From Archangium violaceum (lineage in GTDB: Bacteria > Myxococcota > Myxococcia > Myxococcales > Myxococcaceae): DNA of 64,000 bases. The notes below the pieces were generated by a model. It did no database searches. It saw only the letters and a program-made list of their open reading frames with translations, and was not told the DNA's origin. Positions 1 to 64,000 of the stretch are shown here, in pieces; the first letter of the stretch is position 1; the number at the start of each line of letters is the position of its first letter. A program made the position numbers and the translations under genes. Location of the stretch: assembly GCF_016887565.1 (NCBI RefSeq), contig NZ_CP069396.1, positions 3,127,001 through 3,191,000 on the forward strand, given 5' to 3'.

Positions 1-364
1 CAGCGCGCTTGCTCGAGTGGCCATCCGACAGGACGATCTCGGTGCGCGCTTCGCTCGCCGGACGCAGCGGGCCCTTGAACGAGGGCTTCCGGCAATAGAA
101 GGCGCCATCGAAGCTCAGGACCGATTCTCCCCGCTCCTCGAGGGAGAAGGTGTCTCCGTTGACGGTGAAGCGGGTGTCCTCGGGGATGCGGTAGCAGGGG
201 GAGTCCCGGTCCCAGTCGAATCCGAAAGAGAACGAGTCGTGGTCACTGACCGAGCTGACCTGCGTGTAGAGCGTCGGACCCGGGATGTCCTTCAGGTCCC
301 GGTCGAGGGTAGCGGGTCCGCAGGCCGTGGTGAGGATCGCGAAGAGAGGGACGAGCTTTTTCAT
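1..364 (-). CDS. putative lipoprotein, 3' end outside window
   Basis: An open frame on the minus strand starts at an ATG at 364 and runs off the left edge, so only about 121 residues are visible. The N-terminus (MKKLVPLFAILTTACGP) is a bacterial lipoprotein signal: two lysines, a hydrophobic stretch and a lipobox LTTAC with the lipidated Cys at about residue 15. The mature part is polar and rich in Asp and Ser, and I recognise no domain. It is probably anchored in the outer or inner membrane. It follows another lipoprotein gene on the same strand after about 145 bp, and that gap holds two hairpins, so the two may be separate transcripts. The lipoprotein call is fairly safe and the function is unknown. 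Confidence 0.7.
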   Translation of the reverse strand, partial: MKKLVPLFAILTTACGPATLDRDLKDIPGPTLYTQVSSVSDHDSFSFGFDWDRDSPCYRIPEDTRFTVNGDTFSLEERGESVLSFDGAFYCRKPSFKGPLRPASEARTEIVLSDGHSSKRA

Positions 365-380
365 GTGCGAGCCCCTAAGC

Positions 381-424
381 ACGCGCCGCGCCAATCCCTC
401 GGAACAGGGGTTTACGCGGCGCGT
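381..424. other. 10-bp perfect inverted repeat upstream of the lipoprotein
   Basis: ACGCGCCGCG (381-390) and CGCGGCGCGT (415-424) are perfect reverse complements separated by 24 bases. The repeat lies 17 bp before the start of the minus-strand lipoprotein at 364, so it would sit in that gene's leader. It could be a leader hairpin, or a second terminator for the gene ending at 510. It has no T-tract. Confidence 0.4.
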
Positions 425-454
425 CGTGCAGGGGGGTGCACAGGGACGGCACAC

Positions 455-486
455 GAGGGACGCACGATGCACAGCGTGTGTCCCTC
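455..486 (-). terminator. stem-loop after the Cys-rich lipoprotein gene
   Basis: GAGGGACGCAC (455-465) pairs with GTGTGTCCCTC (476-486), an 11-bp stem with one non-Watson-Crick position and a 10-base loop. It lies 24 bp downstream of the stop of the minus-strand gene at 510. There is no U-tract, so it may be a 3' protective hairpin and not a classical intrinsic terminator. Confidence 0.35.
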
Positions 487-509
487 GCTTCATGAGACGA
501 GAGGGGGAC

Positions 510-854
510 TCAGTCCTGGTTGACGCAGACGGAGTTGGCGTTGCCCTTGAATCCGCCCACGCAGCGGTAGCCACTGCGGCAGTCCGCCTGCGTCTCGCAC
601 TTGAGGAAGCAGGCCGACACGTCGTTGGAGGCTCCCTCGCTCACGCAGGTGCTGCCCGAGGGACAGGTGTCGTCCTTGCCGGGCACGCAGCTCTGGGAGC
701 AGTAGCCCCCAGGGGTGTAGTCCTTGTTGGTGATGCAGAAGCCCATGTCCCCACAGTCGACATCCGTGGTGCAGGCATCGCCCACCGTCGAGCCACAGCC
801 CACGAGTCCCAGTCCCAGCAGCACCGCTCCCAGTACGTTCCAGCGCAGCTTCAT
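510..854 (-). CDS. small cysteine-rich lipoprotein
   Basis: A protein of 114 residues starting at the ATG at 854, preceded by a good ribosome binding site (GGAGG, 8 bp upstream). An in-frame start further upstream exists but would add a charged, non-signal-like extension. The N-terminus (MKLRWNVLGAVLLGLGLVGC) has a lipobox LVGC. The mature part carries about 13 cysteines in spaced pairs such as CTTDVDC and CETQADC, a disulfide-rich pattern common in secreted myxobacterial proteins. It is probably exported and lipid-anchored. No enzymatic motif is seen. It precedes another lipoprotein gene on the same strand, and the acyl-CoA dehydrogenase gene is divergent. Confidence 0.75.
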   Translation of the reverse strand: MKLRWNVLGAVLLGLGLVGCGSTVGDACTTDVDCGDMGFCITNKDYTPGGYCSQSCVPGKDDTCPSGSTCVSEGASNDVSACFLKCETQADCRSGYRCVGGFKGNANSVCVNQD

Positions 855-1004
855 GGTGTCACTTCCTCCGGAGTCCGAATCAACCACGGTTGAGAAGGGG
901 CGGGCCTGTCGCTACTACCGCCCTGATGCACCGCGCCATATCTTGCCCGGCGCGGTGGCACAACTGCCTCCCGAGCGGGGAGGCAACCTCCTGGAGGATT
1001 CCGA

Positions 1005-2810
1005 ATGGCCGCAGTGCTCGAGCAGGCTCGTCCCGGTGAGGTTCCCGTCGGTGGCGCCTTCCTCTTCAGTGACGTGGGCTCCGTTCGCATCATCACGCCC
1101 GAGCTGTTCAGCGAAGAGCAGCGTCTCTACCTGAAGACGGCGCTCCAGTTCTCCCAGGAGCAGGTGCTCCCGCAGGCGGACAAGATCGAGGCCAAGGACA
1201 ACGCGCTGCTGCGCGACCTGCTGCGCCGCGCTGGCGAGCTCGGTCTGTTGATGATCGACATTCCCGAGGCCTATGGCGGCCTGGGCCTGGACAAGACCAC
1301 CTCGCTGCTCATCGCCGAGGCCATGAGCCTCAATGGCTCGTGGTCCGTGTCCTTCGGCGCGCACACGGGCATCGGTACGCTGCCCATCGTCTGGTTCGGC
1401 GACGACGCCCAGAAGCGCAAGTACCTGCCGAGGCTGGCCACCGGCGAGCTCATCGCGGCCTATGCGCTCACCGAGCAGGGCAGTGGCTCGGACGCGCTGG
1501 GGGCCAAGACGAAGGCCGTGCTGTCCCCGGACGGCAAGGAGTGGATCCTCAACGGTTCGAAGCTCTACATCACCAACGCGGCCTTCGCGGACGTGTTCGT
1601 GGTGTTCGCCAAGGTGGACGGCGACAAGTTCACCGGCTTCATCGTGGAGCGCGGCACGCCCGGCTTCACCGTGGGGCCCGAGGAGCACAAGATGGGCATC
1701 CGCGGCTCCTCCACGTGCCCCCTCTACTTCGAGGACGCGCGCCTTCCCCGGGAGAACCTGCTCGGGGAGGTGGGCAAGGGGCACAAGATCGCCTTCAACA
1801 TCCTCAACTATGGCCGGCTCAAGCTGGGCGCGGGGGTGATCGGCTCCATGAAGCTGAACCTGCGCAACGCGCTGCTCTTCGCGCAGGAGCGCAAGCAGTT
1901 CAAGACGCCCATCGCGAGCTTCCCGCTCATCCGCGAGAAGCTGGCGCGGATGACCACGCTCATCTACGCGGTGGAGAGCATGACCTACCGCACGGCGGGC
2001 CTGGTGGACGCGGCGCTCGCCGGGGCGGACAAGACGGCCGCGGACTACGAGGCGCGCCTCATCGCGGCCATCGAGGAGTACGCCATCGAGTCCTCCATCA
2101 TGAAGGTGTACGGCTCGGAGGCGCTCGGGTACCTGGTGGATGACGCGGTGCAGATCCACGGTGGCGCGGGCTACATCGAGGAGTACCCGGTGGAGCGGGC
2201 CTACCGGGACGCGCGCATCAACCGCATCTTCGAGGGCACCAACGAGATCAACCGGATGCTCATCGCGGGCATGCTGCTCAAGCGCACGCTGAAGGGCACG
2301 CTGCCGCTCTTCGAGGTGGCGCAGGCGGTGGACGAGGACCTGGTGTCGGGGCGGCTGCCGAAGGCGCGGGTGCGGGACGAGCTGGCGGCGGAGGAGCAGG
2401 CGGCGGAGAACCTCAAGAGGCTGGCCATCTACACGCTGAAGGTGGCGGCCGAGGCGTTCGGTCCGAATATCGAGGAGCAGCAGGTGGTGCTGGCGACGGT
2501 GGCGGACATCGTGATGGACGCGTACGCGCTGGACTCGATGGTGACGCGCACGCGCCAGGCGGAGGTGGATGGGAAGCTCGACGCGGCGCGGGTGGCGATG
2601 ACGCGGCAGTACAGCACCGAGGCCAACGCCCGCTCCTACGATCGAGCCCGCATCGCGCTGTGCGCCGCCGCGAAGGGGGACGCGCTGAAGGAGCACCTGA
2701 AGAAGGTGGCGCCGCTGGAGCTCTTCACGCCGTACGATCCGGTGGAGCTGCGCGAGACGGTGCTCAAGTCCGTGGAAAAGGCCACCGGCTACCCGCTCTC
2801 CGCGGTGTAA
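1005..2810 (+). CDS. acyl-CoA dehydrogenase, long FadE/VLCAD-like type
   Basis: A 601-residue flavoprotein predicted to introduce the trans-2 double bond in fatty acyl-CoA, the first step of beta-oxidation. Family signatures are visible: the flavin/substrate loop YALTEQGSGSDA at about residue 158, LNGSKLYITNA at about 183, and near residue 390 the block QIHGGAGYIEEYPVERAYRD followed by IFEGTNEINR. The Glu in FEGT is the expected catalytic base. The C-terminal extension of about 170 residues beyond the usual 380-residue core fits the very-long-chain class. The start is an ATG with GGAGGA 7 bp upstream. It seems to be a single-gene transcript, with a hairpin 8 bp after the stop. Substrate chain length cannot be read from the sequence. 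Confidence 0.93.
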   Translation: MAAVLEQARPGEVPVGGAFLFSDVGSVRIITPELFSEEQRLYLKTALQFSQEQVLPQADKIEAKDNALLRDLLRRAGELGLLMIDIPEAYGGLGLDKTTSLLIAEAMSLNGSWSVSFGAHTGIGTLPIVWFGDDAQKRKYLPRLATGELIAAYALTEQGSGSDALGAKTKAVLSPDGKEWILNGSKLYITNAAFADVFVVFAKVDGDKFTGFIVERGTPGFTVGPEEHKMGIRGSSTCPLYFEDARLPRENLLGEVGKGHKIAFNILNYGRLKLGAGVIGSMKLNLRNALLFAQERKQFKTPIASFPLIREKLARMTTLIYAVESMTYRTAGLVDAALAGADKTAADYEARLIAAIEEYAIESSIMKVYGSEALGYLVDDAVQIHGGAGYIEEYPVERAYRDARINRIFEGTNEINRMLIAGMLLKRTLKGTLPLFEVAQAVDEDLVSGRLPKARVRDELAAEEQAAENLKRLAIYTLKVAAEAFGPNIEEQQVVLATVADIVMDAYALDSMVTRTRQAEVDGKLDAARVAMTRQYSTEANARSYDRARIALCAAAKGDALKEHLKKVAPLELFTPYDPVELRETVLKSVEKATGYPLSAV

Positions 2811-2817
2811 CCCCCCT

Positions 2818-2838
2818 CCCTCTCCCTCTGGGAGAGGG
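2818..2838. terminator. perfect 9-bp hairpin after acyl-CoA dehydrogenase
   Basis: CCCTCTCCC (2818-2826), a 3-base loop TCT, and GGGAGAGGG (2830-2838) form a perfect stem starting 8 bp after the stop codon. It lies between convergent genes and could serve both. There is no long U-tract. The CCCTCTCC/GGGAGAGGG motif is a recurrent intergenic palindrome in high-GC proteobacterial genomes. Confidence 0.55.
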
Positions 2839-2879
2839 TCGGGGTGAGGGTATACAGCCCCGTGTCCGTTACCCTCGGC

Positions 2880-3602
2880 TCACGGCATCTTCATCACCGC
2901 ATCCATGCCGAAGCAGATGCGGGCGCGCCAGGGAGGCGGAGGCATGGACTCGAGGGAGAGCAGCTTCTCCAGCCGCTCGACCGTGTCCGGGCGCAGGGTG
3001 CCGAAGGTAACGCCGAAGGTGGGAAGCACCTCGGGGCCACCGGCGGAGGTCCAGGCGATCTCCCCGTGCAGCATGAGGGTGCCCAGGGTCAGCTCCATCT
3101 CCAGGAGGAAGGGCATGCCGACCTTCACCGAGGTGGGCAGGGCGGGGGCCTCCACCTCGAGCCCCACGCCGCCGCGCGACAGGTCGCGCACGAAGAAGGG
3201 GGGAGCGAAGGGGGTCTCCTCCTCCATGGCGGGCAGGTGCAGGGGGATGCGCGGGTAGCGGCGCAGCTTCTCGAAGGCCTGCATGTCGAAGACGCGCTGC
3301 AGCACCGCGTCCAGCCCGCCCCGGTCCTGGCCCGGGTCGTACTTCACGGTGATCATGTACCGCTCGCCGGGCTGGGGCGTCACGCGCACCACCTCGCCCA
3401 CCACCTCCACCGGCGTGGTCACCCCGGGGTTGTGCATCTCGAACACGAAGCGCGTGCCCACCGGCAGGCTCTTGCGTGTCTGCAGCGTCACGCCTCCCCG
3501 GCCGATGCTGCGGGTGTACTCACTCAGCAGGGCCTCGGGCTTCTTGTAGGCCACCTTGAGGCGGACCTCGCCGAGGGCTTGTTTCGTCGCGGTCTGGCTC
3601 AT
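2880..3602 (-). CDS. tandem PilZ-domain protein (TIGR02266-like)
   Basis: A protein of 240 residues starting at ATG 3602 with GGGGAG 8 bp upstream. Upstream in-frame codons lie in a terminator-like region and are unlikely to be used. The first PilZ-like domain (about residues 8-100) has the EYTRSIGRGGV block typical of the myxobacterial paralogue family. The second (about 110-225) carries both c-di-GMP motifs, RRYPR (RxxxR) and DLSRGG ((D/N)xSxxG). It probably binds c-di-GMP or acts as a structural adaptor in gliding, pilus or exopolysaccharide control. The first domain lacks a clear RxxxR, so only the second is likely to bind nucleotide. It lies alone, convergent with the acyl-CoA dehydrogenase. 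Confidence 0.85.
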   Translation of the reverse strand: MSQTATKQALGEVRLKVAYKKPEALLSEYTRSIGRGGVTLQTRKSLPVGTRFVFEMHNPGVTTPVEVVGEVVRVTPQPGERYMITVKYDPGQDRGGLDAVLQRVFDMQAFEKLRRYPRIPLHLPAMEEETPFAPPFFVRDLSRGGVGLEVEAPALPTSVKVGMPFLLEMELTLGTLMLHGEIAWTSAGGPEVLPTFGVTFGTLRPDTVERLEKLLSLESMPPPPWRARICFGMDAVMKMP

Positions 3603-3645
3603 GGGTACTTCTCCCCTGGAAGGGCTGGGTCCCTGATCATAGGAC

Positions 3646-3686
3646 AAAAACGAGGCCGGGCCTCCAAAGTGGAAGTCCCGGCCTCG
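3646..3686 (-). terminator. intrinsic terminator of the lipoprotein gene at 3711-4322
   Basis: Read on the minus strand, a 10-bp GC stem (CGAGGCCGGG at 3651-3660 pairing with CCCGGCCTCG at 3677-3686, 16-base loop) is followed directly by a run of T (AAAAA on the + strand at 3646-3650). It starts about 25 bp after the stop of the minus-strand gene and meets the usual criteria for a rho-independent terminator. Confidence 0.85.
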
Positions 3687-3710
3687 GGAAGACGACAGCA
3701 CGCAGAGCGA

Positions 3711-4322
3711 CTAGGCCTGCGGCAGCTCACCCGCGATGAGGGTGAGGGTCTCGTTGCTGTAGGTGTAGCTGCCTTCCGAGGTCTTGATGGTGCCGTCGGT
3801 CACGATCTTCACGCTGCCCGAGTGCAGCGAGGAGGCGGTGAGGTCCATGGTCAGCTTCACGTCCGCGTCGACGAAGTCGGAGACGTCGCCCTCGATGGTC
3901 AGCTTGCCCTTGAGGGTGGTGATGAAAGAGAAGCTGGCGCTGCCGTTGCCCACCTGCGAGGCGAACTGGAGCGTGGTCACCATGGTGCCGTTGTACTCGT
4001 TCTTCCCGTCCTCGCTGCAGGCGTCGTAGGTGACGCTGTACTTGAGGCTGCCGACCGGACCGGGATTGCTCAGGTCCAGCGTCAGGCCCGCCGTGCCGCC
4101 CTCGGAGCACTTGGCGGTGATGGTGATGTTGGTGGCACCGCTGGCCAGCGCCTGGTCCAGCAGCCGCTGCTCGGTCTTGCCGTCACGTCCCAGCGGCTTC
4201 GAGGCCTGGTACGCGGCCTGGGCGGCGCCCTCCTTGCCACCCCCCAGCTTCGCACCACCACCACAGGCCGCCAGGCCCGCCGCCATCGCGGAGACAACCA
4301 TCAGACGAGAGAAGCGCGTCAT
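3711..4322 (-). CDS. putative lipoprotein, beta-rich
   Basis: A 203-residue protein with an N-terminal lipoprotein signal (MTRFSRLMVVSAMAAGLAAC, Cys at residue 20) followed by a Gly/Lys-rich linker. The rest is Ser/Thr/Gly-rich with alternating hydrophobics (for example TLKGKLTIEGDVSDFVDAD), suggesting an all-beta fold. Two cysteines (around ITAKCSEG and TYDACSED) may form a disulfide. No catalytic motif was recognised. The gene is transcribed away from mraZ, and its promoter region contains two CCAC boxes 10 bp apart that resemble the MraZ boxes of the dcw promoter in the other orientation. It ends in a good intrinsic terminator. Confidence 0.75.
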   Translation of the reverse strand: MTRFSRLMVVSAMAAGLAACGGGAKLGGGKEGAAQAAYQASKPLGRDGKTEQRLLDQALASGATNITITAKCSEGGTAGLTLDLSNPGPVGSLKYSVTYDACSEDGKNEYNGTMVTTLQFASQVGNGSASFSFITTLKGKLTIEGDVSDFVDADVKLTMDLTASSLHSGSVKIVTDGTIKTSEGSYTYSNETLTLIAGELPQA

Positions 4323-4440
4323 GCGTGTACCTCTTCCTTACCTTGGGAGGGCCCTTGGGCCGCTCCGTTGGGAGTGCCTCGCCCACCGGCCAGGGCTCGA
4401 GGCGTGAGCGACCCCCCTCCGGGGTGCTCAACGGGCGGCA

Positions 4441-4469
4441 GTAATGCAGAGCCGCTCCTCCGGGGTCAA
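4441..4469 (-). promoter_or_regulatory. possible promoter of the 3711-4322 lipoprotein gene
   Basis: On the minus strand TTGACC (4464-4469) and CATTAC (4441-4446) are separated by 17 bp. The -35 is good and the -10 matches consensus at only 3 of 6 positions. The leader would be about 112 nt. About 20 bp upstream lie two CCAC boxes (4486-4489 and 4496-4499), which are GTGG boxes on this strand, spaced 10 bp. Confidence 0.35.
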
Positions 4470-4562
4470 TTCCGCGCTCTCCGCTCCACTTCTTCCCACT
4501 TCTTGAGTGCGCCCCCGTCTTTCCCCCGGACGACACGGGGTTGTACGCGCCTGTTGCATTTC

Positions 4563-4591
4563 TTGACCGGGTAGGGGGCCGCGCGTATTTT
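4563..4591 (+). promoter_or_regulatory. sigma-70-type promoter of the dcw cluster
   Basis: TTGACC (4563-4568), a 17-bp spacer, and TATTTT (4586-4591) make a near-ideal housekeeping promoter in an otherwise GC-rich intergenic region. Transcription would start near 4598, just before the first GTGG box, giving a leader of about 70 nt for mraZ. Confidence 0.75.
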
Positions 4592-4603
4592 CCGCCGCCC
4601 AAA

Positions 4604-4637
4604 GTGGATCGGAGTGGGAAGGGGTGGCGTAATGTGG
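4604..4637 (+). promoter_or_regulatory. MraZ operator: four GTGG boxes at 10-bp intervals
   Basis: GTGG occurs at 4604, 4614, 4624 and 4634, an exact 10-bp period. In bacteria studied so far MraZ represses its own operon by binding direct repeats of (G)TGGG/GTGG at about one helical turn spacing near the mraZ promoter. Here the boxes lie just downstream of the predicted transcription start, well placed to block initiation or escape. Confidence 0.8.
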
Positions 4638-4669
4638 ATCGGCCGGGCTGACAGGGTGGACCTCTCCGC

Positions 4670-5122
4670 GTGTTCCGAGGCGTCTATGAGCACCAGATCG
4701 ACGCGAAGGGGCGAACGAGCCTCCCGGCCAAGCTGCGCGAGACGCTCGTGGGCGGGTACGACGAGCGCCTCATCATCACGACGGCGTTGGACCCCTGCCT
4801 GCACGCCTATCCGGTGCGGGAGTGGGAGCAGCTCGAGGCGGCACTCGCCAAGCGCAACCCGATGGAGCCAGGGGTGAAGACGCTCATGCGGCTCTACGTG
4901 GCCAGCGCCCAGGAGTGCCCGCTGGACAAGCTGGGGCGCGTGCTGATTCCGCCGTCGCTGCGCGCCCACGCGGGGTTGGACAAGGACGTGGTGTGGGCGG
5001 GGATGGTGAAGGTGATTGAGCTGTGGAGCCGCGAGGGCTGGGCCAGGGCCCAGGAGGAGGCGCGCAAGGAAGCCTCCAGCGCGGACGTCATGCGCGTGCT
5101 CACGGAGCTGCGCTCGCTGTAG
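4670..5122 (+). CDS. mraZ: transcriptional regulator MraZ
   Basis: A 150-residue DNA-binding protein, first gene of the dcw cluster. It has two SpoVT/AbrB-like half-domains, each with the family DxxxR signature: [14 protein letters not shown] near residue 11 and [14 protein letters not shown] near residue 88. The start is a GTG giving the canonical N-terminus [14 protein letters not shown]. No upstream start is compatible with family alignments. MraZ proteins form ring-shaped oligomers that bind GTGG-type repeats and regulate the cluster, and four such repeats lie 33-66 bp upstream. The usual length is 140-150 residues, so the protein is complete. A STAS-domain gene separates it from rsmH, its normal neighbour. 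Confidence 0.95.
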
Positions 5123-5185
5123 CTGGCTGTAGCGCGCTGTAGCCAAAATCTGGACGGGACGTGGAAATCCCGGGAAGGTGGCGAC

Positions 5186-5563
5186 ATGAACCAGGCAGCC
5201 GAGTCACAGGGCATTCGCGCGGTCTCCAGCGGGCGCGTGGAGACCCTCATGCTCGAGGGGGAGCTTCTGGAGAAGGACCTCGCCCAGGTCTGCGAGGAGC
5301 TCGTGCGCCGCATGCAGCGGGGGCTTCGCAACGTGGTGCTGGACTTCAGCGAGGTGGACCACCTGGACTACCGCGGCGTGCCGGCCCTGGTGGCTCGCGC
5401 CGAGGCCTTCCGCAAGGCGGGCGGGGACATCAAGCTGGCGGGGCTCTCGCCCTACCTGGCCGCCATCCTGCGCGCCGCGGGGGCTCATGACGTCTTCGAG
5501 CTCTACCCCCATATGAACGATGCCCGGGCCGCCTTCGCCATGGCGCGGGCTCCCTTCGTCTGA
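5186..5563 (+). CDS. STAS-domain protein (anti-sigma factor antagonist-like)
   Basis: A 125-residue single-domain protein. Residues 15-115 fit the STAS fold: a beta strand (RVETLMLEGELLEKD), a helix, VVLDFSEVDHLDYRG, and a C-terminal helix/strand. STAS proteins act in partner-switching with anti-sigma kinases or in lipid-asymmetry (Mla) systems. In SpoIIAA-type antagonists the switch Ser lies in a DSSG motif. Here the matching motif is DYRG, so the phosphorylatable Ser is replaced by Tyr, and control by a Ser kinase is unlikely. The gene sits between mraZ and rsmH and appears co-transcribed with the division genes. A link to sigma control or to envelope lipid transport is possible but not shown. 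Confidence 0.75.
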   Translation: MNQAAESQGIRAVSSGRVETLMLEGELLEKDLAQVCEELVRRMQRGLRNVVLDFSEVDHLDYRGVPALVARAEAFRKAGGDIKLAGLSPYLAAILRAAGAHDVFELYPHMNDARAAFAMARAPFV

Positions 5564-5575
5564 TGCGGGCGTCCC

Positions 5576-6484
5576 TTGGCTGACTTCAGCCACCAGACCG
5601 TCCTCCTCCAGGAGACGGTGGATGTCCTTCGACCGGGAGCGGGGAAGGTGATCATCGACGGCACACTGGGTGGGGGTGGTCACACCGAGGCGCTCCTCGC
5701 CCGGGGTGCGACCGTCCTCGGGGTGGACAGGGATCCGGTGGCGCTCGGCGCCGCCCGCGCCCGGCTCGCCGGCTACCCGGGCTTCAGCACCCGCCAGGGC
5801 AACTTCGGGGACCTGCTGGACGTGGCCGCGGACGTGCTGCCGGTGGACGGGGTGCTGGTGGACCTGGGCGTGTCCTCGCCCCAGCTGGACGTGGCCGAGC
5901 GCGGTTTCTCCTTCCAGAAGGACGGGCCGCTGGACATGCGCATGGGCGACACGGGCCGCACCGCCGCCGAGCTCATCGCCGAGGAGGACGAGGCGGAGCT
6001 GCGCCGCATCCTCGAGGAGTACGGCGAGGAGCCCTTCGCCAGGGCAATTGCCCGCGAGCTCAAGCGCACCCCGCCCGTGCGCACCCTGGAGGCCGCCGAG
6101 GTCGTCAAGCGCGCCGTGCCTCGCAAGGCCTGGCCCAACAAAATCCACGTGGCCACCCGCACCTTCCAGGCGCTGCGCATGGCGGTGAACCAGGAGCTGG
6201 AGTCCCTGGAGTCGCTGCTGGCCGCGCTGCCCCGGCTGCTGAAGGTGGGGGGCCGCGCCGCCGTCATCTCGTTCCACTCGCTCGAGGACCGGAAGGTGAA
6301 GGAGACCTTCCGGGAGCTGGTGGGCACCTGCAAGTGCCCGCCCGGGCTTCCGGTGTGCGTGTGCAAGGGCCAGGGAGACTTCGCCCTGGTGACGCGCAAG
6401 GCCATCGCCCCCTCGGACGAGGAGATTTCCGCCAACCCCCGTGCCCGCAGCGCGCACCTGCGCGTGGTGGAGAAGGTACGATGA
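5576..6484 (+). CDS. rsmH: 16S rRNA (cytosine(1402)-N4)-methyltransferase
   Basis: A 302-residue SAM-dependent methyltransferase (formerly MraW) that methylates C1402 in the decoding centre of 16S rRNA. Visible motifs are the SAM-binding [14 protein letters not shown] near residue 29, [11 protein letters not shown] near 96, the GPLDMRM motif, and the C-terminal [11 protein letters not shown]. The start is an unusual TTG (5576), 12 bp after the STAS stop. It gives the family-typical N-terminus [14 protein letters not shown], and no ATG or GTG is suitable. The stop overlaps the ftsL start by 4 bp (ATGA), indicating translational coupling. Length is normal. Confidence 0.95.
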
Positions 6485-6891
6485 ACCACAGCAAGCCCAG
6501 CTCTCGTGTCGGTGGGAGTGGCGTGTCGGTCGCCAGTGTGCTGCTGCACCTGCTGCCCGCGGTGCTCCTCTTCGCCCTCTTCGCCGGCGTGGGCATCCTC
6601 CACGTCACGAGCCGCGTGCTGGTGGTGGACATGGGCTACCGCCTCTCCAAGGCCGAGTCCGAGGAGCGCGCCCTCACCCGGGAGAACGACCGGCTGAAGC
6701 TGGAGCTCGCCACGCTGAAGAACCCGGCGCGGCTGGAGAAGCTGGCTCGTGAGAAGCTGGGCATGGCCATGCCCGCGGGCCCGCTCGTCATCGCCCTGCA
6801 GCCGGAGCTGCCGGGCAACAAGCGTCCCGCCCGTGTGGAGGCCCGCGAGGCCCGCACCGTGCGCGTGGCGGAACGCGGCTCGTCGCACTGA
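6481..6891 (+). CDS. ftsL: cell division protein FtsL
   Basis: A 136-residue bitopic membrane protein. A short cytoplasmic N-terminus is followed by a single transmembrane helix (about residues 15-40) and a periplasmic coiled-coil with heptad-like spacing ([20 protein letters not shown]). FtsL forms the FtsQLB complex that links early division proteins to septal peptidoglycan synthesis. Identity rests on topology, size and position between rsmH and ftsI, because FtsL sequences diverge strongly. The ATG start overlaps the rsmH stop, and upstream in-frame codons lie inside rsmH. The tail is Arg/Ala-rich and may be disordered. Confidence 0.87.
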
Positions 6892-6902
6892 GGGGACTCG
6901 TC

Positions 6903-8915
6903 GTGAGGGACTTCAAGACGGCGCGGGCTCCGGAGCCCACCACCAACGGGAAGTGGCTGCGGCTGCGCGTGCAGCTGCTCGCCTTCTTCTTCGTCGGCCT
7001 GCTGCTGGCCGCCCTCGGCCGCGCCGTGTTCCTCCAGGTGTACGAGCGCGACAAGCTGCGCGGGCTCGCCCAGGACCAGTACGTCCGTCAGATTGAAATC
7101 CCCGCCCGCCGCGGTGACATCTTCGACCGCCGCGGTACGCCCTTCGCCCAGAGCGTGGAGGTGGACTCCATCTGGGTGGACCCCTCCATGCTGCCGGACG
7201 TGAAGCAGGCCTCGCGCTCGCTGGCGAAGGTGCTCAAGCTGGACGTGGAGGACCTGCACGCCCGGCTCTCGAGGGCCAGGCGCTTCGCCTGGGTGAAGCG
7301 CCAGGTGACGCCCCGCGAGGTGGAGGCGGTGAAGGCCCTGGGTCTCCCCGGCTTCGGCTTCACCAAGGAGCCCCGGCGCTTCTACCCGCAGAAGGAGCTG
7401 GGTGCGCACGTCATGGGCATGGTGGGGCTCGACGGCCATGGCCTCGAGGGCCTGGAGCTGGCCTTCGAGGACGAGCTGTCCGGGCAGAACTCGCGCCTGT
7501 CCGGCTTCCGTGACGCCAAGGGCCGCAAGCTGCTCGTCACCGGCGCCCCGGACACCCTGGAGCGGCAGGGCGCCTCCGTCACCCTCACCCTCGACCGGCA
7601 CCTCCAGTACGTCTCCGAGAAGGCCCTGTCCCGCGCCGTGGAGGAGTCCAAGGGCGTGGCGGGCATGGCCGTCGTGTTGGAGCCGAAGACGGGCGAAATC
7701 CTGGCCATCGCCAACCACCCGCGCTTCAACCCCAACACCCCGGGCCAGGAGGCCCGCGCCCACATCCGCAACCGCGCCGCGCTCGACGCCTTCGAGCCCG
7801 GCTCGACCATGAAGGCCTTCGTCGTCGCCGCCGCGCTGGAGCAGAAGGCCATCAAGCCCGACGACACCTTCTTCTGCGAGAACGGCGCCTGGGACATCGG
7901 CAAGCACACCATCCACGACACCCACGAGTACGGCTGGCTCACCCCGCAGCGCGTGCTCCAGGTGTCCTCCAACATCTGCGCGGCCAAGATTGCCCAGCAG
8001 CTGGGGCGCGAGCGGCTGGTTAAGGCCTACCATGACTTCGGCTTCGGCGAGCGCACCGGGCTGGCGCTGCCCGGCGAGGCCCGTGGCTCCATTCCCTTCC
8101 CCAAGGCGGAGGTGTCACTGGCCACCCAGTCCTTCGGCCAGGGCATGACGAGCACCGCCGTGCAGCTGGCCTCCGCCTGGGGCGCCCTGGCCAACGGGGG
8201 CCTCCTGATGCGGCCCTATCTCGTGTCCAAGGTGGTGGACCCGGACGGGGTGGTGCTGCTGGAGAACCGGCCCACCGAGGTGCGCCAGGTCGTCTCCACC
8301 GCCACCGCCCGGAAGGTCGTCTCCATGCTCGAGAGCGTGGTGACCAAGGAGGGGACCGCCCCCAGGGCCGCCATGGAGGACTACCGGGTGGCCGGCAAGA
8401 CGGGCACCGCCCAGAAGGCGGATCTGGTGGCCCGGGGGTACTCCGACAAGCGGCTCGCCTCCTTCGTGGGCGTGGTGCCGGCCGAGAATCCCCGCGTCGT
8501 CATTCTCGTGATTGTGGACGAGCCGAAGACGGACGTGTACGGGGGACTCGTGGCCGCCCCCGCATTCAAGGAAATCGCTACCGCCGCCATGGCTCACCTG
8601 GCCGTCCCACCCTCCCGTGAGGTGCCGCTGCCGCCCACCGCCCTGCCGGTGGCGGCCGCCCAGCTCCCTCCCGCGAAGGTGGCGCCGGCCCGGCCCATGG
8701 TGGAGGAAGCAATCACCGAGAACGTGGAGCCGGGCTCCATCCGCGTTCCGGATGTCGTGGGTCAGGCAGGGCGCGAGGCGGTGACGAAGCTGCTCTCCTC
8801 GGCCCTGGAGCCACATTTGTTGGGTAGTGGACGCGTAGTCTCGCAGAGTCCCGCCGCCGGTTCGCTGGTGGAGAAGGGTGCGCGGGTGACGCTCGAGCTG
8901 GCAGCGCGGCAATGA
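6903..8915 (+). CDS. ftsI: septal peptidoglycan transpeptidase FtsI (PBP3) with PASTA domain
   Basis: A 670-residue class B penicillin-binding protein that cross-links septal peptidoglycan. After a cytoplasmic tail comes a membrane helix (about residues 22-45), a pedestal domain (EIPARRGDIFDRRG near 62), and the transpeptidase domain with catalytic STMK (Ser301), SSN (355-357) and KTG (499-501). The C-terminus (about 610-670) is a PASTA-like domain (IRVPDVVGQAGREA). Such domains are known mainly from Gram-positive PBPs and kinases and usually sense or bind cell wall. The extension explains the greater length than E. coli PBP3 (588). The start is a GTG, 11 bp after ftsL. Confidence 0.95.
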   Translation: MRDFKTARAPEPTTNGKWLRLRVQLLAFFFVGLLLAALGRAVFLQVYERDKLRGLAQDQYVRQIEIPARRGDIFDRRGTPFAQSVEVDSIWVDPSMLPDVKQASRSLAKVLKLDVEDLHARLSRARRFAWVKRQVTPREVEAVKALGLPGFGFTKEPRRFYPQKELGAHVMGMVGLDGHGLEGLELAFEDELSGQNSRLSGFRDAKGRKLLVTGAPDTLERQGASVTLTLDRHLQYVSEKALSRAVEESKGVAGMAVVLEPKTGEILAIANHPRFNPNTPGQEARAHIRNRAALDAFEPGSTMKAFVVAAALEQKAIKPDDTFFCENGAWDIGKHTIHDTHEYGWLTPQRVLQVSSNICAAKIAQQLGRERLVKAYHDFGFGERTGLALPGEARGSIPFPKAEVSLATQSFGQGMTSTAVQLASAWGALANGGLLMRPYLVSKVVDPDGVVLLENRPTEVRQVVSTATARKVVSMLESVVTKEGTAPRAAMEDYRVAGKTGTAQKADLVARGYSDKRLASFVGVVPAENPRVVILVIVDEPKTDVYGGLVAAPAFKEIATAAMAHLAVPPSREVPLPPTALPVAAAQLPPAKVAPARPMVEEAITENVEPGSIRVPDVVGQAGREAVTKLLSSALEPHLLGSGRVVSQSPAAGSLVEKGARVTLELAARQ

Positions 8916-8967
8916 GGCCGCCCCTGAGCTCGGCCTCGCGCTTGCGGCAGCATGTGAAGGGGAAACG

Positions 8968-10485
8968 ATGAAGCTGACGGATGTCCTCGCAGGGTGTGGT
9001 GCCGAGCAGACCTCGGGGGGCAGGACCTCGGTCGACGTGACGGGGGTATCGCAGGACTCGCGCAAGGTGAAGCCGGGCGACCTCTTCGTCGCCGTGCCGG
9101 GCTCGAAGGAAGATGGTGCCCAGTTCGTGGGCGAGGCTGTCTCCCGCGGCGCCGTGGCGGTGGTGTCGGAGAAGCCGGTGTCCTCGCAGGTGCCCTTCTT
9201 CAAGGTGTCCAACGCCCGCAAGGCCCTGGCCCTCATCGCGGCCAACTTCTACGGCCGCCCCGCCGACCAGCTGACCCTGTTGGCGGTCACGGGCACCAAC
9301 GGCAAGACGACCACCACCTATCTGCTCGAGGCGATGGCCACCGCGGCCTACTCCTCCACGGGCGTCATTGGCACGCTGGGCTACAAGGTGGGCGGCCAGT
9401 TCCATGCCACCGCGCACACCACGCCGGATCCGCTGGAGCTGCACCGCATCCTGCGCGAGATGGCGGACGCGGGCGTGGAGACGGTGGTGATGGAGGTGTC
9501 CAGCCACGCGCTGATGCAGGAGCGCGTGCACGGCATCACCTTCAAGGCGGCCGCCTTCACCAACCTGACGCGCGACCACCTCGACTACCACAAGGACATG
9601 GAGGAGTACTTCCAGGCCAAGCGCAAGCTGTTCCTGGAGAACCTCTCCCAGGGCGGCGTGGCCGTGGTGAATGGCGACGACACCTACGCCATCCGCATCT
9701 ACAACGAGCTGCGCGGCCAGAAGCGCATGGCGTGGAAGTTCAGCCGCCAGGGCAACGGGGAGATCTCCTCCGCGGACGTGTCCTTCTCCCTGCAGGGCAT
9801 CAAGGGCGTGCTGAAGACGCCCGCGGGCGACATCCCGGTGAAGAGCCGGCTGCTGGGGCCGCACAACCTGGAGAACATCCTGGCGGCGGCGGGCTTGGCG
9901 CTGGGCGCGGGCTTCGCGCGGCGCAAGGACGTGCAGCTGGGCATCGAGCGCATGGGCGGCGTGCCCGGCCGCATGGAGCGGGTGGAGAACCACGGTCCCG
10001 CCCAGGCGCCCTCGGTGTTCGTGGACTACGCGCACACGGATGACGCCCTCAAGCGCGCGCTGGAGGCGGCGCGGGCCATGGCCAAGGGCCGCGTCATCGT
10101 GGTGTTCGGCTGCGGTGGCGAGCGCGACGCGGGCAAGCGTCCGCTCATGGGCTCGGCGGCCGCGGAGAACGCGGACCTCGCGGTGGTGACGAGCGACAAC
10201 CCGCGCACGGAGGATCCGGAGGAGATCATCTCGCAGGTGACCCCGGGCCTGGAGAAGGGCGGCCTGCGGCGCATCTCCGCCGGCAAGGCGAAGAGCGGTG
10301 AGAAGGGCTACCTCGTGGACGCGGACCGCAAGGCCGCCATCGAGACGGCGATCTCCCTGGCCAAGGAGGACGACGTGGTCCTCATCGCTGGCAAGGGGCA
10401 CGAGACGTACCAGATCGTCGGTACCGAGAAGCGCGCCTTCGACGACCGCGAAGTCGCGGCCCGGGCGCTCGCCATCCGCACCTGA
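8968..10485 (+). CDS. murE: UDP-MurNAc-tripeptide synthetase, meso-DAP adding
   Basis: A 505-residue cytoplasmic ligase adding the third peptide residue to UDP-MurNAc-L-Ala-D-Glu. The ATP-binding loop is TGTNGKTTTT (about residue 110), followed by the Mur ligase central domain with VMEVSSHAL and NLTRDHLDYH. In the C-terminal domain the DNPRTEDP motif (about residue 410) matches the consensus that selects meso-diaminopimelate over lysine, as expected for Gram-negative peptidoglycan. The ATG start has GGGGAAACG just upstream. Length is typical (480-510). It lies 52 bp after ftsI and 23 bp before murF. Confidence 0.96.
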   Translation: MKLTDVLAGCGAEQTSGGRTSVDVTGVSQDSRKVKPGDLFVAVPGSKEDGAQFVGEAVSRGAVAVVSEKPVSSQVPFFKVSNARKALALIAANFYGRPADQLTLLAVTGTNGKTTTTYLLEAMATAAYSSTGVIGTLGYKVGGQFHATAHTTPDPLELHRILREMADAGVETVVMEVSSHALMQERVHGITFKAAAFTNLTRDHLDYHKDMEEYFQAKRKLFLENLSQGGVAVVNGDDTYAIRIYNELRGQKRMAWKFSRQGNGEISSADVSFSLQGIKGVLKTPAGDIPVKSRLLGPHNLENILAAAGLALGAGFARRKDVQLGIERMGGVPGRMERVENHGPAQAPSVFVDYAHTDDALKRALEAARAMAKGRVIVVFGCGGERDAGKRPLMGSAAAENADLAVVTSDNPRTEDPEEIISQVTPGLEKGGLRRISAGKAKSGEKGYLVDADRKAAIETAISLAKEDDVVLIAGKGHETYQIVGTEKRAFDDREVAARALAIRT

Positions 10486-10508
10486 GCACGGGGAACCGCT
10501 GAGCCTCT

Positions 10509-11909
10509 ATGGCCGCACGATTCACGGACGAGCAGGTGGTGCAGGCGACCGGGGCCACCCGTCGCGGCGCAAGGCCCGCGGCGGAGTATCCGGCCGTCTG
10601 CACCGATACGCGGGCCCTGGTGCCCGGGTGTCTCTTCGTGGCGCTGCAGGGCGAGCGCTTCGATGCCCATGACTTCCTCGCGCAGGCCGCCAGTGGTGGC
10701 GCGGCCGGCGCGGTGGTCAAGAAGGGCAGGGCGCTCCCCCAGCTCCCCGAGGGCCTCGCCCTCTACGAGGTGGAGGACACCCTGGCGGCGCTCGGTGCCC
10801 TGGGGCATGCGCACCGCGAGCGCTTCCGGATTCCGGTGGGCGCCGTGGGTGGCTCCAACGGGAAGACGACCACCAAGGAGATGGTGGGCGCCATCCTCGC
10901 CACGCGCGGCCCCGCGCTGAAGACGGAGGGCAACCTCAACAACGAGGTGGGGGTGCCCCTCACGCTCTTCCGCCTGGAGCCCTCGCACGTGGCGGCGGTC
11001 ATCGAGACGGGGATGAACCAGCCCGGCGAAATCACCCGGCTCACCCGGGTGGTCCGGCCGGACGCGGGCATCATCACCGTGGTGCAGCCCGAGCACCTGG
11101 AGGGCCTGGGCAGCATCGAGGGCGTGGCCGAGGCCGAGGGCGAGATGTTCCGTGAGCTCCCGCCCGAGGCCGTGGCCGTGGTGAACGTGGACGACCCGCT
11201 CATTCCCGGGCAGGCCGCGCGCAGCCGGGCGAAGAAGCTGTCCTTCGGCCGGGCCGCGAACGCGGACGTGCGGCTCGCGAGTGTCACCCCGCGCGGCCGC
11301 GAGGGGCTGTCCCTCACCATCCAGTACAAGGGGAAGGACTGGCCGGTGAAGCTGTCCTTCATCGGCGAGCACAACGCGCTCAACGCCACGGGCGCCTTCG
11401 CGCTGTCGGTGGCGCTCGGCTACTCCCCCGAGGAGTGCGTGAAGGGACTGGAGGCGGCGCGGCCGTACGCACGCCGGCTCAACGTGGTGGATGGCCTGCA
11501 CGGCACCACCGTCATCGACGATTGCTACAACGCCAACCCCGCCTCCATGGGCGCGGCGCTGGACACGCTGCGCTCACTGATGCAGCCCGGTGGCCGGGCG
11601 GTGGCGGTGCTCGGCGACATGCTGGAGCTGGGGCCCGGCGAGCTGGAGGAGCACACCAAACTGGGTGCGCTCGCGGCGAGCAAGGCGCAGCTGGTGGCGT
11701 TCTTCGGGCCGCGCTCCATCAAGGGGCACGAGGCGGCGGGCCTGGGCGGAAACGCGGCGCACTTCACCGAGGTCGAGCCCCTGTTGGCGTGGCTCCTGCC
11801 GCAGCTGAAGGCGGGGGACGTGGTGTTGGTCAAGGCGAGCCGTGGCATGAGGCTCGAGCGGGTGGTGGCGGGCCTCACCGGCGCCGCCTCTGCTGGAGGG
11901 GGCCACTAG
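10509..11909 (+). CDS. murF: UDP-MurNAc-tripeptide--D-Ala-D-Ala ligase
   Basis: A 466-residue Mur ligase that adds the D-Ala-D-Ala dipeptide to complete the UDP-MurNAc-pentapeptide. The P-loop is GGSNGKTTTKEM (about residue 118), and other family blocks include TEGNLNNEVGVPLT, ETGMNQPGEI and VIDDCYNANPASM. The stop codon abuts the GTG start of mraY with no gap, so translation is probably coupled. Length is typical. It uses the product of ddl, encoded further along the same cluster. Confidence 0.96.
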   Translation: MAARFTDEQVVQATGATRRGARPAAEYPAVCTDTRALVPGCLFVALQGERFDAHDFLAQAASGGAAGAVVKKGRALPQLPEGLALYEVEDTLAALGALGHAHRERFRIPVGAVGGSNGKTTTKEMVGAILATRGPALKTEGNLNNEVGVPLTLFRLEPSHVAAVIETGMNQPGEITRLTRVVRPDAGIITVVQPEHLEGLGSIEGVAEAEGEMFRELPPEAVAVVNVDDPLIPGQAARSRAKKLSFGRAANADVRLASVTPRGREGLSLTIQYKGKDWPVKLSFIGEHNALNATGAFALSVALGYSPEECVKGLEAARPYARRLNVVDGLHGTTVIDDCYNANPASMGAALDTLRSLMQPGGRAVAVLGDMLELGPGELEEHTKLGALAASKAQLVAFFGPRSIKGHEAAGLGGNAAHFTEVEPLLAWLLPQLKAGDVVLVKASRGMRLERVVAGLTGAASAGGGH

Positions 11910-13091
11910 GTGCTGCTCCTCATCTACGAGTGGATTCAGGGCACGGAAGCGGCGCGGTTCCTGAACTTCCTGCGCTACCCCACCTTCCGCATCGTCGCTG
12001 CGGCGGTGGCCTCGCTGCTGCTGGGCATGTTCGTCGGCCCGAGGCTCATCGCGCGGCTGCGCCTCAAGCAGCACGGGCAGAGCAACGTGCGCGAGGACAC
12101 GCCGGACACGCACCAGAAGAAGAAGGGCACGCCCACCATGGGTGGCGCGCTCATCCTCATGTGCATCGCGGCCGGCACCTTCGTCTTCGCGGACCTGAAG
12201 AGCCGCGCGGTGTGGGCGGCGCTGCTGCTCACCCTGGGCTACGGCTTCATCGGCTTCCTGGATGACTGGCTGAAGCTGTCCAAGCGCAACTCCAAGGGGC
12301 TGGCCGGCCGGTACAAGATGGTTCTGCAGACGGTCTTCTACTTGGTGGCCGTCTTCGGGCTGATGTGCTCGTGGACGGGGCCGGATGGGGCCTTCACCGG
12401 GCCGAACCTGCTCATCGACACGAAGCTGACGCTGCCCTTCGTGCCCACGCGCCACTTCAACCCGGACTTCGGCTGGTTCTACGTGGTGTTCGGCTGGGTG
12501 GTGGTGGTGGGCACGTCCAACGCCGTCAACATCACCGACGGTCTGGACGGCCTGGCCATCATGCCGACCATCATCGCGGCCACCACCTTCACCATCCTCT
12601 GCTACGTGGCGGGCTCGCTGACGCGCATCGCCGACGTGGAGACGGTCAATGGCGTCGCGCAGGTGGTGGGCGTGCCCCTGTGGCGCTACCTGGGTGTCCC
12701 CGAGGTGCCCGGTGGTGCCGAGCTATCCGTCTTCTGTGCCAGCATCGTGGGCGCGGGCATCTCCTTCCTCTGGTTCAACGCCTACCCGGCCTCCGTCTTC
12801 ATGGGCGACATCGGCTCGCTCGCGCTGGGGGGCGCGCTCGGTGGGCTGGCGGTGCTGTCCAAGAACGAGGTGGTCTCCGCCATCATCCACGGCGTCTTCT
12901 TCGCTGAAATCCTCAGCGTGATGATCCAGGTGACGTCCTTCAAGCTCACCGGCAAGCGCGTCTTCAAGATGGCGCCCGTGCACCACCACTTCGAGCTCAA
13001 GGGCATGGCCGAGCCGAAGATCATCGTCCGCTTCTGGATCGTCGCCATCCTCTGTTCGGGTGTGGCGCTCCTGTCACTCAAGCTGCGCTAG
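11910..13091 (+). CDS. mraY: phospho-N-acetylmuramoyl-pentapeptide transferase
   Basis: A 393-residue polytopic inner-membrane enzyme with about ten hydrophobic helices. It transfers phospho-MurNAc-pentapeptide to undecaprenyl phosphate to make lipid I. Signature motifs are present: FLDDWLKL (the Asp pair), NAVNITDGLDGLAI, FMGDIGSLALGG and the cytoplasmic HHHFELKG loop. The start is GTG, directly after the murF stop. Length is slightly above E. coli (360) owing to a short insertion around the DVETVNGVAQ loop, a pattern common in deltaproteobacterial MraY. Confidence 0.96.
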   Translation: MLLLIYEWIQGTEAARFLNFLRYPTFRIVAAAVASLLLGMFVGPRLIARLRLKQHGQSNVREDTPDTHQKKKGTPTMGGALILMCIAAGTFVFADLKSRAVWAALLLTLGYGFIGFLDDWLKLSKRNSKGLAGRYKMVLQTVFYLVAVFGLMCSWTGPDGAFTGPNLLIDTKLTLPFVPTRHFNPDFGWFYVVFGWVVVVGTSNAVNITDGLDGLAIMPTIIAATTFTILCYVAGSLTRIADVETVNGVAQVVGVPLWRYLGVPEVPGGAELSVFCASIVGAGISFLWFNAYPASVFMGDIGSLALGGALGGLAVLSKNEVVSAIIHGVFFAEILSVMIQVTSFKLTGKRVFKMAPVHHHFELKGMAEPKIIVRFWIVAILCSGVALLSLKLR

Positions 13092-13111
13092 GTAGAGGGG
13101 GGGAGGCGCGC

Positions 13112-14488
13112 ATGACGCCCGACCTGAAGGACCGCGATGTCGTGGTGTATGGGCTCGCCAAGAGCGGGTTGGCCGCCATCCGCCTCTTGCAGGCGAAGGG
13201 CGCGCGGGTGACGGCGCTGGACGCGCGCACCGAGGAGGCCCTGGGCGACACGGCACGCGACCTCAAGGCGCGCGGCGTGACGCTCGTCACCGGCCCCACG
13301 CCGCCGGGGCTGCTGGAGTCGAAGCAGCTGGTGGTGGTGAGCCCGGGCGTGCCGCTGGCTCTGCCCGACCTCCAGAAGGCGCGCGCCGCGGGGGTGCCCA
13401 TCTGGGGCGAGGTGGAGCTGGCCTGGCGCTACCTCTCGCACGTGCCGCTCATCGGCATCACCGGCACCAACGGCAAGAGCACCACCACGGCACTCACCGG
13501 CGAGCTCTTCCTGAAGGGCGGGCGGCGCACCTTCGTGGGCGGCAACCTCGGGCGGCCGTTCGCCGAGGCGGCCCTCACCCCCGGAGACTGGGACGCGCTG
13601 GTGGTGGAGCTCTCCAGCTTCCAGCTCGAGGGCATCGACACGCTGCGGCCCCGGGGCTCCACCATCCTCAACCTCACGCCGGACCACATCGACCGGTACG
13701 AGAGCCACGCGGCCTACGGCGCGGCCAAGGCCCGCATCTTCCGCAACCAGGCGCAGGGCGACTTCGTGGTGGTGAACGCGGAGGACGCGGACGTGATGCG
13801 GCTGGCCGAGGCCGCGAAGGTGCCCGTCTACGGCTTCAGCCTCACCGGGCGCCCCGTGGCCTTGAGCCCCACGCTGGCCGGCCTGGCGGTGGCGAGGCCC
13901 GGGGGCTTCCGCTTCGAGGGAGTGGGGGAGAAGGGCGAGTCCTTCACCCTCACCAACCGCGCGCTGCGTGGGGGCCACAACGCGCAGAACGCCATGGCGG
14001 CGGCGCTGCTGGCGCGGCTGGCGGGCGTGCCGCACGAGGCGGTGCAGGCGGGCCTCGACAGCTACCCCGGCCTGCCGCACCGGCTGGAGAGCGTGCGCGT
14101 GCTGGACGGCGTGGAGTGGGTGAACGACTCCAAGGCCACCAACGTGGACTCGGTGCTGGTGGCCCTGCGCGCCTTCGAGAAGGACGTGCTCCTCATCGCC
14201 GGGGGCAAGGGCAAGGGCGCTCCCTACAAGCCCATGGTCGACGAGGGCCGCGGCAAGGTGAAGGGCGTGCTCACCATCGGCCAGGACGCCGACACCCTCG
14301 CCCAGGCCTACGAGGGGGCGGCCCCGGTGTACGCCTGCGGGACGCTCGCGGAAGCTGTACGGCGGGCCAAGGCCCTGGCAAGATCCGGTGACACTGTACT
14401 TTTGTCACCTGCATGTGCCTCGTACGATCAGTTCCAGAACTTCGAGCACCGGGGCGACACGTTCAAACGCCTCGTCGGGGAGCTCTGA
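13112..14488 (+). CDS. murD: UDP-MurNAc-L-alanine--D-glutamate ligase
   Basis: A 458-residue cytoplasmic Mur ligase adding D-Glu to UDP-MurNAc-L-Ala. The N-terminal Rossmann-like UDP-binding region begins VVVYGLAKSGLAA, the ATP loop is GITGTNGKSTTTAL (about residue 113), and ELSSFQLEG and NLTPDHIDRY follow. The C-terminal domain has NDSKATNVDS and LSPACASYDQF, both hallmarks of MurD. The ATG is preceded by GGGAGG. ftsW starts 4 bp after the stop. Confidence 0.96.
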   Translation: MTPDLKDRDVVVYGLAKSGLAAIRLLQAKGARVTALDARTEEALGDTARDLKARGVTLVTGPTPPGLLESKQLVVVSPGVPLALPDLQKARAAGVPIWGEVELAWRYLSHVPLIGITGTNGKSTTTALTGELFLKGGRRTFVGGNLGRPFAEAALTPGDWDALVVELSSFQLEGIDTLRPRGSTILNLTPDHIDRYESHAAYGAAKARIFRNQAQGDFVVVNAEDADVMRLAEAAKVPVYGFSLTGRPVALSPTLAGLAVARPGGFRFEGVGEKGESFTLTNRALRGGHNAQNAMAAALLARLAGVPHEAVQAGLDSYPGLPHRLESVRVLDGVEWVNDSKATNVDSVLVALRAFEKDVLLIAGGKGKGAPYKPMVDEGRGKVKGVLTIGQDADTLAQAYEGAAPVYACGTLAEAVRRAKALARSGDTVLLSPACASYDQFQNFEHRGDTFKRLVGEL

Positions 14489-14492
14489 ATCC

Positions 14493-15662
14493 ATGAAGGC
14501 CACCGCTCCCTCCTCCACCGCCCCGGTGCGGTTCGATGCGCTGTTGCTGTGCGCGGTCCTGTCGCTCGTCTCGCTCGGCCTGGTGATGGTGTACTCGGCC
14601 AGCGCCGTCATGGCGCAGGACAAGCGGGGTGACAGCCTCTACTTCCTCAACCGGCAGCTGCTGGCGGCGGGGATGGGCGTGGTGGCGATGGCGGTGGGGA
14701 TGAAGGTGGGCTGGCGCCGGCTGGCGCGGCTCGCCTACCCGCTGCTGCTGGTGACGCTGGTGCTGCTGGTGGCGGTGCTGATTCCGGGCATCGGCTCCTC
14801 GGCGGGCGGCGCGCGGCGGTGGATCCGCCTGCCGGGCTTCGGCCTCCAGCCGGCCGAGGTGGCCAAGTTCGCCTGGGTCGTCTACCTGTCCTACTCGCTG
14901 GCCAAGAAGCGCGAGAAGGTGGCCAGCTTCTCCGTGGGCTTCCTCCCGCACCTGCTGCTGTGCGGCCTGCTGGTGGGCCTTTGTATGTTGCAGCCGGACT
15001 TCGGCAGCTCGGTGCTGCTGGTGTTCCTGCTGTTCGCGCTGCTGTTCGCCGCGGGCACGAAGCTGAGCTACCTGGTGGGCTCGGTGCTGCTGGCGCTGCC
15101 GCTGGCCTACGCCGCCGTCGCCAGCAGCCCCTACCGCATGAAGCGCGTGCTGGCCTTCCTGGACCCCTGGGCCCACCGGCACGACATCGGCTACCAGGTG
15201 GCCGAGTCCCTCATGTCCATCGGCTCGGGCGGCCTCACGGGGCTGGGCCTGGGGGATGGTCGGCAGAAGCTCTTCTTCCTCCCCGAGGCCCACACGGACT
15301 TCATCTTCGCCATCATCGGCGAGGAGCTGGGCCTCATCGGGGTGGTGCTGCTGGTGTCGCTCTACGCCATCGTCATCTGGCGGGGCATCCGCGCGAGCCT
15401 CGCCGCGCCGGAGACATTCGGCACGTACCTGGGTCTGGGGCTCACCTCCATCATCGCGTTCCAGGCCACGGTGAACATGTGCGTGGCGATGGGGCTGTTG
15501 CCCACTAAAGGACTGACGCTTCCCTTCGTGTCCTACGGAGGCACCTCATTGGTGGTGCTCATGGGTTCGGCCGGTGTATTGCTCTCGCTGAGTGCCAGCG
15601 CGGAACCCGCTGGCAACCGGACCCTGCGCTCCGGCGGTGACATGAGGGAGGTGGCGGCGTGA
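14493..15662 (+). CDS. ftsW: septal peptidoglycan glycosyltransferase FtsW
   Basis: A 389-residue SEDS-family polytopic membrane protein that polymerises lipid II at the septum together with FtsI. About ten transmembrane segments are visible, as is the large loop containing RWIRLPGFGLQPAEVAKF, in which R, P and E are conserved. Other signatures are DPWAHRHDIGYQ, the EAHTDFIFAIIGEELG block and the C-terminal PFVSYGGTSL. The start at ATG 14493 gives the usual short tail; a longer in-frame start would lie inside murD. The stop overlaps the murG GTG by 4 bp. Confidence 0.95.
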   Translation: MKATAPSSTAPVRFDALLLCAVLSLVSLGLVMVYSASAVMAQDKRGDSLYFLNRQLLAAGMGVVAMAVGMKVGWRRLARLAYPLLLVTLVLLVAVLIPGIGSSAGGARRWIRLPGFGLQPAEVAKFAWVVYLSYSLAKKREKVASFSVGFLPHLLLCGLLVGLCMLQPDFGSSVLLVFLLFALLFAAGTKLSYLVGSVLLALPLAYAAVASSPYRMKRVLAFLDPWAHRHDIGYQVAESLMSIGSGGLTGLGLGDGRQKLFFLPEAHTDFIFAIIGEELGLIGVVLLVSLYAIVIWRGIRASLAAPETFGTYLGLGLTSIIAFQATVNMCVAMGLLPTKGLTLPFVSYGGTSLVVLMGSAGVLLSLSASAEPAGNRTLRSGGDMREVAA

Positions 15663-16879
15663 AGGTGCTCATCGCGGGAGGCGGTACGGGTGGTCATCTC
15701 TACCCCGGCATCGCCCTGGCCGAGGAGGTGGTGACGCGCCACCACGCCAACCAGGTGGTGTTCGTGGGCACCGAGCGCGGCCTGGAGGCGAGGGTGGTTC
15801 CCCGCGAGGGCTACCCGCTGGAGACCATCCGGGCGCAGGGCCTCAAGGGCAAGGGGCTGGTGGGGCTCATCAAGGGCCTGCTCGCGCTGCCCATGGCCTT
15901 CATCGAGTCCTTCCGCATCCTCCAGCGCCACAAGCCGGACGTGGTGGTGGGCGTGGGGGGCTACGCCAGCGGGCCGGTGGTGCTCGCGGCGGCCATCCTG
16001 GGCATCCCCACCGCGGTGCAGGAGCAGAATGCCCTGCCGGGGCTCACCAACAAGGTGCTCGGCAGGTTCGTGCGCGTCGTCTTCACCGCCTTCGAGGAGG
16101 CGGGCTCCTTCTTCCCCTCGCAGAAGGTGCAGCTCGTCGGCAACCCCATCCGTCGCACGCTGATGGAGAACTTCCTGCGCTCGCGCGTGGCGCACGAGAA
16201 GTTCGCCCTGCTCGTCTTCGGCGGCAGCCTCGGGGCGCGCGGCATCAACCAGCGGATGATCGACGCGCTGGACTACCTTCAAGACCTCAAGGACCAGCTC
16301 CACATCATCCACCAGACGGGGAAGAACGACCTCGAGACGGTGCGCAAGGGCTACGCGGACAAGGGCTTCGAGGCCCAGGCCCAGGTGGTGGAGTACATCG
16401 AGGACATGTCCAGCGCGTACGCCAAGGCGGAGCTCGTCGTGTGCCGGGCGGGCGCCACCACGCTGTCCGAGCTGACGGTGGCCAAGAAGGCCAGCATCCT
16501 CATTCCCTTCCCCTTCGCCACGGACAACCACCAGGAAGTGAATGCCCAGTCGCTGGTGAAGGCCGGCGCGGCGCTCATGTTCCGCGAGTCGGAGCTGACG
16601 GGGGAGAAGCTGGCCGCGGAGATCCGCCGCCTCAAGGAGGACCCGGAGAAGCGCCGCCAGATGGAGAAGAAGGCCGGCCTGCTGGGGCGTCCCGAGGCCT
16701 CCAAGGAACTGGCGGACGTGCTCGTGGACCTGATGGTGAAGACGTATGGCCCCTCGGGCCGGGCCGAGGCCCGCGGCGAGGACCCCAACCCGAAGAAGCC
16801 CTCCAAGAAGCCCGAGGGTGGCGACAAGCCCCCGAGCGGCGGCGAGAAGCCGGCGGGTGGCAACGAGAAGCAGGCCTGA
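15659..16879 (+). CDS. murG: UDP-GlcNAc--lipid I GlcNAc transferase with disordered tail
   Basis: A 406-residue peripheral membrane GT-B glycosyltransferase that converts lipid I to lipid II. The N-terminal lipid I loop (IAGGGTGGHLYPGIALAEE) is clear, and FGGSLGARGIN, CRAGATTLSEL and FPFATDNHQEVNA mark the UDP-GlcNAc domain. The start is GTG, overlapping ftsW by 4 bp. After the normal end (about residue 360) there is a 45-residue tail of Pro, Lys, Gly and Glu (for example NPKKPSKKPEGG) that is not part of the family fold and is probably disordered. It could act as a tether to other division proteins. Confidence 0.95.
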   Translation: MKVLIAGGGTGGHLYPGIALAEEVVTRHHANQVVFVGTERGLEARVVPREGYPLETIRAQGLKGKGLVGLIKGLLALPMAFIESFRILQRHKPDVVVGVGGYASGPVVLAAAILGIPTAVQEQNALPGLTNKVLGRFVRVVFTAFEEAGSFFPSQKVQLVGNPIRRTLMENFLRSRVAHEKFALLVFGGSLGARGINQRMIDALDYLQDLKDQLHIIHQTGKNDLETVRKGYADKGFEAQAQVVEYIEDMSSAYAKAELVVCRAGATTLSELTVAKKASILIPFPFATDNHQEVNAQSLVKAGAALMFRESELTGEKLAAEIRRLKEDPEKRRQMEKKAGLLGRPEASKELADVLVDLMVKTYGPSGRAEARGEDPNPKKPSKKPEGGDKPPSGGEKPAGGNEKQA

Positions 16880-16894
16880 GGAGACAATACACCC

Positions 16895-18325
16895 GTGACG
16901 ACCCAACGCCCCGCTCGGCCCGCGAGCCTCTTCAAGACGCGTCATGCCGCGCACGTGCACTTCGTGGGCATCGGCGGCATCGGCATGAGCGGCATCGCCG
17001 AGGTGCTGCTCAACCAGGGCTACCGGGTGTCCGGCTCGGACCTGAAGGCCAGTGAGATTACGCGCCGCCTGGAGCGCCTGGGCGCCACCATCTTCGAGGG
17101 CCATCGGGCGGAGAACCTCGTCCACGCGGACGTGGTGGTCATCTCCTCGGCGGTGCGCAAGGACAACCCCGAGGTCGTCACCGCGCGCCAGCGGAAGATT
17201 CCCGTCATCCCCCGCGCGGAGATGCTCGCGGAGCTGATGCGGCTCAAGTACGCCGTCGCCGTCGCGGGCAGCCACGGCAAGACGACCACCACCTCCATGG
17301 TGGCCACCGTGCTGTCCGCCGCGGGGTTGGATCCCACGGCCGTGGTGGGCGGCAAGGTGAACGTGCTCGACTCCAACGCCAAGCTGGGCAAGAGCGAGCT
17401 GATGGTGGTGGAGGCCGACGAGAGCGACGGCAGCTTCCTGCACCTGCACCCGTCCATCTCCGTGGTCACCAACATCGACCCGGAGCACATGGACCACTAC
17501 GGCACGCTGGACAACCTGAAGGACGCCTTCACGGCCTTCTGCAACCGCGTGCCCTTCTACGGCCTCAACGTGCTGTGCCTGGACAACCCCAACGTCCAGT
17601 CGCTGCTGCCGCACATCGAGAAGCGCTTCGTCACCTACGGCAGCTCGCACATGGCGGACTACCGGCTGGAGGGCGTGCGGCTGGAGGGCTTCACCACCCG
17701 CTTCGAGGCCTTCCGGCGCGACGAGCCGCTCGGTGAGTTCCGCGTGCGCATGGTGGGCGCGCACAACGCCCTCAACGCCCTGGCCGTCATCGCCGTGGCC
17801 GAGGAGATGGACATTCCGCTGGACGTGGTGCGCAGCTCGCTGGCCGAGTTCGGCGGCGTGCAGCGGCGCTTCACCGTGCGCGGCGAGGTGGCCGGCGTCA
17901 CCGTGGTGGACGACTACGGGCACCACCCCACCGAGGTGCAGGCCACGCTGGCGGGCGCCCGGCGCGCCTTCGGCAAGCGGCTGGTGGTGGCCTTCCAGCC
18001 CCACCGCTACACGCGCACCCATGACTTGATGAAGGAGTTCGCCACCTCCTTCAACGACGCGGACGTCGTCTTCGTCACCAGCGTCTACGCCGCGGGCGAG
18101 GAGCGCATCCCCGGAGCCACGGGCGACGCGCTGGCCGAGGCCGTCCGCGCCCACGGCCACCGCGACGTCACCTTCGTGGAGAAGCGCACCGACATCGCGA
18201 AGACGCTGCTGCCCCGGCTGCACGAGGGCGACATCGTCCTCACCCTGGGCGCCGGCGACATCACCCAGGTGGGGCCGGAGCTCGTCGAGCTCCTCAAGCA
18301 ACGCGGCGTGGCGAAGGGCGACTAG
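16895..18325 (+). CDS. murC: UDP-N-acetylmuramate--L-alanine ligase
   Basis: A 476-residue Mur ligase that adds L-Ala to UDP-MurNAc, the first peptide step. Motifs are [17 protein letters not shown] (nucleotide-sugar binding), the P-loop [13 protein letters not shown] (about residue 127), EADESDGSF, and the MurC-specific [12 protein letters not shown] near residue 340. The start is GTG 16895 with TGAGGAGA upstream. The first 20 residues are a basic extension ahead of the conserved HFVGIGG. It sits 15 bp after murG and 3 bp before murB. Confidence 0.96.
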
Positions 18326-18328
18326 GGC

Positions 18329-19261
18329 ATGGTGGCCGTCTTCTCATCGTCCCTGTCCGAGCGGGTGGGGCGTCTGTCCGGCTGTGAGGTGACGGCGAAC
18401 GCGCCGCTCGCGCCGCTCACGAGCGTGCGCGTGGGAGGCCCCGCCGAGGCGCTCGTCCGCCCGCGCTCCGCGGACGCGCTGGTGGCCCTGCTGCGCCTCG
18501 TGCGCGAGGAGGGCGTGCCCCTCACGGTGCTCGGCGGCGGTGCCAACACCCTGGTGGGCGACGGAGGGATTCCGGGCGTCACCGTGAAGCTGCCGGGGGA
18601 CCTGTTCCCCGAGCTGGCCGACGTGGGCGCGGAGGAGGGGAGGCTCACCCTCGGCGCGGGCGCGGCCATCGTCCGGCTGTGCAACCAGATGCGCTCGCAC
18701 GGGCTGGTGGGCGCCGAGTTCCTCGCGGGCATCCCCGGCACCCTGGGGGGCGCGGTCACCATGAACGCGGGCACCAAGAACGGCGAGTGCTTCCGCGTGG
18801 TGGAGGCGGTGGAGGTGGCCACCGCGGACGGGATCGGCTGGCTCGCCAGGGAGCGGATTCCCCACCGCTACCGGCACTCGGAGCTGCCCCCGGGCGCCGT
18901 GGTGACGCGGGTGCGCTTCCTCCTGCGCAAGGGCGACCTCGAGGCCTCCAAGAAGGCCATGGACGAGGACCTCGCCTACCGCAAGCGCTCGCAGCCGCTG
19001 AGCCAGCCGAACTTCGGCAGCGTCTTCACCAATCCGCCGGGCGACTTCGCCGGGCGGCTCATCGAGAGCGTGAACCTCAAGGGCCACGTCATCGGTCGCG
19101 CGCAGGTGTCCACCCTGCACGCCAACTGGATCGTCAACCTGGGCGGTGCCACCGCCCACGACGTCCTCTCGCTCCTCACCCTGATGCAGTCGCGGGTGCG
19201 CGAGGAGCGGGGCGTCGAGCTCCAACCCGAAGTCAAGCGTGTAGGGGTCTTCCAGCCATGA
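18329..19261 (+). CDS. murB: UDP-N-acetylenolpyruvoylglucosamine reductase
   Basis: A 310-residue FAD enzyme that reduces UDP-GlcNAc-enolpyruvate to UDP-MurNAc with NADPH. The FAD-binding region has VRVGGPAEALVRP and LGGGANTLVGDGG. The middle has AGIPGTLGGAVTMNAGT, and the catalytic proton donor lies in NFGSVFTNP. The C-terminus has GAQVSTLHAN-like and REERGVELQPEV motifs (here RAQVSTLHANW). Compactness and the SVFTNP context suggest the short type II MurB. The stop overlaps the ddl start by 4 bp. Confidence 0.95.
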   Translation: MVAVFSSSLSERVGRLSGCEVTANAPLAPLTSVRVGGPAEALVRPRSADALVALLRLVREEGVPLTVLGGGANTLVGDGGIPGVTVKLPGDLFPELADVGAEEGRLTLGAGAAIVRLCNQMRSHGLVGAEFLAGIPGTLGGAVTMNAGTKNGECFRVVEAVEVATADGIGWLARERIPHRYRHSELPPGAVVTRVRFLLRKGDLEASKKAMDEDLAYRKRSQPLSQPNFGSVFTNPPGDFAGRLIESVNLKGHVIGRAQVSTLHANWIVNLGGATAHDVLSLLTLMQSRVREERGVELQPEVKRVGVFQP

Positions 19262-20202
19262 GCGGCTTCACCCAGGACGAGCTGAAGCGGAAGAAGGTGG
19301 GAGTGTTGCTCGGGGGCCTGTCCTCCGAGCGCGAGGTGTCCCTGCGCACCGGCGCCGCCGTGGCCAAGGCCCTGCGGGGGCTCGGCTACGACGTGGTGGA
19401 GATCGACGTGGGCAAGGACCTGCCCGCGCGCCTGGCGGCGGAGAAGGTGGAGGTGGCCTTCATCGCCCTCCACGGCCGCTACGGCGAGGACGGCTCCGTC
19501 CAGGGTCTGCTCGAGTGCATGTTCATCCCCTACACGGGCAGCGGCGTGCTGGCCTCGTCCCTGGGCATGGACAAGGTCTTCGCCAAGCAGGTCTTCATCG
19601 CCCACGGCATCCCCACGCCGCCCTACCGCGCCTTCACGAGCGCGGAGGAGGCCCGGGCCGCCGTGGACTCGCTGCCCTTCGGCCTCCCGGCCGTCGTCAA
19701 GCCCTCGCGCGAGGGCAGCAGCGTGGGCGTCCACATCTGCAAGACGCGCGAGGAGTACCTCGCCGCCGTGGAGGCCGCCTCCAAGCTGGCCGGTACGATT
19801 CTGGTGGAGCAGTACATCAAGGGCCGCGAGGTGCAGGGCGGCGTCCTGGACGACGAGGCCCTGGGCGTCATCGAGGTGGTGGCCGCGCGCGAGTTCTACG
19901 ACTACGAGGCCAAGTACAAGTCCGGTGGAACGACGAAGTACCTCTTCCCCGCCCCCCTGCCGCCGGATCAGTATGAGCGCGTGAACCAGGTCTGCCTTGC
20001 AGCCCATAAAGCGCTCGGGTGCAGTGGAGGCTCCCGCTCGGACGTCATCTTGACGCCCTCGGGCGAGGTCTTCCTGTTGGAGATCAACACGTTGCCGGGA
20101 ATGACCGAGACCAGCCTGCTGCCGAAGATCGCGGCGGGCCGGGGCATCGACTTCCCCGCCCTCTGCGAGCGACTGCTCCAAGGGGCCAGTCTCAAGGCCT
20201 GA
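19258..20202 (+). CDS. ddl: D-alanine--D-alanine ligase
   Basis: A 314-residue ATP-grasp ligase making the D-Ala-D-Ala dipeptide used by MurF. Family blocks are VLLGGLSSEREVSLRTG, FIALHGRYGEDGSVQGLLE, YTGSGVLASSLGMDK, KPSREGSSVGV and LLEINTLPGMTETSLLPK. The last contains the Mg-binding Glu and Asn and the Ser of the catalytic triad region. The ATG lies inside the murB stop (ATGA). An upstream in-frame region without a good start is part of murB and is not coding. Length is typical (300-320). Confidence 0.96.
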   Translation: MSGFTQDELKRKKVGVLLGGLSSEREVSLRTGAAVAKALRGLGYDVVEIDVGKDLPARLAAEKVEVAFIALHGRYGEDGSVQGLLECMFIPYTGSGVLASSLGMDKVFAKQVFIAHGIPTPPYRAFTSAEEARAAVDSLPFGLPAVVKPSREGSSVGVHICKTREEYLAAVEAASKLAGTILVEQYIKGREVQGGVLDDEALGVIEVVAAREFYDYEAKYKSGGTTKYLFPAPLPPDQYERVNQVCLAAHKALGCSGGSRSDVILTPSGEVFLLEINTLPGMTETSLLPKIAAGRGIDFPALCERLLQGASLKA

Positions 20203-20260
20203 GAGGGACCGTTTCCCCATCCGAAGTGGGAGGAGGACCCGGTCCCCTGTGGAGCCGGGA

Positions 20261-20282
20261 GCTACAGCCACGTGTCTGTAGC
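20261..20282 (+). other. 7-bp perfect inverted repeat in the ddl-ftsQ gap
   Basis: GCTACAG (20261-20267) and CTGTAGC (20276-20282) flank an 8-base spacer containing CACGTG, followed by GAAAA. It lies 51 bp before ftsQ in the only long gap (131 bp) of the cluster. It could be an operator or a small leader hairpin. CTGTAGC is also repeated just after mraZ (5117-5142). Function is unproven. Confidence 0.3.
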
Positions 20283-20333
20283 GAAAAACTGGCGTGGAGA
20301 TCCAACCGCGCGCAGCATGCGCCGACGCACACC

Positions 20334-21188
20334 ATGGCTTTCGGTAAGTCCAAGAACCGTCGTCGTCAGGACACCGCCCAGCAGAAGGAGGCGGTGAAGG
20401 GGGCCGTGCGCACGCATGGCCCCGGCCTGCTCAAGGCCATCCTACTGACGGGTCTGACAGTGGCCCTGGTCTGGGGCGGAATCGAGCTGCGGCGCTGGGC
20501 GCTCAGCTCGCCGACTTTTCTGTTGAAGGAGACGACCTTCAGCGGGCTGCAGCGGGCCAGGCCGGCCGAGCTGCTCAAGCTGTCGGGGCTGACGGTGGGG
20601 CAGAACCTGTGGACGCTGGACGTGGGGGCGCTGGAGCGCACCATGTCCGCCCACCCCTGGGTGCGCACGGTGGAGGTGCGGCGCCACTTCCCCTCGAGCG
20701 TGTCGGTGGAGGTGACCGAGCACGTGCCGGCGGCGCTGGCGGTGCTGGGAGACCTGTACCTGGTGAACGAGGAGGGCGAGCCCTTCAAGCGGCTGCAGCC
20801 CGGGGACACGTTGGACCTGCCGCTGGTGACGGGAGTGGACCGCGAGGGGTACCTGGGGGACGAGGGGCGCACGCGCGAGCAGATCCGCCGGGCGCTGGCG
20901 GTGGCGGAGGCCTACGCGGCGACGCAACCGGCGAAGCGCGAGCGGCTGAGCGAGGTGCGGGTGTCGCCCGAGGGGATGGTGCTGGTGACGGCGGATGGGT
21001 TGGAGGTGCGGATGGGGGAGGGGGAGACGGACGCCAAGCTGGAGCGGCTGTCGCGGGTGCGCGGGGAGCTGCGTGCTCGCGGGCTGTCGGCGCAGGTCAT
21101 CCACCTGGACAACCGGGCGAGGCCCGGCTGGGTGGCGGTGAAGCTTTCGAGCCCCGTGTCCGAGAGGAGCGGGGCCTCGGCGCAGTAA
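20334..21188 (+). CDS. ftsQ: cell division protein FtsQ
   Basis: A 284-residue bitopic protein. A basic cytoplasmic tail (GKSKNRRRQD) and a transmembrane helix (about residues 30-50) precede a POTRA domain (about 65-135, starting LLKETTFSGLQRAR, with LKLSGLTVGQNLWTLD and HPWVRTVEVRRHFPSSV). The FtsQ beta domain follows (ending about 265). FtsQ recruits FtsL/FtsB and regulates FtsWI. The start at ATG 20334 leaves a 131-bp gap after ddl with a small hairpin. The longer in-frame reading overlaps ddl and lacks family support. Confidence 0.92.
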   Translation: MAFGKSKNRRRQDTAQQKEAVKGAVRTHGPGLLKAILLTGLTVALVWGGIELRRWALSSPTFLLKETTFSGLQRARPAELLKLSGLTVGQNLWTLDVGALERTMSAHPWVRTVEVRRHFPSSVSVEVTEHVPAALAVLGDLYLVNEEGEPFKRLQPGDTLDLPLVTGVDREGYLGDEGRTREQIRRALAVAEAYAATQPAKRERLSEVRVSPEGMVLVTADGLEVRMGEGETDAKLERLSRVRGELRARGLSAQVIHLDNRARPGWVAVKLSSPVSERSGASAQ

Positions 21189-21233
21189 GGTACGCGCCCC
21201 TTTCACGAGAGTGGGGGGCCTGGGAGGGTTGTC

Positions 21234-22466
21234 ATGGCGAAGCAGAAGTCCGGGGAGATCATCGTCGGCCTCGACATCGGCACGACGAAGATCTGCGCCA
21301 TCGTCGGGGAGCTGACCGACAATGGGATCGACATCATCGGCATCGGGACGCATCCCTCGAAGGGCCTGCGCAAGGGCGTGGTGGTCAACATCGAGGCGAC
21401 GGTGTCCTCCATCCGCCGGGCGGTGGAGGAGGCCGAGCTGATGGCCGGGGCGGAGATCTCCCACGTGTACACGGGCATCGCCGGTGGACACATCAAGGGC
21501 TTCAACTCGCAGGGGATTGTGGCGGTGAAGGACAAGGAGGTGCGCGAGGCGGACATCGCGCGTGTCATCGACGCGGCGAAGGCGGTGGCGATTCCGCTGG
21601 ACCGCGAGGTGATTCACGTCCTGCCGCAGGAGTTCATCATCGACGACCAGGGCGGCATCAAGGAGCCGCTGGGGATGGCGGGGGTGCGCCTGGAGGCGAA
21701 GGTGCACATCGTGACGGGGGCGGTGTCGAGCGCGCAGAACATCGTGAAGTGCGCCAACCGCACGGGCCTGAACGTGGCGGATATTGTCCTGCAGCCGCTG
21801 GCGTCGGCCGAGGCGGTGCTGGGCGAGGACGAGAAGGAGCTGGGCGTGTGCCTGGTGGACATCGGCGGAGGGACGACGGACATCGCCATCTTCTCGGGCG
21901 GGTCGATCGTGCACACGGCGGTGATTGCGCTGGGCGGCAACAACCTGACGAGCGACATCGCGATTGGCCTGCGCACCCCGGCGCACGAGGCCGAGCGCAT
22001 CAAGCAGAAGTTCGGCTGCGCGCTGGCGTCGATGGTGAACAAGGACGAGACCATCGAGGTGCCGAGCGTGGGCGGCCGGCAGCCGCGGGTGTTGGGGCGG
22101 CAGATTCTGTGTGAGATCCTGGAGCCGCGGGTGGAGGAGATCTTCCAGCTGGTGCACCGGGAGATCCAGAAGTGCGGTTACGAGGACCTGCTGGCCTCGG
22201 GGGTGGTGATTACCGGTGGCTCGACGCTGCTGGCGGGGATGCCGGAGCTGGCCGAGGAAGTGATCGGGCTGCCGGTGCGCCGGGGCATGCCGAGGGGCAT
22301 TGGAGGGCTGGTGGACGTGGTGAAGAGCCCCATGTACGCGACGGGCGTGGGCCTGGTGGTGTACGGGGCGAAGCACCTGGACCGGCGGATGTTCCGCATC
22401 CGCGAGGAGAACGTCTACAAGAAGGTCAAGGGCCGCATGCGCGAGTGGCTTGAGGAGATCTTCTAG
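21234..22466 (+). CDS. ftsA: cell division protein FtsA
   Basis: A 410-residue actin-like ATPase that tethers FtsZ to the membrane and triggers division. Phosphate-binding motifs are GLDIGTTKICAIVG near residue 11 and DIGGGTTDIAIF near residue 208. The FtsA-specific 1C domain lies at about 85-165. The C-terminus MREWLEEIF is a short amphipathic membrane-targeting helix. The start is ATG with GGGAGG upstream. In most genomes ftsZ follows at once. Here an intrinsic terminator begins 30 bp after the stop and no ftsZ follows in the window. Confidence 0.96.
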   Translation: MAKQKSGEIIVGLDIGTTKICAIVGELTDNGIDIIGIGTHPSKGLRKGVVVNIEATVSSIRRAVEEAELMAGAEISHVYTGIAGGHIKGFNSQGIVAVKDKEVREADIARVIDAAKAVAIPLDREVIHVLPQEFIIDDQGGIKEPLGMAGVRLEAKVHIVTGAVSSAQNIVKCANRTGLNVADIVLQPLASAEAVLGEDEKELGVCLVDIGGGTTDIAIFSGGSIVHTAVIALGGNNLTSDIAIGLRTPAHEAERIKQKFGCALASMVNKDETIEVPSVGGRQPRVLGRQILCEILEPRVEEIFQLVHREIQKCGYEDLLASGVVITGGSTLLAGMPELAEEVIGLPVRRGMPRGIGGLVDVVKSPMYATGVGLVVYGAKHLDRRMFRIREENVYKKVKGRMREWLEEIF

Positions 22467-22495
22467 GCAGTTCCGTCAGTTTTTGCAGTGACCCA

Positions 22496-22534
22496 CCGGG
22501 GCCGCGTTCCTCCCAGAGCGGCCCCGGTTTTTTT
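22496..22534 (+). terminator. strong intrinsic terminator ending the dcw cluster
   Basis: A perfect 10-bp GC stem (CCGGGGCCGC at 22496-22505 with GCGGCCCCGG at 22518-22527, 12-base loop) is followed by seven T (22528-22534), 30 bp after the ftsA stop. This is the clearest terminator in the window and should separate ftsA transcription from the foreign gene downstream. Confidence 0.92.
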
Positions 22535-22619
22535 CGTGGGAGCGCATCGTCAGGTGTGCTCTGGCATAGAGAAGTGGTGTGGTGAATCGACTAGTGCTGT
22601 AGGCAAAGGGGAGAATCGC

Positions 22620-24878
22620 GTGAGTTCTGACAGCACAACAGATTGGGACGTACTTGAGCGCCAAGTCCGGACCTTGGCGTCTTTTATTTGGAATCGGCCG
22701 GCAGATAGAGAACTGGTTGCCGGAGTTGCATTGGATTGCGTGCTCAAGGTTGAGCCAGATTATTGGGTTTGTGTCGAGGTCACGAAGTCAAAAACTCTCC
22801 AGAAGCTGAGGGAAGATCTCGCTAAGTTTGGTATCGTCAGACCGGCCCTTCATGCGAAAGGCATAGCCCTCAAGTCTTTGTTTGTCACGGAATCAGATCC
22901 GTCAAACGACTTGAAGGAATCCGCAAAGGCGCTTTTTGTAGAAGCACTTTCGCGTGAGGAATTCTCAAAGAAGTTTTTCGATTTTGCTTCTTACAGGTTT
23001 GTTCGTACGGATAAACCGTTTGGTAGTGCCGTACGGCCTGATTCTGGCCAGAATGATGCCAGTACTTATGTGCCGGTTCGATATCGATCCCAAAATGGCA
23101 CCGAACTGGGAATCGACGATCTAGTGTCTCGCGTAGCCACCGGCCGCAAGGTGGTGCTTGTAGGCCAGTTCGGCACAGGAAAGAGCCGCTGCGTCAAAGA
23201 AGTTTTCTCGCGCATTGCAGAGTTTGCTGCCGGATCGCTGCAGTACCCGATTGCTGTCAATCTTAGGGACAACTGGGGTGTGCGGCGAGGGCATGAGATT
23301 ATCCGACGCCACTTCGATGACCTTGGCTTATCGGAGTTTGCTGACCCGATAATTAGGGTGCTGGATAGAACTAGTGTGGTTCTCCTGTTGGACGGCTTCG
23401 ATGAAATGGCGTCGCAGTCCTGGAGCGATGATCAAGCGCAAATCCGCAAGTTGCGGTCAGATGCTCTCGCTGGCGTTCGAGATTTGCTTGGGCGTACCAA
23501 AGGCGGAGCACTTATAACGGGAAGAGAACACTATTTTAACAGTAACGAGGAGATGATGTCTGCGTTGGGGTTGAATGCATCCAGTGCAGACATTGTGTTC
23601 TGTCGAAGTGAATTTACTGATGACGAGATGAAGGCGTTTCTCGGGGATGCAGCGAATGACATTCGCTTCCCAGAGTGGTTGCCCAAGCGCCCGCTTTTGT
23701 GTCAGACGATTGCGTCTTTCCCGCGAGACGAATTGCGATCGATTTTCGGCGACGTCGATGGTGATGCTGAATTGTGGGACAGATTGATGAACGCAATCTG
23801 TTCTCGCGAAGCTCGGATTAACCCTGTTCTTGATGCTGAAAAGATCCGCGAAATACTTAGACTGATTGCGCGAGCGACACGGAGTAAGTCTCATGATGTA
23901 GGGCCGGTTTCGATTTCCGAGATAAACGATGCTTTTGAAGAAGTGACAGGTACGCCACCGGTTGACGAGAGTGCGGTTATCCTTCAGCGTCTTCCAGGTT
24001 TGGGGCGGACGAGTTACGAATCGTCAGACCGGGAGTTCATTGATAAATACATTCTGGACGGCCTGCGCGGGATTGATGTGGTTCGTTGTCTGGACGAGCA
24101 ATCGCGCGGGATTGAGAGGGAGTCTTGGTCCAATCCTCTCCAGACGCTGGGGCAGCGAATCGTTGCTTCCGACATTCAGGGAAGCGAGAACGATCTGGAG
24201 CGAATGCACTCGTTTCTTAGACTGGCGAAACGCTGTGCACAGGCTTCCAATCGAGTTCTTGCTGGCGATATCGCTGCAAGCATTCTTCGAGCGAATGATT
24301 CCCTTGAAGAGGTAGATTACGGGGGATTTTCGCTTGAAGGAGCTTTCATCGGCGCGCTGGATTTTTCATCAGTCCTGCCTGTGAATCTGTTTATATCTGA
24401 TAGTGTCATTGAGGAAATTGTCCTCCCGGCGGCTCAGCCTAAGGGAACGCGAATCAGAAAATGCCAGATTGGCATGGTGCGCAAAGTTTCCTCCGTGGAG
24501 GGCATGCCAAATTGGATCGAGGACTCTTCGGCGGAGAAATTTGAGTCGATTAGTACGGTTTCCAAAATCAAGGAAGCAGAGCTAACACCGAAGCAGAAGG
24601 TGCTGGTAGCAATTGTTAAGAAGACGTTCTTGCAAAAAGGATCTGCCCGAAAGGAGGAGGCATTGGTGCGTGGTTTGGGGCGGGTAGTGGATTCTGGTGA
24701 AGTTTCGAAGATCCTAAATATGTTGGTTCGAGAGCAGGTGTTGGAGCGGGTTCGTGGCGATGAAGGCGCTCTGTACGTCCCTGTTCGCTCGCAAACGAGT
24801 CGGATGAAGAAAATGCTTTCAGAGCTATCTTTGTCTGCCGACCAGGTTTGGAAGTACGTTTCAGAAACGAAGAAGTAA
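22620..24878 (+). CDS. NACHT-family STAND NTPase, candidate anti-phage defence protein
   Basis: A 752-residue protein, with GTG start at 22620 and GGGGAG 7 bp upstream. The NTPase core has a Walker A VGQFGTGKS (about residues 181-189) and a NACHT-type Walker B VVLLLDGFDEM (about 253-263) with the small residue and double acidic pattern of NLR-like proteins. The N-terminal 125 residues (ALDCVLKVEPDYWVCVEVTK) look like a degenerate PD-(D/E)XK nuclease-type effector, a tentative reading. The last 80 residues (LTPKQKVLVAIVKKTF onward) look like a winged helix. Bacterial NACHT proteins are established single-gene anti-phage systems. Codon use is far more AT-rich than the neighbours (near 50% GC by eye), so the gene is probably acquired. 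It stands alone behind the dcw terminator. The trigger and effector activity are unknown. Confidence 0.85.
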   Translation: MSSDSTTDWDVLERQVRTLASFIWNRPADRELVAGVALDCVLKVEPDYWVCVEVTKSKTLQKLREDLAKFGIVRPALHAKGIALKSLFVTESDPSNDLKESAKALFVEALSREEFSKKFFDFASYRFVRTDKPFGSAVRPDSGQNDASTYVPVRYRSQNGTELGIDDLVSRVATGRKVVLVGQFGTGKSRCVKEVFSRIAEFAAGSLQYPIAVNLRDNWGVRRGHEIIRRHFDDLGLSEFADPIIRVLDRTSVVLLLDGFDEMASQSWSDDQAQIRKLRSDALAGVRDLLGRTKGGALITGREHYFNSNEEMMSALGLNASSADIVFCRSEFTDDEMKAFLGDAANDIRFPEWLPKRPLLCQTIASFPRDELRSIFGDVDGDAELWDRLMNAICSREARINPVLDAEKIREILRLIARATRSKSHDVGPVSISEINDAFEEVTGTPPVDESAVILQRLPGLGRTSYESSDREFIDKYILDGLRGIDVVRCLDEQSRGIERESWSNPLQTLGQRIVASDIQGSENDLERMHSFLRLAKRCAQASNRVLAGDIAASILRANDSLEEVDYGGFSLEGAFIGALDFSSVLPVNLFISDSVIEEIVLPAAQPKGTRIRKCQIGMVRKVSSVEGMPNWIEDSSAEKFESISTVSKIKEAELTPKQKVLVAIVKKTFLQKGSARKEEALVRGLGRVVDSGEVSKILNMLVREQVLERVRGDEGALYVPVRSQTSRMKKMLSELSLSADQVWKYVSETKK

Positions 24879-25116
24879 TTCATAAAATGTCTGCGAAGTT
24901 GCTCGGCAAGTAGAGCCTCTTGGTAGATGCGCGAGTGATGCGCTGCCAGCAGGAATTGACTAGATGCTGGCGCTTAGAGAGTGTTGAACTGGAGCGAGCA
25001 GGCACTGCGATGCGACTACAAGCGGGTTCAGAAACGGTGCCGCTCGGTGATGCAGTAGGCAAAACCTGTGTCTTCGCCATCTCACATGATGGAGGATTTC
25101 ATGGATTGGAATTGGC
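24879..25116. other. AT-richer spacer after the NACHT gene, no recognised gene
   Basis: This 238-bp stretch keeps the low GC of the NACHT gene until about 25100, then changes to host-like composition. A short open frame (24920-25168) has no recognisable motif and runs into the antisense of the DUF2381 gene, so it is not called. GTAGGCAAA at 25055-25063 also occurs at 22599-22607, just before the NACHT start, possibly marking the ends of the inserted segment. Confidence 0.4.
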
Positions 25117-26058
25117 TTACGGGAACGTCACGCCATCGAAGAGCTCGGGCATAGTGCTGCCATCCTGACTCCACAGTTTCAGGGTGAAGGTGCCGCGCGC
25201 CTGTCGCTCCGTTGCCTCCAACTCCACCACGATGCGGCCCTTCTCACCCGGAGCAATGAGATGCAGCGGCCACACGCCGAGCACCTTCAGCTCCACGTGC
25301 TTGGGCCCCAACAGCACCGCACCGGCGGGCCTCCAGGGCGTCTCGTCGTTGTTCTTCAACTCTAATTCCACGGCCAGCCGCACGACCTTCTGCCCTCCCT
25401 CCGTGCGCTCGGTGTCGGAGCGGTAGCTGCGCGCCCAGGTTGGAGTCAGGGTGTTGCCCGGACGCGCGGTGGCGTCTAAGTCGAGTGTCTTGACGGCGAC
25501 ACCCGTCTTGCCCAGTCCCTCGGCGATGAGGCCCGTGAGCCCTGCCTGCCCAGCGCACTCCGCCTGGAGGCGTGCCTTTTCCTCCTGGCATTGCCGGGCC
25601 TCCGCTCGTGCCTGCTGCTCGCCCTCCTGGTAGGAGGCGAGCGTGCGCGGTTGGCGCGTCACTTCCACCTGGCCTTCGGCCTGGGTGGGGTGCACCACCA
25701 GCCAGAAGGTGACGCTCGCGGGGGCCGCACCGTCTTGAAAATAGACTGTCACTGGCACGCGTTCCCTATCCTCCAGCGCCTTCGTGGGGACGAGTATGAG
25801 GGCCGTCTCTCCTTGCAGCACCACGCGGAACCGCTCTGGCCCGGCCAGTTCCACGCGCGCCAGCTTCGAGTCGAAGAGCAGGTTGGTGGACAGTCCCGGG
25901 TGGATGCACACCGTGAGTCGTTTGTCGGCGGCGTCTGTGGTGAGCTCAATGTGGCGCACGCCCGTCTCACAGGTGGGGAGCGGGGATTGTACGGTGGTGT
26001 CGGCGGGCACGGCGAACAGGACCCATCCCACGAGGGCGGTGGAAGACAGGGCGAACAC
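25117..26058 (-). CDS. DUF2381 family secreted protein
   Basis: A 313-residue protein from a GTG start at 26058 (other starts cannot be excluded). The N-terminus has a hydrophobic signal (LSSTALVGWVLFAVPA) and is probably exported. The first 140 residues are beta-rich (HIELTTDAADKRLTVCIHPG, TALILVPTKAL). A charged helix (EGEQQARAEARQCQEEKARL) and a C-terminal beta domain with VRLAVELELKNNDETPW follow. This layout matches DUF2381, a family known almost only from myxobacteria and often encoded beside Ser/Thr kinases. The kinase gene lies 108 bp upstream on the same strand. Its role is unknown; an extracytoplasmic partner of the kinase is an inference. Confidence 0.75.
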   Translation of the reverse strand: MFALSSTALVGWVLFAVPADTTVQSPLPTCETGVRHIELTTDAADKRLTVCIHPGLSTNLLFDSKLARVELAGPERFRVVLQGETALILVPTKALEDRERVPVTVYFQDGAAPASVTFWLVVHPTQAEGQVEVTRQPRTLASYQEGEQQARAEARQCQEEKARLQAECAGQAGLTGLIAEGLGKTGVAVKTLDLDATARPGNTLTPTWARSYRSDTERTEGGQKVVRLAVELELKNNDETPWRPAGAVLLGPKHVELKVLGVWPLHLIAPGEKGRIVVELEATERQARGTFTLKLWSQDGSTMPELFDGVTFP

Positions 26059-26166
26059 GGAGCGGGAACCCCCAGAGGACGTGGAGGAGACTGGAAACGT
26101 GGTCCTCTACCACACTTCCCACGCGGTAGTGTAGGGCGGCTCCTGGCGCCGTGTCGCTGGCTGTCC

Positions 26167-27939
26167 CTAGTCGAAGTGGTCCACCACTCGCACCTCCGCG
26201 AGGGGGCCGACCAGCATGTTCCCCGGCTCGCTGCCGGGCTGAATGGGAGTGCCGGGTCCGTCGAAGTAGTACAGGTCCATGCAGACCCGATACGTCTCCC
26301 CGCCAGGCGTGCGTGCCTCGGTGAAGCGGCCGTACACCTTCTTCTCTCCGAAGTGGAGCCGCCCGGAGAGGCGGGTTCCGTCCGGTAGCGCGAGCTGGCC
26401 GGTGGAAGTCCTCCAGTGGCCAGGGATGATGACCGGGGTGTCTTCGCGCACTTGGACGGGCCTGCCCCGCACGTCGGACCACTCGACGGACGTCCTTTCT
26501 CCAATGCGCAGGCCCAGCGTCTCGGTCATTGTCCTCACGGCGCCCGCCGGGCACTCCTGGGGTGGAGGCTCCGAGCGGACGGGTGGCACCTGCTGCTGCG
26601 CGCTGAGGCAGGCCTGCAGGGCGGCTCCCGTCAAGCCCAGACACACGTTGCGCGCGGCGGCCTGCGTGAGCTTGGGCTGCGTGTCCCGTTGGGGGCCGGT
26701 TGTCTTCTGCTGCTTCTTCACGGGGGCTGCGTCCTTTCCGGACGCCGCGGGCGAGGCGGCGGCCGCGAGGGGTGGCTCCACAGGCGGCGGAGTCGCGGCC
26801 CGAGCAGACTCCGGCGGCGACTCCGGGGGCGCCACTTCCTGGCCAGCGCTGGCCTTCCGCGTTGGCTGCTCGGCGGGCGACGTGATGGGTGATGGGAGGG
26901 TGGCCACCTCGCGCCCGCCCCTCCACTGCCCCACCAGCCACCCGCCGCCCAGCACCAGCCCCACCCCCATGCTCGCCCAGGCCGTCGCACGGAGCACTCG
27001 CGTCCGCCTCCTGCCGGCCACTTTCACTCCGCCGTGCAGTGGCACCTTCCAGGACTCGTCCGCCTGGGTCCTCAGCGCCTCCAATGCCGCGCACAGCTCC
27101 ACGGCACCCGGGTAGCGCGCCTCGGGCGTCTTCTCCAGAAGCCGCAGACACACTTCTTCCACCGCCCGGGGTACGCGCGGGTTGACGAGGTGCGGCGGCA
27201 GCGGCGCCTGGTGCAGCACGGCCTCCACGTCCACGCCCGCGCGCTCGCCTGGCAGGAAGGGGTCTCTCCCCGTCAGCAGCCGGTAGAAGACGACTCCCAG
27301 CGCGTACAGGTCGTCTCCCACTCCGGCCCGGTAGTGCGCGCCCGGCACGCCCTTGTTCTCCCGGCCGAAGCGCCACGCCTCGGGGCTGCGGTACAGCGGC
27401 GTGTCCGGGGGAAACAGTCCCGCGGTAATGGTGGGCGCCCCGGCGTAGTAGCTCACCCCGAAGTCCACCAGCACCGCCTGCCCGTCACCGCGGCGCACCA
27501 GGATGTTGGCTTCCTTCACGTCCCGGTGCACCACCTTGGCCGCGTGTACCACCGCCAGGGCCCGTGCCACCTCCAGCACCCTGTCCACCACCTGGCCTGT
27601 GTCCACGGCGTGCTCTCGTGCCCAGACGTCCAGCGTCACCCCGTCCACCAGTTCCAGCTTCAGGTAGACGAAGCGGGGGTCCTTGGCGGGCCAGCTGCCC
27701 GCGCCCAGCACCCGCGCCAGGTTGGGGTGGTGCAGGTGCAGGCGCGAGCCGATGAGGGCCTCGCGCCAGGCTCTCTCCTCGCCTCTCTCCACCGGCACCA
27801 TCTTGAGGGCGGCGCGGCGTCCCTGGGGGCTACGCACCTGGTACACGGTGCCGAAGCCGCCCGCGCCCAGCACGGCCTCCACCACGTCACCCGCGATGAG
27901 TGTGCCGGGCGGCAGTGGCGGCATGTCGAACGCATTCAT
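26167..27939 (-). CDS. transmembrane Ser/Thr protein kinase with extracytoplasmic domain
   Basis: A 590-residue protein. Residues 15-290 are a Hanks-type kinase: glycine loop LGAGGFGTVYQV, catalytic Lys in AALKMVPV, HRDVKEANILV with catalytic Asp, DFGVSYYAG, and PEAWRFG in place of APE. A membrane helix (about 325-345) leads to a Pro/Ala-rich linker and a cysteine-containing C-terminal domain (about 455-590, CPAGAVRTMTETLGLRIGER onward) outside the cytoplasm. It may couple an envelope signal to phosphorylation. It lies downstream of a toxin/immunity pair and upstream of DUF2381, all on the same strand. The N-terminal 255 residues are duplicated, truncated, at 35667-36445. Confidence 0.9.
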   Translation of the reverse strand: MNAFDMPPLPPGTLIAGDVVEAVLGAGGFGTVYQVRSPQGRRAALKMVPVERGEERAWREALIGSRLHLHHPNLARVLGAGSWPAKDPRFVYLKLELVDGVTLDVWAREHAVDTGQVVDRVLEVARALAVVHAAKVVHRDVKEANILVRRGDGQAVLVDFGVSYYAGAPTITAGLFPPDTPLYRSPEAWRFGRENKGVPGAHYRAGVGDDLYALGVVFYRLLTGRDPFLPGERAGVDVEAVLHQAPLPPHLVNPRVPRAVEEVCLRLLEKTPEARYPGAVELCAALEALRTQADESWKVPLHGGVKVAGRRRTRVLRATAWASMGVGLVLGGGWLVGQWRGGREVATLPSPITSPAEQPTRKASAGQEVAPPESPPESARAATPPPVEPPLAAAASPAASGKDAAPVKKQQKTTGPQRDTQPKLTQAAARNVCLGLTGAALQACLSAQQQVPPVRSEPPPQECPAGAVRTMTETLGLRIGERTSVEWSDVRGRPVQVREDTPVIIPGHWRTSTGQLALPDGTRLSGRLHFGEKKVYGRFTEARTPGGETYRVCMDLYYFDGPGTPIQPGSEPGNMLVGPLAEVRVVDHFD

Positions 27940-28082
27940 GGCGCCCTCGCGCCAGAGGTATCAGGAACAGGGGAATGCAGATGTGGGGTCATGGGCCTAC
28001 CTCCCAGGACCTCAACTTAGCAGGTTCTGCGCCAGGAGCGCCTCTCCTGAAACATGAGGGGATGGCTCAGGGCGCCGCCCCG

Positions 28083-28709
28083 TCAGAAGACGATGCAGTC
28101 GAACTTCTCGATGACGGCCCGGATCTCTTCGGGTGTGGCCTTGAGTCGCTCCGCCAGGATAGGGGCGTAGTAGGTCAGTGCCTTGGTAGGAGTCGGATGA
28201 GTGTGGAGGTCGTCCACGATGACGGCACCGACCATGCCGGGCCACTTGACCCTGCGCAGTTCGGGAGCTCGCGCAATGGGGTCCAGGATCGTGAAGCAGG
28301 GCCACTTGGGAAAGCGAAGGGTGGCAGGGTCGGAGCCCATGATGCGGCAGGCATCCAGGCGGGCCTCGGTGAAGTCGCAGTCCTCGATGGCCCCGTACTC
28401 CGCACCCGTCGAGTAGCTGGGCCAGTGCCCAAAATCGCACCCCGTCAGGCGCCCCTTGAATCGGCACCCCTTCAGTGTTGCGAACACCCACTGCTGGTGA
28501 TTCTTCAACTCCTGCTTCACTTCGAAGGCGCAGTCGATGAACCGGGTTCCTTGATCGAAGATCAGATTTCTGCCGGAGACCTTCAGGACCAGCGTGCAAT
28601 TCTTGAAAGTGACATTGGAACCAAGGAAATAGAGCGACCCCTTATCGGTCAGCTCCAGCCGCTCGTTTTCGATTTCCCGGTCCTCATAGAAGACCTTGTT
28701 GTAGAGCAT
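28083..28709 (-). CDS. putative immunity protein with pentapeptide-like repeats
   Basis: A 208-residue cytoplasmic protein, ATG at 28709, GAGGGTGG just upstream, 11 bp after the toxin stop. The middle (residues 30-130) shows the periodic N/D-C-x-F/L pattern of right-handed beta-helix or pentapeptide-repeat proteins (FKNCTLVL, FIDCAFEV, LKGCRFKG, IEDCDFTEARLDACRI). The C-terminal third is mostly helical and not repeated. Position directly behind a lipoprotein toxin gene is the main argument for an immunity function, which is an inference. No enzymatic motif is present. Codon use is less GC-biased than in the cell wall genes. Confidence 0.65.
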   Translation of the reverse strand: MLYNKVFYEDREIENERLELTDKGSLYFLGSNVTFKNCTLVLKVSGRNLIFDQGTRFIDCAFEVKQELKNHQQWVFATLKGCRFKGRLTGCDFGHWPSYSTGAEYGAIEDCDFTEARLDACRIMGSDPATLRFPKWPCFTILDPIARAPELRRVKWPGMVGAVIVDDLHTHPTPTKALTYYAPILAERLKATPEEIRAVIEKFDCIVF

Positions 28710-28720
28710 CCGCCACCCTC

Positions 28721-30394
28721 TCAAAAGGTGAGCATCCGGAAGAACTCGCCCGCCATGCGCCGGCCATGCCGCGCCAGATTCGACTCCGTGCCGGAGAGAA
28801 TCTCGTACTTGAAGCCCCCAGGAACTTCCACATCGACTCCCTTGCTCCGGCTGAAGTTGTAGAGGTGCTTGAACTGGCGGGAGACCTGATCTTCGACCCA
28901 GCGCCCGCGGGCTTCGCGCTCGAGCAGCCGTGCCAGCCAGTACTCGCCGTTCTCCTGTGCCTTCCCAATGGCTCGCTTCTCGGCGCCGGAGAGCTTGTCG
29001 GGCCCCCACTTGTTGGCGGCCTGGGTGACGGCCTCCTGGAGCATGTCGCCTACCTTGTCCTCGGCGGGAATATCCGCAACGGACTTGCCGCGAGGCACGT
29101 GCCAGCGCTGGCCGTCGCTGAGCTCCACCTGCCAGTTGCCGCCCCGGTGGCGAATGGCGGTTCGAGCGGAGCGGCCCCCTGGGGCCTGTCCCGCCCCACT
29201 GCCCGTCCCCTTCTTGAGCATCACCACGGCCAGGGGGCCCTGCGGTGAGGTGGCTACCGTTTCCGCCGCCGCCACGGCCCTGGCCAGGGCCCCCTCCGTC
29301 GCGAGCGCCGCCCCCACGGCCTCCGCGTGCGCCATGACAGCGGCGCCGCCCTGGGCCTCGAACTGCGCTCCCGCGAGGTTGAAGCCCGGCAGTGACTTCA
29401 ACCGCGTCAGCACCTGCCCCAGCGTGTGCCCGCTGAGCGCGGCCACCGCGAGAATCATGGCCCGCGCCGCGTCCTCGCCCAGCACCTTGCCGAATTGCTC
29501 GCCCGCCGCGCGCAGCTCGTCGAAGGTGGTGGCCTCGTGGGCCGCATGGGCCAGGCGGGCCCAGCCGTCCATGAGGCCGTACACCGTTTGGAGGCCCAGG
29601 TAGCCCATGAGAATGACAGTGAGGCTCGCGGCCAGGAATTTCGTCGTGGGCTCTGGCACCAACCACATCGTGCAGTAGAGGGCGACCGTCCAGACGACCA
29701 TGGAGACGAGCGCCTGCACGCTGAGCAGCTCCCGGCTCAGGGCCGCGCGTGTCTCGTCGAGCACGGTGCCGAAGGCCAGTGCCAGGGCGAACGTGCGCCG
29801 GTCATCCGTGCGGAGGTAGGGCCCGTCGTCCAGCAGGCCCAGGCAGTCGCCTCCTCCGCGCGGCTCGCACCAGCGGAGATAGCTTTGCTTGAGGGCTCCA
29901 TCCGCCTCGGGGGTGAGGGACACCGGGCCCTGCTGGCGCTCGGGCACCAGAGTGTAGCCCCGTCCCCGGTACATCTCCAGGTTCCAGTCTCCCGTGCTCG
30001 CCACCGTCTCCACCTCCTGCGGCGGCTGGCGCGAGAGGCGCAGCAGCTCGAGGGCGGCTGCACGTGGACGGAGGTGTCCCAGCCGCACGTGCTGGGCGAG
30101 CCATTGGAAGGCCCGCTGGAAGTCGGGCCTGGGGATGGGCACCGGCCGGGTGGCGGCGGCACCGGGCTCCAGGAAGTCCACCTCGTAGGCGGTGGCCGAT
30201 TCCAGGCCGGGCTCCACCATCCGCTCCTTGGGCGCTGGTGGGGGCGTGAGCGAGTTGTCGCGGTAGGCCACGAAGCTGCCCCGTGGGGTGCTCGTGGCAC
30301 ATGCGAACTGGAAGAGGATGAGGAGGGACCAGGCGCCAATACAGGGGACCCGTCTCTCGCCCGTGGGGCGCACGCCGGGAAAACGGTTGGACAC
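28721..30394 (-). CDS. SitA-like lipoprotein polymorphic toxin
   Basis: A 557-residue protein from a GTG at 30394 with a perfect GGAGGT site. The signal ends in a lipobox-like FQFAC with Cys at residue 32. A conserved middle (SYLRWCEPRGGGDCLGLLDD) is followed by two hydrophobic segments (about residues 220-265), then an Ala-rich region. A distinct C-terminal domain (about 440-557) contains GVDVEVPGGFKYEILSGTES, which looks nuclease-like (PD-(D/E)XK-type guess). Sit toxins of Myxococcus are lipoproteins passed between siblings by TraA/TraB outer-membrane exchange, with a cognate immunity gene behind. This gene has that design and shares its N-terminal region, but not its C-terminus, with the gene at 33719. 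Toxic activity is not proven. Confidence 0.75.
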   Translation of the reverse strand: MSNRFPGVRPTGERRVPCIGAWSLLILFQFACATSTPRGSFVAYRDNSLTPPPAPKERMVEPGLESATAYEVDFLEPGAAATRPVPIPRPDFQRAFQWLAQHVRLGHLRPRAAALELLRLSRQPPQEVETVASTGDWNLEMYRGRGYTLVPERQQGPVSLTPEADGALKQSYLRWCEPRGGGDCLGLLDDGPYLRTDDRRTFALALAFGTVLDETRAALSRELLSVQALVSMVVWTVALYCTMWLVPEPTTKFLAASLTVILMGYLGLQTVYGLMDGWARLAHAAHEATTFDELRAAGEQFGKVLGEDAARAMILAVAALSGHTLGQVLTRLKSLPGFNLAGAQFEAQGGAAVMAHAEAVGAALATEGALARAVAAAETVATSPQGPLAVVMLKKGTGSGAGQAPGGRSARTAIRHRGGNWQVELSDGQRWHVPRGKSVADIPAEDKVGDMLQEAVTQAANKWGPDKLSGAEKRAIGKAQENGEYWLARLLEREARGRWVEDQVSRQFKHLYNFSRSKGVDVEVPGGFKYEILSGTESNLARHGRRMAGEFFRMLTF

Positions 30395-30439
30395 GGCGCA
30401 CCTCCAGAAACGATACACCCCAAAAACCGTTACCCTGGA

Positions 30440-30469
30440 ATTAGACGGAAATGCGGGTGTGCTCGTCAA
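30440..30469 (-). promoter_or_regulatory. sigma-70-type promoter of the toxin operon
   Basis: On the minus strand TTGACG (30464-30469) and TCTAAT (30440-30445) are separated by 18 bp. Transcription would start near 30433, giving a leader of about 40 nt to the GTG at 30394. Toxin, immunity and possibly kinase and DUF2381 genes would follow on one transcript. Confidence 0.65.
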
Positions 30470-30641
30470 GCCACCGAGTCGGCCACGGGCGGGAGGACAT
30501 AACAGGTGGGCTGCCGGGGAAGCAGTGACTCCACGCGGGGCGACCTGGCCTCACGGGCTGGATGGACGTGCCAGCCCGCCTCGGTTCAACACGCTCTGCG
30601 CGCTCTGGACGAGCCGCCGCTTTTGAATCACCTCGGCACTT

Positions 30642-30803
30642 CTACTGAGCCAGGTCATCCAGGACATCGGAGAGGGAGGTGGCGCGCAGGGCCCGATCGA
30701 ACCAGCGGTCGAGGGTGTCCAGGTCCGAGCAGGAGAGGATGCGCCGCCGGGCCTCGTCGTCGACGTGCACGCCGCGCGCGGTGAGAATCCGGACAACGCC
30801 CTC
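30642..30803 (-). pseudogene. 3' remnant of an Rpn-type PD-(D/E)XK gene, cut by IS66
   Basis: The last 53 codons (VRILTARGVHVDDEARRRIL onward, ending SDVLDDLAQ) and stop match the C-terminus of the full gene at 39927-40955 almost exactly. The upstream part is missing, and the remnant ends 3 bp before the left end of the IS66 element at 30807. It is therefore non-functional and marks an IS-associated rearrangement. It carries none of the 12-bp Gly-Arg-Ala-Glu repeat units found in the other two copies. Confidence 0.8.
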
Positions 30804-30806
30804 GGC

Positions 30807-32946
30807 GTAAGCGCTCGGCGGACCACACCTTCCGAGAGAAGGGAGAGCCGAGCAGCGTCGCGTGCCAGGAGGAATGGACATGGGACGCAACACGGCAGAA
30901 GTGGAAGCAACGCTGGCGAGGGCAGCGGCGAGCAGCTACTGGTCGGAGTCCGAAGCGCGAGCGGTGCTCGAGGCGTATGAGACGAGCGGGTTGTCGGTGG
31001 CGGAGTTCGCCCGCCGGTATGGGCTTGGGCCGCAGCGGCTGAGGTGGTGGAAGAAGCGGAGGAGAGAGGAGGAGAGCTCGAAGCTCTCGTTCATCCCGGT
31101 GCACGTTGCCGCGCCGCCGCCGAGTGTTGCTGGAAGGGATTGATTTGAAGGCCAGCGTCCGTCGGCCGCGCTGGCAGCCCCCACCTCTGGAGTCACCTGT
31201 GTGAGAAAACCTCTTGCGTTGAGGGGCCGGGCCGTGGCTCATGTCGCGCGTCATGAGCGGCGAGGCCCCCGGCAAGAAGAGGACGGACGTGCACGGCGTG
31301 GCGGCGCTGCTGCGGGGGCTGCTGGCCGAGGGCCAGGAGGAGCAGGCCATTGAGCTGGTGGTGGGGCTGCTGACGCAACTGGTGGAGAAGAACGCCGAGT
31401 TGGAGCTACGCCTGCTCAAGGCGATGCGCCAGCGGTTTGGCCGCACCAGCGAGAAGCTGTCGGCCGAGCAACTCTCGCTGTTTCTGACACAGCTGGGGCA
31501 GGAGGACGCCAGTGCCCAGCAGGCGCAGGCGGCGACGCTTGGTGTCGGGGACGCTGGCATCGCGCAGGGCGCCCTACCCCCGTCCGAGCCGCCCAACAAG
31601 GAGTCACGAAAGAAGGAGCGCAAGGGACACGGGCGCCGCCCGCTGCCCTCCCACCTGCCGTGCGAGCAGCGCGTCCACCAGCCTCCGCCCGAGGCGCTGC
31701 GGTGCGAGGCGTGCGGGCGGGACAAGACGCGCTGTGGCGAGGAGAAGAGCGAGACGCTGGAGTGGGTGCCCGGCCACTTCAAGGTGATTGAGGAGGTGCG
31801 TCCCAAGTACGCCTGCCGGCCGTGTGGCGACGGGCTGGTGGTGGCACCTCCCGCCGACAGGGTGATTGAGGGGGGATTGCCAGGGCCGGGCCTGGTGGCG
31901 CACGTGCTGGTGTCCAAATACAAGGACCACCTGCCGCTGCACCGGCTGAGCGGCCTCTACGCGCGCCACGGCGTGCAGCTGCGCACCTCCACGCTCTCGG
32001 ATTGGGTGGCCGCGGGAGCCGACCTCCTCCAGCCGCTGGCGCGGGAGGTGGGCCGCAGGGCGCTGGCCTCGCACGTGCTGCAGAGCGACGACACGCACCT
32101 CAAGGTGCTCGACAGGGAGCACCCCAACGGACTCAAGCGCGGGCACATGTGGGTATACCTGGGGGACAGCACCTGGGCGGCCTTCGTCTACACGCCGGAC
32201 TGGAAGCAGGAGGGGCCGCTGTCCTTTCTGGAGGGGCGTGAGGGCTGGTTGCTGGTGGACGGGTACAAGGGCTACGACAAACTGTTTGCTCGTGAGGGTG
32301 CCACCGCGGTGGAGGTGGGGTGCTGGAGTCATGCCCGGCGCTACTTCGTGGAGGCCTTGGAAGCCGGGGACACACGCGCGGCGCTGCCGCTCTCGCTCAT
32401 CGGCCGGCTCTTCGAGGTGGAGCGCGAAGCCGACGCGCGGCAAGTGGACGAGGCCGAGCGGCTGCGCAGGCGCGACACGCTCTCACGCGCTGTGACGGAG
32501 CAACTGGGGCGCTGGGTAGCCGAAACCTACGACCGGGAGCCGCCCAAGAGTCCGCTGGCCCAGGCGTGTCGCTACACCATCAATCAGTGGCAGGCGCTGA
32601 CGCGCTTCATGCAGGACGCGCGCCTGCCGCTGCACAACAACGCCTCGGAACTGCGGCTACGGGAAATCGCCGTCGGCAGGAAGAACTATCTGTTCGCCGG
32701 CAGCGACGCGGGAGCCGAGCGCGCCGCGTGCGTGTACACGCTGGTGGCCACGTGCGTGCTGGCCGGAGTCGAGCCGTGGGCGGACCTGGCCGACGTGCTG
32801 GAGAAGCTCGCCCGCGGCTGGCCCCAGCGTCGGCTCGAGGAACCGCTCCCGCGGCGACCTGAGCGCGGCCCCTCCCGGTCAGGGTGGGTGGAGCGCCCGT
32901 TATCACATCCTCGCCGTCCCTCTGCACCGCTCCGCCGAGCGGATAC
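30807..32946 (+). mobile_element. IS66-family insertion sequence without tnpB
   Basis: The ends are imperfect inverted repeats. The left is GTAAGCGCTCGGCGGA (30807-30822) and the right, read inward, is GTATCCGCTCGGCGGA, a match at 14 of 16 positions. IS66 ends typically begin GTAA. Inside are a short tnpA-like gene and the large tnpC transposase, but the 97-bp gap between them cannot hold tnpB. The 8-bp flanks (CCCTCGGC left, TGCGCGGT right) differ, so there is no target duplication. The flanking genes are unrelated fragments (Rpn 3' end and an XRE-regulator 3' end), consistent with a deletion or recombination next to the element. Confidence 0.8.
30880..31143 (+). CDS. tnpA: IS66 accessory protein TnpA-like
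   Basis: An 87-residue protein with an ATG at 30880 and AGGAGG 7 bp upstream (an ATG at 30874 is also possible). Residues 25-65 form a helix-turn-helix of the transposase-8/IS66 Orf1 type (SGLSVAEFARRYGLGPQRLR followed by WWKKRRRE). IS66 TnpA is usually longer (about 110-140 residues), so the C-terminal part may be truncated. Together with the missing tnpB this suggests a deletion within the element. It probably acts as the DNA-binding accessory of transposition, if functional. Confidence 0.75.
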   Translation: MGRNTAEVEATLARAAASSYWSESEARAVLEAYETSGLSVAEFARRYGLGPQRLRWWKKRRREEESSKLSFIPVHVAAPPPSVAGRD

Positions 32947-32959
32947 TGCGCGGTGTTGA
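31241..32959 (+). CDS. tnpC: IS66 transposase TnpC
   Basis: A 572-residue DDE transposase. An N-terminal leucine-zipper-like helix (QLVEKNAELELRLLKAMRQR) and FGRTSEKLS are followed by an IS66 zinc-binding region (CEACGRDKTRC and YACRPCG). The catalytic core has Asp in VLQSDDTHLKVLD, Asp in LLVDGYKGYDKL, and the Glu region NNASELRLREIAVGRKNYLF. The C-terminal VYTLVATCVLAGVEPWAD is typical. The frame appears intact. The stop lies 13 bp beyond the predicted right inverted repeat, so the last few codons come from flanking DNA, which suggests the original 3' end was lost or altered. Confidence 0.9.
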   Translation: MSRVMSGEAPGKKRTDVHGVAALLRGLLAEGQEEQAIELVVGLLTQLVEKNAELELRLLKAMRQRFGRTSEKLSAEQLSLFLTQLGQEDASAQQAQAATLGVGDAGIAQGALPPSEPPNKESRKKERKGHGRRPLPSHLPCEQRVHQPPPEALRCEACGRDKTRCGEEKSETLEWVPGHFKVIEEVRPKYACRPCGDGLVVAPPADRVIEGGLPGPGLVAHVLVSKYKDHLPLHRLSGLYARHGVQLRTSTLSDWVAAGADLLQPLAREVGRRALASHVLQSDDTHLKVLDREHPNGLKRGHMWVYLGDSTWAAFVYTPDWKQEGPLSFLEGREGWLLVDGYKGYDKLFAREGATAVEVGCWSHARRYFVEALEAGDTRAALPLSLIGRLFEVEREADARQVDEAERLRRRDTLSRAVTEQLGRWVAETYDREPPKSPLAQACRYTINQWQALTRFMQDARLPLHNNASELRLREIAVGRKNYLFAGSDAGAERAACVYTLVATCVLAGVEPWADLADVLEKLARGWPQRRLEEPLPRRPERGPSRSGWVERPLSHPRRPSAPLRRADTARC

Positions 32960-32961
32960 GG

Positions 32962-33150
32962 ATGGACGCCGGTGAGGCGCTGGGCCTCGAATCCACGGGG
33001 ACGGCGGCTTGGCTGAAGGAGTCCGCTCCCGCGGCCACAGAATCACCGCGAATGCTCCGACTGATGCGCACCCTGCGCCAGATGGACGACAAGAAACTGG
33101 CGGCCATGAGCGTGGTGGCGCGCACCCTGGCGTCGGCCGGGGACGAGTAG
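32962..33150 (+). pseudogene. 3' fragment, probably of an XRE-type regulator
   Basis: The short frame ends with RMLRLMRTLRQMDDKKLAAM and SVVARTL, a helical tail seen after the helix-turn-helix in some XRE-type regulators (compare LSRIIHLLRDWPPERLLLAR in the next gene). The DNA-binding part is missing and the fragment begins right at the right end of the IS66 element. It could be a tiny expressed peptide, but a truncated gene is more likely. Low certainty on the parent family. Confidence 0.4.
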
Positions 33151-33186
33151 GCGCTCGGGTCGAAAAAGCTCCCGGAGCGCGGGCGT

Positions 33187-33558
33187 TCACTTGGAGAAGT
33201 GGGAGTGGGCCGTCTCCAGCAATTTGCGAGCGAGGAGCAGTCGTTCTGGGGGCCAGTCACGCAGGAGGTGGATGATGCGGCTCAGCTCCGGAGGCTCAGC
33301 CGCCTCGTAGGAGCGTTTGGCGGCCGACCCCTTCTCACCCCGAGGCGCCAGTGACAGGAGCAGGTCCGAAGAGAGGTCCAGGACCGTGCAGATGCGGCGC
33401 AAGGAGGGCACGCTGGGCGTCATCTTCCCGCGCTCAATCCGACCATAAACGGCGGGCTTGAGGCGGACCTGCTTGGCGACCTCGGCCTGCGTGAGTCCCA
33501 GCCGCAGGCGGGCAGCCCGGGCCGCCTCTCCCAGGTGGCGTTGCATCTTCTCATCCAT
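33187..33558 (-). CDS. XRE-family transcriptional regulator
   Basis: A 123-residue protein. Residues 10-65 are a helix-turn-helix of the Cro/C1 type (RLRLGLTQAEVAKQVRLKPA followed by VYGRIERGKMTPSVPSLRRI). The remainder is a helical tail (LSRIIHLLRDWPPERLLLAR) that may mediate dimerisation. It is divergent from the lipoprotein toxin gene at 33719, and the 160-bp gap between the starts contains a dyad with TGGGTA half-sites. A natural inference is that it represses itself and the toxin gene. No kinase, protease or ligand domain is attached. Confidence 0.85.
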   Translation of the reverse strand: MDEKMQRHLGEAARAARLRLGLTQAEVAKQVRLKPAVYGRIERGKMTPSVPSLRRICTVLDLSSDLLLSLAPRGEKGSAAKRSYEAAEPPELSRIIHLLRDWPPERLLLARKLLETAHSHFSK

Positions 33559-33655
33559 GAACTGCGTCTACCGCAAAGAGATGGGGGACGTCCGACGCTT
33601 CTTTCTGGCGGTGGCTGCGCCTACCGGCTCCAGGGCCTCTTGCGGCTCTTGTCAG

Positions 33656-33689
33656 ACCCAATGGGTATCAAACTGGGCTTGCTACCCAT
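33656..33689. promoter_or_regulatory. possible XRE operator in the divergent promoter region
   Basis: ATGGGTA (33661-33667) and TACCCAT (33683-33689) form a perfect 7-bp dyad with a 15-base centre. A further ACCCA half-site (33656-33660) makes a second, tight dyad with TGGGT (33662-33666). The cluster lies 30-60 bp before the toxin ATG at 33719 and about 100 bp before the regulator start at 33558. Confidence 0.45.
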
Positions 33690-33718
33690 CAGGGGGGAGT
33701 ACGCTCGGAAGGATTCCC

Positions 33719-35011
33719 ATGAAGCAGTGCTGCATGGTGGTGATGCTGGTTCTCCTCGTCGGCTGTGGCACGTCCTCTCGCGTCGTGCGCCTGGAGACGG
33801 GTCCTACCGACTCCCTCGTCTTCACTCCTCGTTCCGGGGCCAAGCCCGTGGCGATCGGCCACGGCGAGTTCGCGCAGGCGGTGTCGGCGCTGGCTCGGGA
33901 GGTGAGGCCCCCCACTCGGCCTCAGGAAGCCGCCCGGCGGCTGTTCGACGTCGAGAAGCGGAGCGGCTCGTACGCGTACGAGCCACGCAGCCGCCGCCTC
34001 ACGCCGCTCCAGTCGGGCGAGCACCTGGAGGGGCCGTCCACCACACCAGAGGTGGAGTTGACGCGCGATTACCTGCGCTGGTGCGAGCGCACGGGCCGGC
34101 CCGGGGACTGCCTGCGCCTGCTGATGGACAGCCCCACCATTGACGGGGATGGCCGTTTCGCCCTCGCCCTGGCCCTGGCAAAGGGGGTCGTGCTGGACGA
34201 GATGCTGGAGGCGTTCAAGGACATGGCCGACCCCCACGCCTTGGTGGCGGCGGCACTTTGAACCTGGACCACGTACCTGCTTCTCGTCTCTATTCCCGAC
34301 GTGACCATCTCCAAGGGCCTCGCGGCGGTGATGACCGCCACGCTCATTTCCTACGTGGGCGTGGAGACCTTCTGGGGCCTCGTCGTCGGCTTCAAGCGCC
34401 TAATGAACGAGGCGGACCGGGCCCCCACGTTCAACGCGCTGCGCGCAGCGGGCGAGCGGTACGGCAAGCTCATGGGTCGTAACGCGGCCCAAGCATTCGG
34501 CATGCTGGCCCTGGCGGCCATTGGCAACACGGCGACGGGGCTGGCCGCGAAGGTGCCGAAGCTGCCCGGCTCCGCGCAGGCGGCATTACAAGCCGAGACG
34601 CAGGTGGGCTTCAGGCTCGCGGCGGTGGGAGAAGTGGAGACGGTCGCCGTAAGCGCCGAGACCGTCACCATCGCCCTCGCTCCAGGTGCGGTGGCCATGA
34701 CCGCAAGAGGCACGAGCGGTGACGGTGCTCAGAAGACGGATGACCTCCCGGAGCTTGAACAATGGCATGAAGGGAGTTACGAATCTCCATTGGACTCACT
34801 CCAAGAACACTTCGCCAAGCATGGAGCAGAGGTTGGTGCCAAGGATGTCGCACAGTATTTACGGAAGGCCAGAGCCTTCGCACAGAACCTCAGGGGCGCA
34901 CAAAAGTTTCCAGTTGAAGGTGCCACTGAGGGTGTGGCTCGCTATGTCAAAAAAGGCCAGTACATTGATCGCGCGCCGGACGGACGAATTGTATCTTTTG
35001 GTGCTCGCTAA
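33719..35011 (+). pseudogene. SitA-like lipoprotein toxin gene with in-frame TGA
   Basis: The gene starts at ATG 33719 (GGAAGGA upstream) with a lipoprotein signal ending LVLLVGC (Cys at residue 16). It resembles the toxin at 28721-30394 across DYLRWCERTGRPGDCLRLLM and on through the hydrophobic segments. At 34259-34261 an in-frame TGA interrupts it. In the alignment (ALVSMVVWTV versus ALVAAAL-stop-TW) the stop sits exactly on a Trp, so a TGG to TGA change is likely. The same frame then stays open to 35011. The C-terminal domain (HFAKHGAEVGAKDVAQYLRK to YIDRAPDGRIVSFG) resembles BECR-fold RNase toxins. A restart at GTG 34301 lacks a clear ribosome site. Probably inactive unless read through. 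Confidence 0.7.
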
Positions 35012-35026
35012 GAAGGCTGATGACTA

Positions 35027-35344
35027 ATGGACTGGAGAACAGTCAATCTGCGTGGAGCCGCAAGCATTTCGCGAGTAGTGGGCCTCTTCGAGGTCTGCGA
35101 CATGCGAGGCATTCCATGGACTAAATACAAGATCAAGGTTCTTGAGCAAGGCTCCCAGGATTTCCTCGCGGTTCCCAATGTATGCGTGAAAGACGCCAAT
35201 GGAACCCCTGATTGGATAGCAGGGCTCGGACGGACAGAAACCGAAGCCCTCCAAGATCTCATCACTCGACTGGGCGAAACATTGAGTTCTCGCACGGACT
35301 GGCAAGTGGAGGACTTTGAATGGAGCGACCCGCAGGATTTCTGA
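35027..35344 (+). CDS. putative immunity protein for the RNase-like toxin
   Basis: A 105-residue acidic protein starting at an ATG 15 bp after the toxin stop. It has alternating strands and one helix (DWIAGLGRTETEALQDLITR) and no known catalytic motif. Small size, acidity, AT-richer codon use and position directly behind the toxin C-terminal domain fit an immunity protein. That role is inferred from context only. The frame is intact although the toxin gene has a stop codon, as expected if immunity is kept while the toxin is lost. Confidence 0.6.
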   Translation: MDWRTVNLRGAASISRVVGLFEVCDMRGIPWTKYKIKVLEQGSQDFLAVPNVCVKDANGTPDWIAGLGRTETEALQDLITRLGETLSSRTDWQVEDFEWSDPQDF

Positions 35345-35381
35345 GAAACGGAGCAATAGCGAACCCCGTGCCCGAACATGG

Positions 35382-35573
35382 ATGCTTAATCGGCTCCGGG
35401 TTCACCCCTTGAGGGTCCAGCTTTCCGACCTACGACGGGCGACAGATGCCCTGTTCGAGCATCTGGAGCGCACAGGCCGCACGGAGATCGACCTGACCGA
35501 GGACTTCTACTGGAGCATCCCGGAGAAGCGGTTGTACTCGGTGTACTCCCCCCTCCTCCCGAGGCAGAGCTGA
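35382..35573 (+). CDS. small protein, possibly truncated
   Basis: A 63-residue frame from ATG 35382 ending just before the IS21-like repeats. It contains LSDLRRATDALFEHLERTGR and IDLTEDFYWSIPEKRLY. The FEHLE...TEDFYW pattern looks like the start of a longer conserved protein whose 3' end was replaced when the mobile-element end was joined. The last residues (SPLLPRQS) have no such character. It may be a second immunity-associated gene or a fragment; function unknown. Confidence 0.45.
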   Translation: MLNRLRVHPLRVQLSDLRRATDALFEHLERTGRTEIDLTEDFYWSIPEKRLYSVYSPLLPRQS

Positions 35574-35605
35574 CCATGGGACAATTGTTGCGTGCACCGG
35601 ACCAT

Positions 35606-35666
35606 GTGGAACACCGATTCCGGGGCAAGTGGAACACTGATTCCGGCCATGTGGAACACCGCTTCC
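35606..35666. repeat. three direct repeats resembling an IS21-family terminus
   Basis: The motif GTGGAACACCGATTCCGG recurs, with small changes, at 35606, 35629 and 35651, spaced 22-23 bp. IS21-family ends carry several such terminal repeats recognised by IstA. No istA or istB gene is nearby, so this is a solitary end. It abuts the point where homology to the intact kinase gene stops (about 35667), so the element probably caused the kinase truncation. Confidence 0.5.
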
Positions 35667-36445
35667 ACGCCCAGGGGCACGCGCGGATTGACGAGGTGCG
35701 GCGGCAGCGGTGCTTGGTTCAGCACGGCCTCCATGTCCACGCCTGCGCGCTCGCCGAGCAGGAAGGGGTCTCTCCCCATCAGCAGTCGGTAGAAGACGAC
35801 TCCCAGCGCGTACAGGTCATCGCCCACCCCGGCCCGGTAGTGCGCGCCCGGCACGTCCTTGTTCTCCCGGCCGAAGCGCCACGCCTCGGGGCTGCGGTAC
35901 AGGAGCGTGCCCGGGGGAAACAGTCCCTCGGTGAGGGTGGGTGCCCCGGCGTAGTAACCCACCCCGAAGTCCACCAGCATCGCCTGCCCGTCACTGCGGC
36001 GCACCAGGATGTTGGCTTCCTTCACGTCGCGGTGCACCACCTTGGCCTCGTGCACCACTGCCAGGGCCCGGGCCACCTCCAGCACCCTGTCCACCACCTG
36101 GTGCGTGTCCACGGCGTGCTCTCGTGCCCAGACGTCCAGCGTCACCCCGTCCACCAGCTCCTGCTTCAGGTAGACAAAGCGGGGGTCCTCGGCGGGCCAG
36201 CTGCCCACGCCCAGCACCCGTGCCAGGTTGGGGTGCTGCAGGCTCAGGCGCGAGCCGATGAGGGCCTCGCGCCAGGCTCTGTCCTCGCCTCTCTCCACCG
36301 GCACCATCTTGAGGGCGGAGCGGCGTCCTTCGGGGCCACGCACCTGGTACACGATGCCGAAGCCGCCCGCGCCCAGCACGGCCTCCACCACGTCACCCGC
36401 GATGAGCGTGCCGGGCGGCAGTGGCGGCATGTCGAGTGCATTCAT
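35667..36445 (-). pseudogene. truncated Ser/Thr kinase, duplicate of 26167-27939
   Basis: From ATG 36445 the frame gives about 255 residues nearly identical to the kinase domain of 26167-27939, including LGAGGFGIVYQV, HRDVKEANILV and DFGVGYYAG. Homology stops after LPPHLVNPRVP, and the reading then continues through IS21-like repeats to a chance stop at 35507 (312 residues in all). The last part of the C-lobe, the membrane helix and the outer domain are lost, so a stable, signal-responsive kinase is unlikely. The upstream leader is also duplicated and is split by the IS5 element at 36526. Confidence 0.8.
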
Positions 36446-36525
36446 GGCGCCCTCGCGCCAGAGGTGTCTGGAACAGGGGAATGCAGATGTGAGGTCATGG
36501 GACTACCTCCCAGGACCTCCACTTA
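35667..36525. repeat. segmental duplication of the kinase 5' part and leader
   Basis: This block matches 27165-28018 at high identity. The match continues on the far side of the IS5 element (37517 to about 37550) with the next bases of the original (to about 28050). The duplication is therefore older than the IS5 insertion. Both copies are in the same orientation, about 8.5 kb apart, and flank the IS66 element and both SitA-like genes. Confidence 0.75.
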
Positions 36526-37516
36526 GAGCTCGTTTCAAAAATGGACCTGAGAGGTCAGGTAACATGCCCTGCCTATTCAGGGCCATTTCGTAAATGGCGC
36601 TCAAGCACGCGATAGAGAAGGAGGCAGTGGCCAAGGCGAAGGAGTGCCAGGTGCATCTGTGGGTTCCGCTCTTCGCGAATCCGCAGGCGTTTCATCTGGT
36701 GGAACCAGTCCAGGGAGCGCTCCACCACCCAGCGATGGCGTCCCAAACGCTCCTTCGACTCCACGCCTCGGCGGGCGATGCGGGGAACGATGTGGCGCTT
36801 CCGTAATCCCCGGCGGGTATCGGCATAATCGTACCCCTTGTCGCCGTGCCCTTTCGCCGGACGCCTGCGTGGCCTGCCTCGTGGCCCCTTGATGGGGAGG
36901 ATGGCGTCGAGGAGCGGCAGCGCCTCGCGCTTGTCGTGCACGTTGGCGGCCGACAGCAAGGTGGCCAGCGGCAGGCCCCGGCGGTCTACGACCAGGTGGT
37001 GCTTGCTGCCCGCCTTTCCTCTGTCCGTTGGATTCGGGCCTGTTTGGGCCCCCCTTTTATCGCCCGTAGGCTGCTGGAGTCGAACGAGGCCCGGCTCCAG
37101 TCAATGAGCCCCTTGTGCCCCAACTCGTTCAGCAACACCCGCTGGAGCTTCTCGAAGACTCCTGCTCGGCTCCACTTTCGCAGCCTCCTCCAGCACGTCG
37201 CCCCGCTGCACCCGAACACCTCGGCTGGCAGGTCTCTCCAGGCGATGCCCGTCCTGAGCACGAAGATAATGCCCCGCAGGCACGCCCTATCGTCGCGCAA
37301 TGGACGACCTCTTCTCCCTTTGCGGCGATGTCGTGGCAGCAGCGGCTCCACCCTCGCCCACAGCTCGTCCGGGACCAGTTCGCGCCTCATGCTTGCGAGG
37401 ATGAGCACCAGGTACGTAGAGGGAAGTCTGGATACCTCTGCGGTTCATTTATGAAACAATCCCAGGGAGGCAGGTCAGATGACCTAGGCTCCCTGGTCCA
37501 TTTTTGAAACGAGCTC
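36526..37516 (-). mobile_element. IS5-family insertion sequence, complete, with 3-bp target duplication
   Basis: The 991-bp element has perfect ends: GAGCTCGTTTCAAAAATGGA at 36526 and its reverse complement ending at 37516. The 3-bp flank TTA is duplicated (36523-36525 and 37517-37519), as in IS5 subgroups that target TNA. Removing the element and one TTA restores the leader found intact upstream of the kinase at 27939. The insertion looks recent because both ends and flanks are perfect. Confidence 0.9.
36573..37408 (-). CDS. IS5-family transposase made by -1 frameshift (OrfA/OrfB)
   Basis: Two overlapping frames encode one DDE transposase. OrfA (from 37408, or the ATG at 37390 giving MRRELVPDELW) holds the N-terminal domain with PLLPRHRRKGRRGRP and the first Asp near GLIDWSRASFDSS. 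At an AAAAGGGGGG slippery run (after LRAIKGG, near 37060) a -1 shift moves into OrfB, which reads GPNPTDRGKAGSKHHLVVD, then GDKGYDYADTRRGLRK (second Asp) and VVERSLDWFHQMKR (Glu). The combined product is about 275 residues, normal for the family. Programmed -1 frameshifting is known in IS5 subgroups such as IS427, and the run fits that. A simple frame-disrupting mutation is the alternative. Confidence 0.85.
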
Positions 37517-37667
37517 TTAGCAGGTTCTGCGTCAGGAGTACCCCTCCTGAATCCGGGCATGCGGAACGCACCCTGGAGGTAGGCAACGGGATGAGCGACA
37601 CAGTGGAGCGTTGACGGTGCTGGAAGTGACCCGGAGGCACATTCTCTTTCGAGTCACCTCGGCACTT

Positions 37668-37967
37668 CTACTGAGCCAGGTCATCCAGGACGTCGGAGAG
37701 GGAGGTGGCGCGCAGGGCGCGGTCGAACCAGCGGTCGAGGGTGTCCAGGTCCGAGCAGGTGAGAATGCGCCGCCGGGCCTCGTCGTCGACGTGCACGCCG
37801 CGCGCGGCGAGAATCCGGACAACATCCTCGGCTCGTCCCTCGGCTCGTCCCCGGGCCAGCCCTTGCTGGAGGCCCTGCTCGATGAGTTCCTCTCCAGAAC
37901 TGCGCATCAATTCCTCCGCGCGTTGCGTACCCAAGACCGAATGTAGCACCTGCCCCGTGGAGCCACG
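37668..37967 (-). pseudogene. 3' remnant of an Rpn-type gene (second copy)
   Basis: About 98 codons from GQVLHSVLGTQRAEELMRSS to the end SDVLDDLAQ match the C-terminus of the intact gene at 39927-40955. The first 240 residues, including the nuclease core, are missing. The break lies about 9 bp from the stop of the DUF3396 gene. It has two 12-bp Gly-Arg-Ala-Glu coding units (37826-37849) versus four in the intact copy. Not expected to be functional. Confidence 0.8.
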
Positions 37968-37975
37968 CAGTGACG

Positions 37976-38983
37976 TCAGTCGAGGAAACGCCGGGCCCAA
38001 CTCATGGCTTCTTCTCGAGTAAAACCTTCGATGCGAAACCTGGGAGCATTGAAGGGCTTGTCGAGCCAGGGCTCCAGCACGCGGCCCAGCTCCCGATAGG
38101 AGGAGAGCGCGTCGCCTCTGGTGAGATCGCCCGCTTCGGGCCAATCCCCTAGCGTGACGATGGCCCGTGCTCCGTCGATGGCTTGCACGGTTGTCTCAGG
38201 TGAGTGCAGGCGGGAACGAAGTGTGGACACGCCGCCCAACTCCTGAAGGGCGGGAGGGCCCAGGAAGTTGAGCCAGTGCACACCGTCCACGCGCGTGCTC
38301 ATCCATGCCGGAGGGGAGCCGTGGTGGAGACTGATCCCCGGGTAGCGAAGGAGCTCAGTGCGGATCCTGCGCGTGAAGAACACGTCCCCGACGACGGAAT
38401 CGAAGCTCAGCCCCGCGTGACCACTGGCGAAGTGAAGGCCCGACGCCAGGTCGAGCATCAGCTCCTTCACCGCGGCAGGTCCGCGTTCCTCGAGGTACTC
38501 GGTCGGCAACATGCCTTCGAGGTAGCTCACGTCGTAGTCGGAGGGACTCCGCTCTCGTGACGGGATACGGGCCGAGTAGGTGAGTTTGAAGCCCGTGAGC
38601 CTGTCGTGCTCGTTGCCCAGATGAATCCACGTCTCGTTGCCGCTCTTCTCCATCTCCCTGAGCCGGTACGGGTCAGTGCAATCCTCGGCGTAGCGGTAGG
38701 GCCGGTCGGCTTGCAGCAATTGGCGGATGCGTTTCCAACGCTCGTCGGAGAGAGGGCCGTGCGTGGAGGAGCCAAAGGCACAGGAGTTGATGGTATCGGG
38801 TCCTTCGCCAACGGCTTTCATGTAACAATCGAAGGCGTGGGACACTCCTGCTGCGATGTCTGGGTGATCATGCGGTATGTAGAAGGCGAAATGAATCACC
38901 TCTCTCGCGAGGAGGCGCTCGCCGGCCTCTTTCTCGGGAGGGTAGAGCCCATGGGGGCGAATCCGGGGGTAGTGCTGGGTCAT
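37976..38983 (-). CDS. DUF3396 (type VI immunity family) protein
   Basis: A 335-residue protein whose ATG overlaps the stop of the toxin gene by 4 bp (ATGA), so the pair is translationally coupled. It matches my recollection of the DUF3396 layout: an N-terminal REVIHFAFYIPHDHPDIAAG stretch, a central YEEL-like block (here PTEYLEERGPAAVKELMLDL), GLSFDSVVGD, and VDGVHWLNFLGPPALQELGG. DUF3396 is annotated as an immunity family linked to type VI and other polymorphic effectors. Function here is inferred as neutralising the PD-(D/E)XK-like lipoprotein encoded just before. No signal peptide is seen, as expected for protection of the cytoplasm. Confidence 0.8.
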   Translation of the reverse strand: MTQHYPRIRPHGLYPPEKEAGERLLAREVIHFAFYIPHDHPDIAAGVSHAFDCYMKAVGEGPDTINSCAFGSSTHGPLSDERWKRIRQLLQADRPYRYAEDCTDPYRLREMEKSGNETWIHLGNEHDRLTGFKLTYSARIPSRERSPSDYDVSYLEGMLPTEYLEERGPAAVKELMLDLASGLHFASGHAGLSFDSVVGDVFFTRRIRTELLRYPGISLHHGSPPAWMSTRVDGVHWLNFLGPPALQELGGVSTLRSRLHSPETTVQAIDGARAIVTLGDWPEAGDLTRGDALSSYRELGRVLEPWLDKPFNAPRFRIEGFTREEAMSWARRFLD

Positions 38984-39846
38984 GGGGAGGAGAGCCTGCT
39001 GATTCCGAGGGTGGGGGTAACGACGGCTGGCAGGCAGTCCTCGTTGCCGAGGTCCTTGTATTTGCGGAGCTGAGCCTCGGTACGCGAGTCGGCGAGGGGA
39101 TTGCGACGGTCAGCGGTGTCGCAGGGAAACTTGAAATCGTAGATGCACTGAATCCGGGTCGCGTTCCGGGTGAAGTGGAGGACTACGTCCGGTCGTTGTG
39201 AGCCGAGCCACCTGTCGGTCAGTAGGAGCTCTTTCGTTATCTCATCCACGCGATAGCGCGGCTCGATAGCGAAATTGTTGGGAAACTCCGCGGCCAGGCG
39301 CTCCTGCACACAGATGAAGGCAGCTGCGTGCTTGAGATTGCCAAGGTGTTGCCTCCAGGTGTCGGCGGTCTTGTTCTTGACGTCGGGCTCTTTGTCACAC
39401 TCGGATTCGGGCAGGGACTTCCCTTGGCCGAACAGTTCCTCGTTCACCTTGAAGTTGGCCTCGCTGGCGCACGAGCTGAGGATATCCTCGACCTTCGCCT
39501 TCTGGGCCTCGTCGAGGAACCGCGAGACGGTGAGGAGCCCGTGGAGGGTCTCGGCGGCTTGGACGACTTTTTCGAGCACCTGACCGGCCCGAGAGGCCGC
39601 TGGCGCGAGAATCTCCCCGGTGCTTGGAACGACGGGGGCTGCGCAGGCGGCTCCACACGACTGGTTGAAATGAGAGGGGATGCCGCCGTGGGGTCCGGCG
39701 AAGCCGGCGCCCGTGGTGGGTGAACCGGAATGCACACGGAGGACGGTGGAGCAGGACAGGCAAGAGAATGCGGCCACCAGGACGGCAAGGAGGCGCCGGG
39801 AAGGTGTCAAAGGTCCCAAGCGCGCCTGGGATTTGAGCGGATTCAT
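38980..39846 (-). CDS. lipoprotein toxin with PD-(D/E)XK-like C-terminal domain
   Basis: A 288-residue protein. After a basic N-terminus the signal LLAVLVAAFSCLSC has a lipobox with Cys near residue 32. The middle (residues 70-190) is helical (GQVLEKVVQAAETLHGLLTV). The C-terminal part has RPDVVLHFTRNATRIQCIYD followed by FKFPC, matching the D...(D/E)xK arrangement of restriction-endonuclease-fold nucleases. It differs from the two SitA-like genes in its N-terminal half but shares their design of lipid anchor plus C-terminal toxin plus adjacent immunity gene. Delivery by outer-membrane exchange is an inference. The downstream gene overlaps by 4 bp. Confidence 0.7.
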   Translation of the reverse strand: MNPLKSQARLGPLTPSRRLLAVLVAAFSCLSCSTVLRVHSGSPTTGAGFAGPHGGIPSHFNQSCGAACAAPVVPSTGEILAPAASRAGQVLEKVVQAAETLHGLLTVSRFLDEAQKAKVEDILSSCASEANFKVNEELFGQGKSLPESECDKEPDVKNKTADTWRQHLGNLKHAAAFICVQERLAAEFPNNFAIEPRYRVDEITKELLLTDRWLGSQRPDVVLHFTRNATRIQCIYDFKFPCDTADRRNPLADSRTEAQLRKYKDLGNEDCLPAVVTPTLGISRLSSP

Positions 39847-39926
39847 GGGCGGGGGGTGTTGGGCTTATCGAGCAGGCCGATGGGAAGCAGCCCACCGTGC
39901 GCGAGGTTCGAGTCACCTCGGTACTT

Positions 39927-40955
39927 CTACTGTGCCAGGTCGTCCAGGACGTCGGAGAGGGAGGTGGAGCGCAGGGCCCGGTCGAACCAACGGTCGAGGG
40001 TGTCCAGGTCCGAGCAGGTGAGAATGCGCCGCCGCGCCTCGTCGTCGACGTGCACGCCGCGTGCGGCGAGAATCCGGACAACATCCTCCGCCCGTCCCTC
40101 CGCCCGTCCCTCCGCTCGTCCCTTCGCTAGTCCCCGGGCCAGCCCCTGCTGGAGGCCCTGCTCGATGAGTTCCTCGCCATAACTGCGCATCAGTTCCTCC
40201 GCGCGTTGCGTACCCAAGACCGAATGTAGCACCTGGCCCGTGGCGCCACGCACCGTCCTGTCTCCAACCAGGAGCAGATAGCGCACGACCATGAGCAATT
40301 CCTCCTGCCCGTTGGGGCTGGCCTGCACCTGGGCGAAGAGCGCCGTCCAGTCCGGCAATCTCTGGGCCAGCTCCTCGGTGCGCCCGTAGCGCAGCACGAG
40401 CAGGGCCAGCCGGGCCAGAGGCGGACCTGGACGCGCCATCAACGCCTCCGCTCGCTGGGTCGTCAGATCATCGAGCAGGTATTCGAAGCGCGGCACCAGC
40501 GAGCGCCACTGCTCCCGCCGTGTCGTGTCCTCTGGCAGCTCGAAGAGGTCCTCCACCCGGCGCGGCGCCGTCCAGACTCCCTCTGGCCCGTGGTACATGA
40601 CGAGCGGGATGATGATGGGGAGCAGAGCGTTTTCCGGGTGCTCCTGGCGCCAGCGTTCCACCTGGCGCACCACGTAGCGCAGCATTCTGAGCGCCATCCA
40701 CCTGTCCACCGACGATTGGTGCTCGAGCAGCACATAGAGGAGCAGGGGTTGACCTGTGCGAAGGCGGGCCGAGAAGAGCAGGTCGCTCTCGGTCTCCCGC
40801 AGCTCCGGGTCCACCACGCTGCCGGGCTCTCGCCTCAGGGACGTCCAGTCCACTTCGGAGACGACAGGCGGGGGCAGGACGGCACGCAATTCGGCCGCGG
40901 CCCGCTCGGGATGGCCGAAAGTATAGCGGGCGAAGAGGTCATGGGGTCCGGACAT
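39927..40955 (-). CDS. Rpn family PD-(D/E)XK nuclease / putative transposase-31
   Basis: A 342-residue protein, ATG at 40955 giving the family-typical MSGPHDLFARYTF; a further ATG at 40991 is possible. The core has the nuclease motif LLYVLLEHQSSVDRWMALRM (E-x-Q form) and Asp/Glu upstream in DLLFSARLRTGQ. Rpn proteins promote RecA-independent recombination and are abundant in multi-copy form. Some are linked to phage defence through variable C-terminal repeats. Here the C-terminal region has four 12-bp coding repeats. Two 3' remnants of the same gene lie at 30642 and 37668. It is divergent from the large kinase gene. Confidence 0.85.
   Translation of the reverse strand: MSGPHDLFARYTFGHPERAAAELRAVLPPPVVSEVDWTSLRREPGSVVDPELRETESDLLFSARLRTGQPLLLYVLLEHQSSVDRWMALRMLRYVVRQVERWRQEHPENALLPIIIPLVMYHGPEGVWTAPRRVEDLFELPEDTTRREQWRSLVPRFEYLLDDLTTQRAEALMARPGPPLARLALLVLRYGRTEELAQRLPDWTALFAQVQASPNGQEELLMVVRYLLLVGDRTVRGATGQVLHSVLGTQRAEELMRSYGEELIEQGLQQGLARGLAKGRAEGRAEGRAEDVVRILAARGVHVDDEARRRILTCSDLDTLDRWFDRALRSTSLSDVLDDLAQ
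40085..40132. repeat. four 12-bp in-frame tandem repeats in the Rpn gene
   Basis: Four units of CCTCCGCCCGTC type (40085, 40097, 40109, 40121), with the last more diverged, encode Gly-Arg-Ala-Glu/Gly-Leu-Ala-Lys on the minus strand. The copy at 37668 has two units (37826-37849) and the copy at 30642 none. Twelve-bp units keep the frame, so the number can vary by slippage without inactivating the protein. Confidence 0.8.
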
Positions 40956-41170
40956 GCGGAGTGGCCCCAAGCACGTGGCGAGCCAATCCACCCGCCGGTC
41001 CGGCGCGCCCTTCGGGAGGGCTCTCTACGTGCGCTCCTGCCTGACGAGGAGGCTGGCCTCCGCGCCGGGATCATGCGGCACCGAGCGTCGCATCCAGCGT
41101 TTCCGGACTCATACCTTCCAGGGTGGACCGCTGTTCGAACGACGTGGCGGCGGCGTTGCTGGGAGAGCGG

Positions 41171-44100
41171 ATGAGCATGCGCGAGGACGGCACGTGGGAG
41201 GAGGCACACGGGAGGGCGGCCTCCTCGGGTGCCTCGGACTTCGAGGACTCCTTCCTGAGGGCGCTGCGCGAGTCCGAGCCGTTGCACGGGCTCCCGCTCG
41301 CGGGGGCGCGGCTCGGGGGAGCGGATGGCCGCCGGTATCTCATCCTCGCCTGGATGGGCGGCGGGGGAATGGGCCAGGTCTTCCGCGCCCGGGATGAGAC
41401 CCTGCAGCGGGAGGTGGCGCTCAAGTTCCTCCTGCCGCGCCCGGGCTTCGAGGCCGAGGCGCTCGCGGAAGCGCGGGCGGTGGCCCGGCTGGACCACGAG
41501 AACATCGTCCGCATCTTCGACGTGTCCGAGTGGCGGGGCAGTTCGGACGAGCCGGGCCTGCCCTTCCTGGTGATGGAGTGCCTGGAAGGGGAGTCGCTCG
41601 CCACGCTGCTGAAGCGGGGACGGCTGGAGCCGCGGCGCGCGCTGGAGGTGCTGGACGGCATCGCCGCGGGGCTGGCGCACGCGCACGGGCGCGGCATCGT
41701 CCACCGGGACCTCAAGCCGGGCAATGTCTTCCTCACCCCGCCAGGGACGGTGAAGCTGCTGGACTTCGGCCTGTCGCACCTGATGGCGTCCAGCGACCCG
41801 CGGGTGCCGCACCATGCGGGAGCGGGGACGCCGGCGTACATGGCGCCGGAGCAGTGGGGCGGCGGGCTCCAGGACGCACGCACGGATGTGTGGGCGGCCG
41901 GAGTCGTGCTCTACGAGATGCTCACCGGGGAGTTGCCCTTCCCACGCCTCCTACTCCCGGAGCTGCGCGAGCGGGTGGTGTCGGGGGCGCCGATGCCCCC
42001 GGTGCGCGCGCGCAACCCGGAGGTGCCACCGGAGGTGGAGTCGCTCCTGGCCACGGCGCTGGCCAGGGAGCCGGCCCGGCGTTTCCCCTCGGCGCGGGAG
42101 CTGCGGCACGAGCTGCGCGAGCTGCGGGCGCGCCTCGCCAGTCCCGGCTTCGAGGAGCCGGAGCCGGTGAGCAGTCAGCGCCGGCAACTGGTCCTGCTCT
42201 GCTGCCGGCTCACGGGTCTCTCCGGGCTCGTGGGGCGGCTGGATGCGGAAGACCTGGGAGAGCTGGAGGTGGCCTTCCAGCAGGGCTGTGCGGAGGTCAT
42301 CCGGCAGCGCGGCGGCGGGAACCTGTCCATGGGGGGCGAGGTGTTCGCCTGTTTCGGTTGCCCGCGGGTGCGGGAGGACGACTCGGAACAGGCCGTGCGC
42401 GCGGCGCTGCACCTGGCCCACGCCGTGCCGGAGCTGCTCCAGCGGAGGCTGCCACACCTGCCCCTCTCGGGGCTGGGGGCGAAGGTAGGCCTGCACACGG
42501 GCCGGATGGTCCTGGACCTGCGCGCCATGCAGGGCGAGGCCCCCAGGGTGGTGTCCTGGCTCGCGGAGCAGGCCGGGCCCGGGGAGGTGCTCGCCAGCGA
42601 GGCGACGTGGAGGCAGGTGCGCGGGGCCTTCGAGACGGAGAGCCTCGGGGCTCGTGACTTCATGGGCCTGGCGGGGCCGGCACCCATGGAGGTCCACCGC
42701 GTGCTGCGTGAGCGGGAGGTGCGGGTCCGTTTCGACCGGACGCTGATGGCCGGTGGCCTCACGCCACTGGTGGGGAGGGAGCCCGAGCTGCGGCGGCTTT
42801 TAGAGCTCTGGGACGGGGCGAGGGACGGGCGGGGCGCCTTCGTCCTGGTGCGCGGCGAAGCGGGCATCGGCAAGTCCCGCCTCCTCCAGGAGCTGCGCGA
42901 GCGCGTGCCCCCGGAGACCGCCACGCGCTGGCGGTTCCAGTGCTGGTCGCGGCTCGGCGCCAGCGCTCTCCCTCCGGTCGCCGAGATACTCCAGCGCCTC
43001 CTGCGCTTCTCCCCGGAGAGCACTCCCCAGCGGCACCTGGAGGAGCTGGAGGCGCAGCTGGGCGAGAGGGGCCTGCCGGAGGAGGACATCCAATTGCTGG
43101 GACTGCTCCTCTCGCTGCCCGTGCCCGAGGGCTCTCCGGTCTACCGCTTCACCCCCGCACGGCGGCAGGAGAAGACGTACGAGGCCCTGGTGAACGTGCT
43201 GCTGTGCATGGCGCGCCAGCGCCCGGTGCTCCTCGCCGTCGAGGATCTGCACTGGGCGGACTCCTCCTGGCTCGAGTTCCTCGCAACCCTGCTCGAGCGC
43301 ATCGAGAGTGCGCACCTGCTCGTCGTGCTCAGTGCCCGCCCCGAGTTCCAGCCCGCGTGGCCCTCCCGCGGCGGGTTCCATCGGCTCTTCCTGGAGCGCC
43401 TGCCGGCCGGGCTCGCGACGGAGCTGGTGAGGCAAGCGGCCGGGGAGCGTGAGCTGCCAGAGGAAACGGTGCGGGAGCTGGTGGGGAAGACGGATGGCAT
43501 TCCGCTCTTCATCGAGGAGGTAACGCGCAGGGTGCTGGAGGGAGGGGAGGTGGCATCCATCCCGGTCACCCTGCACGAGCTGCTGCTGGCGCGGTTGGAT
43601 CTGCTCCCCTCACGACAGAAGACGCTGGTCCAGCTCGGGGCGGTGGTGGGGAGGGACTTCTCACTGACCCTGCTGGCGGCCGTCACGGGGCGCGAGGACT
43701 CCGACCTGCGGCGTGAGCTCGGGGGGCTGGTGGAGGCGGGATTGCTGCGGGAGGAGCGGGAGGAGGCGGACGAGCTCCAGTACCAGTTCCGGCACGCGCT
43801 CTTCCAGGAGGCGGCGTACCAATCCCTGCCGCGCGGCGAGAGGAGACGGCATCACCAGCACATCGCGCGAGTGCTGGTGGCGCGCTTCCCCGCGGTGGTG
43901 GAGGCAAGGCCCGAGGTGCTCGCCTCCCACTACACGGAGGCGGGAGAGCCCGCGCTGGCCATCCCCTCCTGGTATCAGGCCGGGATGCTCGCCTACAAGC
44001 GTCTGGCCATGCCGGAAATGGTGAGGCACCTCTCGCGGGCGCGGGCACTGCTGCGCGGCCTGCCGGAGCCCTTCGGCCACCCCGTCCAGGAGCTGCAGCT

Positions 44101-45256
44101 GTTGACGGCTCTGGGCTACGCCCAGGCAGTGCTGCGAGGGTTCGTCTCGCCGGAAGTGACGCGGACGTATACGCGGGCCCGGGAGCTGGTGCGGCGGATG
44201 GACGAGCTCACGCCCCAGCTCGACTCCAGTCTCTGGATGATCTTCTTGTTTCACCATCACCGGGCGGAATTGCCTTTGTGCCACGAGCTGGCCGAGAAGG
44301 TGGTGCGCCAGGGAGAGCGCCAGCGGAGCCCGGAGCTGCTCGTGATGGGCCATGGGATGAGGGCGAGCGAGTTGTATTCCAGGGGCCGTGCGCGGTCCTC
44401 TCTGGAGGCCACCGAGCGCGCGATGATTTATGCGCGCTCCCTCCCCGAGGCGCACCGACGGCGATTGTTGGCGAGGTCGCTGGCCCAGGCTTCCATCATC
44501 CAATCCGTGACAGGCAGGCTGGAGCAGGCCCGGGAGTCCGCGCGGGAGGCGCTGTCCCTGGCCCGGAGCATCGGCGAACCCCTCTTTCTGTTGGTGGTGC
44601 TGACCTACACGGGCTGGGCCTGCGTGTGCCGCTGGGATGTCCAGGAAGCCTCGAGGTTGGTGGACGAGGCCCACGCCATCTCCAGCGAGCGCGGCGATTG
44701 GCTCTGGCCGATGTGGACGAATGCCACCCGGGGTGGGTTCCTGGCCGAGCTGGGGCAGCCGCGAGAGGGTCTGATGCTCGTGCAACAGCAAGTCACACGC
44801 TGCAGAGCCTGGGGGATCCAGGACCTGCTGCTCTACTGCCTTGTCGTGCTCGCGCATGTGTACCTGAAGCTGGGTCAGGCCGGCGAAGGGCTGAGGACGG
44901 TGGACGAGGCCTTGGGCGAGGTGCGGGAGAAGGGAATGCTCGGCTACGAGCCGGAACTGCACCGCCTGCGTGGAGAGTTGCTGCGCGTCGGGGGGCGGGA
45001 GCGCGAGGCGCGGAGTGCCTTCCTCCGTGCCCTCGCCGTGGCCCAGGAGCAGGGGGTGCTCCTCTACGAACTGCGCGCGACGGTGGGATTGGGGCGGTTG
45101 TTGAGAGACACGGGTCGGCCGGAGGTGGCTCGGAGGCTCCTGTCGCCCATCCTCGGCCGGTTCGAGGCGGGTGTGGAGTCGGCCGACCTCGCGGAGGCAC
45201 GGATGCTGCTGGAGCAGCTCTCCGGTGGTGAGATGCCGGGAGTGGTGAGTCCTTAG
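41171..45256 (+). CDS. multidomain Ser/Thr kinase with degenerate cyclase, AAA and TPR regions
   Basis: About 1361 residues from ATG 41171 (GGGAGAG upstream; a GTG at 41123 is the alternative). A Hanks kinase comes first, with WMGGGGMGQVFRARD, HRDLKPGNVFL, DFGLSHLM and GTPAYMAPEQW. A class III cyclase-like domain (about residues 335-525) follows, but both metal-binding Asp positions are lost (LLCCRLTGLSG, MGGEVFACFG), so it is probably a pseudo-cyclase. Then comes a STAND/AAA ATPase (GEAGIGKSRLLQEL and an LLAVEDLHWAD Walker B) and a long C-terminal TPR-like helical region. Such proteins integrate signals by ATP-dependent assembly. No transmembrane helix is seen. It probably stands alone, divergent from the Rpn gene. 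Confidence 0.9.
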   Translation: MSMREDGTWEEAHGRAASSGASDFEDSFLRALRESEPLHGLPLAGARLGGADGRRYLILAWMGGGGMGQVFRARDETLQREVALKFLLPRPGFEAEALAEARAVARLDHENIVRIFDVSEWRGSSDEPGLPFLVMECLEGESLATLLKRGRLEPRRALEVLDGIAAGLAHAHGRGIVHRDLKPGNVFLTPPGTVKLLDFGLSHLMASSDPRVPHHAGAGTPAYMAPEQWGGGLQDARTDVWAAGVVLYEMLTGELPFPRLLLPELRERVVSGAPMPPVRARNPEVPPEVESLLATALAREPARRFPSARELRHELRELRARLASPGFEEPEPVSSQRRQLVLLCCRLTGLSGLVGRLDAEDLGELEVAFQQGCAEVIRQRGGGNLSMGGEVFACFGCPRVREDDSEQAVRAALHLAHAVPELLQRRLPHLPLSGLGAKVGLHTGRMVLDLRAMQGEAPRVVSWLAEQAGPGEVLASEATWRQVRGAFETESLGARDFMGLAGPAPMEVHRVLREREVRVRFDRTLMAGGLTPLVGREPELRRLLELWDGARDGRGAFVLVRGEAGIGKSRLLQELRERVPPETATRWRFQCWSRLGASALPPVAEILQRLLRFSPESTPQRHLEELEAQLGERGLPEEDIQLLGLLLSLPVPEGSPVYRFTPARRQEKTYEALVNVLLCMARQRPVLLAVEDLHWADSSWLEFLATLLERIESAHLLVVLSARPEFQPAWPSRGGFHRLFLERLPAGLATELVRQAAGERELPEETVRELVGKTDGIPLFIEEVTRRVLEGGEVASIPVTLHELLLARLDLLPSRQKTLVQLGAVVGRDFSLTLLAAVTGREDSDLRRELGGLVEAGLLREEREEADELQYQFRHALFQEAAYQSLPRGERRRHHQHIARVLVARFPAVVEARPEVLASHYTEAGEPALAIPSWYQAGMLAYKRLAMPEMVRHLSRARALLRGLPEPFGHPVQELQLLTALGYAQAVLRGFVSPEVTRTYTRARELVRRMDELTPQLDSSLWMIFLFHHHRAELPLCHELAEKVVRQGERQRSPELLVMGHGMRASELYSRGRARSSLEATERAMIYARSLPEAHRRRLLARSLAQASIIQSVTGRLEQARESAREALSLARSIGEPLFLLVVLTYTGWACVCRWDVQEASRLVDEAHAISSERGDWLWPMWTNATRGGFLAELGQPREGLMLVQQQVTRCRAWGIQDLLLYCLVVLAHVYLKLGQAGEGLRTVDEALGEVREKGMLGYEPELHRLRGELLRVGGREREARSAFLRALAVAQEQGVLLYELRATVGLGRLLRDTGRPEVARRLLSPILGRFEAGVESADLAEARMLLEQLSGGEMPGVVSP

Positions 45257-45281
45257 GGAACATCTTGGCGACGAGGCCAGG

Positions 45282-46328
45282 TCACCACAGCACCTTGGCG
45301 ACGGCGATGGTGGCGTCGAGACGGGGACCGGCCTCGTAGAACATGTACTCCACGCCGTTCTCGTTGCCGAACGACGGCGCCGCCGCCCGGCCATTGTCTG
45401 GCCAGCCGCCCAGCGGCGTGTGGAACACCCCGAGGTGGAGCTCCTTGTCGAAGTTCAGCCCGACCTCGGTGATGTACATCCTCCCGCTGCCTCCGTGGTA
45501 GATGACGTAGGCCGTGCCGTTGCGGAACACCACATGCGGCCCGGAGATGTCTGTCTCACCATCCGCGGCCGGCGAGATGAGGGGGCGCTGCTGGATTGAC
45601 CAGCTCTGCGCGTCACCGGTCGCGGACCAGCCCCAGAAGATCCGGCGTCTACCGTTCTGGTTGCCCATGAACACCATGACGTAGTGGCTGCCCTTGGCGG
45701 GAATGTCGTGCTCGAACACGCGCGCGTAGGACGTCTCGGTGACGGAGCCATCCGTGAAGAATCGCGTCGAGACGCACCCGCCCTGGTAGGTGAAGTGGAT
45801 GCCGTCGGTGGACGTCGCCACGCGGGTGACCGTGTTCTCGCCGTGGAAATACAGGTAGAACTGATTCACCCGCGAGTTCCAGAGCACGTGCGGTGACGAG
45901 ACGTGGGTGATGTCGGGTGGGCCCCCCGGCCACGTTCGCGAGAAGATGGGGTTGTAGGGGTACTCGGTGAACTGACCATCGAGGTGGTCGCCGTAGGCCA
46001 GACAGATGCCACCGGGCGCATCGTGGGGCGCGTAATACAGGTAGTAGCGCGCCAACGGGTTGGCGACCCGGCCGATCGTGCCGCGGATGCAGGGGAAGAT
46101 GAGCTCGCCCGTCGGGTTGTATCTCAAATTCACCTTGTTGAACGGCGTGCCGATGTAGGTGTAGTTCGGAAAGCCGGCGGGTGCCGCGTTGGCGAGACCT
46201 GACGCGAGCCCCGTTCCCCCTCCGAGGACGAGCCCTCCCGACGTTGCCAGCGACCCCTGGAGGAACGCTCGCCGGCTCACCTCAGTCCGAACCGCGTTCA
46301 TGCGCTTGGAATCATCCCTGACAGTCAT
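45282..46328 (-). CDS. Tat-exported five-bladed beta-propeller, glycoside hydrolase-like
   Basis: A 348-residue protein, ATG at 46328 with AAAGGAG upstream. The N-terminus has a twin-arginine signal (SRRAFLQGSLATSGG), so the protein should be exported folded. The mature part has repeated blades with Y/W-rich strands (LARYYLYYAPHDAPGGICLA, HVSSPHVLWNSRVNQFYLYF, GPHVVFRNGTAYVIYHGG), the pattern of GH43/GH32-like propellers. Catalytic acid residues cannot be assigned with confidence. It may act on exopolysaccharide or plant/fungal glycans. An AT-rich motif identical to one upstream of the chitinase lies 37 bp before its start. Confidence 0.7.
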   Translation of the reverse strand: MTVRDDSKRMNAVRTEVSRRAFLQGSLATSGGLVLGGGTGLASGLANAAPAGFPNYTYIGTPFNKVNLRYNPTGELIFPCIRGTIGRVANPLARYYLYYAPHDAPGGICLAYGDHLDGQFTEYPYNPIFSRTWPGGPPDITHVSSPHVLWNSRVNQFYLYFHGENTVTRVATSTDGIHFTYQGGCVSTRFFTDGSVTETSYARVFEHDIPAKGSHYVMVFMGNQNGRRRIFWGWSATGDAQSWSIQQRPLISPAADGETDISGPHVVFRNGTAYVIYHGGSGRMYITEVGLNFDKELHLGVFHTPLGGWPDNGRAAAPSFGNENGVEYMFYEAGPRLDATIAVAKVLW

Positions 46329-46364
46329 TTCGGCTCCTTTGTCAGGTCATGAGGAAGGGCTTGG

Positions 46365-46378
46365 TTTTTTCGGGTTTT
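46365..46378 (-). promoter_or_regulatory. shared 14-bp upstream motif AAAACCCGAAAAAA (copy 1)
   Basis: On the minus strand AAAACCCGAAAAAA occurs 37 bp upstream of the propeller gene. The identical 14-mer lies 82 bp upstream of the chitinase gene (49606-49619). In this GC-rich region chance identity of such an AT-rich word is unlikely. It may be part of a promoter or a regulator binding site. Confidence 0.4.
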
Positions 46379-46422
46379 CTGGATTGAACCCGGGACCCGG
46401 TTCGCGAGGCTGCGGAGCTGGC

Positions 46423-47028
46423 TCAGCCAGCCCAGACGAGCGCCAGCTCGAGCTCCACGGCTTCGAACGGCTCGGCACGGACCGGCTCCTCTCCGGCGAA
46501 GGCCTCGACCAGGAGCCAGTGGCCTCCCTCGAGCCGGAAGATCTCGAGCGTGCGCGCGAGCGGGTCCACGTGCCAGACGTGGCGTACCCCTTCCCGCGCG
46601 TAGATGCGCATTTTCTGGACCTTGTCGATGCGCCGTGTGCGCTCGGAGAGGACCTCGCACACCCAGTCCGGAGCGAGGTCGTAGTGCGCGGGGGCGTCGT
46701 CCCCTCCGACGGCATCCGGCAGGCGCTCGCGCCTCCATCCGGCGAGGTCTGGCACGAGCTTGTCCGGGCGGGGACCGAGGTGGAGCTCTGGCTCGTCGAG
46801 GATGACCCATCCACCCGGTCCCCCCTTACCGAACAGGAAAGGCATCGAGAGGAGTGCGCCCAGTCGCGACGCCGCGTTGGTGTGGGGGCGGGTTGGGCGG
46901 GGGCTGAGGTGCAGCTCCCCGTCGAGGAGCTCCGCCACCATCTCCGCCGGAGCCGCTTGGAAGGCCGCCTCGATGGATGGAGCGTTTCGCTCGGTGGACT
47001 CGGATTCGGGAGGGCGGCGGGTGGCCAT
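46423..47028 (-). CDS. Uma2-family PD-(D/E)XK protein
   Basis: About 201 residues from ATG 47028 (MATRRPP); an ATG 18 bp further upstream is an alternative. It has the Uma2/DUF820 pattern: ELLDGELHLSPRPTRPHTNA at the N-terminus, then WVILDEPELHLG, LVPDLAGWRRERLP (PD), and the E-x-S core DWVCEVLSERTRRIDKVQKM. HVWHVDPLARTLEIFRLEGG follows. The family has a restriction-endonuclease fold and is highly multiplied in myxobacteria and cyanobacteria, with unknown role. A duplicate of its 3' end lies at 48473-48525. It lies between two secreted-enzyme genes on the same strand. Confidence 0.87.
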   Translation of the reverse strand: MATRRPPESESTERNAPSIEAAFQAAPAEMVAELLDGELHLSPRPTRPHTNAASRLGALLSMPFLFGKGGPGGWVILDEPELHLGPRPDKLVPDLAGWRRERLPDAVGGDDAPAHYDLAPDWVCEVLSERTRRIDKVQKMRIYAREGVRHVWHVDPLARTLEIFRLEGGHWLLVEAFAGEEPVRAEPFEAVELELALVWAG

Positions 47029-47090
47029 GAGGGGAGATTTCCGCATGACCCTCGTCTTGTGCAATGCCGAGGCCGCTCGGAGAGGTGTCG

Positions 47091-48320
47091 TCAAGGGGCT
47101 GCTGCCGCGTCGGCGTCGGCGAGCGCGAAATCATCCATGGTGAGCGTGCCGACCTGGTCGATGGACAGTCCCACGCTGAGGGCCCGGGCCTCGGCCGGAG
47201 CGGGAGGCGTCGTCCATTCGGCGTGGGTGTAGTTGCTTTGCGCTGGGAGCAGCGGCCCCTGTGCCCAGAAGATCCACGCGCCCGAGCTGTTCCGATAGTA
47301 CGCCTTGAACCGGACCGACGTGGTGGCTTTGTACCAGGCCGAGATGCGGTAGTGGTGCCCCGTCGTCGTGGGCGGCGCGCACGTGCCGGAGTCCTGCAGG
47401 GTGATGAGCTTGCGGTCGCCGCTGGTGATGCTGGTGATGCGCACCTGCTGAGCCCAGCTCCCGCCGTGGGCGTCCGACGTCCGCGTCCACGTGAAGGAGT
47501 TGGTACCGAAGCCGCCGCGCTGCCAGCAGTCCGGTGTCCCGTCTCCATTGCTGTCCGCCTCGAGCGACGGGTTCTTCAAGATCTGGACCCCGGGCGATGG
47601 AACGACCGCGTCCATGGTGGCGACGAACGTCCCGCGGGAGGCGCGGGGGACCAGCCAATCGAGGAACGCCGTCAGCGTGGCCGGCGCGACGGAGTAGGTC
47701 TGGGGCGGGTTGCACGGGGCGCAGATGTGGTGGAAGACAATCGGCACCCAGCCGCCGCCGGCCTGTTCCGCCCGCAGCACGTAGCCCTGGAGGTCCGCGA
47801 GCGTGGTGGTGGACTGCACGGAGCCGTGCGTGCGCACCGCGTACGGGTCCGAGGGAGGCACGGGTTCGGCCGCCGGGCAGCTGCTGCAACTGGGGGTGCG
47901 CAGGCCGCCGCTCTCCCGGGCCGAGTTGTAGTTGCAGTCGATGACGAGCTGCCGGGTGACGGAGTTCTTGTCGCCGAACGGGTAGGCGAACGAGGTGACC
48001 CGGAAGCCCGCGTTCAACAGGGCCGCCCGATCGTCGCAGATCTCCCGCCGCTGCTCGTCCGGCGAGAGGCTGGTCAGGTGCGGATGGGTCAGCGTGTGGC
48101 CGCCAATCTCGTGCCCGGCGTCCTGGAGTGCGCGCACTTGCGCGAGCGTGAGGAAGCCAGACATCCCCAGCCGCCCGCTGTTGATGAAAAAGGTGCCACG
48201 CATTCCGCGCGCCACGAGCATCGCCGCCGCCGACGACTGGGTGGCCAGTCCGTCATCGAAGTTCAGCGACACCGCCACCTGGCCAGGAGATAGGACGAGA
48301 GCTTGAGATGTGGTTGCCAT
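47091..48320 (-). CDS. polysaccharide deacetylase (CE4, NodB-like) with C-terminal carbohydrate-binding-like domain
   Basis: A 409-residue protein, ATG 48320 with GGAGGGG upstream. The NodB domain (residues 15-220) has motif 1 NFDDG, motif 2 GGHTLTHPHL (metal His pair), motif 3 FAYPFGDKN and VFHH. These metal- and base-supplying residues make an active deacetylase of chitin, peptidoglycan or exopolysaccharide plausible. Residues 245-400 form a beta-sandwich-like domain (NPSLEADSNGDGTPDCWQRG at its start) of carbohydrate-binding type. No signal peptide is seen at this start, and the upstream reading (to 48389) does not supply one, so the export route is unclear. Confidence 0.87.
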   Translation of the reverse strand: MATTSQALVLSPGQVAVSLNFDDGLATQSSAAAMLVARGMRGTFFINSGRLGMSGFLTLAQVRALQDAGHEIGGHTLTHPHLTSLSPDEQRREICDDRAALLNAGFRVTSFAYPFGDKNSVTRQLVIDCNYNSARESGGLRTPSCSSCPAAEPVPPSDPYAVRTHGSVQSTTTLADLQGYVLRAEQAGGGWVPIVFHHICAPCNPPQTYSVAPATLTAFLDWLVPRASRGTFVATMDAVVPSPGVQILKNPSLEADSNGDGTPDCWQRGGFGTNSFTWTRTSDAHGGSWAQQVRITSITSGDRKLITLQDSGTCAPPTTTGHHYRISAWYKATTSVRFKAYYRNSSGAWIFWAQGPLLPAQSNYTHAEWTTPPAPAEARALSVGLSIDQVGTLTMDDFALADADAAAAP

Positions 48321-48472
48321 GATGACGCCCCTCCAGATGCCGTCGAATGAGACGGACAGGGCACCGGGAGCTGGCGGGAGCACCGGCACGGTACCCGCAC
48401 AGGGAAGCTATGCATGACAAGCGCCAGGGAAAGGTCACTGCCAAAGCACGGGTCGGATGCCCGGCCGAGCAG

Positions 48473-48525
48473 AGCCCAGACGAGCGCCAGCTCGAAATCC
48501 ACGGCTTCGAACGACTCCTCTCCGT
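48473..48525 (-). pseudogene. 3'-end fragment of a Uma2 gene
   Basis: On the minus strand this stretch encodes EESFEAVDFELALVWA, nearly the same as the last residues of the Uma2 protein at 46423-47028 (FEAVELELALVWAG). At DNA level about 35 of 40 bases match. It lies in the gap between deacetylase and chitinase. It is a residue of a duplicated Uma2 copy or of a recombination event and is not expected to be functional. Confidence 0.6.
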
Positions 48526-48585
48526 TCGTGCAATGCCGGGCCCCGGGGGATCGCTCCCGCGGGGCCCTCGCCAGCGCCGGGTGGC

Positions 48586-49524
48586 TCAGCAGCCGGTGTT
48601 GCCGCCGGGGTTCACGCCGAGCCTGCTCGTGAAGTCCAGGTAGTTGTTCACGCGGCTCTGCACCTGGGCGGGGTTGCGGCCATTGCACTCCAGGGCCCCG
48701 TTGATGGTGCGGATGGTCTCGCCGAAGCCGACGTTGTTGACCATGGCGTCATGCCCCGTCATGTAGCCCGCGCCCGTCTGCGTCATCCAGAACCAGAGGC
48801 CGGTCCGCCAGGCCACGACCGCATCCCGCGAGATCAGGTCCGGGTCGTTCTTGAGGTCCAGCCCGAGCGCGTTGCCAGCGGCGCAGTAGTTGCCGTTCCA
48901 CGACAGCTGGATGGGACCCCGCCCGTAGTACCACTTGCCCGGCGCGCAGCCGCAGCCCGGCGGGCCCCAGCTGGTGTCGCACATCACGCTCTTGTTGATC
49001 TCCTCGATGTAGAAGAGGCCGCCCGTCTCGTGCGAGATGTTGGCGAGGAAGGCCGCCACCTCGCGCTTGCGGGTGTCGACGTCACCCGTGGTGGCGAACC
49101 CGGGGAAGGTCGACGCCGCGGTGAAGAACGCGCTGAACGAGTAGAACGGGTTGCGGTTGGGGAACATGCTGTTGAACATGGCCTCGCTGAGCACCCCTCC
49201 CACTCCCGGGTTGGTGCCACCGCCGCCGTTGCCGCCACCACCATTGCCACCGCCACCATCGCAGTTACCGCCCGTCGACCACAGCGACGGGGCCGCCACG
49301 GGATTCCAGCCGCAACCGACGCAGGCGGTATGAGAGATGAGCGCCGTGTAGTTCGCGCCGCTGTAACTCACGACATCGCCCGTGCTGTAAGCCGTTCCCT
49401 CGGCCCATGCGCCTCGACACGCCGCCGCCGCGATCTGCGGAACAAGTACCGTCGCGATGGAAGAGAACAGCAGCGCTGCGAACATGAACTTCTTCGAAAT
49501 GTCACACAGTCCCTGTGGCCGCAT
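48586..49524 (-). CDS. secreted GH19 chitinase with N-terminal chitin-binding module
   Basis: A 312-residue protein, ATG 49524 with GAGGAGA upstream. The signal peptide FMFAALLFSSIATVLVPQIA is followed by a CBM5/12-type module (CRGAWAEGTAYSTGDVVSYS) and a Gly/Asn linker. The GH19 catalytic domain (about residues 110-312) has the catalytic Glu in FLANISHETGG, then CAPGKWYYGRGPIQLSWNGN, a signature of the family, and TGLWFWMT. It should hydrolyse chitin outside the cell, fitting a predatory or saprophytic lifestyle. Preceded at 82 bp by the 14-bp motif shared with the propeller gene. Confidence 0.92.
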   Translation of the reverse strand: MRPQGLCDISKKFMFAALLFSSIATVLVPQIAAAACRGAWAEGTAYSTGDVVSYSGANYTALISHTACVGCGWNPVAAPSLWSTGGNCDGGGGNGGGGNGGGGTNPGVGGVLSEAMFNSMFPNRNPFYSFSAFFTAASTFPGFATTGDVDTRKREVAAFLANISHETGGLFYIEEINKSVMCDTSWGPPGCGCAPGKWYYGRGPIQLSWNGNYCAAGNALGLDLKNDPDLISRDAVVAWRTGLWFWMTQTGAGYMTGHDAMVNNVGFGETIRTINGALECNGRNPAQVQSRVNNYLDFTSRLGVNPGGNTGC

Positions 49525-49605
49525 CTCGAGCTTCTCCTCTGTTGTTGAGTGTGGGTCTGTCTACGTCCAGCAAGTGCAGACGCTGTTCATGGAGCGGCTC
49601 ACTCA

Positions 49606-49619
49606 TTTTTTCGGGTTTT
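49606..49619 (-). promoter_or_regulatory. shared 14-bp upstream motif AAAACCCGAAAAAA (copy 2)
   Basis: The second copy of the 14-mer described at 46365-46378, located in the chitinase leader region. The 254-bp gap between chitinase and the next gene (49525-49778) holds no other recognised feature. Confidence 0.4.
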
Positions 49620-49778
49620 ATCGCGTCATCGAGCCCGACCCCCCGCGGTGTCATTCCCCTCTCCACGCGTGGTCCTTGTTTTCTTATGTTTTGACCGTTC
49701 ACGCGTCTGGCTTTGGCTCGAGGGAGGCAGGAGGCTGTCTGGCAATCCCATGCACCGAGGATGCGAGGACGGGAGACG

Positions 49779-50825
49779 CTACCGGAGGTATCCGTCGAGG
49801 AGCGCGAACCCGGGCCCCTCGACGGGAACTCGTTTCCGGAGCGATGCGAGGAAGGACCACGCGTGGTCCGACAGGAGGACCACACCGACGTCCGCCTCCG
49901 CCGAGAAGCCGATGAAGCCCGCGTAGCCGCCCGTCACCGAGGAGCGCCACACCAGCGGCTTTCCACCCACGTCGGTGATGTTCCACCCGAGCCCCACGCG
50001 CATGCCGCGCGCCTCCACTCGCGGTTCGTGCGCGAGCCGCAGGGCCCGGCCGAGCCCGGCATCCCGGTGTCCGAGGTTCGCGTCGAGGAAGCGCAGCAGG
50101 TCGGGCACCGTCGAGCGGACCGCCCCCGCACCGGGCAACGCCGGGAAGGTCCAGCCCGGCACCGGCACGCCCCGGGCGGTGTGGCCGGGAATCAGCCTCC
50201 GCTCCTGTTCCTCGGAGAGGCGGACAGCGGTGGTGTCGCTCAATCCCAGCGGCGTGCAGAGGTGGTCCCTCAGGGCGTGGCCGTAGTTGAGTCTCAGGCG
50301 GCGTGAGAGGACGTGGCCGAGCACGCCCATGCCGATGACGGACTCGGCGTACTCGCGCGGCGGCGGGTGCTGGGGGTGGTAGCTCCTCAAGAAGGCCCCG
50401 AACAGCTCCGCGCCGAAGTGGCCGTAGGGGTCGGCCGGGTTCCGCTGGGGAGTCCGCAGGTTCGGCGGGTCGTACGGCATGCCGGACGTATGCGTCGCCA
50501 GCTGCTCGAGCGTGATGCGGCCGGCCACTTCATCCGGGAGGAGGGGCAGGGGGAGCACCTCCTTCAGCGGCGTATCGAGCTTCGCCTCACCCCGGTCCAC
50601 CAACAACCCGAGCAGGGTGCCGGTGAAGACCTGGGTGAGGAAGCCCAGCTCGTACAGGGCCTCCGCGGCGGGCGGTGTCCCCTCGCGGCGAAGCGCCTGG
50701 ACGTGGTGCTCTCCCCGGTGCGTGATGCCCACGCACAGCGCCGCCGAGGGGTAGGCGCGCAGGTAGCGCCGGGTCGCGCGGAAGATCGCCTCGGAGGGCG
50801 AGCCAGGGGAGGCTTGGTGGGTCAT
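49779..50825 (-). CDS. beta-lactamase-fold protein lacking the SxxK motif
   Basis: A 348-residue protein of the class C beta-lactamase/DD-peptidase superfamily, ATG at 50825. Fold markers are ALYELGFLTQVFTGTLLGLL, LEQLATHTSGMPY, YAESVIGMGVLGHVL and a C-terminal TGGYAGFIGFSAEADVGVVL. In active relatives the first block reads (F/S)xxxSxTK. Here Ser and Lys are replaced (GFLTQ), and the YxN motif reads YAE. Standard serine hydrolysis is therefore not expected, so it may be a non-catalytic binding protein or use another mechanism. No signal peptide. It follows the KaiC-like gene after 10 bp and is probably in the same operon. Confidence 0.8.
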   Translation of the reverse strand: MTHQASPGSPSEAIFRATRRYLRAYPSAALCVGITHRGEHHVQALRREGTPPAAEALYELGFLTQVFTGTLLGLLVDRGEAKLDTPLKEVLPLPLLPDEVAGRITLEQLATHTSGMPYDPPNLRTPQRNPADPYGHFGAELFGAFLRSYHPQHPPPREYAESVIGMGVLGHVLSRRLRLNYGHALRDHLCTPLGLSDTTAVRLSEEQERRLIPGHTARGVPVPGWTFPALPGAGAVRSTVPDLLRFLDANLGHRDAGLGRALRLAHEPRVEARGMRVGLGWNITDVGGKPLVWRSSVTGGYAGFIGFSAEADVGVVLLSDHAWSFLASLRKRVPVEGPGFALLDGYLR

Positions 50826-50835
50826 GGGGGGAGCC

Positions 50836-52278
50836 CTATCCGCGAGGCCGGCTCTCCTCTTCCGCCTGGGAGTCACGCGGCGCCTCCACGCGCAGCCCTC
50901 CGGGACGGATGTGCATCGTGTAGGAGTCCTCCGCGTGCGCCGAGCCCCGCATCTTCACCACGCTGATGGTGCGGGAGAGCTTCTGCTCCTTCCGCTCGTA
51001 ATCGAGCGCGATGATGGCGTCGGGGATGGTGGAGAGGAACGGCGCCGTCGAGTCGTCTTGGTGGGTCGTGAGCGTCTGCGTGAGGAGCGCGCTGCGGCTG
51101 TGCTCCCGGACCAGGGACGCGAAACCGACCATGAACTGCCGGAAGCCCCTCGCGGACGTCGAGTGCGCGATGGACGAGATGCTGTCGAGCACGATGAGGG
51201 ACGGATCGAACTCATCCAGGCTCCTGCGCAGCTCCACCAGCAGATCCTCGGGGCTGGTGGCCTCGGGGTAGCTGCAGTCCATGCGCAACTTCCCCTGCTG
51301 CACGAACTCGTCCATGGGCAGCCCGACGCTCGCGAAGTTGCGCAGCAGGATGTTCCGCGTCTCCTCGAAGCCGTAGTAGGCCACGCGCTCCCCACGCGTC
51401 GCCCCGGCCCTGGCGTACATGCCGGCCAGGGTCGTCTTCCCACTGCCCGAGGGGCCCCGCAGCAGCGTGATGGAGTCCCGGAGCCAGCCCCCGTTCATCA
51501 TCGTGTCCAGCCCCGCGAAGCCGCTCGAGAACCGGCTCGTCGTGGGAGGCGCATCGTGGGCCCCCTGCACCCCGAACGGGAACACCATCAATCCCTTGCT
51601 GGTGATGGTGCAGGGGTACTCCCCCTTGTAGTGCGCGCTGCGCCGGTACTTGTGGACCTCGATGGTCCGCCGCCGCCGCTCGTCGTCCACCAGGTTGCGC
51701 AGGACGAGCACCACATCACACAGGAAGTCCTCGACGCCCAGCGTCGTCCGGGGGCCGTAGTCGTCCGGCGCTTCCGCCGTCACGAGCGCCGTCAGCTCGA
51801 GCCTCCGGAAGGTCCGCACCAGCTCGAAGAACTGGTGCCGGAGCCGCTCCTCGGACGGCTTCGGGCTGAACAGCGCGGTGGCGGAGTCCAGGACGATCGC
51901 CTGCGCGCCGAACTCGCTGACCGCGGCCTCGATGCGGTGCACCAGCGCGACGATGTCGTAGTCCCCCGTGACGACGGTGCTCGCGTCCATCGGGAGGGTG
52001 AGGTCCGTGAACCGGAGCTTGTCCGTCGCCAGCAGCTCCGAGGTGGCGAAGCCGAGCCCCTCTCCGGTGTCCTCGAGGTCCGCCGGGGTCTCCTCGATGG
52101 TGAACACCATCGTCTTGAGTCCCGAGCGGGCCAGGTGGCTGGCGATCTGCAGCGCGAGGATGCTCTTGGCCGCACCGCTCTTTCCCGTCAGGAGGGTGGT
52201 TCGTCCCCTCGGAAGGCCGCCGTTCGTGATGGTGTCGAGCCCGGGTACGCCTGTTGGCACCTTCTGCATCGTGGTCAT
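50836..52278 (-). CDS. KaiC-like double-domain ATPase
   Basis: A 480-residue RecA-like protein with two KaiC domains. Domain I has Walker A GKSGAAKS (residues 32-39) and the IEET pair. Domain II has GPSGSGKT (about 274-282), FEET, and FLSTIPDAIIALDYE, where the adjacent Ser-Thr corresponds to the clock phosphosites (S431/T432) of cyanobacterial KaiC. The following VVKMRGSAH matches the KaiC FKMRGSWH loop. Full KaiC is about 520 residues, so this is the standard architecture without a long tail. Its ATG overlaps the stop of the KaiB-fusion gene by 4 bp. Whether it oscillates is unknown; in many bacteria KaiBC serves stress or timing roles. Confidence 0.9.
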   Translation of the reverse strand: MTTMQKVPTGVPGLDTITNGGLPRGRTTLLTGKSGAAKSILALQIASHLARSGLKTMVFTIEETPADLEDTGEGLGFATSELLATDKLRFTDLTLPMDASTVVTGDYDIVALVHRIEAAVSEFGAQAIVLDSATALFSPKPSEERLRHQFFELVRTFRRLELTALVTAEAPDDYGPRTTLGVEDFLCDVVLVLRNLVDDERRRRTIEVHKYRRSAHYKGEYPCTITSKGLMVFPFGVQGAHDAPPTTSRFSSGFAGLDTMMNGGWLRDSITLLRGPSGSGKTTLAGMYARAGATRGERVAYYGFEETRNILLRNFASVGLPMDEFVQQGKLRMDCSYPEATSPEDLLVELRRSLDEFDPSLIVLDSISSIAHSTSARGFRQFMVGFASLVREHSRSALLTQTLTTHQDDSTAPFLSTIPDAIIALDYERKEQKLSRTISVVKMRGSAHAEDSYTMHIRPGGLRVEAPRDSQAEEESRPRG

Positions 52279-52991
52279 CGTCTCCGTTCGACCTGTACGT
52301 CATGCAGCAGGTCGGTCACCGCCTGGAGCTGGTCCAGGGCTCCCAGGTAATAGGCTCGTGGCGTGGGAAAGCGCTTGACGAGCGTGGGGGTGAAGGCAAT
52401 GCGGTCCTCGTCGAACGAGACGGGGCGCTCCTTCGAGAGGTCCACGACCGTGAGCCTCACCTGCGAGCGCTCGTAGCCCGCCAGCAGCGTCTCGAGCTTG
52501 CGGAGCGCGCGCAGCGAGGCGGGAGAGGCCTCGCTGATGTAGAGCGTGAGCTCGACCTTCACGCCTCGCTGGCCCTCTTCCTTCTGCTGGGTCCGCTGCA
52601 GGTGCTCCTTGGTCCTCACCAGCTCGCGGTCGCGTACCGGGGCGAGGATCTCGTGGATCCTGAAGAGGAACTTGTCCACGTCGATGGGCTTGCGGATGAC
52701 GCGGTAGCCCGCCGTGCCTTCCAGGTGGGAGGCCCCCGTGAGCACGAGGGACTCGCAGTTGAGCAGGCCGTTCTCCGCGGCCTGGGCCAGCATGCGCGCT
52801 CCGTCGAAGTCCGGGAGGTTGTAGTCCGTGATGACGAGGTGGAATTGCTCGCGGCGAAGCGCCTCGAGCCCCTCGCCCGCCGTGGCCGCGACGGTGACGT
52901 GGTAGCCGGCCGCCTCGAGCACCTCTTGCAGTGCCTCGCGGATGTCCGGGTCATCCTCGACGTACATCACCCGCAGTCCTAAAGACGCCAC
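52275..52991 (-). CDS. response regulator receiver fused to a KaiB-like domain
   Basis: A 238-residue protein from a GTG at 52991 (GGGAGAG 5 bp upstream). Residues 5-120 are a CheY-like receiver: acidic pocket EDD (12-14), phospho-Asp56 in LVITDYNLPD, Thr in VLTGASH, Lys101 in RKPID. A helix linker (125-145) leads to a thioredoxin-like KaiB domain (about 146-230) with VELTLYISEASPASLRALRK, VDLSKERP and AFTPTLVKRFPTPRAYYLG, the last matching the KaiB pattern TPTLVK..P.P...IIG. It is coupled to the KaiC-like gene. The fusion suggests phosphorelay control of KaiB-KaiC interaction. Confidence 0.85.
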   Translation of the reverse strand: MASLGLRVMYVEDDPDIREALQEVLEAAGYHVTVAATAGEGLEALRREQFHLVITDYNLPDFDGARMLAQAAENGLLNCESLVLTGASHLEGTAGYRVIRKPIDVDKFLFRIHEILAPVRDRELVRTKEHLQRTQQKEEGQRGVKVELTLYISEASPASLRALRKLETLLAGYERSQVRLTVVDLSKERPVSFDEDRIAFTPTLVKRFPTPRAYYLGALDQLQAVTDLLHDVQVERRR

Positions 52992-53314
52992 GTTCTCTCC
53001 CAACGGGGTGCCATGACGGTGTCGCCAGCGCGGCGCTGGCATACCAGAATTCGGGGCGCTGTTCGCTTGGCGCTGGGCGGCGTTCCCCCACCGGACCGCT
53101 TCGGGAGGAGTGTGCGGATTTCAACAACTCCTGCCGTGTTGGAGGCCCCGGAGAACGGTGATGGTGTGATTCTCGCATGAGCCCGTACTCGCGAGGAACT
53201 CCGTGATTCCGGGTGCATGAAGAGAATCGCCACCGATGACGATGTTGTGCGCTGATTGGCGCCCCCCTGACGTGCGCGCCGTGTCCGCGTGCGGTCCATC
53301 GTGATCGGAGGTCA
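52992..53314. other. 323-bp divergent intergenic region, no gene
   Basis: This region separates the KaiB/KaiC operon (minus) from the lipoprotein gene (plus) and must hold both promoters. No convincing -35/-10 pair, terminator or RNA was recognised. A ribosome site (GGAGG at 53307) precedes the next gene. Confidence 0.5.
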
Positions 53315-55315
53315 ATGATGCGCCAGCCCCTGCGTTCCTGGGTGCCAACGCTTTGTCTGGTGGCCTTGCTCGGCTGTGCGCCTGGCAACGAGCCATCGGA
53401 TGGGAACCCCCCCCAGGCCAGGGTGGGCCTGGAGCCAGCGACGGCAGCGCTCCTCACGGGCGGGACGCAGCGCTTCACCGCGACGGTGACGGGCTCGAGC
53501 GAGACGGCGGTGCGCTGGACCTCGACGGGTGGGGACATCACGGGCGAGGGCGTGTACACGGCGCCAGCGATCGCGGGCACGTACACGGTGCGGGCCACGA
53601 GCGTGGCGGACGCGAGCTCCTACGCGGAATCCTCGGTGACGGTGACCGCGCCGCCGGTGCGCTCGCCGCCGATGATCGGGCATCTCGTGGCGGCGCCCTC
53701 GACGATCGACCCGGGGCAGAGCACGACCCTGAACTGGGAAGTGGTGGGGGCCACGAGCCTGAGCCTCGAGCCGGAAGTGGGCACCGTGACGGGCTCGCGT
53801 GTGTCGGTGAGCCCGGCCAAGACGACGACCTACACGCTGCGGGCCACCAATGACGTGGGGAGCGTCACGGCGAGCGTGACGGTGACGGTCACCGTTCCCC
53901 CGGACACCTGGGCGTCCCTGGGTTGGGCCCACGAGCTGCCCGGGAACTACGACTCGGACGTCTATCGCTGGCTGGATTCCGGAAGGCAGCAACGGACGGC
54001 CGTGCTCACGCGCAACGACAGCAGGGATCCGGGCGGCAGCTACGGCGGCATGCTCCGGCAGTTCCGCTTCCGCGTGGGCACCCAGGAGCGCGTGTCCACG
54101 GGCACGGGCGCCAGTGGCTTGTGGAACGGCTGGGGCTACGTGGTGAGCCATTACGGCAACACGGTGGCCTACTCCGCGAACATCCCGGGCAACCACCGCC
54201 GGGTCTTCGTGGGCCGGCACCATGCCGTCCACGAGTTCTCCTGGTCCATTCCCATCAGTGGCATCCCCGTCAAGGTCACGGTGCACTGGTTCTTCTCCAC
54301 GGGGAGGGATCATCCGGTCTACGCCGTCACCTTCGATACCAGCGCCGCCGGACCCGGTGGATTGCCCACCAACGCGGACTCGCGGACGCCCTATGGCGAC
54401 ATCGCCTGGGATGGTGATGGCACCAACGCGTGGGTGGATGGCGTGAAGTGGGGAGACAAGTACAGGTTCTTCTCCCGCGACGAACCCCTCACGGACCAGA
54501 GCCGCTGGGACTACCGCCAGCTCAACGCGGTTCCCTACACCCTGACGTACTCCCGGAGCGCCGACGCGGAGATGGGCATGGTGCAGACGCTCGACTGGCT
54601 CCAGCACAACACGGGCGGCACCTGGTTCCACGACAACTGGGGTCATGCCTCCGAGGACCGCGTGAATGCCAGTCAGTTCGGCTCCTGGCTCATGCCGCCC
54701 AACTGGAACTGGCCCTACCAGATGTGCCAGTACGAGATGGGTAACACCCAACCGACCCGGAGCAAGCGTCTGGCCTGGGGCTTGATGTACGGCGCCGTGG
54801 GCTCTCTCCTCTATGGGGCGTATGGCAACGGGGGACAGCTCTCGGGGCATCCCCACCAGAGCTACTCCGTCTTCATGGTCATGGGCCGGCAGAGCGCCGA
54901 GACGGTGCTGGCGCAGGCGACCCAGGTGGAGCGCATGCTCCGGGCGCAGCTCGTCGCCATTCGAGGCTCGCTGGTGAGCGAGGGTCCCCCCGGCGTGGCC
55001 CGCGCCGACACCGCGCGCTATCCGGTGGCTGGCTACAACAGCACCTACGCGGCCTACGAGCTCCAGCCGGACGTGACGGGCCAGTTCACCGTGACCCTGA
55101 ATGCCGCCGGTGGAGACATCCAGAATCCCGTCTTCCTCGTTCACAAGGAGGGCGGAGTGCCCGGGCGCGTCTACCTGGATGGCGTGCCGCTGATCGCGGA
55201 CCTGGACTACTTCGCGTCTTCCGATGCCAGCACCGGTGTGGTGTGGCTCACCCTCAACCGCGTGTGGAGCGGCAGCCATACCCTGTCCACCGGTCCGGGC
55301 AATGGCTTGAAGTGA
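53315..55315 (+). CDS. large lipoprotein with bacterial Ig-like domains
   Basis: A 666-residue protein, ATG 53315 with GGAGG upstream. The signal ends in LVALLGC (Cys21). Residues 35-110 and 115-195 look like two bacterial Ig-like domains (TATVTGSSETAVRWTSTGGD and STTLNWEVVGATSLSLEPEV). The remaining 460 residues are rich in Trp, Tyr and Gly, with several W/H-rich segments (WGHASEDRVNASQFGSWLMP) and no cysteine-rich or catalytic motif that I know. A surface polysaccharide-binding or adhesion role is possible but unproven. The next gene, 40 bp on, encodes a beta-barrel-like protein, so the two may act together. Confidence 0.8.
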   Translation: MMRQPLRSWVPTLCLVALLGCAPGNEPSDGNPPQARVGLEPATAALLTGGTQRFTATVTGSSETAVRWTSTGGDITGEGVYTAPAIAGTYTVRATSVADASSYAESSVTVTAPPVRSPPMIGHLVAAPSTIDPGQSTTLNWEVVGATSLSLEPEVGTVTGSRVSVSPAKTTTYTLRATNDVGSVTASVTVTVTVPPDTWASLGWAHELPGNYDSDVYRWLDSGRQQRTAVLTRNDSRDPGGSYGGMLRQFRFRVGTQERVSTGTGASGLWNGWGYVVSHYGNTVAYSANIPGNHRRVFVGRHHAVHEFSWSIPISGIPVKVTVHWFFSTGRDHPVYAVTFDTSAAGPGGLPTNADSRTPYGDIAWDGDGTNAWVDGVKWGDKYRFFSRDEPLTDQSRWDYRQLNAVPYTLTYSRSADAEMGMVQTLDWLQHNTGGTWFHDNWGHASEDRVNASQFGSWLMPPNWNWPYQMCQYEMGNTQPTRSKRLAWGLMYGAVGSLLYGAYGNGGQLSGHPHQSYSVFMVMGRQSAETVLAQATQVERMLRAQLVAIRGSLVSEGPPGVARADTARYPVAGYNSTYAAYELQPDVTGQFTVTLNAAGGDIQNPVFLVHKEGGVPGRVYLDGVPLIADLDYFASSDASTGVVWLTLNRVWSGSHTLSTGPGNGLK

Positions 55316-55355
55316 CCGGTAGTGGAACGCGGCTCCCAGGAAAGGCGGAACCCTC

Positions 55356-56330
55356 ATGCTCGAACGGAGTGCGGTGGTGGTCGGCTGTCTATCGGCGTTG
55401 TTGGTGGTGCTCGCGGCTCCAGGAGCACTCGCCCAGAGCGCTCAGGCGCCGGGGGACACGGTGCCACGGCGGGAGGATGCGCCCTCGCGGGTGATTCCGC
55501 CCCTCCACACCTTCTACCGGGTGGGCGTCGCCGCGCGCGCGAACCCCACGGGCCTCTTCACCCAGCTCTCCTTCCAGGTGCGCTACCGCCTGTACGAGAG
55601 CCCGTCGCTCGCGCTGAAGGACAACTTCATCGGCGTGGGGCCGGTGGCCTTCGTGAGCCCGGCCTTCGTGCGTGGCGGCATCGGCGTGGAGCTCCAGCCG
55701 CTCTCCGTGCTGAACCTGTCCGCCTCCTACGAGGGCACCCGCTGGTTCGGCAACTTCAACTACCTGCAGTCCTTCCCTGGCCCCAACGCGGACGCGAGCG
55801 ACCGGCGCCTGGCGGAGCTTGGCGGGGAAGGGGGGACGAGCTACACCTCCAGTGGCACCCTGCTCACCCTGGCCGCGATGCTGCAGTTCAAGGTGGGCCC
55901 CCTCGCGGTGCGCTCCAACCCGCGGTTGGTCCGCTTCGACCTGCGGCTGCGCGAGGGGGACCGCGTCTTCTACGAGCCGGTGCTGGACGTGGTCGTCCCC
56001 AATGGGGGCTGGGTGGCGAGCAACGACGCGGATCTGCTCTACGTGGCGGGCCGCCTGGCCGTGGGCCTGCGCTACACGGCCACGGGCAGCTTCTTCCGGC
56101 CCCGGGACTACCCGGCTGGAGAGATGGACCTCGGACTCAACCCCACCATCCACCGGGTGGGACCCTTCCTCGCCTACACGTTCCATGACGAGGTCGACCG
56201 GCGCTTCAACGCTCCCACCCTGGTGCTCGTCTCGCAGTGGTTCCTCAGCCACCGCTATCGGACGGGCATGGAGGTGAGCCAGGCCCTCCCGTGGATCGCG
56301 CTCGCCTTCCAGTTCAAGGGCATCCCCTGA
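55356..56330 (+). CDS. putative outer-membrane beta-barrel protein
   Basis: A 324-residue protein with a signal peptide (SALLVVLAAPGALAQ, cleavage after AQ-type site near 27). The mature part has alternating amphipathic strands with aromatic ends (FTQLSFQVRYRLYESPSLAL, LNLSASYEGTRWFGNFNYLQ, LRYTATGSFFRP) and ends in LAFQFKGIP. This is typical of a transmembrane beta-barrel, although the last residue is Pro and not Phe. It is probably in the outer membrane, in the same transcript as the lipoprotein upstream. No specific family was recognised. Confidence 0.7.
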   Translation: MLERSAVVVGCLSALLVVLAAPGALAQSAQAPGDTVPRREDAPSRVIPPLHTFYRVGVAARANPTGLFTQLSFQVRYRLYESPSLALKDNFIGVGPVAFVSPAFVRGGIGVELQPLSVLNLSASYEGTRWFGNFNYLQSFPGPNADASDRRLAELGGEGGTSYTSSGTLLTLAAMLQFKVGPLAVRSNPRLVRFDLRLREGDRVFYEPVLDVVVPNGGWVASNDADLLYVAGRLAVGLRYTATGSFFRPRDYPAGEMDLGLNPTIHRVGPFLAYTFHDEVDRRFNAPTLVLVSQWFLSHRYRTGMEVSQALPWIALAFQFKGIP

Positions 56331-56403
56331 GTAGGATGCCACCCCTTACCGTCGCCTGTTCCTCCAAGTAGGCTCGGTGGTCAAAGCCGCGAGAGGAGTG
56401 GGT

Positions 56404-57018
56404 ATGGACAGCTCGGGTTCCGATGATGCGTTGCCGCTCGGTTCGGACGAGGAGATGCAGCAGCGGCTGGCGTTCACGACTCCGGAGGACACCATGCGGG
56501 GTGTCTTCTACAACGGGATATTGGATGCCGTGCGGCAACTGGGGAGCGAGGATGCGGTCCGGCGCTGTCTGGAGGCGTGCGGAGAGTCGGGGTTCCTGGA
56601 CTTCTTCAACTACCCGTACAGCAGCTTCATCCGGCTGCTGTACACGGCGGCCCGGCTCCTGAGCGACAAGTATGGCGGCTTCGAGCAGGCGCTGGCGGCG
56701 ATGGGCCACTACGCGGCCACGCGCTACTACACCTCTCCGGTGGGACGGGCGCTGCAGCTGATGTTCATGAACGACCCGAAGCGGCTCATCTCCAACCTGC
56801 CGATGGCCTCCAAGATGGCCGCGGCGGGCTCGCAGTGCGAGGTGCGGCTGACGGATCAGAAGAGCGGCGTCGTCATCTACCGGCACGACCTGCTGCCCCG
56901 CCCCTACATCGTGGGGGGGTTCCTCGGGACCTTCGAGTCCATTCATACGAAGGGCCTGAAGGTGGACGTGCGCGTCCTGGGACCGCTCGACACGGAGTAC
57001 ACCTTCTCCTGGGAGTGA
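56404..57018 (+). CDS. DUF2378 (TIGR02265) family protein
   Basis: A 204-residue cytoplasmic protein, ATG 56404 with GAGAGGAG 7 bp upstream (a GTG at 56377 is possible). It shows the myxobacterial TIGR02265 layout: VFYNGILDAVRQLG, FNYPYSSFIRLLYTAARLLS, GHYAATRYYTSPVGRALQLM and a C-terminal LGTFESIHTKGLKVDVRVLG. The family is highly multiplied in myxobacteria and has a possible ligand-binding or regulatory role. No partner is evident beside the neighbouring surface-protein genes. No signal peptide or catalytic motif. Confidence 0.85.
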   Translation: MDSSGSDDALPLGSDEEMQQRLAFTTPEDTMRGVFYNGILDAVRQLGSEDAVRRCLEACGESGFLDFFNYPYSSFIRLLYTAARLLSDKYGGFEQALAAMGHYAATRYYTSPVGRALQLMFMNDPKRLISNLPMASKMAAAGSQCEVRLTDQKSGVVIYRHDLLPRPYIVGGFLGTFESIHTKGLKVDVRVLGPLDTEYTFSWE

Positions 57019-57164
57019 GGGCCTCGCTTCCCCCCGTAAGTCAGGGTCTCCTGTAAAAGTCAGAGGAGACGGCTTGTGCCGTCCGCTCCATGCCGGTAGA
57101 GCGGCATGCGGATGAGTGCGTCCACCCGGCGGCGAGGTGGTCGCTTGCAGAGGGGGATGACCGA

Positions 57165-60100
57165 ATGAGCAGGAATGGCAGATGGACCTTGGTCCTCGTC
57201 GCCGCGAGCACGTTGCTCGGCGCCGTGGGCTGTGGTGGAGCACGTGAGCCGGAGGCCGCACCCGAGGAGCCGCGGGCCCTGGCACAGGCATTGAGCGGGG
57301 GTCCGGACTTCTTCATCCAGCAGGTGAGCGCACCGCCGAGCGTGTTGGGCGGCGGCTCGCTGCGGGTGGGCGTCACGGTGTGCAACCGGGGCGGTGCGGT
57401 TGGCAACCCGGGGATGGTGGAGCTCGTCCTGTCGAAGGACGCGATCATCACCGCGGGGCAGGATATGCCCATCGGGACGGTCTCGTTGGCCACCCTGGTG
57501 CCGGGCGAGTGCGCCGCGCGCGAGGTGCTGGTCACCGCCAATGCGGCCACGGGCTCCTGGTTCGTGGGGGCGATCGCCGACCGGGCAAAGCAGACAGCGG
57601 AGCTCTCCGAGACCAACAACACGCTGGCCGGTGGTCAGGTGGGGGTTGGCTCCCTGCCGGACTTCGTCATCCAGGAGGTGCGTGGTGTGCGCGCCAGCGC
57701 GCAGCCCGGCCAGTCCATGCAGGTGAGTGTCGTGGTGTGCAACCAGGGCACCAAGCCCGACAGCACGACCTTGACCCTGATGCTGTCTCCGGACGAGGCC
57801 ATCACGACGACCGACCAGTCCATCAGCGGCAGCGTGTCCATTCCGACGATGAATCCAGGGGTGTGCGGCGTGGTGAGCATCACTGGCACCGTCCCATCGG
57901 TTCCCCCGGGAGCCTGGTACCTGGGCGCCTACGCGGACCGGAGCAATGCGAGGCCGGAGCTCATCGAGACCAACAACGGGCGCGGCACGCTCCTGGGCGT
58001 GGGCCTCCGGCCCGACTTCGTCGTCACCGCGATGACGGAGGTTCCCCAGGTGGTGGCGCCGGATGCGTCCTTCACCACGTTCGTCACGGTGTGCAACCCA
58101 GGCACCGCCAGTGGCAGCGCCCTGGTGGAGCTGTTCCTCTCCAAGGACGCGGTCCTCTCCAGGGACCAGGATGTTCACGTGGGCTCGTTCCCCACGAGCA
58201 CGCTGGCTCCCGGTGCGTGCACTTTCATGCCGGCCAAGGTCATCGCCACCGTGCCCGCGGCCTCGCAGGGAGAGCTCTACCTGGGGGCCCTCGTCGACCC
58301 CTCCAACTCCGTTCCGGAGCTCATCGAGAGCAACAACACCTTCACGGCCGGCACGCTGGCCGTGGGAGACAGGCCGGACTTCGTCGTCGCCGCGTTGACG
58401 GGGCCGGTCTCCGCGACACAGGGCGACCCCCTGGGGGCGACCGTGACGGTCTGCAACCAGGGCAGGGTGGGAGGCTCCACGGAGGTGGAGCTCTACCTGT
58501 CCAAGGACGCGGTCATCCTCCCTCCGGCCCCAGTGGCCGGTGATGGGGACGTCTTCGTCGCCCGGGCTTTCGTGGAGCCGCTGAATCCGGGCCAGTGCCG
58601 GACGCTCGCGGTGGCCGGCCCGGCGTCCTTCCCCTACTCGTTCCCGGATGGTGAGTACCGCCTGGAGGCCATCGTCGATCCGCGCAACACCGCGCCGGAG
58701 CTCTTTGACGGCAACAACTCCCGGGCCGGTGACCTCCTGGCGGTGGGGACGGGGCCGGACTTCGTCATCCGCGAGGTGAGCGCGCCCGCGAGCGTGAGCT
58801 CGGGGGCGCCCTTGTCCGTCTCCCTCACGGTGTGCAACCAGGGCACCGTGCCGGGCAGCTCTTCCGTGAGGCTGGTGCTGTCTCCCGACGCGCGGCTCTC
58901 CCCTCCCGGGTCCGCGATGGAGGCGGGGGACCAGTCCCCGCAGGCCCTGCCAACGGGCACCCTGCCGCCGGGCCAGTGCGTCCCGCTGGTGACATCGTTC
59001 CCCGCCAGTTTCCCCTCGGGACCGTGGTACCTCGGCGCCCTCATCGACCCGAACAACGACGCGTGGGAGCTCGTCGAGAGCAACAACGTGTCCATCGGTG
59101 GGCTCGTGGGCGTGGGGACCCGTCCGGACTTCGCCGTCACGAAGGTGGTGGGGCCGGCGAGCGCGCGGCCGGGTGAACCCCTCTCCGCGTCCGTCACGGT
59201 GTGCAACCAGGGCACCGCGAATGCCGAAACAGAGGTGAGGCTCCTGCTGTCGCCCGACGCGGTGCTCGACCCGCTGTCCTGGCAGCTGGTCACGGTGGTG
59301 GAGAGCGCCACGGGTGTGCTCGCGCCGGGGGCCTGCAAGGAATTCCCGATGAATGGCACCGCCCCCGCGCTCGAGGGCCCGTTCTACCTGGCGGCGATCG
59401 CGGATCCGCTCGGTCTCTGGCCGGAGTTCATCGAGAGCAACAACTCCCGCGTGGGAGGCCCGCTGGGGCTCGGCAATCAGCCGGACCTCGTCGTCACGGA
59501 GGTGACGGGGCCGGAGCGCGTGCGGCCGGACGAGACCTTCACCGCGTCCATCACCGTGTGCAACCAGGGGACGGTGGGGGTGAGCACGGACGTGGCGCTC
59601 CTCCTGTCCAGCAACGAGGCCGTCACCCAGCCGGGGACGCCGGGACAGGATGGGGACGTGGAGCTCGGGGGGGTCTCGGGGCCCCTGGTGATGCCAGGGG
59701 CGTGCATCAAGGTGCCAGTGCAGGGCACCTACCTCGCCAGCAGCGGCCTTCCGCCAGGGGAGTACCACCTGAGCGCCATCGTCGACCCGGGCCAGAAGCT
59801 GGTGGAGTTCCTCGAGAGCAACAACGCGTTCGCGGGGAACCGGGTGGGGGTGGGGGACGCACCGGACTTCATCGTCAAGACCGTGACGGGAACCCAGCAA
59901 GCGAGGCCGGGCGACTCCTTCCCGGCCTCCGTCACGGTGTGCAATCAGGGCACCCTGGCCGGTGACGCGGAGGTCGCGCTGGTGCTGTCGTCCGACCCGG
60001 TCATCACCGGACCCCGGTCTCCCGGTGGGTCGGATGTCTCCGTGGGCCGGGTGTCCCCTGGCTACCTCCCTCCCGGGCAGTGCACGACGCAGCGGCTGAA

Positions 60101-63100
60101 TGCGTTCATCGAGTCCTCCCTGCCCGAGGGCTCCTGGTACCTGGGCGCCGTCGTGGATCCGCTCGACGTCCGGCGTGAGCTCTTCGAGCGCAACAACACG
60201 CGCGCGGGAGACGTGATGGGGATTGGCGACCGGCCGGACCTCGTCGTCACGAAGGTGGTGGGGCCCGCGAGCGCGCGGCCGTACACGACCTTCACGGTGT
60301 CCGCCACGGTGTGCAATCAGGGCACCCAGCCGGGTAGCGCCGACGTGGGCTTCCTCCTCTCGCAGGACGAGATCCTGACCGTGTCGAGCTCCTCGGCCGA
60401 CCTGCCGATCAGCAGCGCCTCCGTGGACGTGCTCCTGCCGGGGGCGTGCGCCTCGGTGTCGGCGCAGGCCTACGCTCCGATCGCCGGTGTGGCCTGGCAC
60501 CTGGGGGCCGTCGTGGATCCGAACAACTCCCTGCTGGAGCTGTCCGAGAACAACAACGCGCGCGTGGGGGACCTGATGGGGATCGGCGACGGGCCGGACT
60601 TCATCGTCACGAAGGTGACGGGCCCGGTGAACGCGAGGCCGGGGGAGACCGTCACGCTGTCCGCCACGGTGTGCAATCAGGGCACCACGAGCGGCAGCAC
60701 GGACGTGATGCTGCTGCTGGACACCTCGCCGAACCCGCCGCAAGGGGGGGGCCTCCCGCTCGGGACCGTGTCCGTGGGGATGCTGGAGGCGGGGAAGTGC
60801 ACCACGGTGTCCCTGCGGACCAGCTTCCCCGAGGGCTCCTGGTACCTGGGCGCGAAGAGCAATCCGTTTCTCTCCCAGGCGGAGCTCGTCGAGAGCAACA
60901 ACGTCCACATGAGGGGCCCCCTGGGCGTGGGGACCGGGCCGGACTTCGTCATCCAGGAGGTGACCGCGCCGTCGAGCATGATACCGGGCCACTCCTTCTC
61001 CGTGTCCGCCACGGTGTGCAACCAGGGCTTCGCGGAGGGCCTCACGGACGTGGGCTTCTTGGTGTCGTCCGACACGGTGCTCACCGGCCCCGGGGAGACG
61101 AACGAGGGGGGAGACATCTTCCTCGGTTCGTCCTCCCAGGTCTTCCTGGCGGCGGGACAGTGCGCCCCGGTGTCGCTGTCCGGCTGGTTGCCCTACGCGC
61201 TCTACGACTTCCCGGGGACGTATTACCTGGGAGCCGTCGCGGACGTGTTCAAGCAGGAGCTCGAGCTCGTCGAGCTCAACAACGCCTCCGTCTCGGCCCC
61301 GATGGGCGTGGGCTTCGACCCGGACTTCGTCGTCCAGGAGGTGACGGGTCCGGCGACCGTGCGCTCGGGGGAGTCGTTCCGCGTGACCGCCACGGTGTGC
61401 AACCAGGGGACCTGGGACGGCTTCACGGACGTGATGTTCGTGCTGTCGTCCGATCCGGACATCTCCCTGCCCTCGGGGTCTCCGTCGCAGGGGGGAGACG
61501 TGTTCCTCGGGAATGTGTCGCTGGGCGTCCTGCAACCGGGACAGTGCGTTCCCGTGGAGTGGGCGGGCGGCAGCTCGCTCCAGGGGCCTTGGTACCTGGG
61601 CGCCATCGTCGACCCGGGCAACTTCCAGCGGGAGCTCATCGAGAGCAACAACGCACGAGCGGGCGTCCGGATGGGGTTCGGTGATGGGCCGGACTTCGTC
61701 GTCACCCGGGTGACGGGACCGGGGAACGTGAAGCCGGGTGACGCCTTCACCGCGTCCGCCACGGTGTGCAACCAGGGCAACACGAGCGGCGCCACGGACG
61801 TGGCCGTCCTCCTATCCCGTGACGAGGTCATCCTTCCGCCGGGCACGCCGCTCGCGGAGTGGGACGTGCTGCTCGGGAGCGCGGGCGTGGGCACGCTGGA
61901 GCCGGGGCAGTGCGCCACGGTGCCGGTGTCCGCGCAGGCTCCCTCCTCGGCCGAGGGGCTCTGGTATCTGGGAGCCATCGTCGACCCGGCCAATGGTCAG
62001 CAGGAAGTGCTCGAGCACAACAACACGTCCTCGGGCAGCCCGCTGGGCATCGGCGATCGGCCGGACTTCTTCGTCACGGCGGTGAAGGGGCCCGCGAGCC
62101 GAGTACCGGGAGTCCTCTTCACCGCGTCCGCCACGGTGTGCAACCAGGGCACCGTGAGTGGTTCCACGGACGTGGCCCTCCTGCTCTCCCCGGATGCGGT
62201 CATCACCCTGCCGGGGCAGCAGGGTGGGGGAGACACCCTCGTCGGGAGCGCGGTCGTGGGTCCGCTGGAGCCGGGGCAGTGCGCTCCGGTGCCGATGTCG
62301 GCCCAGGCCCCCTCCCTGCCCGATGGGGCGTACCACCTGGGCGCCATCGCGGACCCGGCCAACGGTGTGCAGGAGTTCGTCGAGAGCAACAACGCGCACG
62401 CGGGTGACCTGATGGGGGTGGGTCATGCGCCGGACCTCATCGTCACGGCGGTGACGGGGCCGGTGAGCGTGAGGACGAGTGATTCCTTCACCGCGTCCGT
62501 CACGGTGTGCAACCAGGGCACCGAGTGGGGTCATCCGCGCGTGGCTGTCTTCGTGTCTCCGGACCCGGTCATCACCGGACAGGGGCCGTCGTCCGATGAC
62601 ATCCCCGTGGGCACCTACTACGTCGGGAGCCTGGGACCCGAGCACTGCGACACGGTGCAGGTGCAGGCCATCCTCGACGCCATGCCCGAGGGCACGTACA
62701 CGCTGGGCGCGGTGGTGGACCCGGACAACGAGGCGTTGGAGTTCATCGAGAGCAACAACGCGCACGCGGGCAGTCCGGTGAGGATCGGCAACGGGCCGGA
62801 CCTCGTCATCCAATCGGTGACGGGACCGGCGAGCGTGGAGCTGGGGGCGTCCTTCCAGGCACTCGTCACGGTGTGCAACCAGGGGACCGAGGCATCCAGC
62901 ACGACGGTTGTGCTGCTCGCGCTGTCAGCGGACGAGGTCATCGCCCCTCCGGGTCAGGGTGACTTCTGGCCTGGCAATACGTCCGTCGGTCCGTTGCCTG
63001 GAGGCCAGTGCGTCACGGTGCCGGTGTCCGCGCAGGCCTCCGTCGCCCACGGGCTGAGCGAGGGCGTGTATCACCTGGGGGCCTTCGTCGACCCGTATGA

Positions 63101-64000
63101 ACAGCAACCGGAGCTCTCCGAGAGCAACAACGCGCGCGCGGGAGGACTGTTCGCCATCGGCGTCGGGACGGACTTCGTCGTCACGGCGGTGACGGCGCCG
63201 ACGAGCGTGGCGCTGTGGTCGAACCTCGCCGCGTCCGTCACGGTGTGCAACCAGGGCACCCGGTACGGGAACGCGAGCGTGAACCTCGTCCTGTCGAAGG
63301 ACACCTCCATCGACTGGCCGGGCTCGCCCGGAAGTGACGACCTCATCCTCGGCGGCGCGTCCGCCTATCTGTCTCCCGGCGCGTGCGACACGCTGTCGCT
63401 GACGTCCTATGTCTCGGTGCCCGAGGGCATGTACCACGTGGGGACCCTCCTCAGCGCTGGCGGCTGGGAGCAGGAGCTCATCACGAGCAACGACTCGTAC
63501 CGGAGCGGCCGGGTGGGCGTTGGGTACCAGCCGGACCTCGTCATCGAGACCGTGTCCCTCCCGGCGCGCTTGCAGCCGGGTGAGTCGCTCAGCGGGTCCG
63601 CGACCGTGTGCAACCGGGGCGTCCAGGACACCTCCTCGGACGTGGTGCTCGTGCTCTTCAACGACGCGTCGCCCACCGCGCCCTATGCGCCGTACGGGGA
63701 CGTGTGGCTCGCCAGCGGGTACACCGGGCTGCTGCCCGCGGGGCAGTGCGTCCCGGTGCAGGTGTCCGGGAGCGTGCCCTACCTGTCGGGGGCCTGGCGC
63801 ATGGGTGCCTTCGTGGACCCGGACGGCGACACGCCGGAGTTCTTCGAAGACAACAACGTGTTCGTGGGCGGCGAGGTGAGCATGGGGACGGGAGTGGACT
63901 TCGCCGTCACCGCGGTGACGGGGCCGGCGAGCGTCCGGCCGGGGTTCTCCTTCGATGCGTCCATCACCGTGTGCAACCAGGGGGACGAGGCGGCCAGCAC
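57165..64000 (+). CDS. giant CARDB-repeat lipoprotein, 3' end outside window
   Basis: The frame stays open from ATG 57165 (GGGGGATG upstream) to the window end, at least 2278 residues. The signal ends LLGAVGCGG (lipobox Cys at residue 23). After a short linker, at least 18 complete repeats of 115-127 residues follow. Each has PDF(V/I)V.xVTGP at its start, VTVCNQGT near residue 30 and a conserved ESNN near residue 95. This is the CARDB (cell adhesion related domain in bacteria) pattern of Ig-like adhesion domains. Each CNQG carries one Cys, and a second Cys (GQC) lies about 60 residues on, so intradomain disulfides are plausible. It is probably a long surface fibre for adhesion or cell-cell contact. 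Confidence 0.85.
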   Translation, partial: MSRNGRWTLVLVAASTLLGAVGCGGAREPEAAPEEPRALAQALSGGPDFFIQQVSAPPSVLGGGSLRVGVTVCNRGGAVGNPGMVELVLSKDAIITAGQDMPIGTVSLATLVPGECAAREVLVTANAATGSWFVGAIADRAKQTAELSETNNTLAGGQVGVGSLPDFVIQEVRGVRASAQPGQSMQVSVVVCNQGTKPDSTTLTLMLSPDEAITTTDQSISGSVSIPTMNPGVCGVVSITGTVPSVPPGAWYLGAYADRSNARPELIETNNGRGTLLGVGLRPDFVVTAMTEVPQVVAPDASFTTFVTVCNPGTASGSALVELFLSKDAVLSRDQDVHVGSFPTSTLAPGACTFMPAKVIATVPAASQGELYLGALVDPSNSVPELIESNNTFTAGTLAVGDRPDFVVAALTGPVSATQGDPLGATVTVCNQGRVGGSTEVELYLSKDAVILPPAPVAGDGDVFVARAFVEPLNPGQCRTLAVAGPASFPYSFPDGEYRLEAIVDPRNTAPELFDGNNSRAGDLLAVGTGPDFVIREVSAPASVSSGAPLSVSLTVCNQGTVPGSSSVRLVLSPDARLSPPGSAMEAGDQSPQALPTGTLPPGQCVPLVTSFPASFPSGPWYLGALIDPNNDAWELVESNNVSIGGLVGVGTRPDFAVTKVVGPASARPGEPLSASVTVCNQGTANAETEVRLLLSPDAVLDPLSWQLVTVVESATGVLAPGACKEFPMNGTAPALEGPFYLAAIADPLGLWPEFIESNNSRVGGPLGLGNQPDLVVTEVTGPERVRPDETFTASITVCNQGTVGVSTDVALLLSSNEAVTQPGTPGQDGDVELGGVSGPLVMPGACIKVPVQGTYLASSGLPPGEYHLSAIVDPGQKLVEFLESNNAFAGNRVGVGDAPDFIVKTVTGTQQARPGDSFPASVTVCNQGTLAGDAEVALVLSSDPVITGPRSPGGSDVSVGRVSPGYLPPGQCTTQRLNAFIESSLPEGSWYLGAVVDPLDVRRELFERNNTRAGDVMGIGDRPDLVVTKVVGPASARPYTTFTVSATVCNQGTQPGSADVGFLLSQDEILTVSSSSADLPISSASVDVLLPGACASVSAQAYAPIAGVAWHLGAVVDPNNSLLELSENNNARVGDLMGIGDGPDFIVTKVTGPVNARPGETVTLSATVCNQGTTSGSTDVMLLLDTSPNPPQGGGLPLGTVSVGMLEAGKCTTVSLRTSFPEGSWYLGAKSNPFLSQAELVESNNVHMRGPLGVGTGPDFVIQEVTAPSSMIPGHSFSVSATVCNQGFAEGLTDVGFLVSSDTVLTGPGETNEGGDIFLGSSSQVFLAAGQCAPVSLSGWLPYALYDFPGTYYLGAVADVFKQELELVELNNASVSAPMGVGFDPDFVVQEVTGPATVRSGESFRVTATVCNQGTWDGFTDVMFVLSSDPDISLPSGSPSQGGDVFLGNVSLGVLQPGQCVPVEWAGGSSLQGPWYLGAIVDPGNFQRELIESNNARAGVRMGFGDGPDFVVTRVTGPGNVKPGDAFTASATVCNQGNTSGATDVAVLLSRDEVILPPGTPLAEWDVLLGSAGVGTLEPGQCATVPVSAQAPSSAEGLWYLGAIVDPANGQQEVLEHNNTSSGSPLGIGDRPDFFVTAVKGPASRVPGVLFTASATVCNQGTVSGSTDVALLLSPDAVITLPGQQGGGDTLVGSAVVGPLEPGQCAPVPMSAQAPSLPDGAYHLGAIADPANGVQEFVESNNAHAGDLMGVGHAPDLIVTAVTGPVSVRTSDSFTASVTVCNQGTEWGHPRVAVFVSPDPVITGQGPSSDDIPVGTYYVGSLGPEHCDTVQVQAILDAMPEGTYTLGAVVDPDNEALEFIESNNAHAGSPVRIGNGPDLVIQSVTGPASVELGASFQALVTVCNQGTEASSTTVVLLALSADEVIAPPGQGDFWPGNTSVGPLPGGQCVTVPVSAQASVAHGLSEGVYHLGAFVDPYEQQPELSESNNARAGGLFAIGVGTDFVVTAVTAPTSVALWSNLAASVTVCNQGTRYGNASVNLVLSKDTSIDWPGSPGSDDLILGGASAYLSPGACDTLSLTSYVSVPEGMYHVGTLLSAGGWEQELITSNDSYRSGRVGVGYQPDLVIETVSLPARLQPGESLSGSATVCNRGVQDTSSDVVLVLFNDASPTAPYAPYGDVWLASGYTGLLPAGQCVPVQVSGSVPYLSGAWRMGAFVDPDGDTPEFFEDNNVFVGGEVSMGTGVDFAVTAVTGPASVRPGFSFDASITVCNQGDEAAS
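57303..64000 (+). repeat. array of 18 complete plus one partial CARDB-coding repeats
   Basis: Units start (PDF codon) near 57303, 57657, 58011, 58374, 58755, 59124, 59481, 59862, 60234, 60594, 60939, 61320, 61689, 62061, 62430, 62796, 63168, 63531 and 63894. Unit lengths are 345-381 bp. Units differ by many substitutions and short indels but keep VTVCN.G and ESNN blocks, so the array is old and under selection, not a recent expansion. Confidence 0.85.

Follow-up and report, generated by a model that had tools for sequence, protein, structure and literature searches.

In the 64-kb window analysed here (the whole stretch of DNA, from a complete 13.2-Mb genome of the genus Archangium), one gene probably constitutes by itself an acquired, phage-triggered anti-phage system of the bNACHT/STAND type, working through a nuclease effector as bNACHT25 and bNACHT32 do. 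The gene, which is intact and encodes 752 amino acids, occupies 22620..24878 (+), and its product joins a PD-(D/E)XK nuclease-fold domain to a NACHT module and a C-terminal region that is a candidate sensor. The initial annotation had proposed an acquired gene and a candidate anti-phage system. Its sequence relationships make an anti-phage role very likely, because phages and a plasmid carry relatives, and DISARM and other defence genes adjoin further ones. Horizontal acquisition is indicated by sequence comparison, since the gene is AT-rich, is missing at this position in sibling genomes, where other contents are found, and has relatives patchily spread over phyla.

The open reading frame that contains the gene spans 22488-24878 (+) and has an alternative in-frame GTG at 22488, at the ftsA terminator. 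The GTG at 22620, from which the gene had been called at the outset, is the better start, as a probable ribosome-binding site (GGGGAG, 22608..22613, +) lies 6 nt 5' of it and the alignments of homologues begin there. A chance reading frame is ruled out by 52 full-length homologues, which align across the entire protein at 24-43% identity. The AT-rich codon use first remarked upon is borne out by a GC content of 50.9%, where the window median is 68%, and by a GC3 of 52.5%, where the neighbouring mur and fts genes have about 93-97%; no other 2.26-kb stretch in the window is as low in GC, and the gene is the clearest compositional outlier there.

Domain architecture of the protein

The three sequence elements originally picked out, the Walker A motif VGQFGTGKS, the Walker B motif LLLDGFDE and the CVEVTK core, are all present in the translation. 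Modelling gives good support to the assignment as a NACHT-family NTPase with HD1 and WHD, because a Foldseek search of the PDB with the AlphaFold2 model of the full protein (pLDDT 92, from a 53-sequence alignment) returns NLRC4 (5.9e-10), NOD2 (6.2e-9) and NLRP3 (9.5e-9) at the top, together with NLRP9 and NAIP5. By this comparison the NACHT module, residues 161-495 (23100..24104, +), has the NLR-like NBD-HD1-WHD fold. Whole-chain TM-scores are low (0.2-0.35), which is to be expected of a multi-domain protein with ends unlike those of its matches. Of 53 family members, 50 match Pfam NACHT, the best at 2.5e-9, and the window protein itself scores 23.8 (4.5e-5), just under the family gathering cut-off of 26.7. 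A best match to a non-NACHT AAA/STAND regulator, which had been named as an outcome that would tell against the assignment, was looked for in the fold search and is absent, the best matches being NLR NACHT proteins. Within the module, Walker A (residues 181-189; 23160..23186, +) retains K188 and S189 in all 59 proteins compared, and Walker B (residues 255-262; 23382..23405, +) has the extended DGxDE form, the combination expected of the STAND NACHT clade. Walker B is invariant in the relatives; as LDGFDE was the pattern with which homologues were searched for, this is not independent evidence, and we dropped it as a sign of constraint by itself.

The initial annotation could match the N-terminal domain to no effector that it could name, and it suggested that the killing mechanism might be new, neither of which survives a structure search. 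Modelled alone (pLDDT 92), residues 1-135 run in the order helix-strand-strand-strand-helix-strand, the alpha-beta-beta-beta-alpha-beta core of the PD-(D/E)XK superfamily, and Foldseek retrieves mostly PD-(D/E)XK nucleases for them (probability about 0.9-1.0, E from 1e-3). The matches include Cdn1, Can2, Card1, BspD6I, AF1548, EndoMS, MspJI and arenavirus endonucleases, the first six having a probability of about 1.0 and the first four being the nearest solved structures, and they are distant, at 10-22% identity. The domain (residues 6-135; 22635..23024, +) is, on the strength of the model, a PD-(D/E)XK nuclease fold, from which cleavage is predicted only. The absence of a nuclease-like N-terminus, also looked for as a point against the proposal, is thus not the case, and the effector is of a type already known, characterised in bNACHT25 and bNACHT32, rather than a new one.

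Conservation among 59 proteins singles out E13 (56/59), D39 (57/59), E53 (57/59), a threonine or serine at position 55 (59/59) and K62 (59/59), and it counts as independent evidence because none of these residues was used in finding the homologues. In the model the second strand carries D39 and the third carries E53, which falls within the CVEVTK core (residues 51-56), while K62 is placed where the following helix begins; E13, D39, E53, T55 and K62 are the predicted active site. Both acidic residues of the D...(D/E)-x-K motif are conserved as D39 and E53, and the position of the E-x-K lysine is taken by T/S55. Since the usual lysine is T or S here, we infer, by analogy, that the invariant K62 on the following helix replaces it; some nucleases, arenavirus endonucleases for example, carry their catalytic lysine on a helix.

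Beyond the NACHT module, the AlphaFold2 secondary structure gives a helical part (residues 496-558) and a beta-coil part (residues 559-645), together 24105..24554 (+), whose mean column entropies of 2.89 and 2.71 are the highest in the protein. Because it is the most variable part, this region is a candidate sensor. It is followed by a winged-helix-like domain (residues 646-722; 24555..24785, +) that is about as strongly conserved as the NACHT core (entropy 2.14 vs 2.03), with K668, G674, R677 and G685 among its conserved residues and a GntR-type Pfam match in 3 of 53 homologues. The order is the tripartite one of effector, NACHT and sensor, in which effector and NACHT are assigned by fold and the sensor by position and variability only.

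Relatives and characterised systems

Full-length relatives are rare, occurring in 4 of the 147 genomes of the class, and in the tree they span nine phylum-level groups and form two deep subfamilies. In that tree the window protein clusters with proteins encoded in Proteobacteria and Bacteroidota, on a viral contig and on a plasmid; the other Archangium copy is 31% identical to it and belongs to a different deep subfamily. Full-length relatives were found at six IMG/VR viral-contig loci, and for two of these (L108 and L110) a search for DNA-similar phage records gave none, so that those contigs are viral by the IMG/VR call alone. The firm phage case is the complete Pseudomonas phage Haddon, in which the relative (CDS0030, L118:11977-14277, annotated as hypothetical) is placed between early genes and the lysis and tail genes and which also has repressor and excisionase genes. 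An Erwinia plasmid carries a relative beside an integrase; E. coli genomes searched by DNA with this copy gave no match. One relative adjoins the DISARM gene drmB (3.2e-52), and the nearest-neighbour proteins of relatives match PADLOC models for Septu PtuA, HerA, MADS, AriA, GajA and type IIG restriction-modification, a listing drawn up without a matched control set and not a measured enrichment. Consistent location of homologues in core, non-mobile contexts would have weakened the original proposal, and it was not found when the contexts of the relatives were looked at. Immediately beside the window gene itself are genes for a DUF2381 protein and a Ser/Thr kinase, neither of them known to act in defence.

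No catalogued defence family provides an identity for the protein. Searched against PADLOC and NCBIfam, it matched no defence family and gave weak NTPase-type matches only, and a sequence search of solved structures returned P-loop noise only; relatives give weak DS8_antiphage and mad8 matches. The DS-8 anti-phage protein (NF053861) has a NACHT domain that is essential for defence and also a metallophosphatase domain (PMC13092281). Its profile, which has a cut-off of 790 bits, matches nine relatives weakly (14-20 bits) and in the NTPase region only, and does not match the window protein, which accordingly falls outside DS-8 as defined by a score above 790 bits and a metallophosphatase domain.

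The characterised systems nearest in architecture are bNACHT25 (WP_001702659.1) and bNACHT32 (WP_057688292) of bNACHT clade 6, which have a PD-(D/E)XK effector, whose D48A mutants lose both defence and DNA degradation on infection, and which carry an NCH1 domain (PMC12169576). The window protein is like them, in a comparison by architecture only, in being encoded by a single gene and in having an N-terminal PD-(D/E)XK effector, a central NACHT and a candidate C-terminal sensor, and it is by analogy with their phage-triggered defence by DNA degradation that we propose the same for it. It is unlike them in its C-terminus of beta-coil and winged helix and in its predicted E-x-T...K active site. 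Membership of clade 6 would call for the NCH1 C-terminal helical domain, placement with bNACHT25/32 and DnaJ-dependent activation; a Pfam scan of 53 members of the present family gave no match named NCH1, the presence of an NCH1 model in that library being unconfirmed. The members of bNACHT clade 14 (bNACHT02 and bNACHT12, with a SNaCT domain) are likewise single-gene NACHT anti-phage proteins but lack a readily discernible effector domain (PMC12169576), whereas the window protein has its nuclease-fold effector. Outside the bNACHT proteins, the CRISPR ancillary nucleases Card1, Can2 and Cdn1 share the nuclease domain fold, being the best solved matches to residues 1-135, and are switched by cyclic oligoadenylate, whereas the switch of the window protein would be its NACHT module. 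The animal NLRs NLRC4, NOD2 and NLRP3, the top PDB matches, have the same NBD-HD1-WHD arrangement; the window protein has no leucine-rich repeats, CARD or pyrin domain, and carries a nuclease-fold effector in their place.

Proposed mode of action and alternatives

In the resting cell the protein would be kept inactive, presumably bound to ADP, until its variable helical and beta C-terminal region detects something that the phage makes or a host process that the phage upsets. ATP exchange on the NACHT module would then lead to assembly of an oligomer in which the N-terminal PD-(D/E)XK domains are brought together, and these would cut DNA, whether of the host, the phage or both, ending the infection, in most cases with the loss of the cell. 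Oligomerisation, activation of the nuclease with cleavage, and cell suicide are all attributed to the window protein by analogy, and we are aware of no close relative that has been challenged with phage.

Two alternatives concern the nature of the effector. It is conceivable, if unlikely, that it acts on RNA, or on single-stranded nucleic acid by nicking or degrading it, instead of cutting double-stranded DNA. Its nearest folds are those of BspD6I, a nickase, and of three CRISPR ancillary nucleases, Cdn1, Can2 and Card1, which act on DNA and partly on RNA, and the RNA endonucleases of arenaviruses match too; such distant fold matches, however, give no substrate specificity, and bNACHT25 and bNACHT32, the nearest characterised proteins in architecture, degrade DNA (PMC12169576). 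We consider it quite improbable that the domain is catalytically dead and instead binds nucleic acid or acts as an adaptor under the control of oligomerisation, in the manner of the 'NACHT-associated inactive restriction endonuclease', with defence exerted through a partner or through binding. When the N-terminal domains of homologues were scanned, the Pfam family with the largest number of matches was indeed NA-iREase1 (PF22722), yet these were weak and came from 6 of 49 domains (best E 0.0096), and the E-x-K lysine is T or S in every homologue. Active nuclease families nevertheless score better in individual members, with weak matches to Mrr_cat (3.6e-4) and Tox-REase-3 (3.7e-4) in a scan that also returned Card1_endonuc, and no partner gene adjoins the window gene. 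Moreover, conservation at E13, D39, E53 and K62 greatly exceeds the average for the domain across two deeply split subfamilies, which would be unlikely for a dead site, and the helix-borne K62 can supply the lysine as happens in the structurally matching arenavirus endonucleases.

Two further alternatives concern what the gene is for. That it is mainly an addiction or superinfection-exclusion module of mobile elements, with host defence as a by-product, would fit the occurrence of relatives in IMG/VR viral contigs, on a plasmid and in phage Haddon with its repressor and excisionase genes. The window copy, however, stands alone in a chromosome with no adjacent antitoxin-like partner, and this explanation, which we think has a small chance of being correct, differs from an anti-phage system in the beneficiary more than in the mechanism. 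A STAND transcription regulator of ordinary metabolism, using the C-terminal winged helix as its DNA-binding output, could account for the conservation of that domain and for the few GntR-type matches, but the nuclease-fold N-terminus, the carriage by phages and a plasmid, the defence-gene neighbours and the patchy distribution leave it hardly credible.

Read as a nuclease-effector bNACHT system, the protein brings a broad family, which the searched Pfam, NCBIfam and PADLOC libraries do not include, into the company of the bacterial NLR-related immune proteins, and places one of these in predatory multicellular myxobacteria. D39, E53 and K62 can be named as catalytic candidates alongside the candidate sensor region, and the copy in phage Haddon makes the family testable in a laboratory phage-host pair. 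It is tempting to go further and to speculate that this is an unnamed nuclease-NACHT immune family, with two deep subfamilies in many phyla and phage-borne members, that has an atypical E-x-T...K site and a beta-coil and winged-helix sensor whose trigger is unlike those of known bNACHT proteins, and that the site behind ftsA truly serves as a hotspot at which single-gene immune proteins are exchanged; this fuller reading is tentative, and we would sooner expect it to fail in some part than to hold as a whole.

The variable site behind ftsA

The gene had been placed directly behind the terminator of the dcw division cluster. It does lie directly behind the terminator of ftsA, but this is the ftsA end only, as ftsZ comes only after another 42 kb, 0.5 kb outside the window. 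The ftsA gene (21234..22466, +; 410 aa; Pfam FtsA 6.8e-53) is a conserved upstream neighbour, about 100% identical in five other Archangium genomes, and its intrinsic terminator (22498..22534, +), a stem of GGGGCCGC/GCGGCCCC followed by T7 (RNA fold z = -3.06), forms the left edge of the variable site, about 85 bp before the start of the NACHT gene. The stem and T run are kept in all six Archangium genomes. When the sequence from ftsA onward was compared with the five others, the 94-98% DNA identity ended in every case within about 20 bp past the terminator.

The nearest sibling (G005) shows a clean replacement. Aligned by blastn from ftsA, homology covers positions 1-1306 and resumes from 3857 (window 25090), and these and boundary alignments define a 2.55-kb segment (22540..25089) that holds the NACHT gene alone, in place of 6.4 kb in the sibling. 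The segment of the sibling encodes a single 2009-aa protein (L123:9133-15162; 52% GC), a STAND-type ATPase (AAA_16, NPHP3_N) with a weak match to Avs1b (4.5e-8) and, in a sequence search of solved structures, no relative. Avs proteins have the nuclease-STAND-sensor logic in common with the window protein, which, unlike them, has no Avs match, a NACHT-type NTPase and a length of 752 aa. At the same site G002 has a gene for a 313-aa PIN_4-domain protein (49% GC; L120:12824-13765) right behind the ftsA terminator, and G001 and G003 have AHH-family nuclease genes first (L119:16698-18604 and L121:1212-2708), followed in G001 by an Imm11-type immunity gene with which the AHH gene likely forms a toxin-immunity pair. 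The edges of the NACHT segment were checked for direct and inverted repeats, and only short, chance-like ones were found, with no integration signature. Judged on these six genomes, the ftsA 3' flank is probably a hotspot for conflict genes in Archangium, at which closely related strains carry different ones and which could be mined for further systems.

The variable region as a whole extends between two essential division genes, from window position 22540 to beyond 64000 (G000:C1:3149540-3191496). The ftsA-ftsZ interval is 42 kb here and about 13 kb in G002, 20 kb in G001 and 25 kb in G003, and in a genome of another genus (G032) it contains a single gene. The idea that arrival of the NACHT gene split ftsA from ftsZ was dropped, the two being separated in the other myxobacterial genomes compared as well. 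The genes for the DUF2381 protein and the Ser/Thr protein kinase (25117-27939, -) adjoin the NACHT segment, and from 25090 to about 28050 the window and G005 share their sequence at about 90% identity. Towards its far end the window has tandem 369-bp repeats (61594-62523; 2.5 copies, 75% match), which sit inside a self-similar stretch of about 57300-64000, a longer repeated region that is also present in G001.

Follow-up and report, generated by a model that had tools for sequence, protein, structure and literature searches.

A receiver-KaiB fusion protein encoded with a double-domain KaiC in Archangium: a conserved, co-inherited variant of KaiBC signalling and a proposed KaiA-independent mechanism

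How signals reach KaiC without KaiA and CikA, and which role KaiC plays in non-photosynthetic bacteria, are questions addressed by a locus in the soil myxobacterium Archangium, whose 13.2-Mb genome is assembled as a single contig. In the window (the whole 64,000-nucleotide stretch of DNA that was analysed), a sequence-only reading had proposed that a receiver and a KaiB-like domain are fused in one protein, encoded together with a KaiC-like ATPase. Pfam searches bore this out: the N-terminal receiver (PF00072, Response_reg, E = 1.8e-14) and the C-terminal KaiB domain (PF07689, E = 1.3e-9, 38.1 bits versus a cut-off of 27) both scored above curated cut-offs and lie in the same frame (Table 1).

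Table 1. Features of the receiver-KaiB (RR-KaiB) fusion gene and the adjoining kaiC, in window coordinates.
Feature	Position	Strand	Description or evidence
RR-KaiB fusion gene	52275..52991	-	238 aa, GTG start; Pfam Response_reg and KaiB share one frame
Receiver domain, aa 7-118	52638..52973	-	Acidic pocket; D56, T85, K101; short beta4-beta5 segment, no alpha4 helix
Predicted phospho-acceptor Asp56 codon	52824..52826	-	Invariant alignment column
Extended alpha5/linker helix, aa 105-138	52578..52679	-	AlphaFold2 models and alignment; connects receiver to KaiB
KaiB domain, aa 146-231	52299..52556	-	Pfam KaiB, PDB profile search, hhalign, AlphaFold2
Prolines P202/P209/P211	52359..52388	-	Counterparts of KaiB P58/P65/P67; invariant in all fusions
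ATGA stop/start overlap, RR-KaiB/kaiC	52275..52278	-	4 bp, read from sequence
kaiC, 480 aa, CI and CII	50836..52278	-	PF06745 1.1e-89, PRK09302 above cut-off; no C-terminal A-loop/tail
CI Walker A GKSGAAKS	52162..52185	-	Motif table
CI KaiB-docking loop (B-loop), MDASTVVTGDYDI	51952..51990	-	Motif kept in KaiB-linked KaiCs
CII Walker A GPSGSGKT	51433..51456	-	Motif table
Phosphosite pair S416-T417 (S431/T432 equivalent)	51028..51033	-	Motif table

The GTG start codon of the fusion gene is preceded by GGGAGAGAAC, with a GGGAGA(G) ribosome-binding site, and the GGGAGA-GTG arrangement was retained in two orthologues; an alternative start, that of the longest open reading frame, is an ATG at 53042. 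Scans for promoters and terminators at the locus, which are uninformative in a high-GC genome, gave no match. The 4-bp overlap with kaiC, also noted in the sequence-only reading, recurred at all eight RR-KaiB/kaiC junctions read, one of which belongs to a different family and lies on a contig that ends just inside kaiC. Orthologous fusions showed 39-96% identity, dN/dS values of 0.02-0.34 across both domains indicated purifying selection, and all fusions formed one clade (support 100/99). A chance origin of the fusion was thereby excluded. Two separate genes read as one through a gene-calling or assembly error would have a parallel in the MAG G081, whose kaiC contains frameshifts and whose copy of the fusion gene is frameshifted between the domains. 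This explanation, whose probability is negligible, was refuted by the conservation of a single open frame in eight genomes, several of which are single-contig assemblies.

Identification of the C-terminal domain as KaiB, as opposed to a plain thioredoxin, was upheld by profile searches. When a profile of the fusion C-terminal domains was compared with all PDB chains, KaiB structures ranked first (5e-14), SasA matched at 1e-3 and no ordinary thioredoxin was among the matches. Together with the complete absence of cysteine from the domain, this result ruled out a plain thioredoxin. Comparison with a profile of canonical bacterial KaiB by hhalign gave a probability of 99.2. The domain is diverged, occupies a long branch in the tree and scored 32 bits against the TIGR02654 circadian KaiB equivalog, under its cut-off of 145. 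AlphaFold2 predicted the order beta-alpha-beta-alpha-beta-beta-alpha, which is the topology of the fold-switched, KaiC-binding state. Mean pLDDT was 79.5 with an alignment of fusions only and 89.2 after addition of canonical KaiBs, with block pLDDT values of 84-93 over the KaiB region. Since AlphaFold is by default biased toward the fold-switched state of KaiB, the predicted topology is weak evidence on the resting fold.

The partner KaiC likewise had the double-domain make-up ascribed to it. It contains two PF06745 domains and scored 418 bits against NCBIfam PRK09302 (cut-off 408); both RecA-like domains carry a Walker A motif and a catalytic Glu pair, and the predicted Ser-Thr autophosphorylation pair is present. 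Its score of 325 bits against the TIGR02655 circadian KaiC equivalog was under the cut-off of 546. The CI Walker A motif has Ala in place of the usual Gly, and a comparable GTAGSAKT is common in KaiB-linked KaiCs elsewhere. As GxxGxAK[ST] is usual in such KaiCs, decay of this motif, with loss of function, was ruled out.

In a study of myxobacterial KaiC proteins, the KaiB-binding loop was found to be missing and kaiB genes were few (PMC11832031). The Archangium genome encodes eight KaiC-family proteins and one KaiB domain, and only the fusion-linked KaiC combines the CI docking loop, with GDYD at aa 105-108, and the Ser-Thr pair. In all seven other KaiCs the loop is missing, and the two-domain paralogues among them additionally lack the CI Glu-Glu pair. 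Judged by this motif, the fusion-linked KaiC is an exception to the published pattern. In a KaiC tree that covered the six two-domain paralogues and left out a three-domain KaiC, fusion-paired KaiCs clustered with KaiB-linked KaiCs of other bacteria, while the six paralogues, all without KaiB partners, formed a separate clade. One KaiB-linked KaiC is thus set apart from many KaiB-less myxobacterial KaiCs, which can guide the choice of genes for studies on timekeeping. The three-domain protein of the same genome (739 aa, three tandem KaiC domains; G000:C1:10181330-10183402, seen in L023/L030/L031) showed no B-loop motif, and a histidine kinase domain is encoded about 1.7 kb downstream of it (10179317).

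As the sequence-only reading had stated, KaiA was missing; a genome-wide search yielded no PF07688 match. Bacteria other than cyanobacteria ordinarily lack KaiA. The tail of the fusion-linked KaiC proteins extends 20-32 residues past KMRGSxH, versus 54-56 residues in KaiCs that bear A-loop-like segments, so that of the parts of a KaiABC clock both the KaiA gene and the KaiC A-loop were lacking. Because KaiC lacks the KaiA-binding A-loop and tail, docking of KaiB is likely to be its main regulator. A self-sustained circadian oscillator, with the receiver substituting for KaiA or CikA as input device, could draw on the Ser-Thr pair, the catalytic residues and the fold-switch prolines of KaiB, none of which is missing, and rhythmic fruiting of M. 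macrosporus has been discussed in connection with KaiC by its authors (PMC11832031). Besides the missing KaiA and A-loop, an identity of only 37% to cyanobacterial KaiC and the hourglass behaviour of the best-studied KaiA-less KaiBC system (PMC10076222) argue against an oscillator, which we consider very improbable.

Co-inheritance was analysed in a sample of 195 Myxococcota genomes, 18 of which encode KaiB and nine the fusion. Eight of these nine also encode an orthologous KaiC (at least 64% identical), whereas no orthologue was found in the 186 genomes that lack the fusion (Fisher p = 2e-13, with phylogeny ignored). For the seven genomes common to both trees, fusion and KaiC showed an identical branching order. 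Genes that flank the pair vary between genomes, and a genus-mate without the fusion (G001) also lacks the orthologous KaiC. These results indicated that the fusion and its KaiC are a real, conserved and co-inherited variant of KaiBC signalling, for which a mechanism can be proposed.

Adjacency alone does not prove binding: the KaiB of Legionella adjoins KaiC and yet may not bind it. Certain KaiB members are stabilised in one fold and do not switch (PMC11551320). The latter provide a precedent for a scenario in which binding of the KaiB domain to KaiC has been lost and the fusion and KaiC are co-expressed parts of a stress response that act separately. Genome G035, which retains the fusion and in which no KaiC was detected at E<1e-20, fits this scenario. 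The probability of the scenario is nevertheless low: KaiB-linked KaiCs, those paired with the fusion among them, retain the docking-loop motif, which the genome's seven other KaiCs have lost, and co-occurrence is strict, with matching trees.

In the receiver, D13, D56, T85 and K101 were invariant among the fusions. Fold, acidic pocket, phospho-accepting Asp, Thr/Ser and Lys of a response regulator were all found, with alpha4 as the missing element: T85 and K101 are 16 residues apart and the AlphaFold2 model contains no alpha4 helix. By its residues, the phosphorylation pocket is intact. Among near relatives, the receiver was the most constrained part of the fusion (dN/dS 0.02-0.05). Top Foldseek rows for the fusion model were receiver-type matches only, a result in which the receiver dominates the score and the KaiB half is left unaddressed. 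Single-domain receivers that are related to the fusion receiver and share its short spacing are widespread across Myxococcota and are its likely source; examples (L009-L015 and G000:C1:2298203) have the 16-residue Thr-Lys spacing, with no room for alpha4. The linker is shorter in the fusions of G002, G004 and G035, in which the long alpha5 helix of the Archangium version is not conserved.

We propose, at about even probability, that the pair is a KaiB-KaiC module independent of KaiA, with KaiB as the output of a response regulator controlled by an unlinked histidine kinase. No histidine kinase gene was found beside the fusion-kaiC pair in any locus read of the fusion's own family, and the genome encodes at least 150 histidine kinases (150 of 342 candidates scored). 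A kinase encoded elsewhere would phosphorylate Asp56, and the resulting change in the receiver would be relayed via the alpha5/linker helix to the KaiB domain, where it would alter how easily the thioredoxin-like fold that binds KaiC is adopted or made accessible on the CI ring. Docking would in turn alter KaiC ATPase and Ser416/Thr417 autophosphorylation, by analogy with the KaiA-less KaiBC of Rhodobacter sphaeroides, with a KaiA-free, KaiBC-type switch or timer as the net result. Docking, its control by phosphorylation, the sign of that control and a role in timing or switching are all inferred. More tentatively still, aspartyl phosphorylation might set the conformation of KaiB and so gate the KaiC ATPase timer directly, with a post-translational output that involves neither DNA binding nor a second messenger. 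An environmental sensor kinase may then act directly on the KaiC timer or switch; if so, the KaiC timer is the immediate target of a two-component kinase. Through its covalent link to KaiB, the receiver would offer a definite input wire in which one residue, Asp56, can be tested, and would make a metamorphic protein the output of a response regulator.

The main rival to this mechanism reverses the flow of information. In such an output adaptor, KaiB would be permanently thioredoxin-like and would dock the receiver on KaiC, as the KaiB-like domain of SasA docks a kinase; the state of KaiC would then govern exposure of the receiver to kinases or phosphatases, so that the receiver reports that state, perhaps by acting as a phosphate sink or by binding a partner. 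The wide occurrence in Myxococcota of single-domain receivers with this short form and the prediction of a thioredoxin-like fold with both alignments are consistent with an adaptor, as is the PxPR motif past the conserved proline, which resembles SasA as well as KaiB. The profile match is, however, far better to KaiB than to SasA, and all three fold-switch prolines are retained. In KaiB, cis-trans switching of P58, P65 and P67 limits the speed of fold switching (PMC11551320). Moreover, neither a downstream output domain nor a dedicated partner gene is conserved next to the pair. An adaptor function was considered less likely than control of KaiB by the receiver.

Among the known systems closest to the Archangium pair is the KaiBC system of Rhodobacter (Cereibacter) sphaeroides, which also lacks KaiA and in which KaiB adjoins a double-domain KaiC; there, ATP hydrolysis is accelerated when KaiB docks on the CI domain, which yields an hourglass (PMC10076222). 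R. sphaeroides KaiB, about 90 aa long, stands alone and has no receiver, whereas in Archangium KaiB is fused to one. R. sphaeroides KaiC, unlike that of Archangium, has a long coiled-coil tail, and its operon (L109) includes a signalling kinase, whereas no kinase is adjacent to the Archangium pair. SasA, the KaiC-binding histidine kinase of cyanobacteria, similarly joins a KaiB-like domain to a two-component part through which KaiC is read or acted upon, but this part is a histidine kinase and not a receiver, and the fusion matched SasA weakly. The statement in the sequence-only reading that KaiB and receiver-like output parts are separate in cyanobacteria consequently needs qualification by SasA, in which a KaiB-like domain and a histidine kinase are fused. 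SasA homologues outside cyanobacteria are without the KaiB-like domain (PMC5520375). Elongated cyanobacterial KaiBs (about 250 aa) are similar in length to the fusion, but their N-terminal extension of about 150 aa has no recognisable domain or homologues outside cyanobacteria, whereas that of Archangium is a receiver (PMC5520375). Receiver-fold domains also meet KaiB in the cyanobacterial clock, as the pseudo-receivers of CikA and KaiA; those reside on separate proteins, whereas the Archangium receiver has an intact pocket and is covalently linked to KaiB (PMC12632262).

In Proteobacteria, operons of the types kaiC-kaiB-histidine kinase(-receiver) and kaiBC-GGDEF/EAL are known (PMC3164672, PMC3899966), such as BRADO1478-1481, a KaiC-KaiB-kinase operon with a separate receiver gene (PMC3899966). 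In these operons, as in L104/L105, the components of the Archangium pair are likewise clustered, with the receiver as a separate gene or as the tail of a hybrid kinase and not fused to KaiB. As KaiC-KaiB-kinase operons are common and some include a separate receiver gene, the novel step at this locus is the fusion. No description of a receiver-KaiB architecture was found in the open-access literature, but unremarked examples are probably present in databases.

Outside Myxococcota, KaiB was detected in 36 of 399 Pseudomonadota genomes. None of the Pseudomonadota KaiB loci read contained a receiver-KaiB fusion, and most unread frames were too short to fit one. A tblastn search of plasmids returned separate KaiBs and separate receivers and no fusion, and a pattern scan of genome contigs gave two true relatives and two false matches (L064, L065). 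Since sampling covered Myxococcota and Pseudomonadota, restriction of the fusion to Myxococcota is provisional. Loci L104 and L105 (genomes G104 and G105) are kaiC-kaiB-PAS hybrid kinase operons of the same family with diverged KaiBs, which were placed, with weak support, as sister to the KaiBs of the fusions.

The fusion gene of G035 (L040, 8059-11602), the sole one with neither an adjacent kaiC nor a KaiC detected elsewhere in the genome, lies directly upstream of apparent imuA/imuB genes (a RecA-fold protein and a Y-family polymerase, by sequence judgement). In G081 (L134, contig C211, 2-3716), the orthologous kaiC is followed after about 150 bp by a gene whose domains read as GAF-PAS-PAS-GGDEF-EAL. 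This arrangement echoes the kaiBC-GGDEF/EAL operons (PMC3164672) and hints at a possible c-di-GMP output in that genome only. In the window, a gene for a serine beta-lactamase-family hydrolase (PF00144; 49779-50825, minus strand) starts about 11 bp past the kaiC stop; the hydrolase gene is found 12 bp past kaiC in G005 as well and is non-adjacent in other genomes. Further along, at 61594-62523, a 369-bp tandem repeat occurs in 2.5 copies with an in-frame unit length. This region encodes a large repeat protein on the plus strand, and its very long antisense open reading frames resemble GC artefacts.
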